The position numbers were made by a program, and so were the translations under genes. Source: Myxococcota bacterium (lineage in GTDB: Bacteria; Myxococcota_C; UBA6777). From it: a stretch of DNA of 64,000 nt. Within the stretch, counting starts at the first letter, position 1, and the number at the start of each line of letters is the position of its first letter. The stretch covers positions 62,001 through 126,000 of the forward strand of contig JAKLKB010000017.1 in assembly GCA_023150835.1 (NCBI GenBank). The letters are read 5' to 3'. The notes under the pieces are model-generated. The model did no database searches, was not told the DNA's origin, and worked only from the letters and a program-made list of their open reading frames with translations. This document shows, piece after piece, positions 1 to 64,000 of this stretch.

Positions 1-1
1 A

Positions 2-760
2 TTACGGATCTTCGGGGACGAAGCGATAACCGACGCCCCAGACGGTTTGGATCAGGGTGGGTTCTTTGGGGTCGCGTTCGAGTTTTTTGCGGAGCTTGCT
101 GATGTGGACGTCGACGGAGCGGTCGAATACTTCGAACTCGCGGCCACGAACGAGATCGAGGAGCTGTTCGCGTTTCCAGACGTGGTGGGGGCGATGGGCG
201 ATCAACCAGAGCAGATCAAATTCGGAGGCGGTGAGTTCGATCGGCTGGTTTCGGCAGAAGACTTCGCGGGTGGTTTGGTTGATCGACAAGGTGCCGATGA
301 TAAGGGTTTCTTGGGCGGGGCTTTGTGGAGAGGTGGCGTGTGGGTTTGTGGGGGCTGGGGGTGGTTGGGCTTGTGCGTCAAGCTGAATGCGCCGAAGGAT
401 GGCACGGATACGGGCGACGAGTTCGCGTAGGCTGAAAGGTTTGGGCAGATAGTCATCCGCGCCGATTTCGAAACCGACGATGCGGTCGGTTTCTTCGCCG
501 CGAGCGGTGAGCATGAGGATGGGGATCGCAGCGGTGGAGGGGTGGGCGCGGAGTTGTCGGCATATCTCTAAACCGTCCATGCTGGGAAGCATCAGATCGA
601 GCAGGACAAGATCAAAGGGAGCATCGCGGGCGGCACGAAGTCCAGCGTTTCCGTCTTCTTCCCATTGCACGAAGAATCCGTAGTTTTCGAGGTATTGGCA
701 GGTATGTTCGGCAAGGATGGTATCGTCTTCGATGAGCAAGATACGCGATGTTTCGGACAT
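2..760 (-). CDS. OmpR/PhoB-family response regulator
   Basis: DNA-binding response regulator of 252 residues. The receiver domain (about residues 6-120) has the acidic pair D12/D13, the phospho-acceptor D55 in LVLLDLMLP, T85 and K107 in LPKPF. A Pro/Ala-rich linker leads to a C-terminal winged helix (about 150-250) with the family signatures DVHISKLRKKL and TVWGVGYRF. The stop codon sits at the very window edge, so the gene is complete. It is divergent from the sensor kinase that begins 127 bp away, so the two probably form one two-component pair. The family binds promoters as a phosphorylated dimer; the target genes here are unknown. Confidence 0.95.
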   Translation of the reverse strand: MSETSRILLIEDDTILAEHTCQYLENYGFFVQWEEDGNAGLRAARDAPFDLVLLDLMLPSMDGLEICRQLRAHPSTAAIPILMLTARGEETDRIVGFEIGADDYLPKPFSLRELVARIRAILRRIQLDAQAQPPPAPTNPHATSPQSPAQETLIIGTLSINQTTREVFCRNQPIELTASEFDLLWLIAHRPHHVWKREQLLDLVRGREFEVFDRSVDVHISKLRKKLERDPKEPTLIQTVWGVGYRFVPEDP

Positions 761-886
761 GATCGCCTCCTTTGAGCGGTTTGGATCGGAAGGATAGTCT
801 CAGATGTAAAAAAAGTGTAGGCCCCTAGAGCGCGGAATAAAGGGGGATTAGGTTGTGTGGAGGTGAGGCATCAGGAGGAGTCAGCG

Positions 887-2479
887 ATGTGGCGTTGGTT
901 GATGGGTCGGTTGTATCGGAAGTTGATCTTGAGTCATATCTTGGTGTTGTTGGCGTTGTTTGTGTTGATGGGTGGGGTGTTGCGTGTGTTTTATGTGGCG
1001 TATGTGGATCGAGCGCTGCGCGAGCGTTTTTGGGCGCAAACGACGTTGCTGTTGCAGCGGTTGGAGTCGATGGATCGGCGACTGCATTATGATCGAGAGA
1101 TGACGCCGCCCGCGCCCGAGCGGAGACCTTGGTGGAAGCGGTGGAGAGAGGGGCGGGCCTCCAAGCCGAAGCAAGAGGCGTCTAGCAAGCTGACGACGCA
1201 GGGAAAAGCAGGTCGCGTTCGGGTGGCGGCGTGGCTGGGTCAAGAGTGGGTCCAAGAGCGCTTGCGTGCGTGGTCTTTGTTGTTGAATGCGCGGGTGTTT
1301 GTGCATGATCGGGATATCTCTTGTTGGTTGGATGTGATGCCGAAGCGCTTTTCGGGGGCGTTGCGTCGGGTGGATGATCTGCGCTCGCGGGTGCAAGTGC
1401 GAGTGTTTGCGAGGCAGCGATGCCCGCGACGTTTGCGTCGGATGTATCGGCATTATCGGCGTAGCTTTGTACCGCATTGGGTGTTGACGCGGCGTTTGCA
1501 GGTGGAGGGGGTAGGGGAGGTGGAGCTGACTTTTTGGCAGATGTCACCCGTTCATTTGGAGGGGGCGGGTGTTTCGGTGCCGTTGGTGTTGATGGTATTG
1601 TTTGTGGGGTTGGCGTTATTGACGATCCCGATCAGTCGGAATATCGGGCGTCCATTGCGGCATTTGATGGAGCGTGTAAAGCGGATACCACAGGGGGATC
1701 TTGCGGATCCGATCGAGATTCGAGGGACAGATGAGGTTGCGGATCTTGCTCGAACCATCGAGGAGATGCGGCGTTCGCTGTTGCATCTGCACGAGCAGAG
1801 GGCGGCGTTGTTGTCAGATATCTCGCATGAGATGCGAACACCTCTGGCGCGGATACGGATGGTGGCGGAGTCTGTGGCGGATGGATTGATGCGGGAGGCG
1901 GCTCCGTTGGAGCGGGCGATGGAGGGGATCTGCGTGCAGGTGGATGAAGTCAATCAGATGTTGGGGGATCTGCTCGAACTGGCGCGTTTTGAAGTACCCT
2001 CGAAACAATTGTTGGAGTTGCAAGCGTTGGATGTACGGGCTTTGTTGGAAGAGCGAAGGCGGCATTTGTCGCTGGCGGCGGAGTCAAAGCGTGTGCAGAT
2101 CGTGCTGGAGAGTGCGGATGCCTCTTTTCCGCCGATCCAAGGGGATGCGCGTCGTCTCAAGCAAGTGATCAACAACCTTGTGCAAAATGCGCTGCGCTAC
2201 AGTCCAGAGGGTGGAGAGATCAAGCTGCGATTGAAGCGGAACGATGGGGGTTTGTGCGTGGAGGTTGCGGATCAGGGGCCGGGGATTCCTGAAACGGAGC
2301 GCGAGCGGATCTTTGAGCGGTTTGTTCGACTTGATGCTTCGCGATCGCGCAAGACGGGGCATCAAGGACTGGGGTTGGCGATCGTCAAGCAGTTGGTGGA
2401 ATCGCATGGTGGCCGTGTGGGGGTTCGAGAAGCCGAAGGGGGCGGTGCATGTTTTTGGTTCACGTTGCCGACGGCCTAG
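887..2479 (+). CDS. membrane sensor histidine kinase
   Basis: Likely partner of the divergent response regulator. I chose the ATG at 887 because CAGGAGGAG lies just upstream; the frame stays open to a GTG at 857. The protein of 530 residues has a TM helix near residues 9-32, a basic periplasmic region of about 200 residues, a second TM helix (LVLMVLFVGLALLTIPI), a HAMP segment, a HisKA box SDISHEMRTPLAR with H314 as the phospho-accepting His, then N box (NNLVQNALRYS), G1 (DQGPGIP) and G2 (GLGLAIVK). All catalytic motifs are present. The periplasmic sensor matches no domain I recognise. The stop codon overlaps the stop of the convergent quinone reductase gene in one CTAG. Confidence 0.95.
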   Translation: MWRWLMGRLYRKLILSHILVLLALFVLMGGVLRVFYVAYVDRALRERFWAQTTLLLQRLESMDRRLHYDREMTPPAPERRPWWKRWREGRASKPKQEASSKLTTQGKAGRVRVAAWLGQEWVQERLRAWSLLLNARVFVHDRDISCWLDVMPKRFSGALRRVDDLRSRVQVRVFARQRCPRRLRRMYRHYRRSFVPHWVLTRRLQVEGVGEVELTFWQMSPVHLEGAGVSVPLVLMVLFVGLALLTIPISRNIGRPLRHLMERVKRIPQGDLADPIEIRGTDEVADLARTIEEMRRSLLHLHEQRAALLSDISHEMRTPLARIRMVAESVADGLMREAAPLERAMEGICVQVDEVNQMLGDLLELARFEVPSKQLLELQALDVRALLEERRRHLSLAAESKRVQIVLESADASFPPIQGDARRLKQVINNLVQNALRYSPEGGEIKLRLKRNDGGLCVEVADQGPGIPETERERIFERFVRLDASRSRKTGHQGLGLAIVKQLVESHGGRVGVREAEGGGACFWFTLPTA

Positions 2480-3144
2480 TATGAGCCTACGTCGATCGGT
2501 TGTTCCGTTGCGATATCTGCCAATCTCCTGCTGAAGCGTTCGAGTTCTGTTTTTCTTTGTTCGTCGCTCATCCGAACTGGCCCGTTGACAACGTGTGGAG
2601 CCAATACATCAAAACCGACAAACTGAAGCATTCCTCGATGGATCGGCCTCAGGACGCCGTGAATGTCGCCATTGAGTCCCCCTTCGACATAGGCTTCCGC
2701 TGGTCCCCCAGTCGTGAGAGACAACATCGCACGTTTTCCGCAAAACACCCCCTTGCTGTATAACCGACCCCCGCCGTAGATGCGCCCCATCGCAAAAACA
2801 CGATCCACCCAACCCTTTAGAACCGCCGGAACGCTGAACCACCAGAGAGGGAATTGCCAAAGCATCAAGTCGCACCATTCGAGCTTTTCGATCTCCGTTT
2901 TGATCTCTTCGGAAAAGCCGTCCACCTCGGTGGCATACGCTTCTTCGCTCTGCAACTTGAGATAATTCGGATCCTTGACGCTTTTGAAATTGGCGCGACT
3001 GGACACAGGGTCGAACTGCATCGCGTGCAGATCTGACGTCACCACTTCCCATCCGCTGTTTGTAAGGGCTTGTTGTGCCGTGATAAACATCGCGTGGTTG
3101 AAGCTCTTGGATTCGGGGTGCCAATAAACAACAAATGCTTTCAC
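2476..3144 (-). CDS. NAD(P)H quinone oxidoreductase, flavodoxin-2 fold
   Basis: Flavodoxin-like fold protein of the MdaB/KefF/NQO1 type (222 residues), expected to bind FMN or FAD and reduce quinones by two electrons. Visible family signatures are the opening AFVVYWHPESKSFNHA, the flavin-contact segment MLWQFPLWWFSVPAVLKGWV, and the segment LSLTTGGPAEAY. I chose the GTG at 3144: GGAGG lies six bases upstream and the family core begins straight after it, although the frame stays open to 3210. It is convergent with the sensor kinase, sharing the 4 bp CTAG in which both strands read TAG. Confidence 0.88.
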   Translation of the reverse strand: MKAFVVYWHPESKSFNHAMFITAQQALTNSGWEVVTSDLHAMQFDPVSSRANFKSVKDPNYLKLQSEEAYATEVDGFSEEIKTEIEKLEWCDLMLWQFPLWWFSVPAVLKGWVDRVFAMGRIYGGGRLYSKGVFCGKRAMLSLTTGGPAEAYVEGGLNGDIHGVLRPIHRGMLQFVGFDVLAPHVVNGPVRMSDEQRKTELERFSRRLADIATEQPIDVGSY

Positions 3145-3279
3145 TCCTCGCCTCCGTGTTTGCGTGGATTTTTGGTGGGGGTCACGCTGCTGGTTTGACG
3201 TGAGGCGCAAAGGCCGTATGCGTCAAGATAAGCCCGCCAACAAAAACAAGAAATGTTCGTATCGGTCGCCGAACGGGGT

Positions 3280-3840
3280 TTACTTGCGATCGGGTTCAAA
3301 GTACGGATCACCTACGTCGTTCTTTCCTACCACCACGACGGAGAGATGTTGCCCTGTTTCTAATGCGATGGTTGGCTTTTTGATCGCTCCAGATACATCA
3401 CCACCGATCTCACTACAGAGATAGCCCCAATTACACTCTCGATCCACCCGCACGACGTAGATATCGCCGAGAGCGCATTCTTTTTGTGCGGTTGCTTTTT
3501 TCTCCGCCATTGTTTGCCGCTGTTGGCGCTCGGACGGAGAGAGTTGGCTAACAGAGCAATATGTTTCGTCTCGATACACAAGATACACCGAGATGTTCTT
3601 GCCATACATCAGCTTTTCGTTGCCTGCGATGTGAAGCTCTCGTTCGCGGTCGATGAGTTCGGGCAAACGCAGATGTGCCTCCGTACCGTCTTCAAGCTCC
3701 ACGATGTAGCCTTGAGCAAAATGGGATTTGATGGTTGCAGATATCGGATTCATCGACTCATCGAGGTGTGTGAGGGTGGCTTGGGGTGCGGCGCTTAGGT
3801 TGGGAGAGAGGGCGGGTGTGGTTGGGGTGCGGATTTTCAA
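3280..3840 (-). CDS. unknown protein with two S1-like segments
   Basis: I do not recognise this gene at family level. The protein has two similar halves that look like S1/OB-fold RNA-binding segments: one around SATIKSHFAQGYIVELEDG, the other around GDIYVVRVDRECNWGYLCSE, each ending in a strand-rich stretch. The listed start is a TTG without a clear ribosome binding site. An ATG at 3753 (MNPISATIKSH) starts just before the first S1-like segment and may be the true start (157 residues). It is 9 bp downstream of the secreted Cys-rich gene on the same strand, so the two may be co-transcribed. An S1-like fold would suggest RNA or nucleic-acid binding, but that is inference. Confidence 0.55.
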   Translation of the reverse strand: MKIRTPTTPALSPNLSAAPQATLTHLDESMNPISATIKSHFAQGYIVELEDGTEAHLRLPELIDRERELHIAGNEKLMYGKNISVYLVYRDETYCSVSQLSPSERQQRQTMAEKKATAQKECALGDIYVVRVDRECNWGYLCSEIGGDVSGAIKKPTIALETGQHLSVVVVGKNDVGDPYFEPDRK

Positions 3841-3849
3841 ATTGTCGGG

Positions 3850-4314
3850 TTAGAAAAGCTTGATCTTGCAGATCGTGTCATTCCAACGGGTTTTTGTGTC
3901 GCAGCATCCGCCGCGCAGGGAGCAGAGGTTGGTGTTTGCGCGGATGGTGAGCGTCTCGTTGGTTCCACATCGCGTCAGGACGGCACCTTTCGTTGCGCCC
4001 GAAAACTCGACATAGGAGATGTTCTTGGAAACGTGGGAACTGAGTGTGTGAGGTTGCCCGCCACAGACGGTCGTCAACAATTGGCTGCCAGCGCTACAGT
4101 GCATCAAGAGTTTCGCGCATTTTTGCACAGGTTGGCCGCATCTGTCACTGGTTTTTTGCCAGCGTTTGCCGCCAGCACAAACGTGTTTGTAGCCATCAAC
4201 GCAACGCTTGGCTCCGGGAGCACAGACGTTTCCTGCGCTTGCGGGGCTGGGGAGGAGCAACATCCCGAGTGCAAACAGGAAGGTGACAGGCAGGGTGGGA
4301 AGCAGTTTTCGCAT
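3850..4314 (-). CDS. secreted cysteine-rich protein
   Basis: Small exported protein (154 residues) with a clear Sec signal peptide (MRKLLPTLPVTFLFALGMLL then SPASA) and a mature part rich in Cys, including CAPGAKRCVDGYKHVCAGG. The ATG at 4314 is preceded by ACAAGGAGAGAACG, which fixes the start although the frame is open further upstream. The Cys pattern suggests disulfide-stabilised small domains in the periplasm or outside the cell. No family is recognised. Confidence 0.75.
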   Translation of the reverse strand: MRKLLPTLPVTFLFALGMLLLPSPASAGNVCAPGAKRCVDGYKHVCAGGKRWQKTSDRCGQPVQKCAKLLMHCSAGSQLLTTVCGGQPHTLSSHVSKNISYVEFSGATKGAVLTRCGTNETLTIRANTNLCSLRGGCCDTKTRWNDTICKIKLF

Positions 4315-4616
4315 CGTTCTCTCCTTGTGGGGTGTTTGTTTTTTGCTACCGAACAGCGATAGCAAAAAGGAAGCAACGGGTCTGAAATGTTCGTCGCTTC
4401 GTCGCGGTGCTGTGGATTTCTGCAAAAAAAACTGTGGTGGAAACAAAAAAATCAACGGATGATATTATCTTTTAATAGAAGGAGATCTAAAATGTTCCGT
4501 TTGGGCTGATCCGTTTCGGAACTTGTTGATCGCACTTGTCGCGGGTGTGTTGTGTTCGCTCAAACTTTTTTTGAGATCGCGTTTGTTTGATCAATAAAGC
4601 AGAAAAAGATTTCGAT
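4315..4616. other. intergenic region with a possible 5-codon leader
   Basis: About 300 bases without a supported gene between the Cys-rich gene and repeat R1. On the plus strand AAGGAG at 4480-4485 lies seven bases before an ATG at 4493, which opens only five codons (MFRLG) before TGA at 4508-4510. The words GTTCCG and CGGAAC that follow could form a hairpin. This could be a leader peptide or chance; no downstream plus-strand gene is seen for it to control. The Cys-rich gene's promoter should lie here on the minus strand, but no clear -35/-10 pair was found. Confidence 0.3.
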
Positions 4617-4796
4617 AGGACAGGAGTTACGCAGTTGCCAAAAAAAAGCCGTGTTCGCGCTCTCTCAAGCGACAGAGTCGTTGTCTTGAAAGACCTGTGA
4701 TCTCTTCGTCAACACGGGGTCAAGGGAGCTGTGCTCTATGGCGGGGTGTGGGGTGGAACCCCACAAAAACCAGTCAACCGCGTAAGTTTTATCCTA
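4617..4796 (+). repeat. dispersed element R1, copy a
   Basis: Member of a non-coding family present at least six times in this window. It has the end motif AGGAGTTACGCAGTTG, the internal words CCGTGTTCGCG, CAAGCGACAGAGTCGTTGT and ACGGGGTCAAGGGAG, then a GTGGGGTGGAACCCCAC palindrome and the inverted end CGCGTAAGTTTTATCC. No ORF or transposase is present, so a MITE-like element is the best description. Its right edge supplies the TAG stop of the asparaginase/ankyrin gene. Confidence 0.8.
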
Positions 4797-6224
4797 TTTA
4801 AAGAGAGCGATTACATCGGGATGTTGGTGGAGGTGCGCTTCGTCGATCGGTGTACGGCCCGAACGGTCGGCAACCAAGGGCGATGCGCCGTGTTGGAGCA
4901 AAAGCTGGACGGTGTGCGCCTGCCCAGCGGCAGCGGCGACGTGGAGGGGGGTGCGGCCATTGTAATCGCGAGCGTTGATATCTGCGCCATCGTCGAGCAT
5001 TCGTTGGATCCCTTCGAGATCGCCGATCTCGCTTGCTGCACACAAAAGGACGGGGTAGAGGGTGCGTTCGAGGTGGACTTTGTCGTCGGACGAAGCGATC
5101 GAGGAGATGGTGCGCGCTACGGAGTCAAGGAAGGCACGCTCGCGAAAAGAAAAGCGCGTTTGGTTTTGTGGTTCGCTGCGCTCTCCGCGAAGGGAGCGTT
5201 GCATCTGTTGTTTGATCTCGTCGGTGGGGAGGTCTTGGCTGAGTAGGTAGGCGAGTTTGGTCAGGGTAGCTTCGGGTGTCATATCGGAGCCGCTGATGAC
5301 GCCGACATCGTAGAGGGCGGATCCTGCGGCGTAATCGCTATTGACCATTCCTTTATGGCATTGGGTGCAATTGACGATGACAACGCCGCGTTCGGTGGCA
5401 AGGCGCAAGACTTCCATCAGATCGAGGCGGTTGGCAGGGAAGTTCCCTGATCCGTAGGTTTCGAGGACAAGTCCTTGGATGGGCGGTTTGAGGAAGTTGG
5501 CGAGTGCATCTGCGCGGATACCCGGGAATATCCGAACGGCAGCGACATCGCGGTTGGTGATGGTTTGGACGCGAAAGGGCTTGCGAGGGACGGAGCGGAT
5601 CAGATCCCAGTCGACTTGGATGTGAGTGCCTGTGGTGGCGAGGGGAGGGAGATTGCCAGAGTCAAAGGCTTGAAGTCCGGCAGCATCGACTTTTTGAGTG
5701 CGATTGCCCCGATACAGATGACCTCGAAAAAACAAGCAGACTTCAGGGATCTCGTAATGGCCTGCGAGGGTCATGGCCCCGAGCAGATTTTCGATGGCGT
5801 CGTTGCTGGATTGGGACAGCGGGATCTGGGAGCCTGTGAGGATGACCGTTTTGGCGAGATCTTCGAGCATAAAAGACAGGGCGGAAGCGGTGTAGGCCAT
5901 CGTATCGGTGCCATGTAAGATCACAAACGCATCGTAGGCATCGTAATGTTGCTCGATCAGGTGGGCGATCTGCACCCAGTCTTGGACATCCATGTAAGCG
6001 CTATCGATGGGATGGGCGTATTCGAGGACATCGTAGCGGATGCGTTTTCCAAAGCGTGAGGGAGGGGTGGTGAGGCGTGGCATGGTCTTGTCGTGGAATT
6101 GGGGCATAGCCTCAAGCTGGCGTTCGAGATAGCCGGATACAGGAGTGTATCCGCGTTCACTTGGCATCATCCCGATGGTTCCGCCCGTATAGAGCAGCAA
6201 AAGTCGTGCGATATCTGTTTGCAT
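4794..6224 (-). CDS. L-asparaginase with C-terminal ankyrin repeats
   Basis: Hydrolyses L-asparagine to aspartate and ammonia (476 residues). The asparaginase domain (about 1-335) shows the nucleophile loop YTGGTIG (T16), the second active-site segment ILHGTDTMAYTAS, and VILTGSQIPL. From about residue 400 come two to three ankyrin repeats (GRTPLHVAAAAGQAHTVQLL). Known relatives with this layout are cytoplasmic type I asparaginases such as the animal ASPG/60-kDa lysophospholipase; most bacterial AnsA proteins lack ankyrins. I chose the ATG at 6224 over a TTG at 6251. It lies 19 bp after the tRNase Z-like gene in one operon. The stop codon is provided by the edge of repeat R1. Confidence 0.9.
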   Translation of the reverse strand: MQTDIARLLLLYTGGTIGMMPSERGYTPVSGYLERQLEAMPQFHDKTMPRLTTPPSRFGKRIRYDVLEYAHPIDSAYMDVQDWVQIAHLIEQHYDAYDAFVILHGTDTMAYTASALSFMLEDLAKTVILTGSQIPLSQSSNDAIENLLGAMTLAGHYEIPEVCLFFRGHLYRGNRTQKVDAAGLQAFDSGNLPPLATTGTHIQVDWDLIRSVPRKPFRVQTITNRDVAAVRIFPGIRADALANFLKPPIQGLVLETYGSGNFPANRLDLMEVLRLATERGVVIVNCTQCHKGMVNSDYAAGSALYDVGVISGSDMTPEATLTKLAYLLSQDLPTDEIKQQMQRSLRGERSEPQNQTRFSFRERAFLDSVARTISSIASSDDKVHLERTLYPVLLCAASEIGDLEGIQRMLDDGADINARDYNGRTPLHVAAAAGQAHTVQLLLQHGASPLVADRSGRTPIDEAHLHQHPDVIALFK

Positions 6225-6243
6225 CGTGCGTCGTTGTCCTTTG

Positions 6244-7113
6244 TTAACCAAACATCTTGATCGGGAGCGTTTGATCGAAGAGATGCCCGGGGAGGACGAG
6301 ATGGATCATGCTGCGCCGCGTGGCATCGGGAACAAGGCGCTCAAGGGCCGCAGTGATCTGGGCTGGTGTATAACGCACAGAGAAGTGATAAAGCAACAAA
6401 CGTTCTGCTTCGAGGCGTTCAAAGGCGGTGATGGCTTCGGAGAGTGTGCTGTGAACGTCGGATGTATCGGGATCAAGAAAGGTGGCCTCGTGGATCAACA
6501 ACATCGCACCGCGTGAAGCCTCGTCTTGGAGGGGCTTTCCGTCGCCTGAAAAGACAAGGACGGGGACTTCGAGCCGATCGCTGAGGGCTTCGCGCCCTTG
6601 TGCTTCGATCAAGGTGCGGATGGCCTTGCCATCGAGCTTTTGAAACGCAGGGCGTAACTTCCAACGTTTTTGGACGATGCGGTAACCAAGGCAAAGATCA
6701 TAGGGGACGTGTTGGACTTCCATCGCGAGGGCTTCGAGGTCGCGGCCTGTGCGCAAGGCAACGCGATCTTCGGGCATCATGGGGTGCAGCTCGACCATCT
6801 CGTCCCAGTCGAAGAACTCTCCTGCGAGATAAGCAAAGTAACGTTGAAAGACACCCGATGTTGCGGGAAAATAGATGCGAAGTGGAGGCAGGGGGGATTC
6901 GTTGCGGAAGATGCCGCGCCGTCGCATCAACAAGAGCAGTCGCAAGCCTGTGAAATGGTCCACATGCGCATGCGATAAGAACACGTCTTGGATACCCAAC
7001 GCACGGGACTCCAAGAACGGCCCGATGCCCTCTCCTGCATCCAACAACAATCGCAGCGGCTCGATGTAAAACCAGTTCGATAACAAGGCTTTGGAGTATG
7101 CGGTAATGTGCAT
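6244..7113 (-). CDS. tRNase Z-like metallo-beta-lactamase-fold hydrolase
   Basis: Metal-dependent hydrolase of the RNase Z/arylsulfatase-like branch (289 residues). The zinc motif SHAHVDH gives H48, H50, D52 and H53; later metal ligands are likely in VLVFSGDG and LLIHEATF, and the C-terminus carries LYHFSVRYTP. RNase Z removes 3' trailers from tRNA precursors, a plausible but unproven role here; other nucleases and phosphodiesterases share this layout. The start is ATG 7113, with GAGAAG upstream. It lies 6 bp after the reconstructed helicase stop and 19 bp before the asparaginase gene, so it is in the same minus-strand operon. Confidence 0.8.
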   Translation of the reverse strand: MHITAYSKALLSNWFYIEPLRLLLDAGEGIGPFLESRALGIQDVFLSHAHVDHFTGLRLLLLMRRRGIFRNESPLPPLRIYFPATSGVFQRYFAYLAGEFFDWDEMVELHPMMPEDRVALRTGRDLEALAMEVQHVPYDLCLGYRIVQKRWKLRPAFQKLDGKAIRTLIEAQGREALSDRLEVPVLVFSGDGKPLQDEASRGAMLLIHEATFLDPDTSDVHSTLSEAITAFERLEAERLLLYHFSVRYTPAQITAALERLVPDATRRSMIHLVLPGHLFDQTLPIKMFG

Positions 7114-7119
7114 ATCTTC

Positions 7120-7293
7120 TCAATCGGCGGAAAAAGGCGGAGCATCATCGTCCCAAGCACTCAACCATCCCTCGACATCTTGGGCGTATTGGAGAAAGGC
7201 TTGGTAAAAAGGCTCTGCACCCAAGGTCGCGCTGTCGCCAACGACCAGCAAAAAGCGTTTGGCCCGAGTCAAGGCGACGTTCATCGGACGAGA
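7120..7293 (-). pseudogene. out-of-frame C-terminal fragment of the helicase (motif VI)
   Basis: In the frame that ends at TGA 7120-7122, the minus strand encodes RPMNVALTRAKRFLLVVGDS followed by ATLGAEPFYQAFLQYA, the typical motif VI and tail of this helicase family. The usual 13-14 residues between motif V and motif VI (SNxxGxxGFLxDxR type) are missing. A deletion of about 40 bp whose length is not a multiple of three explains both the gap and the frame change. TCGTCCG at the junction is a word likely present at both edges of the lost piece. Confidence 0.85.
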
Positions 7294-9065
7294 TCGACGA
7301 TCACCGCTTCTTTTTCGCGTCCTTGGAAGCCGTCTACCGTGTCGATCTCAAGGCCCCGATGGTGAGCATCGGAAAGCAAGGCGCGCAGTTGCCGAACTTG
7401 TGCGTAATAAGGCGTAATCACCGCGATATACGTGGGTTGGATCCCTCGACCGAGCAGGCGTGTGACTTCTGCCGCGACGCGTGCGGCTTGTTCGGGGTTG
7501 GCGATGCTTGGGTCATCTTGGTCGTTGAGTTCGTTCCATCCCGTCCCTGCGGTGTCAAGAAACATCAGCGGATGTGGTCGCAAGGGATCTGAGGCCACTC
7601 CATCGAGATCTTCAAGGCGGTGAGCGCGGTTTTTGTCGGCGGCGATCAAGGCTCCGCCGTACAGTTGTGTCGATGGGAAGGACATAATGGTTTCATTCAT
7701 CCGATATTGGATGGTGAGCATCGTCAGCATCGAATCGCGTTTTTGTGCGTACATACGGGCAAAAAGAGTCTCGCCCAAGCCCGCTCGTTCGGCTTCAAGG
7801 TCGATCACGGTGGGAGGAAGCTGCATCGGATCGCCTGCCATGACGACACGGCGCGCACGGCTGAGGGCGACAAGGGCCATCGGATCGACCGCTTGGGTGG
7901 CTTCATCGAGGACGACGGTGTCAAACCGCCGTTTGCCCAACAAGCCCGAGTCTGCGCCTGCTGCGGTGGAGCAGATGACTTGCGAGCGATCCAAGATGGC
8001 CTCTTGAGCGCCTTTAAGCTGTCGGCGGGCATCGTTCATCAAAGCACGAGCTTCTTCTTTGAGTGTCAAACGCTCGGCGCGAGGCAGTTCACCACGGCTG
8101 ATCTTGCGCTCGATGCGGTTGCGGATCTCGCGGACCTCTCGCATCCAACGAGAGGCCAGAGCAAAGTCTTCTTCTTTTTCGAGCAAAGCATCCATCGTGT
8201 GGGCTTCGATGCGAGCCGAGACACGGGCAGGATGGCCCAATCGCACCACCGAGATCCCCGCATCGACGAGGCGCTCCGCAAGGTTATCGACAGCTGTGTT
8301 GCTTGCGGCGGTCGCGAGCACGCGCTCACCCCGCCGTACAGACTGGAGGATGAACTCGACCAAGGTTCGCGTTTTTCCCGTCCCGGGGGGGCCGTGGATC
8401 AAGGCGATGTGTTCGGCGGAAAGAGCAGTGTAGATCGCTGCTTGCTGTGGCGGGTTCAATCCACGATCCACCCAATGCAGCAGGCTCGGACGCGGTGCAA
8501 ACAGAGCGGGAGCCTCGCCATAAAAGATCTCACGCAGTTGGGCGATCTCGCCGTCACGGGCTTGCTTAAACGATTGGATCGCTTGTAAGCCCCGTTGGAA
8601 GGTGGTTTGCGGCTCATCTCGATCGAGCGAAAACGCCCCTTGTTCTAGGCGATCGACCAGATCTTCCACCATCACCCCCAATCGCTCGCCGCGACGGCGA
8701 CTGACGACCCCCAACACAGCTTCGGGGCTATCGGGATCCTCCCACCACAGCCGCACGGGATCGCCCGAACCTACGCGCAGATCACCCAGTCCTTGTCGGG
8801 CTGTTGTCTCCAGCCAGAGCAATAACCGCCCTCCCGGTGCTGCATCGACTTCGACCACGCGCAGATCGGTCAAGGCGTGTCCGTCATCCACCCGTTGCTT
8901 CAATGTTTTGGCACGCCGTTCTTCTAAAAATCGCGCATGGCTTGTTTCGCGCTCTTGCAACCACAACGCTTCGAGTTGCTCAAGCCGTTCTTTGGCCTTT
9001 CCCCCTGCTTTTGAACCGCTCTCTCTCCCATCAGGCCGAGAAGAAGGCTTGTTCGATATCGTCAT
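7281..9065 (-). CDS. SF1 DNA/RNA helicase, IGHMBP2/UPF1-like, truncated by frameshift
   Basis: ATP-dependent helicase of superfamily 1B (594 residues in this frame). Visible motifs are Q-like GLNPPQQAAIYTAL, Walker A GPPGTGKT (about residues 225-232), Ia AASNTAVDNLAERL, II VVLDEATQAVDP, III MAGDPMQLPPTV, IV QYRMNETIMSFPS and V DTVDGFQGREKEAVIV. The frame ends right after VDLVR, and motif VI is found out of frame downstream (7120-7293). I chose the ATG at 9065 (GAGGAAAA upstream), which overlaps the HEAT gene end by 35 bp and suggests coupled translation. Without motif VI the product would lack the arginine finger and should be inactive. Confidence 0.9.
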   Translation of the reverse strand: MTISNKPSSRPDGRESGSKAGGKAKERLEQLEALWLQERETSHARFLEERRAKTLKQRVDDGHALTDLRVVEVDAAPGGRLLLWLETTARQGLGDLRVGSGDPVRLWWEDPDSPEAVLGVVSRRRGERLGVMVEDLVDRLEQGAFSLDRDEPQTTFQRGLQAIQSFKQARDGEIAQLREIFYGEAPALFAPRPSLLHWVDRGLNPPQQAAIYTALSAEHIALIHGPPGTGKTRTLVEFILQSVRRGERVLATAASNTAVDNLAERLVDAGISVVRLGHPARVSARIEAHTMDALLEKEEDFALASRWMREVREIRNRIERKISRGELPRAERLTLKEEARALMNDARRQLKGAQEAILDRSQVICSTAAGADSGLLGKRRFDTVVLDEATQAVDPMALVALSRARRVVMAGDPMQLPPTVIDLEAERAGLGETLFARMYAQKRDSMLTMLTIQYRMNETIMSFPSTQLYGGALIAADKNRAHRLEDLDGVASDPLRPHPLMFLDTAGTGWNELNDQDDPSIANPEQAARVAAEVTRLLGRGIQPTYIAVITPYYAQVRQLRALLSDAHHRGLEIDTVDGFQGREKEAVIVDLVR

Positions 9066-10536
9066 CGTGGTTTTCCTCAAAAAAATGGTGCAGATCGGAA
9101 TTGGCCCAAGATCTGCGCAAGATCGAGAGCGCAAGGGCTGTGGTGGGCTTGTTTCGAAATGACGGCGGAGAGTGTTCGATCGCGTGGTGTAGCGGCCCTT
9201 CGACATACTCCCGTCCCAAAGCCACCAACGCATCGAAGGCTGCGCTTTGGACCCATTCGCCGTCGTGCAACAAAAGCTGGATCAGCGTAGGAACCGAAGG
9301 GATGGATGCTTCTCGAAGTTTTCCCAAGGCAAACGCTGCATCTCGGCGAACCCACTCGTTGGTGTCTTGGAGTGCTTTGGTCAGGGCTTGCACAACGACG
9401 GTCTCTCTAAGCCCCAAGCGTCCCAAGATATCCACAGCAGCGCTTCGGCGATGGGCGTCTGCATCAACGAGCCGATCTTCGATCCACCCCCAGATATCTG
9501 GGATCTTTGGCTGGAGGGTATGCAGCGCGTCAGCCGCCGCCATCCACACGCCCCATGTCTCGTCACTCAGGGCCTCCGCAAGCTCGGGGATCGCGGGGCG
9601 GGCGGCTTGCCCCATCAGGCCAAGGGCTTCAGCAGCAGCCATGCGCACCCACTTTCGACCGCTGCGCAACGAAGCACGCAACGAAGCCACAGCTTTTGCT
9701 GCATGTTCGCCAAATGCCCCCAATGCCTTGGCTGCGGCAGCGCGGACTTGATCATCGGGATCGCTGAGTGCATCTTCCAATGCGTCCAACACAGCGGATT
9801 CTACGCCACCAATACCCCCCAAAGCTTCGGAAGCGGCAGCGCGGCAGCGGGCTTCGGGGTCGCTCATCAGGCGCAAGATCGAGGGGATCGCTTCGGTGGC
9901 GGCTTTCCCCAAATAGCCCAAAGCACGCGCCGCGTGATAACGCACAAAGCCGTGCGCATCTTGGAGCGCATGAACCAACGGCTGCGCGCCGACAGATTCC
10001 AACGCCGCCCGTCCCATCGCCACCAACGCAGAGGCCGAATGCAATCGCACGACGCCCTCTTGATCGGACAGCGCTTGTTGTAAGGCGCGGATTACAGGCG
10101 GAGTGGTTAAGCGCAAGGCCCCAAGCGCCCATGCAGCGCGCCCACGCAGCGCACCTTGATCGTTTTGTAAGGCCGATAGCAACGGCCCCTCCAACTCCGC
10201 AAGCGGCAGCCTTAACTTCTCCAAGACGACTTCTGCAACCGCAAGGCGCATTGGTTCGGAGGCATCCAATAACAATTCGGTGATGCGTTCCCGCGCCAAC
10301 GGAGACAGCGATTGGGCCCGTCCGATCGCCCACACCGCAGAGATCCGCAACGCTTCGAGATAGCGCGGATCGGTCGCCTTGCACAGCAAGGCGAGGTGTT
10401 CTTCGCGGATATCTTCTTCGAGGTTTTCGCCCTCGATTCGAGCGATCAGCGCCCGCACATCACCAGAAGGGGCCGAAAGATATCGTTCGAGTTGTAACCA
10501 CTTCTCTTGTTGTTCTTTTTCGGCGACCTGCTCCAT
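9031..10536 (-). CDS. HEAT-repeat protein (PBS lyase-like repeats)
   Basis: A 501-residue alpha-solenoid made almost wholly of HEAT repeats of about 31-38 residues. Typical helices are RLHSASALVAMGRAA, RYHAARALGYLGKAA, RCRAAASEALGGIGG and RAAAAKALGAFGEHA. There is no signal peptide or membrane segment, so it is probably cytoplasmic. Such solenoids act as protein-binding scaffolds; no catalytic residues are visible. The start is ATG 10536 with GGGAGC upstream. Its end overlaps the helicase start by 35 bp, so it may work with that helicase or simply be the first gene of the operon. Confidence 0.85.
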   Translation of the reverse strand: MEQVAEKEQQEKWLQLERYLSAPSGDVRALIARIEGENLEEDIREEHLALLCKATDPRYLEALRISAVWAIGRAQSLSPLARERITELLLDASEPMRLAVAEVVLEKLRLPLAELEGPLLSALQNDQGALRGRAAWALGALRLTTPPVIRALQQALSDQEGVVRLHSASALVAMGRAALESVGAQPLVHALQDAHGFVRYHAARALGYLGKAATEAIPSILRLMSDPEARCRAAASEALGGIGGVESAVLDALEDALSDPDDQVRAAAAKALGAFGEHAAKAVASLRASLRSGRKWVRMAAAEALGLMGQAARPAIPELAEALSDETWGVWMAAADALHTLQPKIPDIWGWIEDRLVDADAHRRSAAVDILGRLGLRETVVVQALTKALQDTNEWVRRDAAFALGKLREASIPSVPTLIQLLLHDGEWVQSAAFDALVALGREYVEGPLHHAIEHSPPSFRNKPTTALALSILRRSWANSDLHHFFEENHDDDIEQAFFSA

Positions 10537-10780
10537 GATCGATGCTCCCGTCGTTCTCTTCGCACGTTTTGCGCGAACCCCTCGGCTCGTTCCACTCCGC
10601 TATACCGAACATACTTCTTTTTGGCTCATCCCGCATTTTTTTCCAAGCTGTCGCGAGACAGACCAGTTCATCGTCTCCCATGTATCGGCGCGTTTCGAGC
10701 AAAGTTGCAAGCCCACCCCCCCCGCAGCCTCTGTCCATCCCATCGGAGTTGCTTGTTCGGCGGGTTGGACTTGTTTTGTC
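10537..10780. other. intergenic region upstream of the HEAT-helicase operon
   Basis: Non-coding stretch upstream of the HEAT gene start. It should hold the promoter of the minus-strand operon, but I see no convincing -35/-10 pair. A short C-rich tract (CCCACCCCCCCCGCAGCC) occurs near 10715. Short ORFs here look like chance. Confidence 0.4.
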
Positions 10781-10975
10781 GGATATCACCCTACACCCAA
10801 GAGCGCGGCTCCCTTGACTCCGTTTTGTCTTCGTTGTTGTTCGTTGCTTCTACGATATCCGTGTGAAGTGTTCCCGTAGGATAGTGCGTAGACACCCGAT
10901 TGTTGGGCAGCCACACCTGTCTGCCCCTACGTTTTGCGATCACACGCCCTGCGGATCTCGTCTTAGCGGCAGCGC
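10781..10975 (-). repeat. adjoining remnants of dispersed elements R1 and R2
   Basis: The first part (about 10781-10830) matches the palindrome end of R1 in reverse (ACACCCAAGAGCGCGGCTCC). The second part (about 10851-10975) matches the R2 copy at 55.7-55.95 kb in reverse: GATATCCGTG, GTGCGTAGA, CCCGATT, then the hairpin GGGCAG...CTGCCC followed by CCTAC, and GCGGATCTCG. It reaches the 3' end of the phosphodiesterase gene. No ORF is present. Confidence 0.65.
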
Positions 10976-12291
10976 AGACGGACTTGTCCCACCATCTCTT
11001 TTGGGCGCGGAAGCCCCAATAGCCACAAGACTGTCGCTGCTGTGTCGTAGGTGTCCAGCGGTTCTTGAAGAACGCAACGTCGGCGGATTTCGCTGCTGCC
11101 CCCCATGATCCAAGGGATCAGTCGATCCTCGTGGTGTGCGCTACCATGCGTGCGGTCATGCCCGCCATGATCCGAAGTCACGATTACCGCGCTTTCTTTC
11201 CACTGCCTGTTTGCTTTCAAAAACTGCATCAAACGACCCAACGCTTTGTCGCTGCGCATCAAGGCTTGTTGGTACTGAGCAGACGGTGGGATGGGGGGGA
11301 CGTGTTGCTCGTTTCCCCAACCAAACCAATGGCCTGCAAGGTCTGGATCGCGCAAGTGAAAAAACACCAAACGCAGGGGAGCACGTTGGAGATGCGCAAG
11401 CAAAGCATCCATCCGCTTGGGCGCAAAGTGATTGCGGTGGTGGACGACATAACGCCCGGGCTGACGCACAAGATGGAAAAATTTCTTCTTCGACACAAAG
11501 AATCCCGAAGCCACTCCCGCATCCGAGGCGATATCCAAGATCGTCGGGTATCGGACCACACCATTTTTGGCGATGTATCGGTTCCAATGGATCTTGTGGC
11601 GCTCAAACGGTTGGCCTGTCAACATGGACGTATGCGAAGGCAGCGTCAGGCTCGGGATGATCGTACGCGCCGCAAGTGTCCCCACACCGCTTTGCCACAG
11701 GGCTTTTAATGCGGGTAGCTGCCCCTTTTCCATCAAGACCCGTAATACCGATGACTTCGCACCATCCCAACTGATCAAAAACACCCGACGAACTTGTGCA
11801 TTCGACAAGGCCAGCTTTTGCTTGACATCCCCGATGGATGGTCGTTTCGGTGTTTCGATTTGGTGGCTCGGCTTGGGCAGGCGATGCGGCGCAACAGACC
11901 GCTCGGCAGGGGCGCGGTGTGCGTCTTTTTGCTTGGGGGTGTAGGATGTCGCGTCCCTTGAAAAGGACAACAAAGGGCTGAACGGGACAGCAGGTAAGGC
12001 GTGTCTCTGCGAGGTGCGTACTTTTTGTGGCACCTGCGACCCTTCTTGCCCTGCACCCCACACCCACAACAATCCTCCACACACCACCAATCGCAAACCC
12101 GGTCGGATCAATGGACGCATGGCACGCAGGCGCTCTTTTAATAAACTCCGCCACTGCCGAAGCAACGCCCCCACGCTCATGCGATCGCTCGTCGGCTCGC
12201 GCAAACGTCCATCCACAGGCAGCGGTGAGCGCCAAGAAGGTGTTCGCGAAGAAGAAATAAAAAGTCTCGGATAAAACGATTTTTCTGACAT
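10963..12291 (-). CDS. exported type I phosphodiesterase/alkaline phosphatase superfamily protein
   Basis: Alkaline-phosphatase-superfamily metalloenzyme (442 residues from the chosen start). The binuclear metal site is visible as D in FLISWDGAK, the nucleophile segment PSLTLPSHTSMLTG, D/H in LRDPDLAGHWFGWG, DH in VTSDHGGHD, and a C-terminal His. This is the nucleotide pyrophosphatase/phosphodiesterase pattern. A hydrophobic helix (LVVCGGLLWVWGAGQ) follows about 60 basic residues, so the catalytic domain should be periplasmic, tethered or secreted. I chose the ATG at 12291 with only a weak binding site; ATGs at 12180 and 12120 are alternatives. The substrate is unknown. Confidence 0.8.
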   Translation of the reverse strand: MSEKSFYPRLFISSSRTPSWRSPLPVDGRLREPTSDRMSVGALLRQWRSLLKERLRAMRPLIRPGLRLVVCGGLLWVWGAGQEGSQVPQKVRTSQRHALPAVPFSPLLSFSRDATSYTPKQKDAHRAPAERSVAPHRLPKPSHQIETPKRPSIGDVKQKLALSNAQVRRVFLISWDGAKSSVLRVLMEKGQLPALKALWQSGVGTLAARTIIPSLTLPSHTSMLTGQPFERHKIHWNRYIAKNGVVRYPTILDIASDAGVASGFFVSKKKFFHLVRQPGRYVVHHRNHFAPKRMDALLAHLQRAPLRLVFFHLRDPDLAGHWFGWGNEQHVPPIPPSAQYQQALMRSDKALGRLMQFLKANRQWKESAVIVTSDHGGHDRTHGSAHHEDRLIPWIMGGSSEIRRRCVLQEPLDTYDTAATVLWLLGLPRPKEMVGQVRLRCR

Positions 12292-12643
12292 CTTTCTACC
12301 CAATAACGATGCTTGCAGATTCCCCGCATGGAATTTGGGGGCTGTTTCTTTTTTCCCCCAAGCCGCGCAAAAGGTTACACACCACGCGCCTCCATACTTT
12401 GCGTTTTTTTGCCGAACGCAAAAAACAAGCCAAAAGATCCAGACGTATCTTTCGCAACCGAAAGCAACAAGCCGTTTTGCGGGCGTGTGGTTTCTGCGCT
12501 TGAAGAGCGATAGGGTTTGTGCTATGCCATCCATACCTACGTTTCGGGTGGATACGCGACCGAAAAGGCCGATGTATAGGCGCGCTGCACAGAAAAAATA
12601 CAACAACACCCATACCCCCGCACGCCCGACAAGGAGTCCTTGA
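12292..12643. other. divergent intergenic region
   Basis: About 350 bases between the phosphodiesterase (minus) and the small membrane protein (plus). Promoters for both should lie here. I find AAGGAG at 12631-12636 as the binding site of the plus-strand gene, but no convincing promoter boxes. ORFs in all frames here have no recognisable content. Confidence 0.4.
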
Positions 12644-12973
12644 TTGACAACGCCGCAAAAGCTCAACCCGCTTCAAGCGCGCCTTGCCGTTGTGCGACAA
12701 CAGTGGACGCTCTCCGACCTGTTTCGTTTTTTACTCCCTGTCCTTGGCCATCTGGTCTTTTCTGCTTTTTTACTCACACGCAATTGGCTCACCGCACTCC
12801 TCGTCTTTTTTACGCCGTATTATGCGGCCTATGTCGTGTTTGAATGGTGGTATAGCAGCCAAGAACGCCGAAAATGGCGAATCTTGCCCGTGATGAGTTG
12901 GACGTTTAATCTCACGTTGTTTGTTTTGTTGCTCGCCATCGCGATCTGGCTGCGCCAACAATTCCGCTCCTAA
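12644..12973 (+). CDS. small inner-membrane protein
   Basis: Protein of 109 residues with three predicted TM helices: FLLPVLGHLVFSAFLLT, LLVFFTPYYAAYVVFEW and TLFVLLLAIAIWL. The start is a TTG placed seven bases after AAGGAG (12631-12636). No family is recognised and no catalytic residues are visible. Confidence 0.6.
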   Translation: MTTPQKLNPLQARLAVVRQQWTLSDLFRFLLPVLGHLVFSAFLLTRNWLTALLVFFTPYYAAYVVFEWWYSSQERRKWRILPVMSWTFNLTLFVLLLAIAIWLRQQFRS

Positions 12974-13122
12974 ACCGCCGAGATGCCGTTTCTTTTGAGG
13001 GGCCGATCGCATTGGGCGATCTGTATTTGTTTGCCCCTCCGTTGCTTCTGCGTTGAATTCCTTGCGGGTCCTCAGTACACTCAACAGCGCAACCATGCAC
13101 CTTGTGTAAGGAAGGAGTTTTT

Positions 13123-14388
13123 ATGCAAACAAGAATGCGGACCTTTTTTCTTTCGAGCCTTTGGCTTACGATGCTGGCGTTTGTGTTGAGCGTGAGCACC
13201 GTCAACTGTGGCCGTGATGTTGTCAACGAAAACAACGCCGAAGTTTCGGGAGATGGCGGAACCAACAAAGAAAATGCCAACACCGAAACCTCGGCTGAGA
13301 CGCAAGCAGAGAATACCTCCGAGCCATCCTCCGAACCCCAAGCCGAACCTCAAACCGAGCCATCCTCCGAGCCATCCTCCGAAACCCAAGCCGAACCTCA
13401 AGCCGAGGCCAAGCCCGAGGCCACAACGGAGCCCCAAGCCGAGTCCACGCCCGATAGCGGCGAGGTGATCCCCGAAACGCCTACAGAAGTCGAACCCGAT
13501 CTACCCGAAGCCATCCTCCCCGAGATCAACAAAGGCACAGGTGCCTTCCACGTCAATCAGCTCTTCCTTGTCATGGATCCCACCGATGGATTCGACCTCA
13601 ACGGCGATAAAGTCGTGGACAATCGCTTTGGAGAACTGATCGGTAGCATCGCTCTGTTGCTTGCGGCATTTGGCGCAGATGTTCAAAAGCAGATCGACGA
13701 TCAGATCCAATCGCAGCAATTGATCCTCTTGCTTGAACTCGTCAATAACACCGATCCCACCGTCCAAACAGGCACGACAGACGTCAACTTTTACATCGGC
13801 CAAAAAAGCTCGATCCCGGGAACCTTTGGGGTGGATCCTTCTTCGTTAGACGCCAACGGCAAGCCGTTGATCTCTTTCAAAAATGTCACGGTCAACAACG
13901 GCGTGATCACCGCTGGCCCCGGGGACTTTCGCCTGAATCTTTCGCTTTTCCCCAACCAACCGCCTCTTCCGATCACGTTGAAGATGACCCGTGTCACCTT
14001 CAAAGTCGATCCCCAACTGCGCGTCCTGACGGCTGGAAAGTTTGGCGGCGCGCTGCCGATGTGGAATCTCGATCTGATCGATGGTATCAACAACCAAACC
14101 GTCCTCCAATTGCTTGTCGGCCTCAATCCTCGCCTTGCACAGCCCGATATCGACCTCGACAACGACAAACTCGAAAAATTCGGTCTCCAAGGAACCACCC
14201 TCGAATGTACGGATGGCGATGGAACCACCAAGTTTTCCCAACCCACCGCTTGCCACGCGGGTGTGACCAACTGCAGCACCCGTAGCTGCGCTGTGGATAC
14301 GCGGATGGGCGACGGGATCTCCACTGTCTTTCGTTTTAATGCTACTGCCATCACCCTCAACAAGCCCGTCCCACCGCCCACTCCGTAA
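13123..14388 (+). CDS. putative lipoprotein with Glu-rich linker
   Basis: Exported protein of 421 residues. The start at ATG 13123 follows AAGGAAGGAG. A hydrophobic signal ends near STVNC, a weak lipobox. The next 100 residues are a low-complexity tract of SEPSSEPQAEPQTEP type, likely an extended stalk away from the membrane. From about residue 130 the folded part begins with FHVNQLFLVMDPTDGFDLNG and contains an aspartate-rich DLDNDKLEKFG stretch. Four Cys near the end (C-TDGDGTTKF and AGVTNCSTRSCAVD regions) may form disulfides. Such stalked lipoproteins are typical of Myxococcota. The function is unknown. Confidence 0.75.
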   Translation: MQTRMRTFFLSSLWLTMLAFVLSVSTVNCGRDVVNENNAEVSGDGGTNKENANTETSAETQAENTSEPSSEPQAEPQTEPSSEPSSETQAEPQAEAKPEATTEPQAESTPDSGEVIPETPTEVEPDLPEAILPEINKGTGAFHVNQLFLVMDPTDGFDLNGDKVVDNRFGELIGSIALLLAAFGADVQKQIDDQIQSQQLILLLELVNNTDPTVQTGTTDVNFYIGQKSSIPGTFGVDPSSLDANGKPLISFKNVTVNNGVITAGPGDFRLNLSLFPNQPPLPITLKMTRVTFKVDPQLRVLTAGKFGGALPMWNLDLIDGINNQTVLQLLVGLNPRLAQPDIDLDNDKLEKFGLQGTTLECTDGDGTTKFSQPTACHAGVTNCSTRSCAVDTRMGDGISTVFRFNATAITLNKPVPPPTP

Positions 14389-14438
14389 TGTCTTTTGTGC
14401 GTTTGATTGACCGCCTCAGCGCTGTACGCAGGCTTGTG

Positions 14439-14467
14439 TTGACAAGGGCTTGTGCCCTCGCTATCCT
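14439..14467 (+). promoter_or_regulatory. sigma70-type promoter of lysS with a dyad in the spacer
   Basis: TTGACA at 14439-14444 and TATCCT at 14462-14467 are separated by 17 bases. The spacer contains AGGGC TTGT GCCCT (14445-14458), a perfect inverted repeat that could be an operator. The lysS start is 63 bp downstream. Confidence 0.65.
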
Positions 14468-14529
14468 CCGTCGCCTTATTAGGCAAAAGACCGCGAAGCA
14501 GCAGTCGAATCGACGGAGGTTAGCGCAGG

Positions 14530-16128
14530 ATGTCAAAAACAGACGAGACTTTGGATATCAATCAGCAGATACTCAACCGCATCGCCAAATTAGAAAAGCT
14601 CAAAGAACTCGGTGGCTCGCCGTTTCGCAACGACTTTAAACCGACCTCCACCACCCGCGATATCAAGGCTTACTATCACTGGGCACCCACGGGCGACGTG
14701 GACGAACACGGCAAGCCCGTGATGCGCTGTGGCCGTGATCTCTCGCATGGTGTCGGGAACGAACGCTTTTCGATCGCAGGGCGCGTGATCTTGTTGCGCT
14801 CTTTTGGCAAGGCCATCTTTGCACAACTGCGCGATCGACACGGTGAGATCCAGATCTATGTTCGTAAAGACGGGATCGGCGATGAAGCCTTTGAGCGCTT
14901 TAAGCTCGTAGAGATGGGCGATATCGTTGGCGCAAGTGGCGGCTGCTTTTTGACCAAGACAGGCGAACTCACCCTTCAAGCCGATGTTGCCGTTCTCCTG
15001 ACCAAAAGTGTGCGCCCCCTCCCCGACAAATGGGCCGGACTCAAGGACGTAGAAACCCGTTATCGACAACGCTACGTCGACTTGATCGCCAATCCCGAAG
15101 TCGCAGACGTTTTTCGCAAACGTTCGCAGATCGTCAAATCGATCCGCAATTATCTCGATGCACTCGACTTTATGGAAGTTGAAACCCCGATGATGCACCC
15201 GCTTGTTGGCGGGGCTGCGGCGAAGCCTTTTGTGACCCATCACAACACCCTTGATATGGACTTGTTTTTGCGGATCGCGCCCGAACTCTATCTCAAGCGC
15301 CTTGTGGTCGGCGGTTTTGAGCGCGTCTATGAGATCAATCGCAACTTCCGCAACGAAGGCATCAGCACACAACACAATCCCGAATTCACGATGCTCGAAT
15401 TCTACATGGCTTACGCAACGTTCGAAGACTTGATGAGCATCACCGAGCAGATGATCTCCCACGTCGCACGCCAAGTCTGCGGGACCACTCACATCTCCTA
15501 CCAAGGAACATCCATTGAGTTCGCGGCTCCTTGGCGACGGATGACTATGCGTGAAGCCATCGTGGCTTGTTGGAACGAGCACTGGGTCAAAGACAAACAG
15601 AAAGAACCCATCACGCTGGCTTTGATCGAGGATCGCGAGGCTTTGGCGGCCTTTACTTCCGCACATTTTTCGCACAAAGGCGAAAACCCCTTTGATGGAC
15701 TCGAACACGGCGAGCAGATCGGGCTGTTGTTTGAAGAAGTCGCGGAAGCCTATCTGATCCAGCCGACCTTCATCACGGCCTATCCTACGGCGATCAGCCC
15801 GCTTGCGCGGCGCAATGAAAAAGATCCCGCGATCACGGACCGCTTCGAGATCTTTGTGTATGGTCGCGAACTCGGCAATGCTTTCAGCGAATTGAACGAT
15901 CCGATGGATCAACGCGAACGCTTTTTAAAGCAGGTCGAGAAAAAGGCCGCTGGTGCACAAGAGACCATGGATTACGATGAGGACTTCATTTGCGCGCTCG
16001 AACATGGTATGCCTCCCACCGCAGGTGAAGGCATCGGGATCGATCGTTTGTGCATGTATCTCTGTGATGCGCCGTCTATCCGCGATGTGATCTTCTTTCC
16101 TCAACTCAAAAAAGAACAAAAGCCATAA
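14530..16128 (+). CDS. lysS: lysyl-tRNA synthetase, class II
   Basis: Charges tRNA-Lys with lysine in the cytoplasm (532 residues). An N-terminal OB-fold anticodon-binding domain (about 60-175, GRVILLRSFGKAIFAQLRD) precedes the class II core. Motif 1 lies around YLDALDFMEVETP, motif 2 is FRNEGISTQHNPEFTMLEFY, and motif 3 is GEGIGIDRLCM near the end. The length fits bacterial LysS. The start is ATG 14530 with GGAGG at 14515-14519. It heads a likely operon, as lolC begins 2 bp after its stop. Confidence 0.97.
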   Translation: MSKTDETLDINQQILNRIAKLEKLKELGGSPFRNDFKPTSTTRDIKAYYHWAPTGDVDEHGKPVMRCGRDLSHGVGNERFSIAGRVILLRSFGKAIFAQLRDRHGEIQIYVRKDGIGDEAFERFKLVEMGDIVGASGGCFLTKTGELTLQADVAVLLTKSVRPLPDKWAGLKDVETRYRQRYVDLIANPEVADVFRKRSQIVKSIRNYLDALDFMEVETPMMHPLVGGAAAKPFVTHHNTLDMDLFLRIAPELYLKRLVVGGFERVYEINRNFRNEGISTQHNPEFTMLEFYMAYATFEDLMSITEQMISHVARQVCGTTHISYQGTSIEFAAPWRRMTMREAIVACWNEHWVKDKQKEPITLALIEDREALAAFTSAHFSHKGENPFDGLEHGEQIGLLFEEVAEAYLIQPTFITAYPTAISPLARRNEKDPAITDRFEIFVYGRELGNAFSELNDPMDQRERFLKQVEKKAAGAQETMDYDEDFICALEHGMPPTAGEGIGIDRLCMYLCDAPSIRDVIFFPQLKKEQKP

Positions 16129-16130
16129 GC

Positions 16131-17579
16131 ATGATCTTGTTGTCGTATGAAGTCCTCGTGGCGCTTCGTCATCTCAAAAGTCGCAAGCGCAGCCGCGTGA
16201 TATCCCTGCTTACGCTGATCAGTATCCTTGGCGTATGGGTGGGCGTTTGGGCGCTAACTGTCGTCCTCTCCGTCCTCAGCGGCTTTGGGGACGACCTGCG
16301 CTCCAAGATCATCGAAAGCACTCCCAACATCACCATTGAACGGCATGATAGCGATATCGCCCGATACCGCGACATTTGTCACCGCATCCTCCAACAAAAA
16401 GGCGTCCTTGATTGCGCAGCTTACATCTCTAGCGAGGTGATGCTCTCTACACCAAGCAACTCTTCGGGTGCGTTGCTGCGCGGGATCGAAGATCGCCCCC
16501 TTCATACCGAGCGCCTCTCACGCCAACTCAAGTCCGGCAAGCTCTCGTATCTGTTCTCCCCCCACCTGATCCCACATCCCCCGATGATCCGTCGTCGGAT
16601 GATCTTTCAAGACTCCAACGATGCCCTCACCCCCGAAGAAGAGGAGCTTTTGGGACTGCGCCCTCGTCGCCGTCCACCGCCAGCCTCCCGCCCGACTTCA
16701 TCGCCCACCACGACGCCTGCTGACGATGAACTCCGTCAATTCGGCTTGTTGGATACCGCTCCAAAAAAAGACGCCAAAAAAGTCCTGCCCGGGATCTTAC
16801 TCGGGAAGGAACTTGCGAACGGTCTTGGCGTCAGCCTTGGCGACGAACTGCGCGTGATCTCCCCTGCGGGTGGCACGCTCACCCCGATGGGACCGGCTCC
16901 CCGTGTCCTCAAGTTTCGCGTCGCAGGAATCTTTTTTACAGGTATGTACGAGTACGATCTCAAGTTTGCCTTGGTCGCTCTTCACAGCGCACAAGACCTC
17001 TTTCAGATGCCCGATATGGCGGGCGGACTCGAACTCAAAGTCGCCGATCTCCACCAAACCACCCAACTCAAACAAGCGATCCGCAAGCGGTTGGGGGGTG
17101 GCCCTTATCATGTCCAAGATTGGATCGACCTCAACGTCCAATTGTTCGGCGCTTTGCAGATGGAAAAATGGGTGATGTTTGTGATCCTCACCTTTATCGT
17201 CTTGGTGGCCTCCTTTAATATCGTCAGCACTCTCTTCATGGTCGTTGTCGAAAAGTCCCAAGAGATCGCCATCTTGAAATCCATGGGAGCCACCAACTCC
17301 AGCGTCATGCGGATCTTTATGATCGAAGGCGTCGTGATCGGCTTGATCGGCACGATCTTGGGCCTGTTGTTTGGGTGGCGCACTTGCCTTTATCTCATCG
17401 AATTCCCGATCCGCATGAATACTGACGTGTACTATATCGCCCATCTACCCGTCAAAATGAACTTCTATGACTTCTTTTCTGTGGCTGTTGCCGCGATCTT
17501 GCTAAGCTTTATCGCCACGATCTACCCCGCACTACAGGCCGCTCGGATGCGCCCTGTCGATGGACTTCGCCATGACTGA
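16131..17579 (+). CDS. lolC: lipoprotein-releasing ABC transporter permease LolC/LolE
   Basis: Inner-membrane permease of the Lol pathway that releases mature lipoproteins to the carrier LolA (482 residues). It has the classic layout: one N-terminal TM helix ([20 protein letters not shown]), a periplasmic domain, then three C-terminal TM helices ([20 protein letters not shown] onward) with the FtsX-family end [17 protein letters not shown]. Unusually, the periplasmic domain carries a Pro/Arg/Thr-rich low-complexity insert of about 60 residues (around residues 150-215). It overlaps lolD by 8 bp. Confidence 0.93.
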
Positions 17580-18288
17580 TCCCATGCCTCCTCTTCTCCT
17601 TGCCCAAGACATCGCCAAAAGCTTTTGGCTTGAGCAGCGCCGTATCGATGTACTAAGAGCGATCTCTTTGCGCGTCGAATCCGGCCAAAGTATCGCCATC
17701 ATCGGCGCATCGGGGGCTGGAAAAAGTACGCTGCTGCATCTGCTTGGGACGCTCGATATCCCCACCGAAGGCCAGCTAATGCTCGCGGGCCACGATATCC
17801 TTCGCATGAGCGAAGAAGCTCTCGCGGGGTTGCGCAACCGTATGATCGGATTCGTCTTTCAGGCACACTATCTCCTCCCCGAATTCTCCGCACTCGAAAA
17901 TGTGATGATGCCCGCCTTGATCCAACGTATGCCGCGCCAACAAGCCCAACAGCGCGCCCAAGAGCTTCTCGAATGGGTCGGCCTCCAACACCGTCTCGAC
18001 CATCGCCCCGGTGAACTCAGCGGCGGAGAACGCCAACGTGTCGCCCTTTGCCGCGCCCTCGTCATGCGCCCCCGTCTTCTCCTCGCCGACGAACCCACAG
18101 GAAACCTCGATCACCAAACAGGCGAAGGCATCCATCACCTCATCCAAGAACTCCATCAACGTTGGGGCGTCACCTCCATCGTCGTGACCCACAATCTTTC
18201 CCTTGCCCAACGTATGCAACGTACCCTTCGCCTTGAAAAAGGCCAACTCATCGAGGCGCAAGACACGCCTTCACGCGAAAACGCATAG
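17572..18288 (+). CDS. lolD: lipoprotein-releasing ABC transporter ATPase
   Basis: ATPase partner of LolC (238 residues). Walker A is GASGAGKST, the Q loop lies in [20 protein letters not shown], the signature is [15 protein letters not shown], Walker B is [12 protein letters not shown], and the switch His is in IVVTHN. These are typical of the MacB/LolD group. The ATG at 17572 overlaps the lolC stop as ATGACTGA, which indicates translational coupling. Confidence 0.95.
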
Positions 18289-18322
18289 GGCCATCATGCT
18301 GCGTTCGCTGGAGAACAAATAC

Positions 18323-20725
18323 ATGACCTTCCGACGGCTCCTTGCCTTCGTTGCGTTGCTTTGGGGCTACGTCGCTCTCGCCACCGCACACGCGCAAGAC
18401 GACAGCGACAGCACCCCGCCGATTATCAAAAAAATCGAGATCAAAGGCAATCTCCGCACCGAAACACTCGCCATCCTCAATCAGATCCAGTCCAAGCCCA
18501 AAGCCGCCCTCGACCGAACCAAAGTTGCGGACGATGTTCGGCGCGTCTACAACCTCGGGCCTTTTCGCGATGTCCAAGTCGTTGCAAAACGCGATGGCGA
18601 TCAAATCGTCTTGATCTTTCAAGTGACGGAAAAGCCCGCTGTTCGCGATGTTCAGTTTAAGGGGTACAAAGAGGTCGGACTCGATGATATCAAAAAAGTC
18701 GTCGACGTCAAAAAATACGGCATCCTCAACCAAGCCCAGATCCAACAAAACGTCCAAAAAATCCGCGAACTCTACGTTGAAAAAGGCTTTTATCTCGCCG
18801 AAGTCGAAGCCGAAGTCTCCAAGCCCACCAACGCTTCTGTGATCGTCACCTTTCAAATCCGCGAAAATGCCAAGATCATGATCCGACAAATCAACTTTGT
18901 CGGAAACCAAAAGGTCACCAGCGATACCCTGCGCCAATATCTCCAAACCTCCGAACAATCGCTGCTTGGCATGATCTCAGGACGCAGCACCTACCAAGAA
19001 GCCTTGATCCAGCGCGATCTCTACTTCCTCAACTCCTACTACATGGACAACGGCTACATCAAAGTGAAGATGGGCAAGCCCAAAGTGTACCTTAACCCCG
19101 ATAAACGCTCGATCTATATCACCTATTGGGTCACCGAAGGCGAAGTCTACCGCTACCGAAACCTCGGCGTCAAAGGCGATCTCCTGATCCCCGAAAAAGA
19201 ACTCCTTCATAAGCTCACCATGCGAAAAGGGCAAGTCTTCAATCGTACAAAGCTTTACAAAGACAACTTGCTCGCTCTCACCAATCTTTACCAAAATAGA
19301 GGCTACGCCTACGCCAACATCGTCCCTCGGCACAACCTCATCGAAGAAACCCGTGAGATCGATCTCACTCTTGAGATCCAAAAAGGTGAAAAGGTTCGCA
19401 TCGAACGTATCGAAATCTCGGGAAATTCGATCACACAAGACCGCGTGATCCGCCGTGAGATCCGCGTTTCCGAAGGTGATTATTACAACGGAAACCTCGT
19501 TCAAATCAGCCAACAGCGGATCTTTGCCCTTGGCTTCTTTGAAAAAGCCCATCCCCTCTACGGGATCAAGGCCAACTTCCGCAAAGGCAGCCAACCCGAT
19601 CGCGTCGTTCTTCAATTCGAAGTCAAAGAAAAACCCACAGGCACGTTTCAGATCGGTGCAGGTTTTAGCTCTTTTGAGCAACTCGTCTTTAACGCACAGA
19701 TCGCCAAAAACAACCTTTTTGGACGCGGACAATCGCTGTCTTTTGCCGCACAACTCTCCTCGATCCGCCAACTCTTCCAGATCCAATTCGTTGAACCCTA
19801 CCTCTTTGATTCGCTCTGGACCTTCGCTTTTTCGGCCTACAACTCCCAGCGCGATTACGGCACGCTGTTCTCCATCGGTTTTCGCCAAACCACCACAGGG
19901 GGCTCGCTGACATGGGGCTATCCGCTGCTTGACGACCTCAACCTCCTGCTCACCTACAAGTTCGAGCGCGTACAGATCAATGCCAGTGGAAACACCCTTG
20001 ATTCGGGCATCCGCATCAAGGGGTTCTTTTCGGGCGTCGATGGCCCCACCATCACCTCCAGCCTTCGGCTGTCTTTGCGTTATGACAAACGCGACAACCG
20101 CCTCTTCCCGACACGCGGGCATTTTCAAAGTATCTCCATCGAGCACGCAGACTGGTATCTCGGATCTCAAAACCGCTTCTCTCGCCTCTCCGCGATCAGC
20201 CGCTGGTATGTCAACTTGCCTATCTTTGGAAACGAATTCCTCCCCGTCCTGCGCTTCAATCTGCAACTCGGTTGGATCTTTAGCCCCTCTACTCTAGGCG
20301 TTCCATCGTTTGAACGCTACCGCCTCGGCGGGATCAACTCCATCCGTGGCTTCCGACCCTTTACGATCGGACCCACCCGCCGAATCCCCGGACAGTCCGA
20401 TAGCGCCTTCAAATTGGACGAATTCAACTGGGGCGGCAACAAAGAGCTGATCTTTAACGCCGAACTGGAGATCCCCATCATCCCGAGTGTTGGACTCAAA
20501 GGGGTTGTCTTCTTTGATGCCGGAAACGCCTACGACGACAACGAACTGATCTTCCAAGACCGACGCAATACCTTCTTGCCGCTCGGCCTCTTTATGAGCG
20601 CTGGCTTTGGGGTGCGCTGGTTTTCCCCCATCGGGCCGCTGCGTTTTGAGTGGGGCATCCCACTCACTCGACGCCCCGGAGATGACTCGATCCTCTTTGA
20701 ATTCAACATCGGCAACGCTTTTTAA
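18323..20725 (+). CDS. bamA: outer-membrane protein assembly factor BamA
   Basis: Core of the BAM complex, folding beta-barrel proteins into the outer membrane (about 800 residues). A signal peptide (LLAFVALLWGYVALATAHA) leads into POTRA domains beginning IIKKIEIKGNLRTETL, with about five repeats to residue 400 (IRQINFVGNQKVTSDTLR and VRIERIEISGNSITQDRVIR are clear examples). The C-terminal barrel includes the hallmark loop GGINSIRGF and ends in ILFEFNIGNAF. I chose the ATG at 18323; an ATG at 18296 would add nine residues. It is downstream of lolCD and upstream of skp, the usual deltaproteobacterial order. Confidence 0.95.
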   Translation: MTFRRLLAFVALLWGYVALATAHAQDDSDSTPPIIKKIEIKGNLRTETLAILNQIQSKPKAALDRTKVADDVRRVYNLGPFRDVQVVAKRDGDQIVLIFQVTEKPAVRDVQFKGYKEVGLDDIKKVVDVKKYGILNQAQIQQNVQKIRELYVEKGFYLAEVEAEVSKPTNASVIVTFQIRENAKIMIRQINFVGNQKVTSDTLRQYLQTSEQSLLGMISGRSTYQEALIQRDLYFLNSYYMDNGYIKVKMGKPKVYLNPDKRSIYITYWVTEGEVYRYRNLGVKGDLLIPEKELLHKLTMRKGQVFNRTKLYKDNLLALTNLYQNRGYAYANIVPRHNLIEETREIDLTLEIQKGEKVRIERIEISGNSITQDRVIRREIRVSEGDYYNGNLVQISQQRIFALGFFEKAHPLYGIKANFRKGSQPDRVVLQFEVKEKPTGTFQIGAGFSSFEQLVFNAQIAKNNLFGRGQSLSFAAQLSSIRQLFQIQFVEPYLFDSLWTFAFSAYNSQRDYGTLFSIGFRQTTTGGSLTWGYPLLDDLNLLLTYKFERVQINASGNTLDSGIRIKGFFSGVDGPTITSSLRLSLRYDKRDNRLFPTRGHFQSISIEHADWYLGSQNRFSRLSAISRWYVNLPIFGNEFLPVLRFNLQLGWIFSPSTLGVPSFERYRLGGINSIRGFRPFTIGPTRRIPGQSDSAFKLDEFNWGGNKELIFNAELEIPIIPSVGLKGVVFFDAGNAYDDNELIFQDRRNTFLPLGLFMSAGFGVRWFSPIGPLRFEWGIPLTRRPGDDSILFEFNIGNAF

Positions 20726-20829
20726 CGTTGAATTCGCTAACGCTAACGCCTTTCCACCACGCCAAAACCTTGCGGATGCTCTCTCCATCCGCTTATCTTT
20801 GCTCGGCCCGCAAAGGAGGACTTACACAC

Positions 20830-21387
20830 ATGTTTCGCTGCCTTTTGATTGCTTGCTTTCTCTTGGCCCCTGCTCTGGCTCACGCCAAGCGCATCGGCTA
20901 TGTCGACTTGCGCAAGGCCCTCAACGAAGTCGACGACGGGCGCGCCGCCAAAAACAAGCTCCAAGAAAAAAAAGGAGCTTACCAAAGCAAGCTCAACGAA
21001 GAACAAGAAAAACTCAAACGTGAAAAAAAGCTGTTTGATCGACGTTCCACCATCTTGCGCGGTGAAGCCAAGCGCAAAGCCCAACTCAAACTTCAGCAAA
21101 AATTTCTTGAACTTCAGAAAATGTACAGCAACCTTACCCGCGAACTCGCACAAGAAGAAGCGAAAGAAACTCGGGTGATCTTTCGAAAAATGGAAGTGAT
21201 TATCCGCCAGATCGCCGAAAAAGAAGGACTCGATCTGATGCTTGAAAAAACCGAAAGTAGCATCCTTTACGCACGCTCTGGCATGGACTACACCAACGAG
21301 CTGATCCGCATCTACAACCGACAATTCGGTCGCGGCGGTAGCAGCAGTCCCCGCGTCTCCCGTAAATCCAAGAAACGCAAGCGTTAG
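20830..21387 (+). CDS. skp: periplasmic chaperone Skp/OmpH family
   Basis: Holds unfolded outer-membrane proteins in the periplasm on the way to BamA (185 residues). A signal peptide (LLIACFLLAPALAHA) is followed by RIGYVDLRKALNEVDDGRAA, the standard Skp start, then a long charged coiled coil and the closing strand LMLEKTESSILYA. A basic tail (SRKSKKRKR) is added. The ATG at 20830 follows AAAGGAGG. Its place directly after bamA supports the call. Confidence 0.9.
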   Translation: MFRCLLIACFLLAPALAHAKRIGYVDLRKALNEVDDGRAAKNKLQEKKGAYQSKLNEEQEKLKREKKLFDRRSTILRGEAKRKAQLKLQQKFLELQKMYSNLTRELAQEEAKETRVIFRKMEVIIRQIAEKEGLDLMLEKTESSILYARSGMDYTNELIRIYNRQFGRGGSSSPRVSRKSKKRKR

Positions 21388-21560
21388 AACGTCGGGGTTT
21401 GAGAGAGGAGCGGCTTGTTGGTCGGGGGGGCGAATTCCCAAACTACGTTTATCCCAACCATCTTGCTTTTTGACGCTGCATCGGGCAGAAAAACACGGGC
21501 CTCTTGCCTCAACACGCAAGCAGCGACATCTTTAGCCCGCTGTTGCTTTGTTTGCCACCT

Positions 21561-21621
21561 TCAACGAGGTTTTCGCAGAAGATACACCACCCCTCAACGA
21601 GGCTTTCGGAGAAGACACACG
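21561..21621 (+). repeat. 33-bp tandem duplication over the M50 ribosome-binding region
   Basis: Two imperfect copies of TCAACGAGGYTTTCGSAGAA-GAYACAC begin at 21561 and 21594. The second ends directly at the ATG of the protease gene, so the GGAGAAGA binding site belongs to the second copy. Confidence 0.7.
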
Positions 21622-22293
21622 ATGTTTAGCCTTTTCCAAGATCCGCAACGCTTGGCGCTTCTGGCGCTCGTTTTGTTGATCTCGCTGACCTTTCACGAAT
21701 TTGCTCACGCTTGGACTGCCTACAAACTCGGCGATGATACGGCTTATCGCGAAGGCCGCGTGACGTTAAACCCCATCGTTCACCTCGATCTGTGGGGATC
21801 GATTTGTTTTCTGGTGTCGGGTGGATTTGGATGGGCCCGTCCTGTCCCAGTGAATCCCACGAACTTTCAACAACCACGCCGCGACGATATCTTGGTGACG
21901 GGCGCGGGGCCCGCTTCCAACTTTCTCCTCGGCTTGATCGCCGCAGCGCTCTATTTTCCGATGGCAAAATATGGTTGGTTTCGGGGAAACGACCTTGAGC
22001 CTTTCCTCTTCCAGTTCCTCGGCCTGATGATGGTCGCCAATTTTTCTCTGGCCTTCTTTAACTTGATCCCGCTCTTTCCGCTTGATGGATCGCACATCGT
22101 CACCAACCTTTTGCCGCTTAACCAAGCCTACCGTTTTAAGCGATTCAACGAAGAGTTCGGCGCGTATACGCTTCTTGGCTTGATCGTCTTGCCTTACTTG
22201 ACCAACCGCTCGATCGATCCGATCGGATGGCTGATCCGCGAACCGATGTCCTATCTGATTGGAGTTTTGCGCGGATTGTTCGGCATGTTTTGA
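21622..22293 (+). CDS. site-2 protease family (M50) membrane metalloprotease
   Basis: Membrane-embedded zinc protease (223 residues). The zinc motif HEFAH (H25, E26, H29) sits in the first TM helix, and the third ligand is in NLIPLFPLDGSH. Several TM helices and the short length put it in the compact YwhC-like group rather than RseP, which carries PDZ domains. This group cuts TM segments; the substrate is unknown. I chose the ATG at 21622 because the protein core begins there and GGAGAAGA precedes it. It is followed 57 bp later by scpA, a neighbourhood common in several phyla. Confidence 0.9.
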   Translation: MFSLFQDPQRLALLALVLLISLTFHEFAHAWTAYKLGDDTAYREGRVTLNPIVHLDLWGSICFLVSGGFGWARPVPVNPTNFQQPRRDDILVTGAGPASNFLLGLIAAALYFPMAKYGWFRGNDLEPFLFQFLGLMMVANFSLAFFNLIPLFPLDGSHIVTNLLPLNQAYRFKRFNEEFGAYTLLGLIVLPYLTNRSIDPIGWLIREPMSYLIGVLRGLFGMF

Positions 22294-22350
22294 CCCCACC
22301 GCCCCATCTCTCACGATCCTGTGCGTGCCATCGACGAGGAAGCCATCACG

Positions 22351-23337
22351 ATGCAAGAGATCACTCTTTCCCACAAAGACCTTCATCTTCAAACGGCTTC
22401 TTTCGACGGGCCGCTTGACGTTTTGCTGCACTTGATCCGCAAGCGTGACCTCGATATCTTTGACCTTCCGATCCACCAAATCGCCGAAGAATTCCAACTC
22501 TACGTCGACGCCATCCAGCGCGTTGATCTCGAACAGGCCGGCGCATACCTCGAACTCGCCGCAGAACTCGCTTACATCAAATCCCGTATGCTCCTGCCCC
22601 GCGTCCAAGACAGCAAAGAAGATCCACGCACCCCGCTCGTCGAAAAAGTCATGGAGTACGAGCAAGTCAAACAACTCTCCCTCCAACTCCAAGACCGCCA
22701 TCTCCTTGGTCGCGATGTGTTCGTGCGCGGAAGTGATCTACGCCCTGAACTCCCCGAACTACCGCCTGAAACCGATGTCACCGCTGGTGAACTGATCGAT
22801 ATCTTTTCCGCCCTCCTACGTCGCAAGATGTTGCAGTCCCCACAAGGCCCCTTTCATCAAGTCCGACGCGAACTCGTCTCTGTGCGTCAACAGATCTCTT
22901 GGGTTTGCCACCAACTGCGCGGGAAAAACAATCTGCGTTTCTCCCAATTGATCGAGGATATCTGGGAGCGTTCGACTTTAATTGTCACTTTTCTTGCGTT
23001 GCTTGAGCTTTGTCGACTACATCATATCAGGCTGGCCCAGATCGAGCGCGAAGATATCCTTGTTGAAGCCCTGACCGATCTGGATCAGATCCCGCTCGAC
23101 GATCCAAACAGCTTCACTTATCGCGCTTCGGCCCTCTCTCCCGAAGAACAGCGCCAACTTGATCAGCACGCGCTGGTGGATCTTGCGGATTTTTCGCTCT
23201 TGCACGATGACGAGGAATCCGCTGAAAACGAAGACGTCGAAGACGCCTATCTTCTCGATGAATCCGCTGATCTTCTTGATGAAGACAACGAACTCGAAAC
23301 TATCGAAGCCGATCGCAAAAACCGCAAACCTCGATAG
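22351..23337 (+). CDS. scpA: segregation and condensation protein A
   Basis: Kleisin subunit that bridges SMC heads in chromosome condensation (328 residues). The N-terminal signature SFDGPLDVLLHLIRKRDLDI and the helix YLELAAELAYIKSRMLLPR are diagnostic. The C-terminal winged helix (FLALLELCRLHHIRLAQIE) follows. An acidic tail of about 60 residues (EESAENEDVEDAY) extends beyond the usual end. The ATG at 22351 is preceded by GAGGAAG; a GTG at 22321 is also open. scpB follows after 35 bp. Confidence 0.94.
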   Translation: MQEITLSHKDLHLQTASFDGPLDVLLHLIRKRDLDIFDLPIHQIAEEFQLYVDAIQRVDLEQAGAYLELAAELAYIKSRMLLPRVQDSKEDPRTPLVEKVMEYEQVKQLSLQLQDRHLLGRDVFVRGSDLRPELPELPPETDVTAGELIDIFSALLRRKMLQSPQGPFHQVRRELVSVRQQISWVCHQLRGKNNLRFSQLIEDIWERSTLIVTFLALLELCRLHHIRLAQIEREDILVEALTDLDQIPLDDPNSFTYRASALSPEEQRQLDQHALVDLADFSLLHDDEESAENEDVEDAYLLDESADLLDEDNELETIEADRKNRKPR

Positions 23338-23372
23338 ACCCGACGAATGCACCGCCTTGATGGAGAGACCTG

Positions 23373-24086
23373 ATGCGACAACGCGCCCACCACGCAACAC
23401 CGCTTGCGACCGAATCCTCTTGGGGCTTTCGCTCCCGCAAAGAATCCGCCCGTGAGGCGCTTTACGGTCAACTCGAAGCCTTGTTGTTCGCTGCCAATCG
23501 CCCGCTCTCTTGTGAAGAACTGCGCGACATCCTCGAACATGCCGGCGTTTCCGTTCTGCCTGAACATATCGAAGCCGTCTTGCGTGAACTCAAAAATCAG
23601 TACAACCACCCATCGCGTGGGCTTCGCCTTGAAACCGTTGCGGGTGGATGGCAGATCCGCACCCGCTCCGAACACGCGCACTTGCTTCAACTGCTCTACG
23701 AAGAACGCCCTCCACGTCTGAGTCGCGCTGCCCTCGAATGTCTCTCGATCATCGCTTACCGACAGCCGATCTCTCGCGCTGAGATCGATGTGATCCGTGG
23801 CGTCGATTCGAGCGGCACTTTGCGCAGCTTGCTCGAACGCAAACTCGTCGCACGCATCGGACGTACCGAAGACGCCCGACGAGCCTTCACTTACGCAACC
23901 ACCAAAGAGTTTCTCGAATTCTTTGGCCTCAATGACCTCCGTGAACTCCCCAGCGTCCTCGCCGCTGCAACCGCTCCTTCCGCCTCTTCCGAAGCCGCTT
24001 CTTCTGATTCTTCTTCCGATGCCTCCACACATCCCCCCGATGCCTCCACAACAGCCCCATCCTCCGAGATATCCGAGGATATCTAA
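23373..24086 (+). CDS. scpB: segregation and condensation protein B
   Basis: Winged-helix dimer that binds ScpA and completes the SMC-ScpAB condensin (237 residues). Recognisable segments are QLEALLFAANRPLSCEEL, LSRAALECLSIIAYRQPISR and IRGVDSSGTLRSLLERKLV. The final 40 residues are a Ser/Ala/Pro-rich low-complexity tail. GGAGAGACCTG precedes the ATG. Confidence 0.94.
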   Translation: MRQRAHHATPLATESSWGFRSRKESAREALYGQLEALLFAANRPLSCEELRDILEHAGVSVLPEHIEAVLRELKNQYNHPSRGLRLETVAGGWQIRTRSEHAHLLQLLYEERPPRLSRAALECLSIIAYRQPISRAEIDVIRGVDSSGTLRSLLERKLVARIGRTEDARRAFTYATTKEFLEFFGLNDLRELPSVLAAATAPSASSEAASSDSSSDASTHPPDASTTAPSSEISEDI

Positions 24087-24204
24087 GCCGCTTGAAGTGC
24101 TGCGAATCTCGGGAATTCGTTCGCTACGCCACTCTTCTCCTGATCTGCCTATACGATACGAGAGACGCATACTCGAAAGGTTGCCACGATTTTGCTGTCG
24201 CGGT

Positions 24205-24250
24205 GCTGTTCTTGGGCAGCTCCCTGTGGCTGCCCCTGCCTTATTTCGAT
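24205..24250 (+). repeat. short R2-type hairpin
   Basis: GGGCAGC TCCCTGTG GCTGCCC forms a perfect 7-bp stem and resembles the inner hairpin of the R2 elements at 10.9, 54.1 and 55.9 kb; ATTTCGATCAC follows. It lies in the gap after scpB, which otherwise contains no supported gene. Confidence 0.5.
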
Positions 24251-24325
24251 CACTCCATGAGTGGAACTCGTGTGGCGTTCTGGCTTGTTCTCTTGCGATC
24301 TGCCTGTGTTGTGGGTGGATTCCAC

Positions 24326-24354
24326 TTGACAAGCCTTGTGCAAGGCTGTATCTC
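24326..24354 (+). promoter_or_regulatory. promoter with palindromic spacer upstream of the disordered-protein gene
   Basis: TTGACA at 24326-24331 and TATCTC at 24349-24354 have a 17-base spacer. The spacer holds AGCCTTG TG CAAGGCT (24332-24347), a perfect 7-bp-arm palindrome. The arrangement closely parallels the lysS promoter, which suggests a shared operator design. The gene starts 55 bp downstream. Confidence 0.6.
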
Positions 24355-24408
24355 CGCACAGCACAACGACAAAAGGGCGTTGGATAATGCCCTCCAAAGG
24401 AGTCCGTG

Positions 24409-25341
24409 ATGGAAAAGGATAAAGAGTCCGAAGCGAAACCCACCCCCAACGCGAAGACGACGCAAGAAAAAGACGCTGCGGCCCAAACTCGGCCTGATAG
24501 CACACGGCCTCCCAAACCACGTGATCCTCAGCGCGATCCTCAGCGCCCATCCCAAGGCCGCTCCCAACGTGAAGCGCCCCCACAGGAAGGCAAATCCCGA
24601 TCACACGACAACTCTCGACCCTCGGGATCTCGCCCAAACAACAGCAAAAACCAACGCCGCGAACAAAACGAAGACTTCGGAAACCGCAAGGAATATCAGC
24701 CCTCTCAAGCCATCGGTGGTTATTATCGCGAACCCATGAGCGGAGGCGATCAATGGCGCAGAAGACCTCAGCGCCAGCACCAGCCCCCCCGTGAGATCGA
24801 AGGCGTCTTGTCGGTCAATCAACCCACATGGCAACAACATCTTGCCCGTCAATCCGAGCAAGAGCGCAACCCCGCCCTGACCATGCGCCAACAAGAACAT
24901 ACCTCCCAATCCCTCGAACGCAACCGCTCCCAAAACAGCAGTTTGCGTTCACACGAACCCCAAGCCGAAGATCCCGATGCCGTCTGGTCGCGCTTTATGG
25001 ATGACCTCAAACGCGGAAAAATCCACCCCGATGGAAGACCCAAACGCCCTCACCGCAACCATCGCCACGATCACCGATCGCGAGACAAACACCCCCACGA
25101 AAAACAACGCAACGTGCGCTCCGATCATACTCAACATACCGATCCTTCTCATCCATCCGAGCAAATCGATACGCTCGAAAAGCCCATCGTTACGCAGGAT
25201 ATCCAAACCTCCCAACAGCCCATCGCTGCGCAGGATATCCAAACCTCCCAACAGCCCATCGCTGCGCAGGAGCTCCTGCCCCCTACAAACACGCAACATA
25301 TCCCAGATCCCGCGCCCACCGATACAAAGGAAAAACAATAA
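24409..25341 (+). CDS. disordered, basic, Gln/Arg/Pro-rich protein
   Basis: No family is recognised. The 310 residues are almost entirely low-complexity and charged (RDPQRDPQRPSQGRSQR and RPHRNHRHDHRSRDKHPH types), with one more ordered stretch around DPDAVWSRFMDDLKRGKIHP. A 36-bp tandem repeat at 25182-25270 encodes repeated QDIQTSQQPIAA units. The composition recalls RNA-binding disordered proteins; placed next to an rRNA pseudouridine synthase, an RNA-related role is possible but only a guess. AAAGGAG sits before the ATG at 24409. Confidence 0.6.
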   Translation: MEKDKESEAKPTPNAKTTQEKDAAAQTRPDSTRPPKPRDPQRDPQRPSQGRSQREAPPQEGKSRSHDNSRPSGSRPNNSKNQRREQNEDFGNRKEYQPSQAIGGYYREPMSGGDQWRRRPQRQHQPPREIEGVLSVNQPTWQQHLARQSEQERNPALTMRQQEHTSQSLERNRSQNSSLRSHEPQAEDPDAVWSRFMDDLKRGKIHPDGRPKRPHRNHRHDHRSRDKHPHEKQRNVRSDHTQHTDPSHPSEQIDTLEKPIVTQDIQTSQQPIAAQDIQTSQQPIAAQELLPPTNTQHIPDPAPTDTKEKQ

Positions 25342-25475
25342 AAACGCCCCAAACTTCTTGATTCTGCCAACCGTCCTGTCAACCCAACGCCCGCCATCGA
25401 GCCTCCCCCTTTTCAATACAACACAAGGGACCCAAGCCTCCATCGGCGCTCCCTCAGCATCAAAGGAACGACGTG

Positions 25476-34745: not shown

Positions 34746-34984
34746 TTGTGCTGTTCTTGCTTTGATCTGTTGCTTTCATGCAGTCGTTTCAAAAAAGAAA
34801 AAAGGCGACCGCTCCGCCCATCGCCACAAAGCTTGTGTGTGGATCGCGCTCCTTCGGGGGCGTCGTGCTTTGTCAAGGAAGTCGACACATCGTTGTCTCT
34901 TCTTTGCCAGCCGATCTCACCCGCTTCTCCCGCGACTTTCTTGGTGACCGAGAACTTTCTTCTGAAAAATGAACCCACCCAAAG

Positions 34985-35220
34985 GACGAGGCGTCTAGGC
35001 GCACCGAGGCTGCAAAAGCCAGCGGCGCATACACGCCTAACCATCGGTTCTATGCGTCCCGCGTATCGGCTGCGACTTCGTTATCCGGGTTCGAGTCCCG
35101 GGAACTCCACCATCGCCGTCTGTGGACGGTTTTGGGGTTCTGGCGGAATGGAAGACGCGCTTGATTTGGGATCAGGTAACACATCAAACTTTTTAACACA
35201 GCCACATACGGCACGCTGTG
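34985..35220 (+). ncRNA. structured RNA unit B around a permuted Leu-like tRNA
   Basis: Second unit, about 450 bp after unit A. Upstream elements are a hairpin GGCG-CATACA-CGCC followed by TAACCATCGGT, and the hairpin ATGCG-TCCCG-CGTAT (35052-35066). Downstream are GTAACACATCAAAC (35176-35189) and CACAGC-(12 nt)-GCTGTG (35197-35220) with ATACGG in the loop. Loop words match unit A while both stems differ yet still pair, which is covariation and argues for a conserved folded RNA rather than chance similarity. Confidence 0.6.
35068..35176 (+). tRNA. circularly permuted tRNA-Leu-like sequence (anticodon loop reads TGG)
   Basis: The 3' half comes first: T-arm CCGGG-TTCGAGT-CCCGG (35085-35101), acceptor strand GAACTCC (35102-35108), discriminator A, encoded CCA (35110-35112). 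A 21-nt linker follows, holding the hairpin CCGTC-TGTG-GACGG and TTTT. Then the 5' half: acceptor GGGGTTC (35134-35140), which pairs with GAACTCC at all 7 positions (one G:T); D-arm GCG...CGC with the Leu-type GGCGGAAT...GACGC; and anticodon arm CTTGA-TTTGGGA-TCAGG. The loop gives TGG (35167-35169), a proline anticodon on a leucine-type body. The linker hairpin plus T run could also be a terminator. Confidence 0.65.
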
Positions 35221-35524
35221 ACGGGTGATCGCGCAGAGGCGACAGCATCGGATTCTTCTCGATGTTTGGTCTTTTGTTGCAGGTTGCTCCGCTCCAGCCG
35301 TCTGTCTCGGGTTTTGTGAGTTGCGAACGCGCATCTTTGCGGTGGGTGATCTGGTTTGGAGAACGTTGTTGTTCAAACGCATCCATCGCGCAAGCGTGTG
35401 AAACTCGTGCTTTTGGGGTTCCCAAAGCACCAGCCGCCCTCCCACCCGAAAGGACGCCGCCCGTATCGTGGCTGTTTGCTTTGGCGGGCTGAGGGCCAAA
35501 GTCTTTTCGAGAAGAAAGTGCTTG

Positions 35525-35712
35525 TGTTGGTGGGAGGGGCGTGTTATGTGGCAGGCGTTGTGCCTAGCGAGCAAGGGAAGACGGTGTAAATCCGTCACGG
35601 ACCCGCCACTGTGAGCGGTCAGGCTTGTGCAAAAGGGCCACTGTCCTTGATGGATGGGAAGGCGCACAAGATAGCGGCTGCAAGTCAGGAGACCTGAGCG
35701 AGGCATCCTCAT
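35525..35712 (+). promoter_or_regulatory. cobalamin riboswitch
   Basis: Contains the conserved core of the adenosylcobalamin/cobalamin riboswitch: GGGAAGACGGTGTAAATCCG, then TCACGGACCCGCCACTGTGA, and the B12 box CAAGTCAGGAGACCTG (about 35680-35695). It lies about 90 bp before the TonB-receptor start, as usual for vitamin B12 uptake genes, and should switch expression off when cobalamin is plentiful. A hairpin GATCGTG-TTT-CATGATC (35745-35761) lies between it and the gene and may be part of the expression platform. Confidence 0.95.
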
Positions 35713-35802
35713 TTCATATCCTCGGGATCTGGGATAGTTGAGGGCGATCGTGTTTCATGATCGAACCCTGCGCTATTCCAACTGCAAGCGGCCCTTCGTC
35801 AG

Positions 35803-38193
35803 GTGCGGAGGCTGCGAAAGGTTGGGAGTTTGCTGCTTTTGACTTGGTGGCTCACCTTGTTGGGCAGTGCGCAGACGCAGCATCCATCAAAGCCGATATG
35901 TCGGGCGATCCGATGTCCGTTGCCTTCTTGCTGTGTCTGGCGTTGTCTCGCAAACAAGCACTCGCTTACAAACAAAAACGACGCATTTGGCAAAAACCCC
36001 CGTGTTCTCGGCGGTTCAAGCGACAGAGTCATCTATTTGAAAAACGATGCCCTCTTCGCCGATACGGGGTCAAGGGGCCATCGGTCCCTTGTGGGGTGTG
36101 GGGTGAAACCCCACAAAACAAATCCAACAAATCACTCTTGTACAAAAAAAACCAAGTCGACGGCAAGAAAAAACCCGAAGTCTTCCTCGGAAGAAGAAGA
36201 GATCGTGGTGCGTGGGCAGCGGGAGCGTGCGCGGATCGAGTCGGAAGAAGCAACGGGTTTTGTGCAGATATTAGGGCGCAAGGAAGCCTTGCAAGGGGCG
36301 CGGACGTTGGGGGAGATCCTGCGAGAGTCAGCGGGGGTGCAGATCCGTTCGTTGGGATCGTGGGGGGCGTTGACACAGGCGTCGATTCGGGGATCCACAC
36401 CGGGGCAAGTCCAAGTTTTTTTGGATGGCGTCTTGTTGAATCACGGCAGCATGGGGGGGGTGGATCTGGGCGATCTTCCGTTGGGTGGATTGGAGCGGAT
36501 CGAGGTGTATCGGGGATTTGTGCCTGCGAGTCTTGGTGGAGCGATGGGCGGGGCGATCCATCTGGTGACGCGGGAAGGTGGGCGTTTGTTGCGTTGGGGG
36601 ATGGGAGCGACCTTGGGTTCTTTTGCGAGTGCGAAGGTGCAGGCGCATTACCAACACGGTGTAGGGGCGTGGCGTTGGGGCCTTTTTGCAAACTATCTTC
36701 ACAGCGGCGGGGCTTTTTCTTATTACGACGATCGAGGAACGCCCTTGCACACGGGCGATGATCAGAGCGAGGCGTTGCGACAAAACAACGATACGCATCT
36801 TGCCCAAGTGATCGGGCGCATGGGCGGTCGTTGGGGAAAAGTCAATCTGGATATCAGCCACTTGCTGGCATGGCGAGAACAGGGCATTCCGGGCCTCGGG
36901 CAGTTTCGGTCGTTGGAGGCCCGTTATGGAAGCCTTCGGAATGCGGGGCAGTTGCGCGTCCAAGCGCAGCAGATCCCGTGGTCACAAACCCGTATGGAGG
37001 GCCAGATCCAGTGGTTGCAACAAAGTGAGGTCTTTCGCGATCCGCTCGGTGAGATCGGTGTCGGGCGGCGGATCATCGAAAGTGGCCGAGATAGCCTTGG
37101 TGGGACGGCGCTTTTGGAATGGTGGATCACGCCACATCATCGGGTGCAATGGCCGTTATGGATGCGATGGGAGCAAGCGACAGCGGTGGATCAGATGGCG
37201 GGTGGACGGGCTTTGGCGGGCGGCCAGCGGGTGCATGGCTGGTCTGCGTTGGCGTATCAGGGCCAGATGGCGGGGGAGTGGGTGACATGGCAAGCGGCGA
37301 TGCGATTGGAAGGGGCCTATACATCGCCTTCTGTGCAGACGGTGGGGGCAGAAGAGGTCTTGCGGTGGTATCCGACGGGCCGTGTGGGGGTGCAGATCTG
37401 GCCGTGGCGTCCGTTGCGGATCAAGGCCAACGTCGGGCGTTATCTGCGCCTTCCTGATTTTTCAGAGATGTTTGGGGATCGCGGCGCAACGATGGGAAAC
37501 CCCGCACTTCGGCCCGAACAAGGTTGGCAATGGGATATCGGCCTACAATGGCGGATGCACGCGCCGTCGGCGGTGTTGCGGCGCTTGGAGATCGAAGCGG
37601 TGTTCTTTGGTAGCGCAGCCCAAGATCTGATCCGTTGGCTGCAAAACTCTCAACGCACGCTTGTTGCGGCGAACATCGATCAGGCCCTCACGATGGGCAT
37701 GGAAGCACGGTTGTTGTTGGAGATCTCGTCTTGGCTTCGTGTCGAAGGGGCGTTCACGTTGTTGGATGCCCGCAATCTTTCGATCGCGGCTTTTGAGCAA
37801 GGCCGCCAACTACCCGGGCGACCGCGTTATGATGCCTTTGTCCAAGCGACGTTGCAGCGATCATGGGGGCGTTTGTTTTATCGCTATCATTTTCTCGGTG
37901 AAAACTGGTTGGATCGTGCCAACCTTCATGCCCTAGGGAGCCGTCATCTGCACGGCCTTGGGGCGGTGCTTTACCCGGCGCGTTTGGCGCGGAAGTGGGG
38001 AATCGATGTGCCTTGGGAGGGCCTGCGTGTGCATCTCGATATCAGCAATCTGCTCGATCAACGGATGACATGGGTGGATCTGCAACCACCGTTGCCGAAC
38101 CGCACTCAAACCCCCCAAGCCATCGCCGATATCGGCGGCTACCCTCTGCCGGGGCGAGCGTTCTTTTTGTCGGTACATTGGGAGTTTTTTTAA
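35803..38193 (+). CDS. btuB: BtuB-like TonB-dependent outer-membrane receptor with in-frame R1 insertion
   Basis: Outer-membrane receptor for cobalamin or a related corrinoid (796 residues), called from the receptor layout and the riboswitch just upstream. The start is GTG 35803; a signal peptide (VGSLLLLTWWLTLLGSAQ) follows. The TonB box and plug begin near residue 130 (EEEIVVRGQRERARIE), with the plug signatures TLGEILRESAGVQIRSLG and GSTPGQVQVFLDGVLLN. The barrel ends in RAFFLSVHWEFF with the typical terminal Phe. Between signal peptide and TonB box lie about 100 unusual residues; residues 58-113 are encoded by a copy of element R1 (35975-36140) in frame. The first gene of the B12 operon. 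Confidence 0.9.
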   Translation: MRRLRKVGSLLLLTWWLTLLGSAQTQHPSKPICRAIRCPLPSCCVWRCLANKHSLTNKNDAFGKNPRVLGGSSDRVIYLKNDALFADTGSRGHRSLVGCGVKPHKTNPTNHSCTKKTKSTARKNPKSSSEEEEIVVRGQRERARIESEEATGFVQILGRKEALQGARTLGEILRESAGVQIRSLGSWGALTQASIRGSTPGQVQVFLDGVLLNHGSMGGVDLGDLPLGGLERIEVYRGFVPASLGGAMGGAIHLVTREGGRLLRWGMGATLGSFASAKVQAHYQHGVGAWRWGLFANYLHSGGAFSYYDDRGTPLHTGDDQSEALRQNNDTHLAQVIGRMGGRWGKVNLDISHLLAWREQGIPGLGQFRSLEARYGSLRNAGQLRVQAQQIPWSQTRMEGQIQWLQQSEVFRDPLGEIGVGRRIIESGRDSLGGTALLEWWITPHHRVQWPLWMRWEQATAVDQMAGGRALAGGQRVHGWSALAYQGQMAGEWVTWQAAMRLEGAYTSPSVQTVGAEEVLRWYPTGRVGVQIWPWRPLRIKANVGRYLRLPDFSEMFGDRGATMGNPALRPEQGWQWDIGLQWRMHAPSAVLRRLEIEAVFFGSAAQDLIRWLQNSQRTLVAANIDQALTMGMEARLLLEISSWLRVEGAFTLLDARNLSIAAFEQGRQLPGRPRYDAFVQATLQRSWGRLFYRYHFLGENWLDRANLHALGSRHLHGLGAVLYPARLARKWGIDVPWEGLRVHLDISNLLDQRMTWVDLQPPLPNRTQTPQAIADIGGYPLPGRAFFLSVHWEFF
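35975..36140 (+). repeat. dispersed element R1, copy b, inside btuB
   Basis: Shares with the other copies CCCGTGTTC, TTCAAGCGACAGAGTC, GATACGGGGTCAAGGGG, TCCCTTGTGGGGTGTGGGG and GTGAAACCCCAC, with decayed ends (ACGCATTTGGC and CCAACAAATCACTCTTG). It lies wholly within the btuB reading frame, which stays open through it. The encoded peptide includes RSLVGCGVKPHKT. Confidence 0.85.
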
Positions 38194-38375
38194 CAGGAAA
38201 CGACTTGCGCCGTTGGATGGTGTTTTGTGGGGCTTTGCCCCACGCCCCACAAGGGAGCGCGGCTCCCTTGAACCCCGCATCGGCGGGGCGAACAGAGGTT
38301 TTCAGACAAACAACTCTGCCGCTTGGGCCGTTGCAAATACGTCTTTTTTGAAAAATTGCGTAAGTCTTCACAGGA
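38194..38375 (-). repeat. dispersed element R1, copy c
   Basis: Reverse-orientation R1 filling the spacer between btuB and the first propeller lipoprotein. Its ends are CAGGAAACGACTTGCGCCGTT and, inverted, AATTGCGTAAGTCTTCACAG. It begins directly after the btuB stop, and its right edge carries the AGGAG that serves as ribosome binding site for the next gene. Confidence 0.85.
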
Positions 38376-38384
38376 GTTTATCAG

Positions 38385-39758
38385 ATGAAAAATTGGATGA
38401 GTGGTCTGTTTTTGGTCTTGTTCTTGGCATCGAGTGCTTTGATGCAGGGCGGCTGCGATGGCAAGGCGAGCGAGAACGTTGTGGAAAAGGTAACAAGCGA
38501 CGGGAGCGAAGCATCGCCTGAAGGTACGATGCCCGAAGGCGTAAAAGAAGAAGTCGCGCAAGAAGCCACCTCAGAACAAGAAGCTATTGTGGAGAAAATG
38601 CCTGAACGAAGTGAAGATATCCCCGAAGCCAAGCCTGAGACACAGGCGACAAATACGCTGGCTTTTGTGATCTCTTCCGACTATGTCAGCGGTCAGTTGG
38701 GGATCTTGGATGTCCATAAGCGAACATGGATACGCCAAGATGCTGCGGTGCTTTCGGGCGATGCGGTGATGCGGGTGTGGGGGGACTTGTTGTTTGTGTT
38801 GAATCGCTACAACGATCCGCAAAAAGAAGACGTGGTGCTTGTCTTTAACACAAAGACATTGCTCGAAGTGGGCCGATACAACGTGGGAGCCAAGAGCAAC
38901 CCCCAAGATATCGCAGTGATCAACGATCAAAAAGCGTACATCAGCTTGTACGAGCGGCCTCATGTCTTGATCGTGCATCCCACAACAGGCGAAGAGAAGG
39001 GAAAGATCGATCTGTCAACGCTTGTCGAAGCTTCCAAAAAGACATGCACGAAAGGCGACGATTGCAAGGACGCTTTTGGAAACGGCTCGGCGACTTGCAA
39101 CGCAGGAACTTGTGCAGCGGACGGATTACCCGAAGCCACAAAGATGTTGTTGTTTCAAGAAAAAGTCTATATTCTTGTGCAAGGTCTTGATCGCAATGAT
39201 GGTTTTGTTCCACTCAAAAGCGTCTTGGCTGCGATCGATGCCAAAAATGACACGCTGCTTGCGCAGCCTCTTACGATGAAAGGCGGCAATCCAACGGCTT
39301 TTGTGGACGATGCGCAAGGCAACTGGCTGATCGTCCAAAATGGCAACGCCTTTGATCCCAAAGATGGCGGAGTGGAGCGGTTTGATCTGAACCAAGGCAA
39401 ACTCGCGGGCAGTTTCTTGATCACCGAAGAGAAGCTGGGAGGGAGTTTGCCACAAAATGGAGCGATGGTGGTGATCTCGCCGACGTTGGGATATGTTCTG
39501 GTGTCGGATGCTTCGTTTAAACAGAGTCTTGTAAGTTTTAACCCGACCACAGGAAGCAAAGAAAAGGATCTGATCGTCGGGGCGGAGCTTGGGGAGCTTG
39601 CGATGCACGAAGGGCAGCTCTTGCTTGCAGACCGTAGCAAGGGGGCTTTTGGCGTTCGTGTCTTGGAGGCAGCAAGCGGAACGGCTGTCACGCAAGATCC
39701 GATCTCCACAGGCAAACTGCCTCCTGCTCAGATCGTGATCGTCAAGCGCGCAAACTGA
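38385..39758 (+). CDS. BtuG-like beta-propeller surface lipoprotein 1
   Basis: Lipoprotein of 457 residues; lipobox region SALMQGGC, then a 60-residue Glu/Ser-rich stalk. The rest has YncE/WD40-like propeller blades: LAFVISSDYVSGQLGILDV, RVWGDLLFVLNRYN, KSNPQDIAVINDQKAYISLY, QEKVYILVQGLDR. A Cys-containing loop (KTCTKGDDCKDAFGN and ATCNAGTC) interrupts it. In Bacteroides the propeller lipoprotein BtuG sits over BtuB and captures B12; the position right after btuB under a cobalamin riboswitch supports the same role here by inference. AGGAG precedes the ATG. Confidence 0.8.
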   Translation: MKNWMSGLFLVLFLASSALMQGGCDGKASENVVEKVTSDGSEASPEGTMPEGVKEEVAQEATSEQEAIVEKMPERSEDIPEAKPETQATNTLAFVISSDYVSGQLGILDVHKRTWIRQDAAVLSGDAVMRVWGDLLFVLNRYNDPQKEDVVLVFNTKTLLEVGRYNVGAKSNPQDIAVINDQKAYISLYERPHVLIVHPTTGEEKGKIDLSTLVEASKKTCTKGDDCKDAFGNGSATCNAGTCAADGLPEATKMLLFQEKVYILVQGLDRNDGFVPLKSVLAAIDAKNDTLLAQPLTMKGGNPTAFVDDAQGNWLIVQNGNAFDPKDGGVERFDLNQGKLAGSFLITEEKLGGSLPQNGAMVVISPTLGYVLVSDASFKQSLVSFNPTTGSKEKDLIVGAELGELAMHEGQLLLADRSKGAFGVRVLEAASGTAVTQDPISTGKLPPAQIVIVKRAN

Positions 39759-39773
39759 GCCTCTCAGATCTCG

Positions 39774-39943
39774 TAGGAGTGACGCAGTTGGGCGGATGTG
39801 GTGGGGTTTCACCCCACACCCCACAAGGGAGCGCGGCTCGATGGACCCCGTATTGGCGAGGTGAGCGCAGGTTTTTCAAAACAACGACTCTGTCGCTTGG
39901 GCGTTCGCGAACACGGCTTTTTTGGCAACTGCGCCACTCCTAT
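39774..39943 (-). repeat. dispersed element R1, copy d (best preserved ends)
   Basis: About 170 bp with clear terminal inverted repeats: AGGAGTGACGCAGTTGG at the left and CAACTGCGCCACTCCT at the right. The inner palindrome is TGGGGTTTCACCCCA. It fills the spacer between the two propeller-lipoprotein genes, in the same orientation as copy c. Confidence 0.9.
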
Positions 39944-39978
39944 CTCATTGAACTCCTGCGGGAGTGGAGTGATCGCCG

Positions 39979-41196
39979 ATGCGTGTGTTCGGGCGTTGGG
40001 TTGTGTGGTGTGTGTGCGGTTGGCTCGGAGGGGTGGGGTGGATCGCATGCGTTCCACCGACGCTGCCGACAGATCGCCTTGCTGCGGGGGCTTTACAAAA
40101 CGGCGCATGGGCTGTGGTGATCGGGCGTTCCGAACAAAGCGGGGCATTTGGGGCGATCGACCTTGAGCGCCGAGTGGCCTACAAACTGGTCGGACCCGCT
40201 TCCAACGATGCGGTAGCGCGAGTGTGGGGGAACACGCTTTACATCATCAATCGCTACACACACGACAACATCCAAGCGATGGATCTCCGTGACATGCGCC
40301 TATTGACCCAATTTTCTGTCGGCGTAGGGGCCAATCCCCAAGACCTCGTTGTCGTGGGCAAAAAGGCGTATATCTCTTGCTTGGGTCGGGCTGCGCTGCA
40401 AGTCGTGGATGCCGCGTCGGGAAAGCTGCAAACACAGATCGATCTGTCGGCACTTTCCGAGGTGGGAAACAAGCCTTGTCAGGGAGATGCGGATTGTGGG
40501 GGTGTGCGTTGTCTTGGGGGGGCTTGTGCGCTGGACGATCTGCCTGAGTTGGGGCGGATGTTTTTGTACCAGCAACGTTGGCTGTATGTTCTTGTCCAAC
40601 GCCTTGACCAGCAACGTCAATTTTTGCCGACGACCCAAGGCTTGTTGGCCTTGATCGATACTGAAAACGATACGCTGGTGCAGAGCTTCCCGATGCAAGG
40701 GAGCAATCCGCTTTATCTATCCCCTTCGGTCGACGGAAAGCACCTGTATGTGGCCCAAGTCGGCCAATGGATGAATGAACAAGGAGCGCCAGCTTTGGAT
40801 GGTGTGTTGGAGCGCTTTTCTCTCGAAGAGCGGCGCTTTGACGCGGTGATCTTGCGAGAAGAGTCCTTGGGTGGAAACCTCGGATCCTTCGCCATGATCG
40901 ATGCGTCTTCGGGTGTCGTGATCCGAACGGGGGCTTCTTTTCGCACGGAACTTGTGCGTTTTGATGCCACACAAGGCAAAGTCGTTTCTCAGTGGGCCGC
41001 TTCGGAATGTACAGGGGGAGTCTCATGTTTTTCTTTTGTTCAGGTCGCGAAAACGCCCAAGGGTGGGGTGATCCTGTTGGATCGCTATGAAAAAAAGCCG
41101 GGAGTGCGCTTGTTTGATCCGACAGAGGGCCGAGAACAAACAGCGGCTCCCTTGGATATCGGCTTACCCCCCGAGTTTGTAGTCTTTGCACCGTAG
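39979..41196 (+). CDS. BtuG-like beta-propeller surface lipoprotein 2
   Basis: Paralogue of the previous gene (405 residues) without the long stalk. The lipobox is WIAC. Matching blades are VARVWGNTLYIINRYTHDN, GANPQDLVVVGKKAYISCLG and the Cys loop KPCQGDADCGGVRCLGGAC, then QRWLYVLVQRLDQ. The shared Cys-loop position confirms common ancestry. Probably also surface-exposed and corrinoid-binding, by context. The stop region (TTTGCACCGTAGAAGG) is repeated 63 bp downstream. Confidence 0.8.
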   Translation: MRVFGRWVVWCVCGWLGGVGWIACVPPTLPTDRLAAGALQNGAWAVVIGRSEQSGAFGAIDLERRVAYKLVGPASNDAVARVWGNTLYIINRYTHDNIQAMDLRDMRLLTQFSVGVGANPQDLVVVGKKAYISCLGRAALQVVDAASGKLQTQIDLSALSEVGNKPCQGDADCGGVRCLGGACALDDLPELGRMFLYQQRWLYVLVQRLDQQRQFLPTTQGLLALIDTENDTLVQSFPMQGSNPLYLSPSVDGKHLYVAQVGQWMNEQGAPALDGVLERFSLEERRFDAVILREESLGGNLGSFAMIDASSGVVIRTGASFRTELVRFDATQGKVVSQWAASECTGGVSCFSFVQVAKTPKGGVILLDRYEKKPGVRLFDPTEGREQTAAPLDIGLPPEFVVFAP

Positions 41197-41285
41197 AAGG
41201 TGAGCTTTGCGGTCGCTTCGTTGACCGCGTAGGGTAGGTGGTTTGACTTTGCACCGTAGAAGGCGAGCTTTGCGCAGTAGAAAGT
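41185..41285 (+). repeat. duplicated 3' end of the second propeller gene
   Basis: TTTGCACCGTAGAAGGTGAG occurs at 41185 (including the TAG stop) and, with one change, at 41248; each copy is about 27 bp and continues into CTTTGCG. Between them lies the hairpin GCGGTC-GCTTCGTT-GACCGC. No other gene is present in this spacer. Confidence 0.85.
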
Positions 41286-41330
41286 TCTTTTTGGCCGATG
41301 AATCGGCGGTGAGATGGAGTGATTAGGTCG

Positions 41331-42209
41331 ATGAAAAACAAGGTGCAAGGCTTACAAGAACGGTGTTGGCATTCGATGATGCGGTGTTATAGACGATGGC
41401 CTCGGTGTTTCGGGCTTGTTGCTATCCTCGGTGTGTTGTGGGGTCTTGGTGGTGCGGCTTGCGTGGGTGGGGTCGCGCAAGAGTCGGTGGCTGGCGATGC
41501 TGCGGAGTGGGGGGCAGAAGCGGGGGCTGAGCAACAGGCATGGAAAGCGAAAGAGCTGACTGCATGGGAAGGAAGCGATCTGGATGCGGGGATTCCCGAG
41601 GGTTATGTGTGGGGAGAAGCAGGCGGGGGATTTGCGCAAGGAGTCGTGTCTTTTTCTCCAACGGGCGGCGTTTCTTATGGACAAGAAGACTTTCCAAACA
41701 AGCTCCTCGGTCCTCCCCAAGGATCGGGCCTAGGAAAGGGATCGTTGGATGTGGTGTCACTGGGGTGCGGTGGGGAGATCATCTTGGAGTTTTCAGACCC
41801 GATGATCGGGGATGGTCCGGGTCCAGACTTTATCGTTTTTGAAAATGCGTTTTCTCCGAATGGAGTGGGGAGTTTTGCGGAACCAGCGGAGGTCTCGGTG
41901 AGCGTGGACGGCAAGAACTGGCGGGTGTTTCCGTGTGATCCGCAGTCGGCCTCTTGGCCGTATGCGCAATGTGCGGGTGTCCGTCCTGTGTTTTCGTCGC
42001 CCGAGAACAGGATATCGCCCTATGATCCGCAAGTTTCAGGAGGAGATGTGTATGATCTGCGTGATCTGGGGGTTTCGGTGGCGCGTTTTGTGCGGATACG
42101 CGACCGCAGTCGGGCGTTGCCTGACGCTGCGCGTTGGTGTCAAGCGCATAACGCTGGATTTGACTTGGACGCGATATCGGTGATCTGGCCCTACAGGCCG
42201 AAGCCGTAG
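41331..42209 (+). CDS. exported surface protein of the cobalamin operon
   Basis: Protein of 292 residues with a hydrophobic export signal (GLVAILGVLWGLGGAACVG, possible lipobox GAAC), an Ala/Glu/Trp-rich linker and a beta-rich domain. The domain contains DVVSLGCGGEIILEFSDP, GPGPDFIVFENAF and ISVIWPYRP at the end. The GGGEIILEF...DFIVFENAF pattern resembles surface proteins found beside BtuG-type genes in Bacteroidetes B12 loci (recalled, not checked). Role in corrinoid capture is inference. I chose the ATG at 41331; a GTG at 41319 is in frame. Last gene of the operon, convergent with the HEAT gene. Confidence 0.7.
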   Translation: MKNKVQGLQERCWHSMMRCYRRWPRCFGLVAILGVLWGLGGAACVGGVAQESVAGDAAEWGAEAGAEQQAWKAKELTAWEGSDLDAGIPEGYVWGEAGGGFAQGVVSFSPTGGVSYGQEDFPNKLLGPPQGSGLGKGSLDVVSLGCGGEIILEFSDPMIGDGPGPDFIVFENAFSPNGVGSFAEPAEVSVSVDGKNWRVFPCDPQSASWPYAQCAGVRPVFSSPENRISPYDPQVSGGDVYDLRDLGVSVARFVRIRDRSRALPDAARWCQAHNAGFDLDAISVIWPYRPKP

Positions 42210-42253
42210 CGATGTTCAACCGACCGAGACGCGCAACTCCGATGAGAAATAGG

Positions 42254-45136
42254 CTAAGGTCTGCGCTGTTGGGATTTGATCAGGAAGCGGATGCGTTGTG
42301 CGGCGCGTTCGGCGGCGGCTTGGATGCTGGGGTCGGGATCTTCGCGAAGCCGTTCAAATTGCGGGAGGTACGTTGCAGCACGCGGTCCAAAGGAGCTAAT
42401 TGCGTACATCACAGCGATACGGACGCGTGTGTCTGTGTCCTCAAGTCCTTTTTTGAGCGTGAGCAGGACGGCGGGGTAGCGTTGCTCGCCGAGGGCTTCT
42501 GCTGCGGCTTGGCGTGCGCGCCACCAATCGTTTTCAAGCAACGTTTTTTTGAGAAGTGCGCGGGCGCTTTTGGTTGGGATGCGGCGGACGGCGCGCAAGG
42601 CCGCGTCTCGAACGTCTGTGCTGCCGTCTGAAAGGGCGGTGGTCAGGGCTTTGAGGGTCAAGGCGTCTTTGGGGGCGAGTGCTCGGATGGCGTTGGCCAT
42701 GAGGGTGCGGATCGTTGGGGTCGGGTGTTGTATCAGATAATATCGGAGTTCATCGAGTGATTTTTCACCCATTTGACCGAGAGCTTTGGCGGAGGCTTCT
42801 TGCATTAGAGGTGTGTTGTCTTGAAGTCCTTGTTTGAGTGCGGGGATGGCGTCTTTCGCGGCTTGTTCGCCGATCGCTCCAAGGGCTTGTGCGACAGCGA
42901 CACGGACGCGCTCATCGTCGTCTTTGATGCGCTGGCTGAGAGCGGCGGTGGCTGGTAGCGCGGCAGGGCCGATGTAAAGAAGGGCTTCTGCGGCAGCGAG
43001 GCGAACACGCGCATCCTCGGAGGCGAGCGCTTGCGTGAGAGCGGGCACGGCGGGGGTGGCTTTGCGCTTGAGTCGCCCGATCTCGACAGCGGCGATCCAG
43101 CGAAGCGATGGGAATCTTTCTTGTGCGAGGGCTTCGATCAACGAAGGAAGCGCACGTACGCCAAGTCGCCCCATTTGCTTGACAGCGACTTCACGAACTT
43201 GCTCGTTTTCGTCATCAAACATCGGTCGGATCAGTTGGATCGCGTTCGCTGGTTTAAGCTTGACAAGAAAACGGATGGAACGTGCGCGAATAAACCACCA
43301 CTCATTTTTCATACCAAAACGAAGTGTCCCTAAAGAATCTTTCCCTAGCTCTCCAACGGCGTTGATCGAGGCCTCTCTGACGCGGCGGTCGGCGTCTGTG
43401 AGCCCTTTTTGGAGAGCTTTTTGGGAGGCGCGCCCTCCGCGTTTCCATCGGCCCAAGGCACTTGCTGCGAGATAGCGGACCCGCCAAAAGGGATGCTCGG
43501 CAAGAGCCTGACGCAGGATCTTGGCACCCGGGCCGCCGATCTCGGCCAAAGCGCGGACAGCAGCGAGTTGAACGGCAACTTCGTTGTCGCGCAAGGCCTC
43601 TCCGAGTTCTTTGGCGGCGGGGGCGGAGGCTGCGCCTTGTGCGCTAAGTCCGAGCAACAAGATCCTGCGGAGGTTTGGATCTTTGCTGCGCTGGAGGGCG
43701 CGCTGAAGGTAAAAAACAGCGGAGGGGCCGTGTTTTCCGAGATTTCTAGCTGCTGCGGCTCCGACTTCGATGGAGGTGTCTTGTGTGGCACGTTCGAGGC
43801 TTTGGAGGACACGTTTTGGGGTGGGCTGGGGGGTGGGCCATAGCGCGGCGGAGGCGATCTGTCGGATGCGCCACCAAGGATGTTGTGTGGCTTGTTGTGC
43901 GAGGTGAGAGAGGGCGTAGGGGTGCATGGCTGCGAGAGCGAGGGCTGCGTTTTCTTGGACGCTGCGGTTGGAATCTTTGAGAGCGCGAACAAGGGCGGGG
44001 ATCGCAGAACGGGCTTCAGGGCCGATCTGTGCGAGTCCTTGGGCGGCATACCAACGCGCACGCCACCAAGTATTTTGTTGGAGGGTTTGGGTCAGCGGAG
44101 GGATCGCAGGAGGCCCCATCTTTCCCATCGCGACAAGAGCGGCTTGTTGGACTGTTTTGTCTGGATCGCGCAGCGAGTCGATGAGTGTGGGAAGTGCTTC
44201 GGTGGCGGCCTTGGGACCGATGGATCCGAGCGAACGCGCAGCGATACGGCGCTCTTGGGGCGTTTCACCAAACTTGAGCAAGCGCAACAAGCCCGGGGTG
44301 GCTTTGGGGCCGATCTGCGCGAGAGCAAGGGCGGCGGCTTGGCGAACGATGGGATCTTCGTCGCGTGCGGCGCGAGTGAGTTCGGGGACGGCAGAGGCGG
44401 CTTGCGCTCCCATGCGGTGGAGGGCTTTGGCGGAGGCCAGTCGCAAAGAGGCCGATGGTTCGGCGATTAGTGTTTTTCGCAACAAAGGTGCGGCGTTGGG
44501 TCCCATCTCTCCGAGCGCTTCGATTACAGCGATTCGGACACGCATATCACGTTCTTTTTCGAGGGCGTCTTTCATCACAGGCAACGCCCGAAGACTGGTG
44601 ACTGCGCCCAATTGGCCGATAGAACGGGCGGCCTGCCACCGCATCTGCCACCAACTGTTTTGATCCAAGATCCCCATATAGGCCGACAAGCTTTCTTGCC
44701 CAAAGGGTTGCAATGCCTCCATTGCAGCCGCACGCACGCGGTGTTCTGGATCGCGTGTGGCGCTCTGCAACAGCGGGATCATCTCTTGGGGGGGACCAAA
44801 TCGCGTGATCAGTAAAAGTGAAAAACGCCGCATCTGCCAGTCTTTGGAGCGCATCGCTTTTTCGAGCAGAGGGTAGGTCGTGATCGCTTGGGCTCCCACT
44901 TCTGCAAGGCGCTCTTGCGCTTTGGCTTTTAATTCGCTGTCTTGCCCACGATAATCCGCAAGCAGCCGTTTCATTCCTGAAGGCAGACCTTCCATCGACG
45001 CCGAATACAGGCCATCTTCTGCGCAAACTTGCGATGTAAGACCAAACCAGATCCCCGCGCACCACAAGATGCGCCACACACACCATCCCGCATGACCGAG
45101 GTATTCTGAACAATTGGAGCCACTTCGCTTCTCCAT
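42254..45136 (-). CDS. exported giant HEAT-repeat protein
   Basis: 960 residues after a signal peptide (WRILWCAGIWFGLTSQVCA), then about 25 HEAT/PBS-lyase-type repeats (DPDKTVQQAALVAMGKMGPP, DARVRLAAAEALLYIGPAA). It is therefore a periplasmic or surface alpha-solenoid, likely a binding scaffold. Six repeats carry the motif [WF]W-x-x-R (SWWQMRWQAAR, TWWRARWYAAQ, PWWRIRQIAS, PFWRVRYLAAS, EWWFIRARSIR, DWWRARQAAAE). I chose the ATG at 45136, with AAAGGA upstream; the upstream frame (to 45325) is made of a 27-bp tandem repeat. No catalytic residues are visible. Confidence 0.85.
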   Translation of the reverse strand: MEKRSGSNCSEYLGHAGWCVWRILWCAGIWFGLTSQVCAEDGLYSASMEGLPSGMKRLLADYRGQDSELKAKAQERLAEVGAQAITTYPLLEKAMRSKDWQMRRFSLLLITRFGPPQEMIPLLQSATRDPEHRVRAAAMEALQPFGQESLSAYMGILDQNSWWQMRWQAARSIGQLGAVTSLRALPVMKDALEKERDMRVRIAVIEALGEMGPNAAPLLRKTLIAEPSASLRLASAKALHRMGAQAASAVPELTRAARDEDPIVRQAAALALAQIGPKATPGLLRLLKFGETPQERRIAARSLGSIGPKAATEALPTLIDSLRDPDKTVQQAALVAMGKMGPPAIPPLTQTLQQNTWWRARWYAAQGLAQIGPEARSAIPALVRALKDSNRSVQENAALALAAMHPYALSHLAQQATQHPWWRIRQIASAALWPTPQPTPKRVLQSLERATQDTSIEVGAAAARNLGKHGPSAVFYLQRALQRSKDPNLRRILLLGLSAQGAASAPAAKELGEALRDNEVAVQLAAVRALAEIGGPGAKILRQALAEHPFWRVRYLAASALGRWKRGGRASQKALQKGLTDADRRVREASINAVGELGKDSLGTLRFGMKNEWWFIRARSIRFLVKLKPANAIQLIRPMFDDENEQVREVAVKQMGRLGVRALPSLIEALAQERFPSLRWIAAVEIGRLKRKATPAVPALTQALASEDARVRLAAAEALLYIGPAALPATAALSQRIKDDDERVRVAVAQALGAIGEQAAKDAIPALKQGLQDNTPLMQEASAKALGQMGEKSLDELRYYLIQHPTPTIRTLMANAIRALAPKDALTLKALTTALSDGSTDVRDAALRAVRRIPTKSARALLKKTLLENDWWRARQAAAEALGEQRYPAVLLTLKKGLEDTDTRVRIAVMYAISSFGPRAATYLPQFERLREDPDPSIQAAAERAAQRIRFLIKSQQRRP

Positions 45137-45153
45137 GATATCTCTATCCTTTT

Positions 45154-45206
45154 TTTGATCGGCTGGAACATCTTTGTGGGTTTGATCGGCTGGAACATTT
45201 TTGAGG
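45154..45206. repeat. 27-bp tandem repeat upstream of the HEAT gene
   Basis: TTTGATCGGCTGGAACATCT starts at 45154 and again (last base T) at 45181, a 27-bp period. It lies in the 5' leader of the minus-strand HEAT gene, between start codon and likely promoter. Confidence 0.7.
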
Positions 45207-45409
45207 GCGGTGGGGGTTTGTGCAGAGCGCAGGGGGCGGTGTGGTGCGCTGCGCTGGGTTTCTCTTGTTGCGTGCTCGGTCGTTGCCTCTTCTTTTTTTG
45301 CGTTTTTTACTGAACAAAGTATCAATCTCCCTTTTTTGGAGGAGGTTGGCTACACTGCGCAGCCCAACGCAGGTTGTTGTGTTTGTCTTGTCGTGTGGAG
45401 GAGTTTTGC

Positions 45410-47776
45410 ATGTCCAAAAAAAACAACCGTCCTTCCAAAGGAGCCGCCAATCCGCCGAAAAAAGGAGCCTCGTCATCCGTTTCGTCGGAGGCATCGCCAA
45501 CGCGAGCCTCGATCCCTCGCGAACAAGGATCCGCACACGCAACGGGCCAGACCTTGCGTTCTACGGAGACCTCCGAACCTACTGTATTCGCGTCATCGAA
45601 TGAAGAGGCTGCCTCCTTATCGAAGCAAGAGGCCGCCTCCTTATCGAAGCAAGAGGCTACATCCTTATCGAAGCAAGAGGCTGTACTGCCGCCGAAAAAA
45701 GGGGACGGGGTGTCTTCTTTGCAGCCACAAGCCTCTTCGGTGTGGGATGGTGCGGTCGTGTCGTGGGGGCAATGGTGGAAGTCGCCGTCTGTGGATGCGG
45801 ATGGGGTGGATGATCGGGCGATTCAATTTGCTTTGGTTGCGGTGTCGTTGTTGTTGTTTACCACGCAGCTTGGTTATGGGCTGTGGGATTGCTGGGAGCC
45901 GCATTATGCGGAGACGGCGCGCATGATGATCGTGCGCAAAGATTGGGTGCATCCGTATTGGTCTTACGCTTACTTTCTGTCCAAACCGATCTTGATGTTT
46001 TGGTACATGGCGGCCTCGATGTCCGTCTTTGGTATCAACGAATGGGCGGTGCGTTTGCCCTTTGCGTTGCATGCGGTGTTGTTGGTGTGGGGGGTGTATG
46101 TTGTGCTTGCGCGGCTGTATTCGTCGCGTGTCGGGGTCTTGGCTGCGGTGATCACCGCAACGGCTCCGTTGACGGGGTTTATGGGGCGACAAGCGCTTTC
46201 GGATATCTTGGTTGTCACTTATCTCACCCTTGCGATGGGCTTTTTGGCGTTGGCCTTGTTTGGTAGCAGGCCTTCACGGGAGGAGGCCGAACGTACGGGG
46301 CGCAGACCTCCTGTGCATCTGCCTTATTTGACGTTTTTTTATGCGTTGATCGGTTTGTCGTTGCTTGCCAAAGGGTTGCTTGGTCTTGGCATCGCGGGAG
46401 CGGTGTTTGTGGGATATCTGTTGTTCACCTTTGATCTCGATAGCTTGCGGCGTTTGCATATCCCGCGAGGGGCGATCTTGGTGGGGGTGATCGCTTTGCC
46501 TTGGTATATCCACATGAGTTTTTTTCCCGGGCGCAACATCGACGATCACAAGACTTTTTGGGATCGCTTTGTTTTGCACGACAACTTTTATCGTGTCTTT
46601 GGGGGGGTTCATGGTGAACGCGGCGACTTTGTGTATTTTGTTCGGCAGCTTGGGTATGGTTTGGGGCCTTGGTTGGCTTTTTTGCCGATGGGGTTGTTTG
46701 GTGTGGCGCGTTTTCGCGGGGGTGATGCGATGCAAGGGGGACTCTCTGTCCACGAGCAACTGCGGCGCTTTTTGTTGTCATGGTGGTTTGTCACCTTTGT
46801 TTTTCTGACGTTATCACAGACAAAGTTCCATCATTATGTCTTTCCCGTGATCCCGATCAGCGCCATCTTGATCGCTTTGTGGATCGATCGCTATTTGAGC
46901 GAGCCTTTTGATACAACCCAACGCTTCGCTTTGATCGCGATCTTCGGGATCTTGGCGATGGTGATGCGAGACTTTATCCACGAACCCAAGAGCCTTGTGA
47001 ATCTGTTTGTGTACAAATATGAACGTGCGTATCCTGCGGCAGATACGGCTTTATGGAGCATCGATGGGATATTGCAGAGCTTGGGTCTCAAAACCAAGAC
47101 GGGAAATTCTTGGGCGTTAACACCTGCGTTTGTTTTTCGCAATCTGTTTGTTCTGTTTGGTTTTGCCCTTGCTGTCGGCTTTTTTTATGAGATGCGCAAG
47201 GCGGCGATCGCTTTGTTTTGCGCTGCGGCTTTGTTGTTGACGATCTACAACACACACGTGTTTCTGGTGCGATTGAGCCAGCATTGGTCGCAAAAGCCGT
47301 TGTTTGAGACGCTGCAAAAACACAGTCCGCTATGGAAGCGCCTTCTTTCCGACAAAAACATCGACGCTCGCCAGCATCCGATCCCCGAAGAGCCGCTGTT
47401 TGCGTTCAAAATGAATTGGCGTGGTGAACAGTTTTACGCCTTAAACCACGACCTTCAGATCATGGGAACGAACGCTTATGCCCGTCTTTACGACGCGATC
47501 CAACGCCACCGACGCCCGGGACGCCCTGTGTTTTTCTTGACCGAAGCCGAGCGTTTCGATCAACTCAAACGCGGTGTCGGATCGTACGATGCGTCTCTCC
47601 TGCGCGTCATCGACAAATCCAACAACAAATACATCTTGGTCAAGCTTCTCCCCCGCAATGCCTCTGCCCCTCTTGACCTCCAACGCCTCGAACGCGACAA
47701 ACGAAATCGCGAATATTACGACAATTGGGTGCGCGATTGGCAGAAAAAGCAGCGTTTGAAAAATCAAAAAAAATAA
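45410..47776 (+). CDS. ArnT-like membrane glycosyltransferase (PMT family)
   Basis: Integral membrane glycosyltransferase of the GT-C fold (788 residues), expected to move a sugar from a polyprenyl-phosphate donor onto lipid A, glycan or protein. After about 120 disordered cytoplasmic residues, with three 24-bp-encoded EAASLSKQ-type repeats (45604-45680), the core begins near GLWDCWEPHYAETARMMIV, whose acidic pair is the family's catalytic loop, then KPILMFWYMAASMSVFGINE. About 10-12 TM helices follow (LPYLTFFYALIGLSLLAKGL), and a soluble C-terminal domain. GGAGGAG precedes the ATG. Acceptor and donor are unknown. Confidence 0.87.
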   Translation: MSKKNNRPSKGAANPPKKGASSSVSSEASPTRASIPREQGSAHATGQTLRSTETSEPTVFASSNEEAASLSKQEAASLSKQEATSLSKQEAVLPPKKGDGVSSLQPQASSVWDGAVVSWGQWWKSPSVDADGVDDRAIQFALVAVSLLLFTTQLGYGLWDCWEPHYAETARMMIVRKDWVHPYWSYAYFLSKPILMFWYMAASMSVFGINEWAVRLPFALHAVLLVWGVYVVLARLYSSRVGVLAAVITATAPLTGFMGRQALSDILVVTYLTLAMGFLALALFGSRPSREEAERTGRRPPVHLPYLTFFYALIGLSLLAKGLLGLGIAGAVFVGYLLFTFDLDSLRRLHIPRGAILVGVIALPWYIHMSFFPGRNIDDHKTFWDRFVLHDNFYRVFGGVHGERGDFVYFVRQLGYGLGPWLAFLPMGLFGVARFRGGDAMQGGLSVHEQLRRFLLSWWFVTFVFLTLSQTKFHHYVFPVIPISAILIALWIDRYLSEPFDTTQRFALIAIFGILAMVMRDFIHEPKSLVNLFVYKYERAYPAADTALWSIDGILQSLGLKTKTGNSWALTPAFVFRNLFVLFGFALAVGFFYEMRKAAIALFCAAALLLTIYNTHVFLVRLSQHWSQKPLFETLQKHSPLWKRLLSDKNIDARQHPIPEEPLFAFKMNWRGEQFYALNHDLQIMGTNAYARLYDAIQRHRRPGRPVFFLTEAERFDQLKRGVGSYDASLLRVIDKSNNKYILVKLLPRNASAPLDLQRLERDKRNREYYDNWVRDWQKKQRLKNQKK

Positions 47777-48102
47777 GGCGGAAACCTCGAAGGATGGCGG
47801 TGTGTTCTCGATACCCCTCACCCCCCCCGACCCCACCTCTCCCCGCGACGCTGCGCTGCGGGGCGAGGGGGGAGAAAAAAACGAAACGACCCCGTGTTGG
47901 ACTCTGTGGGCGATGGTGTTTCATCGCGCTCCTCGATGAAAATAAGCACAAGCACGAAGAAAAAACTGCGGTGCATCCGAGCGTTTGATTTTTTTGATCG
48001 TGCTTATGCGTAGGCGGGAGCGCTATCAAGCCAGCAACGATGCTGCTTGGAAGGGTGCGAACGCGGGATTTGGGAGCAACAACGAAAGCAGCGTTGCAAG
48101 GC
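47777..48102. other. intergenic region with GC-rich hairpin
   Basis: 326 bp between convergent genes. At 47816-47876 a C-rich run (CCTCACCCCCCCCGACCCC) is followed by a strong stem from CTCTCCCCGC and GCGGGGCGAGG. It may act as a terminator or be a short palindromic repeat. The words ATAAGCAC (47941) and GTGCTTAT (48001) could form a second, long-range stem. No gene is supported. Confidence 0.5.
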
Positions 48103-48636
48103 TCAGGAGCGGGGCCGAAGGCACAAGGCGGCCTTAGAGAAGGGGGTTTCTTGTCGGATCACAAGTCCTTCGGGAGTCATCTGCGTGTGTTGTACGAGTT
48201 CTAAGCCTTGCCAAGGAAGAAAATACGTGGCTGCGTCATCTTCTTTGTCTACAAACCCGTGGCCTTTCCAAGGTGATCTCCACCACAAAAAGGGGAAGTA
48301 GCCTTGTTTTCCGCTGACGTCGAAGGTATAGCCATCTTCTTTGAGGTGGATGGTTTCTAGGCTGCGAAACAGGGTGATGCCGCCGAATGAAAGCTGTGTG
48401 ATGTGGAAGACCTCGTTGTGCTGGCCTCGGCTTGTGTAATCCATCAGGGTCGAAAAAGTGGGGAGCCTGTTTTGGCGGCAAAAAGAGTCGAGAAGCCGAA
48501 GCGTTTGTTTTTCTTTCCACCGCAAGGAGCTTGTACGAAGGCCCTCAGGATCGGTGATCTCAAGCTGAAAGGGACTCCACCAACGTCCCTGTTTGGCTTG
48601 AAAATAGCGGTGGTGTGGCGGAAGTGTGTTTGTCAA
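48103..48636 (-). CDS. unknown soluble protein
   Basis: 177 residues, no signal peptide or TM segment, no family recognised. It is rich in aromatics (GYFPFLWWRSPWKGHGF) and mixed alpha/beta. The start is a TTG at 48636 supported by AAGGAG six bases upstream. It follows the acyl-CoA synthetase by 28 bp on the same strand, so the two are probably co-transcribed. Confidence 0.6.
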   Translation of the reverse strand: MTNTLPPHHRYFQAKQGRWWSPFQLEITDPEGLRTSSLRWKEKQTLRLLDSFCRQNRLPTFSTLMDYTSRGQHNEVFHITQLSFGGITLFRSLETIHLKEDGYTFDVSGKQGYFPFLWWRSPWKGHGFVDKEDDAATYFLPWQGLELVQHTQMTPEGLVIRQETPFSKAALCLRPRS

Positions 48637-48664
48637 GGCACGCTCCTTGGTGGGTGGGAGCAGA

Positions 48665-50464
48665 TCAGTCGTCTAGGCCGGCGTAGAAGGCTTCGATCTC
48701 GGCAGCATATTTTTCGTTGACGACGCGGCGTTTGATCTTTTGGGTGGGGGTGAGTTCGCCGCCTTCGATGGTAAAGTCGACGGGCAGGAGTGTGAATTTG
48801 CGGATGCTTTCGTAGCGTGCGAGGCTTTCGTTGGCTTTTTTCACCTCTGCATCGACGTATTGGATGAAGTCGTTGTGTTTGGCGAGTTGTTGAAGATCCG
48901 AGGGCCAACCGCGCTCTGCGGCCAATTTGGGCGCACGCTCGGGATCGAGCGTAAGCAAGGCCGCCATAAACTTGCGGCGGTCGCCGATCGCTACTGCTTG
49001 ACCGATGCCATCGATCTGGCGCAAGAGTTTTTCGATATTTTGTGGGGCGACGTTTTTTCCGCCAGCGGTGATGATCAAGTCTTTTTTGCGGTCGGTGATG
49101 CGGAGGAATCCATCGCTGTCGAACTCGCCGATATCGCCCGAATGCAGCCATCCGTTGTTGAGTGTTTCGCTCGTGGCTTCGGGGCTTTTGTAATATCCCA
49201 TAAAGACGTTATCGCCTTTGAAGATGATCTCGCCGTCTTCGGCGATCTTGACTTCGACGTCGGGAAAGGGTCGTCCGACCGTTCCGAGCTTGGTCCAACC
49301 GGGTTTGGGGCGATTGAACGTGGTGGGTCCCGTGCCTTCGGATTGTCCGTAGACTTCGTGGATGGGGATACCGATCGACAAGAAGAATTCGAGGACGTCA
49401 AGGCCGATAGGAGCAGCGCCGACGACCGCAACACGCAGCCGATCCAAGCCGAGGCCCGCGTGGATCTTACCGAGGATGCGGCTTGCAAGTTTGAACTGGA
49501 GGCCCAAGACGCCGCTCGGTGCGCCGTGTTGGAGCTTGTGGTAGCCCGCTTTGAGGGCGACTCCCCGCGCCCAACCGAGCAGCAGCTTTTTGATCCCCTT
49601 GGCTTCGGCAAACTTGCCTTCAAGCGCGGTTTTGAATTTTTCCCATACACGCGGAACACCGAGAAAGATCGTCGGTCGTGCTTTGGTCAGTGCATCGCGG
49701 ATCTGTTTGAGGTCGGCGCAGAAATAGGCCGGACTACCCGCCGAAAGAGGAACGTGGATCGTGAACATCTGCTCGGCGATGTGCGACAGCGGAAGATAAG
49801 AGACGTTGCAATCGTTTCCGTCCAATCCACCGACCAGATCAACGGCTTTCCCAGCGGTGAATGCAAGGTTGCGTTGGCTGAGCATGACGCCTTTGGGGGG
49901 GCCTGTGGTGCCGCTGGTGTAGATCAGCGTCGCAAGGTCGTTGTAGTCGATGCTGTCGACGCGCTTGTGGACTTCATCGGCTTTTTCATCGCCTTCTTTT
50001 AAGAAGTCTTCAAAGGAGACGACTTTTTCGTGTTTGATCTTGTCGGCGTCACGGATCATCACAAAGCGCTGAACGGCTTTGAGATCCTTGAGGATGGGGG
50101 CCACCGAAGCGTCCCACAGCTTTTTGCTTTCGATCACAAACACGATGGCTTCGCAGTGATTGACGATGTAGGCGGTTTGTTCGGGGGTGCTGGTTTGATA
50201 GACGCCTGCGGGTACGCCGCGAACCATCATGGCTCCGACATCGGCGATCACCCATTCAGGGCAGTTGTCGCCCATGATTGTCACAGCCCCACCGGGCTTG
50301 TGGCCGTATTTGATCAAGGCCCCACCGAATTTTTGGCACTGATCCCAGTATTCTTTCCATGTGATCATGCGCCATGCGTTGCCGGCTTGGCCGTATAATG
50401 CGGGCTGATTTGCTGATTTTTGTGCGTGCGCTCGAAAGCGGTCGATGACTGTATCGCGGGCCAC
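48665..50464 (-). CDS. long-chain acyl-CoA synthetase (AMP-forming)
   Basis: Activates fatty acids with ATP and CoA (599 residues). The AMP-binding signature is LIYTSGTTGPPKGVMLSQRN. Other motifs are AHIAEQMFTIHVPLSAG-type, EVYGQSEGTGPTTFNRP, GWLHSGDIGEFDSDGFLRIT and TPTQKIKRRVVNEKY with the catalytic Lys of the mobile C-terminal domain. Length and motifs match the FadD15/FAA group of long-chain enzymes rather than short-chain Acs. The start is GTG 50464 with GGAGAGGGAA upstream. Confidence 0.93.
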   Translation of the reverse strand: MARDTVIDRFRAHAQKSANQPALYGQAGNAWRMITWKEYWDQCQKFGGALIKYGHKPGGAVTIMGDNCPEWVIADVGAMMVRGVPAGVYQTSTPEQTAYIVNHCEAIVFVIESKKLWDASVAPILKDLKAVQRFVMIRDADKIKHEKVVSFEDFLKEGDEKADEVHKRVDSIDYNDLATLIYTSGTTGPPKGVMLSQRNLAFTAGKAVDLVGGLDGNDCNVSYLPLSHIAEQMFTIHVPLSAGSPAYFCADLKQIRDALTKARPTIFLGVPRVWEKFKTALEGKFAEAKGIKKLLLGWARGVALKAGYHKLQHGAPSGVLGLQFKLASRILGKIHAGLGLDRLRVAVVGAAPIGLDVLEFFLSIGIPIHEVYGQSEGTGPTTFNRPKPGWTKLGTVGRPFPDVEVKIAEDGEIIFKGDNVFMGYYKSPEATSETLNNGWLHSGDIGEFDSDGFLRITDRKKDLIITAGGKNVAPQNIEKLLRQIDGIGQAVAIGDRRKFMAALLTLDPERAPKLAAERGWPSDLQQLAKHNDFIQYVDAEVKKANESLARYESIRKFTLLPVDFTIEGGELTPTQKIKRRVVNEKYAAEIEAFYAGLDD

Positions 50465-50859
50465 TTCCCTCTCCTTTGTGGTTTACGTGATGTATTTGCC
50501 CTGTGATGGGGGCGTTTGCGATCGCCGTCCATCGGTGCGGATTCCATCCCGACACAGGCAGGGGTGTTGCGAGGCGGTGAACCAAGCGAACGTCCTGTTG
50601 GCGCTCAGTACAAGCAACGAGATCACAGGTTGCGTATAAGCCGCTTTGTATTGATGATCCATGCGGCTTCCCTCAAGGGCCTTATCGTATGCAATTCGCC
50701 GAAACAAGCAACCTTCTTTTTTGTGATGGGGTGTGTGCTTTGTTTGCGGCGTGGTGCGTACGATCGAGGCATAGCGTGTGCAGGAGGGCGCAGCATGGAC
50801 GCCGAGAGGCGCGGGTGATGGAAGTGCTTTGGAATGTGCGGATGGAAGGGAGATATCGG
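50465..50859. other. divergent intergenic region
   Basis: 395 bp between the acyl-CoA synthetase (minus) and the PilT-like gene (plus). The frame of the PilT-like gene is open back to 50689, but the sequence there has no family match, so I treat it as non-coding leader. No clear promoter boxes are seen. Confidence 0.4.
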
Positions 50860-52158
50860 ATGTCATTGAAGCAGTGGGTAAGACAAGCGCGTGGGGTGCA
50901 AGCGAGTGATCTGCATTTGGAAGCGGGGATGCCGTTGATGGTGCGAGTGCGTGGGCAGTTGCAGCCGATCGGAGGGGCGATTGGAGGGGCTGCGTTGTTG
51001 GAGGCGGCGCGTGGGTTGTTGGGGGAGGCGTGGCCGTTATTTTTACAGCAGCGATCGTACGATCTGGCCCAAACCATCGGCGGAGTGCGTTGTCGCGTCA
51101 ACGTGTTACAAAGTGTGCGGGGAGTGGGGTTTGCGATCCGACTGATGTCTGCGCAACAACCGACGGTTGAGAGCTTGAATCTGCACCCCGTGTTGCGTGA
51201 GATCGCGGCCTTGCCGCACGGATTGGTGTTGGTGTCAGGCCCCACAGGAAGCGGCAAGTCTTCGACTTTGGCGGCGATGGTGCAGGAGATTAACGTGCAT
51301 CGGGCGTGTCATATTGTCACGATCGAACATCCGATCGAGTTCTTCTTGTCGCCTGTGCGATCGTTGATCAGGCAGCGCGAAGTGGGGCGAGACACGCCTT
51401 CGGTGGAGCGCGCATTGATCGATGCGATGCGCGAAGATCCCGACGTGTTGATGGTGGGGGAGATGCGCGATCCCGAGACCATGCGGCAGACCCTCAATGC
51501 TGCAGAGACCGGCCATCTGGTGTTTGCGACAGTTCATTCCTCAAGCTGCGCAGAAGCTTTACAACGCCTTGTCTCGGCTTTTTCTCCTGAGATCCAAGCG
51601 GGTGTGCGTACGCAGTTGGCGGATTGTTTGCAGGCGGTGGTCTGCCAACGCCTGTTGTATCGGGAAGATCTGGATCTGCGCGTTCCTGAATGTGAGATCA
51701 TCCGAGGTTCTTCTGCGGTGCGCAATCTTGTGCGCGAAGGGCAATTTTTCAAGCTGCTTTCTGTTATGGAAACGGGGGCGCGTGAGGGGATGTGGAGCTT
51801 TGAGCGTTATCGCGCTTGGCTCTTGCAACGTACGCAATGGTCATGGCCGCAAGCACAAGATGAAGCGAGTCTTTCTGTGGACGACGAGATCGGGGCTTAT
51901 GCCTTGCCATCGTTGTCTTTCTCGGATGGTGCGGGGCCTGCCAAGCCGCTCGGAAACCTCCATCACACCGAGGCAAACGCTACTTCTCCTGCTCCGCCTG
52001 CAACCAAAACACCGTACATGGGCGGAGGACGGGTCTCTCGGATTTCTCACTCCCCACCGTCTCCACACAAGTCCACCGACGAAGAGGACGAAGTCATCGA
52101 GATCCAAGCTCTCGATGACGACTTGAATTCGCTGATTAAGGCGCTCGAAAAACGCTGA
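50860..52158 (+). CDS. PilT/PilU-like type IV pilus ATPase
   Basis: Hexameric secretion ATPase that powers pilus retraction in known relatives (432 residues). Visible are ASDLHLEAGMPLMVRVRGQL (N-terminal PilT domain), Walker A GPTGSGKSST at residues 127-136, Asp box TIEHPIEFF, Walker B DPDVLMVGEMRDPET and His box TGHLVFATVHSSSCAEALQR. An extra C-terminal tail of about 90 residues ends in DDDLNSLIKALEKR; the usual PilT AIRNLIRE appears as AVRNLVREGQ. I chose the ATG at 50860 (AAGGGAG upstream, domain starts at once). It stands alone, without other pilus genes nearby. Confidence 0.9.
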   Translation: MSLKQWVRQARGVQASDLHLEAGMPLMVRVRGQLQPIGGAIGGAALLEAARGLLGEAWPLFLQQRSYDLAQTIGGVRCRVNVLQSVRGVGFAIRLMSAQQPTVESLNLHPVLREIAALPHGLVLVSGPTGSGKSSTLAAMVQEINVHRACHIVTIEHPIEFFLSPVRSLIRQREVGRDTPSVERALIDAMREDPDVLMVGEMRDPETMRQTLNAAETGHLVFATVHSSSCAEALQRLVSAFSPEIQAGVRTQLADCLQAVVCQRLLYREDLDLRVPECEIIRGSSAVRNLVREGQFFKLLSVMETGAREGMWSFERYRAWLLQRTQWSWPQAQDEASLSVDDEIGAYALPSLSFSDGAGPAKPLGNLHHTEANATSPAPPATKTPYMGGGRVSRISHSPPSPHKSTDEEDEVIEIQALDDDLNSLIKALEKR

Positions 52159-52163
52159 GAAGA

Positions 52164-53996
52164 TCAAGGCTTGGTCAGGGCGCGTTGCAAGAGGTCGCAG
52201 CGGTCGGTGCGTACGCCTTGGAGCATGGCAAGCGGTTCGTCGAGTTGTAGGGCGTTGTCTTTTTGTGGATCGTAGGCATTCCACGCAAAGGCTGGTAGTG
52301 TCGGCCCGTTGGGGTCTTTGTGTAGGGCGAGGCGGCTCCAATAGCGCATCATGTCGTTGGATATCTTGAGGTCGGTGGGGTCGGGCGTGAACAGCGGGAT
52401 ATCGATCAGGCTTTGGAAGACATACAACAATTCGATGCCGTGGGCTGCCTTGCCTTCGCGGTTGGGGAGTTTGGGTCGGCGGGAGAAGAAATACCGCCAG
52501 ACCGAGGCTTGTTGGTTTTGTGCGAGGTTTTTGGTGAGGACGCGGGTGGGGCAAGTGAAGGCCAGATCCGTCAGCAGATCGACCAACGCATCGCGTGGTG
52601 TCGGATACTTGCCTGCATCGTACATCTTGAGGATGGCGTCGATATCGGTAGGACTGGCCGTTTTGAGCAGGTTTTTGACGTACGTTTCGTAGGCGGCTTG
52701 GGTGGGAACTTGGATGGTGGGAGACAGCAAAGACTCGTATTCATCGGCGTTCGAGCCGATCACAACGGGGACTGCGTTATGTTCTTTGGCGAGGATGGTT
52801 TGTGTGGGGTGTTTGAGAAAGGCGTATCCGTCGATGATCGGGCCATAATCGCGGTCGGTTCCTCCAAATTCAAGGCGCGTGATGGCGATATCTGCGGGGA
52901 AGATCTGGGCGATCTCGCTGGCATCTTTGCCTCGCAAACAAGCGAGGCGATCCGCTGCGTCTTTGCAATTGCTTTGATCGAGTCGTTTCGTTCCGTTGGC
53001 TTCGGCGATCTTGGATTCGACGGCTCCACACCCACCGCTTTGCATCAAAGCCGCGTGAAACAGGCCCTTTGAGAGAGGCGACGCAAGATGGGCGCAGACG
53101 TTCACGGCCCCTGCGGACTCACCAAAGATCATCACTTGATCGGGATCCCCACCAAAGGCGAGGATCTGTTGTTGAACCCATCGCAGCGCAAAGACTTGAT
53201 CCAAAAAGCCGTAGTTTCCGGACGTTTTGTGAGGGGATTCTTTGGCGAGTTCGGGTAAGGCCAGATAACCGAGTGCTGCGAGGCGGTAGTTGATCGTGAC
53301 GACGACAACATTGTGCTGTTTGGCGAGATGTTTTCCGTTGTAGATCAAAACGCTGCCGAGGTTGGTTTCGCTGCTTGCGCCTTGGACGTTTCCGCCACCG
53401 TGTATGAAAAACATCACAGGTCGGGGCTGTTGGGGCGTGGCTTGGGCGGGCCGCCAGATGTTCAGGGTCAAGCAGTCTTCCGCGCCGCTGCTGCGGTTGG
53501 TTCGGATATCCACTTGGGCGCAAGCACTTCCAAAAGAAGCCGAGGGGCGGATCTCTTTCCAACATGCGGGAGGTTGGGGAGCCTTCCAACGCAATGCACC
53601 GAGCGGCGGGGCCGCATAAGGGATGCCTTTGTAGCTCCACACGCCGTCCTCTTGTGAACCGCGCACCGTCCCGTAAGTCATCGCGATATCGCCGTCTTGT
53701 TCGGGCTTGGTCGTTTGGCAAGTGATCGTGTCAGGTGTGGTTTCTGCTGTCGCCTCAGGAGATATCTCAGGCGTGGTTTCTGCTGTTGCTTCGGGGGATA
53801 TCTCAGCGGTGGTTTCTGCCGTTGTTTCGGTGGCATCGGGGGATGCTTCTTGTGTTTTCTCGATGTCCGAATCAGACACGATCTCTTCGCTGCCATCGGG
53901 CTGTGGCGTACTTTGTGGGCATCCGATCTGTGTCGATACAAGCCACGCCAAGCAGAGCGCCAAGGCCAGCGAGGGCCTCCAATCCATACGAAACAT
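52164..53996 (-). CDS. type B carboxylesterase, exported lipoprotein
   Basis: Serine esterase of the alpha/beta-hydrolase carboxylesterase/lipase family (610 residues). The lipobox region STQIGC is followed by an 80-residue linker with repeated ISPEATAETTP units. The enzyme starts near TYGTVRGSQEDGVWSYKGIP, has the oxyanion segment FFIHGGG, the nucleophile GESAGAVN (S294), SNADEYESLL near the acidic residue, and AAHGIELLYVF with the His. Disulfide Cys (EDCLTLNIW) match the family. It is convergent with the pilT-like gene (5 bp between stops). The substrate is unknown. AAAGGA precedes the ATG at 53996. Confidence 0.92.
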   Translation of the reverse strand: MFRMDWRPSLALALCLAWLVSTQIGCPQSTPQPDGSEEIVSDSDIEKTQEASPDATETTAETTAEISPEATAETTPEISPEATAETTPDTITCQTTKPEQDGDIAMTYGTVRGSQEDGVWSYKGIPYAAPPLGALRWKAPQPPACWKEIRPSASFGSACAQVDIRTNRSSGAEDCLTLNIWRPAQATPQQPRPVMFFIHGGGNVQGASSETNLGSVLIYNGKHLAKQHNVVVVTINYRLAALGYLALPELAKESPHKTSGNYGFLDQVFALRWVQQQILAFGGDPDQVMIFGESAGAVNVCAHLASPLSKGLFHAALMQSGGCGAVESKIAEANGTKRLDQSNCKDAADRLACLRGKDASEIAQIFPADIAITRLEFGGTDRDYGPIIDGYAFLKHPTQTILAKEHNAVPVVIGSNADEYESLLSPTIQVPTQAAYETYVKNLLKTASPTDIDAILKMYDAGKYPTPRDALVDLLTDLAFTCPTRVLTKNLAQNQQASVWRYFFSRRPKLPNREGKAAHGIELLYVFQSLIDIPLFTPDPTDLKISNDMMRYWSRLALHKDPNGPTLPAFAWNAYDPQKDNALQLDEPLAMLQGVRTDRCDLLQRALTKP

Positions 53997-54074
53997 CGTT
54001 GTAATTCCTTTCTTCTCAGAAGTGATACGATATCCGAGTGATCTGTGATCGAAGGAGAGCGCGAAGACGCCCTG

Positions 54075-54140
54075 TGCTTGGGCAGCCACACCTGTCTGCC
54101 CCTACATTTTTACGATCACGCAACGGGCGGATTTCGTATG
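54075..54140 (-). repeat. R2 remnant
   Basis: Hairpin GGGCAG-CCACACCTGT-CTGCCC then CCTAC, followed by TTTACGATCACG and GGGCGGATTTCGTA. It matches the R2 copies at 10.9 and 55.9 kb, the closest being the one at 10.9 kb. Confidence 0.7.
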
Positions 54141-54254
54141 ATGCGGACTGTTGGAGGGTATCTGTGAGGATTTGACCCGCGTCCCATCCGTCGATCCGCC
54201 AAAATCAGCGGGTTATCGATCATCGGCAAGGCTTCTTGTTCGGTTGAGCGGTTT

Positions 54255-54657
54255 GGTTGATCTTCGGCAAGGAAGCCGTGATCGCGAACGTCCAAGCGAC
54301 AGAGTCGTTGTGTTGAAAACCTGTGCTGTCTTCGCCAAATACGGGGTCCATAGAGCCGCACTCCCTTGTGGGGTGTGGGGTGAAACCCCATAGGCGTTAG
54401 GTTAAGCGCTTGTTGGCCCCCCACCCCAGCCCTCCCCCGTGAACAGGGGAGGGAGCGAAAGTCGGAAGCAGCGGGGATGTTGTTTTTTCGTGACGCACGC
54501 TGTATGCACGAGACGCAGACGCTACGTTCACGGGGGGATTGAGGGGGGGCCAACACCCAAAACGGCGATCATCCTCGACCCTCCGGTGTTTCCACCTTAA
54601 CCTAGCGCGTGTGGGGTGAAACCCCACAAAATAAATTGGAACGGTGTAAGTCCTAGG
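54255..54657 (+). repeat. dispersed element R1, copy e, split by element R3
   Basis: Left part 54255-54391 has GAAGCCGTG, CCAAGCGACAGAGTCGTTGT and AATACGGGGTCCATAGAGCC up to GGGGTGAAACCCCA. Right part 54609-54657 resumes with GTGTGGGGTGAAACCCCACA and ends AACGGTGTAAGTCCTAGG. The 18-bp word GTGTGGGGTGAAACCCCA is present on both sides of the inserted DNA. Confidence 0.75.
54392..54608. repeat. element R3 nested inside R1
   Basis: 217 bp with inverted ends GCGTTAGGTTAAG and CTTAACCTAGCGC, and inner inverted words TTGTTGGCCCCCC and GGGGGGGCCAACA. The middle has CCCTCCCCCGTGAACAGGGG. No ORF of note. Its position between two copies of an 18-bp word suggests insertion with target duplication, or recombination between two R1 copies. 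Confidence 0.65.
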
Positions 54658-54671
54658 AAAAGGAGAACGAG

Positions 54672-55658
54672 TTGAAGCCGATACGTTTTGTGGGTCGTTT
54701 TGTGGAGATGCCGTTGTATGGGATATTTCGGAGGTTGCAGGCGGAGATGGAGGTGTGGCGGGTGGGAGATCCGCCGATAGCCTTTGATGTGGTGGATCCC
54801 GATGCTTCGGTGGTTCACTACACAGGCGAAGTATTGGAGAATGGGGCGATCTATCGGTCGTATCGTTGTTGGTTGGAGCTTTGCGAGCAGTTGGATGCGC
54901 GATTTTTGACGCCGCAAGTGTTGGGGGATGGTTTTGTGCGCTTGCGGATCTTGCCGCTGGGTTTCGGAGATTCGTGGCATGAACGCGCCCGTCCATCGGG
55001 GGATCGCGAAAAGTATGGCGCGCATACAGAGTTTTCGCGGATCGATAAGCTTGAGGAGCCTTCTTTTCTTGTGGATTATGTCGATGCGTTGGAGCGGCTG
55101 GAGCTTCCTGAGGCTGCGGAGATCTTGGATCTGGGCATCAACAAGGGAGACGAGTTTGCGATCTTTTCGCAGCTTTATCCGCCTTCTGTGTATGAGACGA
55201 TGCGTTTTGTCGGGGTGGATCATGCGTCTTCGGCGCTTGCTGTGGCGCGGACTCGGTTTCCTTCGGAGCGATTCCGTTGGATTGACGCGGATCTCAACGA
55301 TCTAGCGTCGCTTGGGTTGGGGCGCTACGATCTGATCGTCAGCATCGCGACCTTGCACAGTCCTGCGCTGCGCTCGCGTGAGATCTTCCACGATCTTGTG
55401 CGCCTTCATCTCAAACCAACAGGCCACATTATCCTCGGATTCCCGAACTGCCGCTATCTCGATCACGAGATCCGTTGTGGCGCAAAAATGAAAAACTACA
55501 CACGCCCCGAACTCTCCGTCTTGTTTCACGAAGTCGCCTACCACAAGCGCTACCTCCAACAGCATCGTTTTCGTGTGACGGTGACAGGAAAACATACGCT
55601 GCTGCTGACGGGAAAGCGCCTACCTGCGGCTTCTTTGGAGCAGGATGTCGCAGAGTAG
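54672..55658 (+). CDS. SAM-dependent methyltransferase
   Basis: Class I methyltransferase fold (328 residues): motif I AEILDLGINKGDEFAIF, acidic motif II MRFVGVDHASSALAVARTRF, motif IV YDLIVSIATLHSP and GHIILGFPNCRY. A 130-residue N-terminal region of unknown fold precedes the core. The start is TTG 54672 with AAAAGGAGAACGAG. No neighbour suggests the substrate. The motif I Gly pattern (DLGINKG) is slightly unusual. Confidence 0.75.
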   Translation: MKPIRFVGRFVEMPLYGIFRRLQAEMEVWRVGDPPIAFDVVDPDASVVHYTGEVLENGAIYRSYRCWLELCEQLDARFLTPQVLGDGFVRLRILPLGFGDSWHERARPSGDREKYGAHTEFSRIDKLEEPSFLVDYVDALERLELPEAAEILDLGINKGDEFAIFSQLYPPSVYETMRFVGVDHASSALAVARTRFPSERFRWIDADLNDLASLGLGRYDLIVSIATLHSPALRSREIFHDLVRLHLKPTGHIILGFPNCRYLDHEIRCGAKMKNYTRPELSVLFHEVAYHKRYLQQHRFRVTVTGKHTLLLTGKRLPAASLEQDVAE

Positions 55659-55712
55659 CGCGCAAGAGAGCACCCCAAAAAGCGAGCGCTTTTCGACTCA
55701 ACTCGGCTCCGT

Positions 55713-55954
55713 ATCGGATAGGACTTACACAGTTCGATACGAAAAAGGCCCATGTTCGGGCGTGGGTGGTTCGCGAACCGCCCCTACAACGTTCTGATAT
55801 CTCAGGGTTTCCCTTTTCAACTGCGTAATCCGAAATCCGCCCAGAGTATGATCGTAAAGAAGTAGGGGCAGCCCCCTGTGGCTGCCCAAGAATCGGGCAT
55901 CTACGCACTCTCCTACGATCACACATCTCACGGATATCGTATAAGTCCTATCGG
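55713..55954. repeat. element R2, most complete copy
   Basis: 242 bp with terminal inverted repeats CGGATAGGACTTACAC and GTATAAGTCCTATCGG. Inside are two perfect hairpins: GGTTCGCGAACC within GGGTGGTTCGCGAACCGCCC, and GGGCAGCC-CCCTGT-GGCTGCCC. The ends share GGACTTAC with R1 ends, so R1 and R2 may have been moved by the same or related transposases. No ORF. Confidence 0.75.
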
Positions 55955-56112
55955 AGTGATCTGAAGACAAAAAAACCCGTGTTCGCGATGTTTCAAGCGA
56001 CAGCGTGCTTGGTTTGAAAAACCTCCGATCTCTTCGCCAATACGGGGTCAAGGGGACGTCGGTCCCTTGCGGGGCGTGGGGTGGCACCCCACAAGAACAA
56101 ACCCGATCGCGC
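55955..56112 (+). repeat. dispersed element R1, copy f
   Basis: Directly abuts R2. Contains CCCGTGTTCGCGATG, TTCAAGCGACAG, CCAATACGGGGTCAAGGGG and GCGTGGGGTGGCACCCCAC, ending near GCGCAGGCTTC, eight bases before the stop of the minus-strand methyltransferase gene. Confidence 0.75.
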
Positions 56113-56119
56113 AGGCTTC

Positions 56120-57184
56120 TTATCTGTCTTCGCGGTGTGGTGTATTCGGAGAGAGGCGGCAGAGGGCGATCTTGAGGGGGGGTTGGCCGTCGAAGGAGGG
56201 GAAGTCGGTTTCGGGAGGGAGGATATCGATGCTTTCGAGCGGGACATCGGCTTTTTGGGCGCAGCGTTCGAGAGAGGCCTGCCAGTCGGAGAGGGCGACT
56301 TCGGCGACGTTGTTGGTGGCGATCAAGATCCCGCCTGCTTTGGTGGCGAGCAGAGCGGGCTTAAAGAGACTTTGGTAATCGCGAACTAGATCGACGGCCC
56401 CAAACGGACCACGCGCAAAGCGCGGTGGATCGAGAAAGACGACATCAAACGTTCGAGAAGAAAAACGCTGATAAGGCCGCCTGCCCGCTTTGCCTTTGAT
56501 CGGTAAGTTCGCCAGTTGGCGCATTACAGGGATCGCATCTTCTTGGATGAAGCGTAGGCGCAAAGAGGGGCTTTCCACAAGGCCGTTGATTTCGGCATTT
56601 TCGTGTCCGATGGCCAGATTGGAGGCTGCAAAGTCCACATTCCAAACTTCGCGGGCGCCGGCCTTGGCGGCACAGATGCCCATCGTGCAAGTGTACGCAA
56701 ACAGATTGAGGACAGATGCGCCTTTTGCGATCGTGCGCATATAACGGCGACCTGCGCGCATATCCAAGAAAAACAGCGGATCGATCCCGCGATGTCGTCC
56801 TTGTATCCGATATCGCAGTCCCATCTCTTGGCAGGTCATCGGCGCGAGAGCTTCGGGGGAGGGTTGGTGCCATGCGTCGAAGGTTTGTTGAGGGCCTTTG
56901 GAGCGATGGTTGTAGACGAAGTGTTTGATATCGCACAGGCGCGTGATCCAGATATCGGCCAAGGCATCGCGTTGTGGGGAGTCGAGGGGTGAACCAAAGG
57001 TTTGGAGCAAGAGCAAGGGTCCGTATCGATCGACGGTTAGGCCGGGGATGCCTTCGGTTGCGCCGTGGAACAGTCTGTAAGCGTCGGTCGATTCGGCGTG
57101 AAGCTGATCGATCAGAGCTTGTCTGTGCGACCACGCTTGTTCCATGTGGTCTTTGGCCATCAAGATATCCAAGAGAGGCTCCAT
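56120..57184 (-). CDS. RlmI/RlmK-like class I SAM-dependent methyltransferase
   Basis: Related to the 23S rRNA m5C methyltransferase RlmI (about 354 residues). The N-terminal EEHEE-type region contains DAYRLFHGATEGIPGLTVDR, a strong signature. The Rossmann core has VLNLFAYTCTMGICAAKAGA (motif I), EVWNVDFAASNLAIGHEN, and VVFLDPPRFARGPFG (the DPPR motif, equivalent to DPPxF). I list the ATG at 57184 although no binding site precedes it; a TTG at 57235 is the only earlier start in frame. The usual N-terminal PUA domain is missing, so this is a short form. Confidence 0.85.
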   Translation of the reverse strand: MEPLLDILMAKDHMEQAWSHRQALIDQLHAESTDAYRLFHGATEGIPGLTVDRYGPLLLLQTFGSPLDSPQRDALADIWITRLCDIKHFVYNHRSKGPQQTFDAWHQPSPEALAPMTCQEMGLRYRIQGRHRGIDPLFFLDMRAGRRYMRTIAKGASVLNLFAYTCTMGICAAKAGAREVWNVDFAASNLAIGHENAEINGLVESPSLRLRFIQEDAIPVMRQLANLPIKGKAGRRPYQRFSSRTFDVVFLDPPRFARGPFGAVDLVRDYQSLFKPALLATKAGGILIATNNVAEVALSDWQASLERCAQKADVPLESIDILPPETDFPSFDGQPPLKIALCRLSPNTPHREDR

Positions 57185-57220
57185 TGCGTTGTGGTTTGGG
57201 TGCGGTTGTGGAGCGGCGAA

Positions 57221-57322
57221 GGGCGGAAGGAGCAAAGGATATCGTCGAGTCCTTCGCCCTCTTCACCCACATGACGACAAAGAAGGTGGCGGAGGGCGGA
57301 AGGATCAGAGGATACCGTCGAG
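57221..57322. repeat. duplicated 3' end of the VIT/vWA gene
   Basis: A 29-bp word with four mismatches (GGGCGGAAGGA then CGTCGAG) occurs at 57221 and 57294, a period of 73 bp. The second copy contains the TGA stop of the gene (57305-57307); the first lies downstream of it. The first copy also folds with CCTTCGCCCTC at 57251-57261. Confidence 0.8.
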
Positions 57323-58918
57323 GTCGGCGGGTTGGGGTTGTTGATCGAGCCAGCGTTGGGCTTTGGCTTCAGCGCGGCTCCATAGGCTTTTGTGGGCGTG
57401 GGCTTCTTTGCGCAACAGCGCAAGAGCCGCGAGTGTGTAGATCTGCATCGGATGGGCTTGTTGTTGGGCGCGGGTATGGACGGCTTGCCAACGAGCGCCA
57501 AGCCATGCTCGCAGCGTAGGACTTTCAGGAAAGCTGCCATCGGCGCGTTGCGTCAACAAAAGTTCCATGATGCGTTCTTCGATGCCTACGGGGGCGGGCG
57601 GTTCGGCTTCTTCGCGAGCGTGCTCGGTGCTTGGTGTGGCGAGGTCGTCTGCGTCCTCGTCGCCCGAACCTCCTTTGTTGGAGCTTGCGGCAGGTGCGAA
57701 AGAAGCTTTTGCGTCGCGAGGCGGAGCAATGCTCTTCTTTGCTTTTTTGGGAGCCGAACGAGCGGGTTGTAGCACAGATCGTTCTTTGGCCATCTCACCA
57801 TCGGGCAGATCATAAAACAACCCGCTGTGAGAAGTGACGGGTTCTTGATCGGCGAGCATTCCACCGAATCCCCCGCGCCCGCTTTGCAAACCGCCGAGGG
57901 CGCCATGTGCCGCAGGCCCTGCGGGTGCAGCGCCGCCACCACCCGGGGCTGGTGCAGGGGGGGGCGCTCCAAAGGAGGCCATCTGCGGAGACATCGAAAG
58001 ACTCGCCGACATCGAAAACATCATCGCATTGAGCGGAGCAGCGGCAGCAACGGCTTGGGGAGCAAGCAATGGATGGCCGCCCCATCCTGTGGTGAGAGCG
58101 ATGGGGATGCGACGCAACGCAACGGGTTCATCGGAGCGTTCGTCGGTGGGGCGTTCTTCGACAGCGATATAACTGGCGACGCTCGACATCAGGCCAAAGT
58201 CTTTGCTGAGTTGTAAGAGCTTCTCGCGTTTTTTGGTTTCTGTGTCTGTTCGACGTTGTTGGCTGCCGCTGTCATCGCTTTCTTCGAGATCGCGGATGGC
58301 GTGGCGTGCCCACAAGATCGGGATCGGGCTGTTGCGTTCGGCTTTTTCAAAATCGAGTGGAAGGCTCCATTGTTGTTGATCGGCTTGGAGCGTGACCGCG
58401 CTGTCGTGGCCGTCTTGGATACGCGCAAACAGAGTCATCCCTTCGCCAGCAAACAGCGGTGGAAGTTGTTTGGGGGCGATGTCGGCTTTGGTCTTGCCCC
58501 AACGCAGATCGATCTTGTCGAATATCGGGGTGTTGAGGCGGCCAAATGTGCGCAGCACTTTGGGTTCGATGCGCTCGCCTGATGCGATGAACTCCGCGGA
58601 ACCTCCCGATGCACGGGCGATCCCACGCACAAGCTTTTGGCTGACGCCTTCGCCGATACCAAAAGCAAACACTCGTGCGGGCCGTCCTTTGCGACACAAA
58701 CGGATCGTTTCGTCTTCGTTGGAGACCTGTCCATCGGTGAGGACGATGATCTGGCGTGGGCGGGTGGAGTGTGATGGCAGATTGTAGATGCTCTGGAGTG
58801 GTTCGAGGATCTCGGTCCCACCGAGATCTGCGTCAATGCGTGCGATGTACGCGCTGGCTTCGTCAAGATGGGCTTGGTTGAAGGGGACAGGTTCAGGCCA
58901 AAGCCGCTCGAAGCTCGA
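57305..58918 (-). pseudogene. C-terminal part of VIT/vWA protein, out of frame
   Basis: Starting at about 58918 this frame reads SSFERLWPEPVPFNQAHLDE, the second half of a vWA domain, then IIVLTDGQVSNEDE (third MIDAS region) and ARVFAFGIGEGVSQKLVRG. Next come a beta-rich segment, a Gly/Ala/Pro-rich disordered stretch and a C-terminal helical domain (RIMELLLTQRADGSFPES). The first in-frame ATG-type start (near 58699) is inside the vWA fold, so this is the continuation of the upstream gene, not a separate one. About 16 residues of the fold are missing at the joint. Confidence 0.85.
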
Positions 58919-59825
58919 AAAGAGCGAGGGCGCGGCGGGCTTCTTCGATACTCGATCCGCTCATCGAACCCGAACAATCGAGAACAAAAAAGACTTCGCT
59001 TGGGAGGATCGGTGCGCCTTCGGGATCGGGGCGAAAGTGCAACATCGCAAAGCGCTGTCCGTCGGCAGTGCAAGCGACTTGTGCAAAAGGCTGGTGTGGC
59101 TTGCGAGGCTCGATCAGCAACACAAAGTCCCGATCCATCGCGATCTCACGTTGGCTGAGTGACACGACCGCGTGATCGTCTTCGAGGGTGATGCGTACAG
59201 GGTGGGAGGGCGATTCGACGTGGCGTAGTCCTCCATTCAAGCGCAGCATCAGTTCGAGGCTGAGTCCGTAAGGTACGCGCAGTTGGCGCGGAGTATCGAG
59301 GGCTGCGATGGTTTCGGGAGATTCGGCGGCTTGATGCGCGGGGATGTAGCGCGGGGAAACGGTGGTCGGGAGCATCAAGCGGATCGCAGAGCCTTCGTAG
59401 GCGAGTTCTGCAACATAAGAGATCTCGATCTCGACGGTCTCTTCGGGGGGGATGCGTCCGACCGAGATCGTAAAGATATCGGCGCGCACTTGCTCCATCA
59501 AAAAGGCGCTGTTTCCTTCGCGGATGGCCTCGTCATAACGTTCGAAGGCTCGTTCTTTTTCGTCGATCTCTCCTCGAAGCACGCGATCTTTGAGGCGTGC
59601 TACAAAGCCGCACACAGCGGCTTGTTCTTCGAGAGGAAACAAATAGACAGCTTCGATCTCGATCGTCTCGGTGTTTCGGTAGCGTTGTTTGACGGTGATC
59701 TGGCTCGATAGGCCGCTGATCTGGCCTTCGATACGGACTCCTTCGAGCGCAACAGGTTTTCCATCACAAAAAAGGCCGCTGTTGCGGTCTTTCAGGGCGA
59801 TCTCTTCGATGGCTTGGTTCGGCAT
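58893..59825 (-). CDS. VIT domain and vWA N-terminal half (gene broken by frameshift)
   Basis: Inter-alpha-trypsin-inhibitor-like protein of 310 residues in this frame. The VIT domain (about 1-150) has ISGLSSQITVKQRYRNTETI, AVYLFPLEEQAAVCGF and the signature EQVRADIFTISVGRIPPEE. The vWA domain starts at VFFVLDCSGSMSGSSIEEAR with the metal-binding DxSxS. The frame then runs off into RALALFELRAALA and stops. Family members have about 16 further residues (LPxGxxFNIxRFG type) where the frame breaks. Bacterial VIT/vWA proteins are cell-surface or periplasmic adhesive proteins of uncertain role. No signal peptide is seen. Confidence 0.85.
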   Translation of the reverse strand: MPNQAIEEIALKDRNSGLFCDGKPVALEGVRIEGQISGLSSQITVKQRYRNTETIEIEAVYLFPLEEQAAVCGFVARLKDRVLRGEIDEKERAFERYDEAIREGNSAFLMEQVRADIFTISVGRIPPEETVEIEISYVAELAYEGSAIRLMLPTTVSPRYIPAHQAAESPETIAALDTPRQLRVPYGLSLELMLRLNGGLRHVESPSHPVRITLEDDHAVVSLSQREIAMDRDFVLLIEPRKPHQPFAQVACTADGQRFAMLHFRPDPEGAPILPSEVFFVLDCSGSMSGSSIEEARRALALFELRAALA

Positions 59826-59982
59826 GGTGGCCTCGTGATTTGGGGTGATGAGAGAGGGCGTTCAAGCATAGTAGTCTCCGAAAGCAGCCTGTCAAGGGGG
59901 CTTTCGGAGGCACGAGGCCAAACGGCGTTCGTCAAACAAGGGGTGGATGGGTCGGAGATCTGGGGAGCGAAAAGCAGGGAGG

Positions 59983-61134
59983 TTAGGGGAAGGCGGGGCA
60001 ATGTTTGGTTTGAGGATCGGGGGCTGTGCAGAAGCGACCGCAGATGCCGGGTGGAGGAGGCGCTCCACCGGAACAGCAAAGCTGTCCTTGGGGGCATCCA
60101 GAGACATTACAGCAGCAGCTACCGAGCGTTCCGTCTTGGTTGCGGCAGGGGTCGCCTGTTTTGCAGAGGACATCGGTGCAGGAGAGGCAAAGGCTCATGC
60201 GACGGAGAGAGGCGCATTTGTTGTTGGAGTCGCAGACTTGGCTGTATTTGACGCAATCGCAGTCATGTTTGCAATCGGCGGGGCAAGTCGAGAGGCTTTG
60301 GTCATGTTGGAAGCAAGGTTCGCCGCTGACGCAGGTGGCATCGCCACAAGACTTGCATTGGGAGAGGCGACGTAGAGCGCGGCATCCGTTGGTTCCGTCG
60401 CACAATAGGCCAAATTTGAGGCAATCGCAGTCGTGTTTACAGGCCGTTCCGACACCTGTTCCCGGGCATTTGGCGAGGGTGCCTTTGGCGGTATAACACG
60501 AAGCTCCTGCGGGGCAAGGCGTATTTTCGCAAGAAGGGCAGAGGTTGGCGCGTTTGAGTGGCGCACAGGCTTTTTCGTGGCAGACCAGCCCCAAGGCGAA
60601 GCAATCGCAATCGTCCTGACAAGCGACTGCAGGGCAAGTCCCGATGTTTCCGGTCTTGTCGACACAAGGTTGTCCAACCAAGCAGCGTTGGGGATCTTCG
60701 CAAGGGGGGCATTGGTTGACGCGATCGACATCGGCGCATTGGTTGTTGACGCAGGCTTGGCCGGCCTTGTAGCAATCGCAGTCGTTTTTGCAAGACAGGG
60801 GGCCTTGTTCTTTCGGTGTATCGGGGGTTTCGTCAGGGAGGGGCTTGTCAGGAGCGTTTTCGACGATGCTTCCGTCTGTGGTGGTCTCGGTGGTGGTTTC
60901 GGTGGTGGCTTCGGTCGATGATTCGGTGGAGGTCTCGGTGGTGGCTTCGGTCGATGATTCGGTGGAGGTCTCGACCGTACCGTTTTCTTTGTTGCTTTGG
61001 GTTTCGGAGATTTTTTCTTGGTTTGGATCGACGCCGGGTGGCGTGCAATCAAGAACAGCGAAGGCGGCGACAGCCAACCATGCAAGGAAAAAGAAGGTTC
61101 GTTTCGGGGCGGTGTGAAAAAGGCTTGAGGCCAT
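59983..61134 (-). CDS. cysteine-rich lipoprotein with four repeated Cys modules
   Basis: 383 residues. The signal ends near AVLDC (lipobox), then a 60-residue tract of TSTESSTEATTE units encoded by 36-bp tandem repeats (about 60884-60985). Four modules follow, each with the pattern DCDCxxxGxxCxxxxC (KNDCDCYKAGQACVNNQC, QDDCDCFALGLVCHEKAC, KHDCDCLKFGLLC, KHDCDCVKYSQVC), plus CPxC sub-motifs. It ends in a Cys/Pro-rich GGAPPPPGICGRFC. Probably disulfide-bonded and surface-anchored. No known family is recognised. GGGAG precedes the ATG at 61134. Confidence 0.8.
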   Translation of the reverse strand: MASSLFHTAPKRTFFFLAWLAVAAFAVLDCTPPGVDPNQEKISETQSNKENGTVETSTESSTEATTETSTESSTEATTETTTETTTDGSIVENAPDKPLPDETPDTPKEQGPLSCKNDCDCYKAGQACVNNQCADVDRVNQCPPCEDPQRCLVGQPCVDKTGNIGTCPAVACQDDCDCFALGLVCHEKACAPLKRANLCPSCENTPCPAGASCYTAKGTLAKCPGTGVGTACKHDCDCLKFGLLCDGTNGCRALRRLSQCKSCGDATCVSGEPCFQHDQSLSTCPADCKHDCDCVKYSQVCDSNNKCASLRRMSLCLSCTDVLCKTGDPCRNQDGTLGSCCCNVSGCPQGQLCCSGGAPPPPGICGRFCTAPDPQTKHCPAFP

Positions 61135-61250
61135 CGACAAAGTCTCCCATTATGCGCTGTTTCGTTCGGGCGCGGTGTTTGTTAGGGGGGATGCGTCCAA
61201 CGTGAGGGCTTGTGTTGTCGGCGATAGACCTATGCGGTTGGGTTTTGGTC

Positions 61251-61367
61251 TCTGGATCGTGTTGGGTGGTGGACTTAGCGGGAGGTGGGGAAGGTGCGAC
61301 CTTCCATCCTCGGAGTGTGCGACTCTGGATCGTGTTGGGTGGTGGACTTAGCGGGAGGTGGGGGAAG
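61251..61367. repeat. duplicated 3' end of the response-regulator gene
   Basis: TCTGGATCGTGTTGGGTGGT, continuing to a total of about 43 bp, is present at 61251 and 61324 (73-bp period) and is identical apart from one inserted G. The second copy contains the stop codon of the minus-strand gene; the first is just downstream of it. Between them is the hairpin GGAAGGT-GCG-ACCTTCC. Confidence 0.9.

Positions 61368-64000: not shown

Follow-up and report, generated by a model that had tools for sequence, protein, structure and literature searches.

Unit B, a permuted tRNA-like locus in a Myxococcota genome, probably encodes a tRNA mimic that does not decode. As judged from their sequences, B and three further units (A, C and D) make up a small RNA family, structured and non-coding, whose members combine a permuted tRNA-like domain with a hairpin module on its 5′ side and another module on its 3′ side. 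The best explanation of the whole, given a probability of about 0.5, is that A–D are non-decoding permuted tRNA-like RNAs that probably act with a Ro60-like protein. If this is true, a second architecture for tRNA mimicry exists among Y-type RNAs, namely a near-complete tRNA shape that includes the anticodon arm, is opened at the variable region and is borne by a distinct structured module. Such mimicry would then exist in bacteria without a Pfam-recognisable Ro60, and the role of the large DUF2828 family would become testable through its RNAs. It would also be a warning that tRNA-shaped RNAs bearing an anticodon need not decode.

Anatomy of unit B

Units A and B lie on the + strand of the window, the whole stretch of 64,000 nucleotides analyzed here, whose coordinates are used for both. 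Unit B begins with its 5′ module (35017..35071), which scores 73.6 bits as a training row of the covariance model R2, has covariation and refolds alone. Its helices are P1 (AGCC/GGCU), GCGG/CCGC and a variable helix (CGCAUA/UAUGCG), while a loop with AUCGG and the bulges UC and GUAUC are unpaired. GUUA (35080..35083), which precedes the T-stem, is possibly a strand of a variable stem; AAC/GUU is retained in units A, B and D without covariation. The T-arm CCGGG-TTCGAGT-CCCGG follows (35085..35101, stem strands 35085-35089 and 35097-35101), then the acceptor 3′ strand GAACTCC (35102-35108) with A73 and an encoded CCA (35109-35112). None of the 51 ordinary host tRNAs counted encodes CCA. A linker of 21 nt (35113..35133) containing the hairpin CCGTC-TGTG-GACGG leads to the acceptor 5′ strand GGGGTTC (35134..35140). 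Downstream lie a Leu-type D-arm (35143..35158), an anticodon-type arm CTTGA-TTTGGGA-TCAGG (35160..35176) with UGG at 35167-35169, and a 3′ module of putative function, delimited by sequence and fold (35177..35220). The latter consists of UAACACAUCAAAC plus the hairpin CACAGC...GCUGUG (35197-35220) with AUACGG in its loop.

This permuted anatomy was proposed in a preliminary description of the locus, and its T-arm, acceptor strand with CCA, Leu-type D-arm and TTTGGGA loop can all be read directly. All seven acceptor pairs claimed to form across the permutation do so, as six Watson-Crick pairs and one G-U pair, and the segment 35102-35140 has a fold z of -3.2. ARAGORN calls no tRNA at units A or B. 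In Rfam, unit B gives a tmRNA_permuted match of 25.8 bits, below the cut-off of 47, and unit A a sub-threshold tRNA match. No complete outer tRNA halves surround units A and B; each has a 5′ module on one side and a 3′ module on the other. Inspection of the two sequences reveals no convincing variable arm where the halves are proposed to join.

Conservation of units A and C

Unit A comprises a 5′ module (34561..34614; R2 69.8 bits, a training row), a Tyr-type permuted core (34629..34703; 85.7 bits as a training row of the model R1) and a 3′ module (34704..34766). Its core has the loop CTGTAAA (GUA), six of seven acceptor pairs and a 7-nt linker. Unit C lies on contig 201 of the host genome (G000; 239 contigs, 93% complete) and contains two successive permuted tRNA-like cores. 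C1 is opened at the anticodon stem and is without a complete anticodon arm; C2 retains an anticodon hairpin. The linkers of A and C2 measure 4-7 nt, and CCA is absent from both.

In a sister genome (G001), units A and C are almost unaltered. Unit A is identical at 210 of 219 bases (72 of 75 in the core and all 63 in the 3′ module) and unit C at 341 of 356, compared with 931 of 1070 and 786 of 901 for the genes upstream of A and C, respectively. The unit RNAs are thus about 96% conserved against 87% for neighboring genes, an identity beyond chance. An intergenic stretch adjacent to A is identical at only 37 of 78 positions, while the stretch directly 3′ of the unit retains 182 of 197, so the 3′ boundary of A is uncertain. 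The tRNA part of unit B is deleted in the sister genome (window positions 35076 to about 35446 are missing) and its 5′ module is retained; B is therefore known from a single genome.

The 5′ module and its recurrence in another genus

A hairpin is common to A, B, C and their counterparts in the sister genome. It has an outer helix, a GCGG/CCGC helix and a variable helix starting with C-G, together with a loop of 16-19 nt containing AUC, a UC bulge and a five-base RYAUC bulge. Across the six sequences, 97.8% of cells are paired and 10 of 15 pairs show two-sided change, a test biased in favor of the structure because this was derived from the same sequences. None of 500 shuffles matches the percentage paired or the covariation score, and slid versions reach at most 55% paired.

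Two covariance models without shared columns were used, R1 for the permuted core and R2 for the 5′ module. R1 gives seven matches of 61.7-85.7 bits in the host and sister genomes, six of which are its own training rows. It also scores 63.7 bits on one unrelated tandem tRNA pair and has matches in 232 of 290 genomes; 26 of the 28 matches examined outside unit A are two ordinary tRNAs side by side. R1 on its own is a poor detector, and its scores do not separate unit D from tandem tRNAs. R2, run on 193 genomes, recovers all six places on which it was trained and adds one new place, plus four matches that do not go beyond 22.4 bits. Seven of the 193 genomes have a match at E 0.01, and only three of them exceed 22.4 bits.

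The new place is unit D (G003:C4:87168-87224, 42.6 bits, E 2.6e-10), in a genome of another genus. R1 also finds it (53.6 bits), about 25 bases from the R2 match, and ARAGORN calls no ordinary tRNA there. Unit D has the acceptor TCATTCT/GGAATGA, a 6-nt linker, a Leu-type D-arm and the loop CTTAAGA (UAA), and its GCGG/CCGC helix is compensated to GUGG/CCAC. It is an independent recurrence, recovered by two non-overlapping models. The search for the same order in related genomes, suggested at the outset, has accordingly yielded A and C in the sister genome and D in G003. The break in the tRNA-like domain falls within the variable region in A, B, D and C2, and a short loop closes the acceptor. 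The 3′ modules of the units gave no convincing alignment.

Unit B and decoding

The preliminary description offered two functions for unit B, a leucine tRNA reading CCA/CCG codons or an RNA that has the shape of a tRNA without decoding. The second fits best, because the anticodon drifts, ordinary tRNAs are present, the tRNA-splicing endonuclease EndA was not found and B is lost in the sister genome. The anticodon of unit A is GUA (CTGTAAA) in the host and CUA (CTCTAAA) in the sister genome, one of three changes in the core, and the Leu-type units B and D differ likewise (UGG and UAA). Ordinary host tRNAs include Tyr, several Leu, Pro (ggg, cgg, tgg) and Asn. EndA (PF01974) passes the cut-off in none of the five genomes of the family examined, with one sub-threshold match in G004. 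On the same grounds, with ordinary Leu and Pro tRNAs available, the reading of CCA/CCG as Leu is unsupported. The CUA of the sister genome's unit A (contig 167, L087) sits on a Tyr-type body and would read UAG if it decoded.

A candidate protein partner with a predicted Ro60 fold

The likeliest protein partner is a DUF2828/DUF7788 protein encoded in these genomes, whose binding to the unit RNAs is putative. Pfam TROVE has no match in the five family genomes. A viral contig encodes a protein 57% identical to the DUF2828 protein of the host, and the structure predicted for this viral relative (pLDDT 82.8) resembles Ro60. In VIA, Ro60/TROVE structures occupy the first 10 rows (best Z 20.6, rmsd 4.0, 423 aligned), while the rows after them fall to about 10.9 with only the vWA part aligned. 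In Foldseek, the first 11 rows are Ro60/TROVE. A profile search against PDB sequences also ranks Ro60 first (E 5e-4). The relative of the DUF2828 protein is thus predicted to have a Ro60 fold.

The DUF2828 gene is present in G000, G001 and G003 and absent from G002 and G004, and permuted units are counted in the same three genomes. This co-occurrence covers five genomes, two of one genus, and the count leaves out the best R1 match of G004 (51.0 bits). In these three of the five genomes, the DUF2828/DUF7788 gene also adjoins tRNA-like RNAs of normal order that bear an insert in or near the anticodon loop. The insert is roughly 40 nt long and has a conserved hairpin (UUGUACAA type) ending in CNCAGCA; several of these RNAs lie directly 3′ of the gene. 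They are found in G000 (L089 about 1860-2160, L091 about 2130-2260), G001 (L101, L098) and G003 (L109 about 1640-2390, L110 about 1290-1410). Splicing of the insert-bearing tRNAs of G000 was considered and dropped, as the inserts share one conserved hairpin with CNCAGCA and several are beside the DUF2828 gene. DUF2828 is also matched in part by much larger open frames, L180 in G000 (1235 aa) and L179 in G003 (1181 aa).

Units A–D are not adjacent to the DUF2828 gene (C is about 32 kb away on the same contig) and do not carry the (W)CAGCA motif of its RNA neighbors. With neither a shared motif nor adjacency, and with no 5′ module at viral loci, the Ro link for A–D consists of co-occurrence and likeness to the bacterial Y RNA YrlA. 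That the Ro-like protein is the partner of the unit RNAs is hence a tentative proposal, at slightly less than even odds. By analogy with bacterial Y RNA, the tRNA-shaped domain of a unit RNA would dock tRNA-handling enzymes or exonucleases and the remainder would bind the Ro60-fold protein. The resulting RNP may act in RNA quality control or repair rather than in decoding.

Relation to known RNAs

In bacterial Y RNAs, a T-arm, a loop-closed acceptor stem and a D-arm make up a circularly permuted tRNA-like domain (PMC8394870, PMC11472068). The units share this order with YrlA (RF02553), to which C1 and C2 give 35.8 and 32.0 bits, below the cut-off of 69; at the thresholds applied, A, B and D do not match it. 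A protein predicted to be of the Ro60-fold type (DUF2828) is likewise encoded in the unit-bearing genomes. In contrast to YrlA, units A, B and D and core C2 have their opening in the variable region and retain the anticodon hairpin; only C1 opens at the anticodon stem. YrlA also has no counterpart of the 5′ hairpin module, whereas the genomes of the units have no classical TROVE gene and A–D are not next to the Ro-like one. A strict Y RNA with a TROVE Ro60 was rejected, as a Pfam TROVE gene is absent. No Ro-binding stem formed from the RNA ends was recognized in A–D, whose 3′ modules align poorly.

Permuted tRNA genes of algae and archaea also place the 3′ half first and form acceptor pairs across the permutation (PMC3978253, PMC3218864). 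The units differ in that EndA is missing, their isoacceptors are redundant and the anticodon is not conserved. Permuted tmRNA (RF04321) has the same order of T-arm and acceptor, which unit B matches below the cut-off. Unlike it, B has an anticodon arm, and an unsystematic look noticed no tag reading frame. Among the publications covered, partially so for bacterial Y RNAs, none describes RNAs of DUF2828 proteins or permuted tRNA-like RNAs whose opening lies in the variable region, which is not proof of novelty.

RNAs at viral DUF2828 loci

Ro60-related proteins and suspected Y RNAs have been described in phages (PMC12282133, PMC7765460). Some jumbo phages are reported to encode a ROT/TROVE protein whose partner in cellular organisms is tRNA-like (PMC7824862). 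DUF2828 matches 663 phage records, and two permuted tRNA-like modules lie downstream of the viral gene with 57% identity. When 81 viral loci are scanned strictly for permuted modules with a tRNA-type T-loop and a D-arm, six have them on the same strand as the gene. One non-canonical match falls on the opposite strand. In a control set, not matched in base composition to the viral loci, 2 of 80 loci match, and a tRNA-type T-loop is missing from both. The scan takes linkers of at most 14 nt and would therefore miss unit B. Of 21 loci scanned in named records, four have clear modules, namely those of Mycobacterium phages Tourach and Douge, Escherichia phage pEP20 and a Bacillus plasmid. A full-length match to YrlA, at 50.3 bits against a cut-off of 69, comes from one viral module.

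Like the units, the Y-like RNAs of Tourach, Douge, pEP20 and IMG/VR contigs have permuted tRNA-like modules, which lie on the strand of the gene. Unlike the units, they are enclosed by a stem bearing a motif of the ACAGCAA type, absent from A–D. The 5′ module of the A–D type is found at none of 80 viral DUF2828 loci. Matches to a loose pattern for it in 120 viral stretches were dismissed as chance, and the best R2 score at the 80 loci is 23.0 bits versus 69.8 and 73.6 for A and B. The phage layout runs from strand 1 through ACAGCAA and the permuted tRNA module to strand 2, and the insert-type layout is a tRNA in normal order with an inserted stem capped by a tetraloop at its far end. Judged by sequence, both layouts resemble a single design that has been circularly permuted. 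Insert-type RNAs also occur beside DUF2828 genes in Cronobacter phage S13 (L192 4356-4600), where they carry tRNA gene annotation, and in Vibrio phage BUCT194 (L189 2121-2236). In Leptolyngbya phage Lbo-JY46 (L182 4052-4445), a chain of stem RNAs lies downstream of the DUF2828 gene, with ACAGCAA on their 5′ side and UGAUAA between the stems.

Alternative explanations

The units might instead be genuine permuted tRNA genes, in which a precursor is cut on either side of the tRNA-like part, circularized by an RNA ligase and freed of its linker to yield Tyr-, Leu- and Asn-type tRNAs. Their acceptor pairs are correct, the D- and T-arms are good, the anticodon arms of A, B, C2 and D are intact, and CCA is encoded in B. 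An RNA ligase gene (PF09414, E 3.6e-32; L325 528-1514, − strand) furthermore lies head-to-head with unit D in G003. Two jumbo phages have RNA ligases ahead of their DUF2828 gene, and no relative of the enzyme is found in the host genome stretches examined. A ligase beside D fits an RNA-repair RNP, and the joining of tRNA halves equally. Such genes are nonetheless improbable given the ordinary Tyr, Leu, Pro and Asn tRNAs, the drifting anticodons, the incomplete C1, the short linkers without CCA in A and C2 and the failure of EndA to pass the cut-off in five genomes. A and B are also without a good variable arm, and the flanking modules are kept more than a discarded leader would require. A version in which the RNA ligase joins the halves into tRNAs with reassigned anticodons, a Leu body reading Pro codons and a Tyr body reading UAG in the sister genome, is less probable again.

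A system other than Ro60 is a possible, if unlikely, home for the same tRNA-shaped RNAs, for example as anticodon-nuclease decoys or ligands of a protein that binds the 5′ module. It would suit anticodon arms that are intact yet drifting, and a 5′ module that is specific to this bacterial family and not seen at viral Ro-like loci. However, no candidate protein or nuclease is linked to it, and the Ro-like gene is common to the three genomes. A circularly permuted self-splicing intron of group I/II type, with the permuted halves as its exons and the flanking modules as intron halves, is very improbable. Structured and conserved modules do flank the reversed halves, but they are only about 55-75 nt long, and Rfam has no group I/II match (34400-35520, E up to 10; unit C, E up to 5). 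An intact outer half split by a known intron, which the preliminary description named as a refutation, is likewise not seen: there is neither a complete outer half nor an Rfam intron match. Decay of a tandem tRNA array, leaving an old 3′ half beside an old 5′ half, is scarcely credible. The 26 of 28 other R1 matches that are adjacent ordinary tRNAs show that arrays can give rise to the layout. This reading is contradicted by acceptor complementarity inside each unit, conservation of about 96%, covarying modules where the outer halves would be and recurrence in another genus. The early judgment that random decay is unlikely holds, the outer halves having been replaced by conserved structured modules.

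Other features of the window and host genome

Close to unit B, a cobalamin riboswitch (35529-35717, 90.2 bits) lies upstream of a TonB-dependent receptor gene. The window also holds three tandem tRNA-Met genes with equal scores (26465-26868). Elsewhere in the host genome, locus L031 (contig 34, 13900-15700) is an array of about twelve tRNAs, among them tRNAs with Leu anticodons that are only 74-76 bases long, short for Leu.

Follow-up and report, generated by a model that had tools for sequence, protein, structure and literature searches.

How does a copy of R1, a dispersed element found mostly between genes, come to lie in the reading frame of an outer-membrane receptor gene, and is it translated there? 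The window (the whole stretch of DNA analysed, 64,000 nucleotides, G000:C138:62001-126000, from a 7.56-Mb assembly) contains an ORF at 35803-38193 that starts with GTG, encodes 796 amino acids, and is open throughout. The original prediction described a btuB frame unbroken from signal peptide to barrel. This holds, and the frame is also kept in KLAP109, a Myxococcota MAG that represents a sister species and is the only relative within the genus compared here. The receptor gene and its leader are laid out as follows.

35529 to 35717, plus strand: cobalamin riboswitch aptamer RF00174 (Rfam gathering match, 90.2 bits, E 5e-21)
35803 to 35880, plus strand: part coding for the signal peptide, MRRLRKVGSLLLLTWWLTLLGSAQTQ, in the receptor frame (ORF list, strict signal-peptide rule, hydropathy)
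35881 to 35972, plus strand: linker from signal peptide to R1 (codon usage favors frame 2 over the receptor frame, where it is strongly non-coding)
35966 to 35972, plus strand: left putative target-site duplication (TSD), TTACAAA (identical in 6 of 7 bases to GTACAAA at 36140-36146)
35973 to 36139, plus strand: R1 copy of 167 nt, residues ~57-113 (consensus, TIR register, genome copies)
36140 to 36146, plus strand: right putative TSD, GTACAAA, running into an A8 tract at 36144-36151 (from the sequence)
36190 to 36219, plus strand: TonB-box region, EEEEIVVRGQ (TIGR01779 aligns from residue 131)
36247 to 38190, plus strand: plug and beta-barrel, BtuB-like (Pfam PF07715 and PF00593 above cut-off; nearest solved chains)

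The gene had been taken for a B12 receptor. The riboswitch aptamer, which ends 85 nt upstream of the start, the plug domain (from residue 149 according to Pfam), and the barrel agree with this, so that both a TonB-dependent plug and barrel and cobalamin riboswitch control are present. Although BtuB is among the closest solved chains, the curated B12-receptor model TIGR01779 scores 89.1 bits, far below its cut-off of 599.7, and we therefore name the receptor BtuB-like. Comparison of plug and barrel with KLAP109 (pS 0.129, pN 0.011) indicates strong purifying selection. Directly 3' of the aptamer lies a hairpin (GGGATAG...CTATTCC, 35731-35779) in which a G-U pair is replaced by G-C in KLAP109 (CTATCCC); it is possibly the expression platform. 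Two paralogous lipoprotein-like genes (457 and 405 amino acids) follow the receptor at 38385-41196, each preceded by an R1 copy, and a homologue precedes the receptor gene in the family relative G003 (L012 44-1429).

Two related tRNA-like units have the 3' half standing before the 5' half, a circularly permuted order (window 34537-35180; L029 2704-2995). The first, Ser-like, reads ...GGGTTCGAATCCCGGCTTCTCC, a short spacer, and GGAGATGTGGCCGAG..., with 6 of 7 acceptor pairs; it is strongly conserved in KLAP109, where the anticodon loop CTGTAAA becomes CTCTAAA. The second, with a Leu-like D arm, reads ...CCGGGTTCGAGTCCCGGGAACTCCACCA, a spacer, and GGGGTTCTGGCGGAATGG..., with 7 of 7 acceptor pairs including a G-U, and its core is absent from KLAP109. 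Both are flanked by the motifs ATCGGT... and TAACA..TCAAAC. ARAGORN at default settings found nothing in these units, and Rfam gave sub-threshold matches to tRNA and permuted tmRNA. They may represent tRNA genes or intron-exon units in permuted order, or else decayed tRNAs.

R1 is a MITE-like, non-autonomous element of this genus. Sampled copies have a modal length of 167-169 nt and end in TIRs of 16-17 bp (TAGGAGTGACGCAGTTG/CAACTGCGTCACTCCTA), which are near perfect in several copies and degenerate in the receptor copy, and they are bordered by TSDs of 7-8 bp; the 8-mers flanking R1 give a match of 3.27, compared with 2.37 at random in re-paired controls. The element thus shares with bacterial MITEs a size of 100-400 bp, the lack of a transposase, a high copy number, TIRs, and target-site duplication. 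The sample was screened by distance for TIR pairs spaced as in an IS, and the one pair that was read (993 nt) contained no transposase. A second MITE family, R2 (~114 nt; L121 6637-6750; 73 matches in the sample), carries the TIRs of R1, which suggests that both may be served by one transposase; no R2 copy was found in frame inside a gene in the sample.

An R1 HMM built from sampled copies and run with nhmmer on 2.02 Mb of G000 and 0.335 Mb of G001 (2.35 Mb from two species) returned 303 copies above 30 bits. The genome of the window (G000) has 241 copies in ~2.0 Mb, a density that is approximate because the sample was partly picked through R1 matches. First-look candidates number about 690 and 631 in the two genus genomes, and R1 is present in several hundred copies per genome. 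None of three family relatives had a match in a sequence search, and R1 appears to be restricted to the genus. No match was found among the home plasmids. In addition to the copy in the receptor, the window contains the following.

4622 to 4792, plus strand: R1 copy, intergenic, common to KLAP109
38199 to 38366, minus strand: R1 copy, directly after the receptor stop codon
39774 to 39942 (or to 39943), minus strand: R1 copy with near-perfect TIRs, empty site in KLAP109
54268 to 54392, plus strand: R1 copy
55956 to 56116, plus strand: R1 copy

Presence and absence of copies differ between the sister species, indicating that R1 has moved or been lost since they split. The site matching ~39774-39943 is empty in KLAP109, with one ATCTCGT in place of the ATCTCGT...ATCTCAT pair that brackets the element in the window. 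At the syntenic position, G000 lacks a copy that KLAP109 carries (L058). The copy at 38199-38366 has been reduced by deletion in KLAP109, leaving a remnant of one TIR.

The original description of R1 as a non-coding element between genes is correct as to location, with 172 of 180 copies of the first sample intergenic and two inside called genes, but R1 is a MITE with TIRs and TSDs rather than a generic repeat. With about three quarters of the sampled sequence coding (gene calls and codon scores were home-made), the rarity of intragenic copies indicates that such insertions are mostly purged, as is expected if the reading frame survives, by chance, in a minority of cases. Only 21-37% of copies are open in any one frame, and we rejected the idea that R1 is itself a protein-coding element with a selected frame. 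In-frame intragenic R1 was found at three loci among the 303 copy instances.

Other copies in the genome are 78-88% identical to the R1 stretch of the receptor gene (lowest E 1e-37), well above what chance would give, and the repeat is read in frame, as had been proposed. The residues assigned to it, about 58-113, are better given as ~57-113 from the consensus ends; the left TIR and TSD are degenerate, and since the TIR is worn the exact ends of this copy are approximate. TTACAAA and GTACAAA at its borders lie 174 nt (58 codons) apart. This copy is also present in KLAP109, where it is 98% identical (three substitutions in 167 bases), free of indels, and open in the receptor frame; we know of no empty site for it within the genus. 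We found no relative with the same N-terminal segment but without R1 similarity: in family orthologues (~40% identity) the signal peptide is followed by an R1-free linker of different length. These linkers, the frame kept in both species, and the almost certain translation of R1 inside a second gene make an in-frame insertion between signal peptide and TonB box, as first suggested, the best reading. In the orthologue of the family relative G002 (L011 1291-3585) the linker consists of short tandem peptide repeats (HSTTRVSPPKP-like), which is another route to lengthening the same periplasmic segment.

Only one open frame joins the canonical signal peptide at GTG 35803 to the TonB box and barrel. 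Openness by itself was rejected as proof of fusion, since 8% of dinucleotide shuffles of 35803-36139 are also open, and R1 could instead lie in a 5' untranslated leader, with the true start downstream of 36140 and the upstream frame open by chance. R1 is normally intergenic, and ~20 other copies upstream of genes also fall in chance ORF extensions. These were rejected as N-terminal fusions, for they mostly have a better hydrophobic N-terminus downstream of R1 or no start upstream. Unlike them, the receptor has a signal peptide upstream of R1 that by hydropathy is stronger than in any other N-terminal R1 case, and none is found downstream of R1 in this gene, so that a start after 36140 would yield a TonB-dependent receptor without one. 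GTG 35803 passes a strict signal-peptide rule that only 0.66% of non-coding open starts pass. Intergenic copies have drifted by 10% between the species, but the receptor copy by 2%. The receptor copy is singled out because a signal peptide lies upstream in frame, none lies downstream, and the frame is retained in KLAP109. We consider an untranslated leader very unlikely.

The exact N-terminus is less certain, as the 31 codons before R1 are strongly non-coding in the receptor frame. The codon score of 35881-35972 is -13.6 per 100 nt in this frame, a value as low as that of only 0.04% of coding windows, and +4.5 in frame 2. Either this segment turned coding recently or the receptor N-terminus differs from its appearance. 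No Shine-Dalgarno core precedes GTG 35803 (one is present at 115 of 228 called ATG starts), and no significant further copy of the linker 35881-35972 was found elsewhere. Translation might instead begin in frame 2, at ATG 35757, 35898, or 35913, and enter the receptor frame through a +1 shift or slippage on the A8 tract, with R1 read in another frame. Frame 2 runs through R1 without a stop codon in both species, the A8 tract, which adjoins R1 and would allow slippage, is identical in both, and an SD-like GAGG stands before ATG 35757. However, no frame-2 start passes the signal-peptide rule, the leader before R1 scores only about -1 to +3 in frame 2, and the changes within 35803-35891 are two synonymous and two nonsynonymous in the receptor frame, with none synonymous in frame 2. 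This start also depends on an unproven frameshift, and it seems quite unlikely. A historical variant, in which an older frame-2 N-terminus was replaced by the receptor frame, or is still joined to it by slippage at A8, with the insertion of R1, is unlikely as well. If true, it would mean that a mobile element helped to re-engineer the start of an outer-membrane receptor.

With R1 read in the receptor frame, the inserted peptide looks like a tolerated passenger, since the changes in its codons relative to KLAP109 are not biased toward synonymous ones (0 synonymous, 3 nonsynonymous). Divergence between the species is 3/154 in this copy compared with 116/1148 in eight cleanly aligned common intergenic copies (Poisson P about 1e-4, worked by hand); noisier alignments, mostly with higher values, were left out, and one R1 copy at a contig end lies in an almost identical stretch (1/151 differences). 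Such low divergence, together with a fold more stable than shuffles (z -2.9), would be consistent with co-option of the insert, either as an extra periplasmic peptide or as RNA hairpins beside the riboswitch. Yet all three changes are nonsynonymous, the low divergence extends across the whole riboswitch leader, and RNAalifold gave almost no covariation support for a conserved structure of R1. The low divergence may not reflect constraint on the protein, and selection on the insert appears very improbable.

The search for other in-frame copies within ORFs found two, both in one gene. On contig C39, an ORF of 2592 codons with ketoacyl synthase, acyltransferase, and FabA-like domains (PfaC/polyketide-synthase-like) contains R1 between two FabA-like domains, read as DKTPRVREVSSGSVVVLKDDDLFADTGSKGRSLLAGGGPSPHKTDPS in the frame that is also used in the receptor. 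Both species carry a second, antisense copy in this gene, and their versions differ by a 9-nt in-frame indel. Besides the receptor, this is the only gene in the 2.35 Mb with strictly internal in-frame R1. Its counterparts in family relatives have shorter, R1-free linkers. The gap opposite the C39 copy in KLAP109 (240 nt, 80 codons) was rejected as an empty site; the first ~27 nt of R1 are kept there, indicating an in-frame deletion that took most of the element. Translation through R1 is hardly avoidable in this gene because conserved domains flank it, and it provides the strongest evidence for in-frame tolerance of R1.

In-frame MITE fusion is real in these genomes. We regard it as likely that R1 inserted in frame between signal peptide and TonB box of the receptor and was tolerated there, and that this was repeated in the PfaC/polyketide-synthase-like protein. 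In-frame fusion is favored for the receptor because signal peptide and barrel share a frame, the barrel is under purifying selection, and the divergence of R1 is low. The element would be mobilized in trans by a transposase. Before the two sampled species diverged, a copy would have entered, between signal peptide and TonB box, the sequence coding for the periplasmic N-terminal extension of the BtuB-like receptor. With the target duplication it would have added 174 nt (58 codons), the copy happening to be open in the receptor frame. The receptor would still be made, with 56-58 extra residues that are presumably neither spliced out nor cleaved off together with the signal peptide. They would lie in a flexible periplasmic segment whose length varies between relatives, probably as a passenger whose sequence is not under selection. 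R1 would have done the same at least twice more, in linkers of the PfaC/polyketide-synthase-like protein.

In-frame insertion of short dispersed elements is known from other bacteria. Rickettsia palindromic elements (RPEs; 105-150 bp) occur intergenically as well as in frame within proteins (PMC2229807; PMC10969869), and nearly half of those in R. conorii are intragenic (PMC10969869). The likeness to RPEs noted in the original prediction holds as one of behavior only: both are short, dispersed, intergenic, and found in frame. The hosts belong to different phyla, however, and RPEs are often intragenic whereas R1 rarely is, with each of its frames open in a minority of copies. The high-copy MITEs QMITE1 and QMITE2 of Coxiella burnetii change the coding sequences of genes, in some cases in frame (PMC5896051). 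Where known functional genes are affected they lie at 3' ends, whereas R1 occupies the N-terminal part of a receptor and the interior of a multidomain synthase. In Yersinia, the 168-bp MITE YPAL/RU-2 has an open frame of 56 amino acids and is fused to a predicted exported protein (PMC2229807). There it forms part of the signal peptide, whereas R1 follows an existing signal peptide in a conserved receptor. A literature search combining MITEs, TonB-dependent receptors, and in-frame insertion found no paper in the library searched. R1 is a new element family in new host genes, the phenomenon itself being known. It extends in-frame MITE fusion, best known from Rickettsia, to an uncultured myxobacterium with a large genome, at sites (a periplasmic extension and linkers between domains) that can take additional residues at little cost. 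Covering two species, a second gene, and copies present in one species but absent from the other, the case offers a small natural series of insertion, in-frame survival, and in-frame decay. It allows one to examine whether chance tolerance or selection lies behind the seeding of protein linkers by mobile elements.
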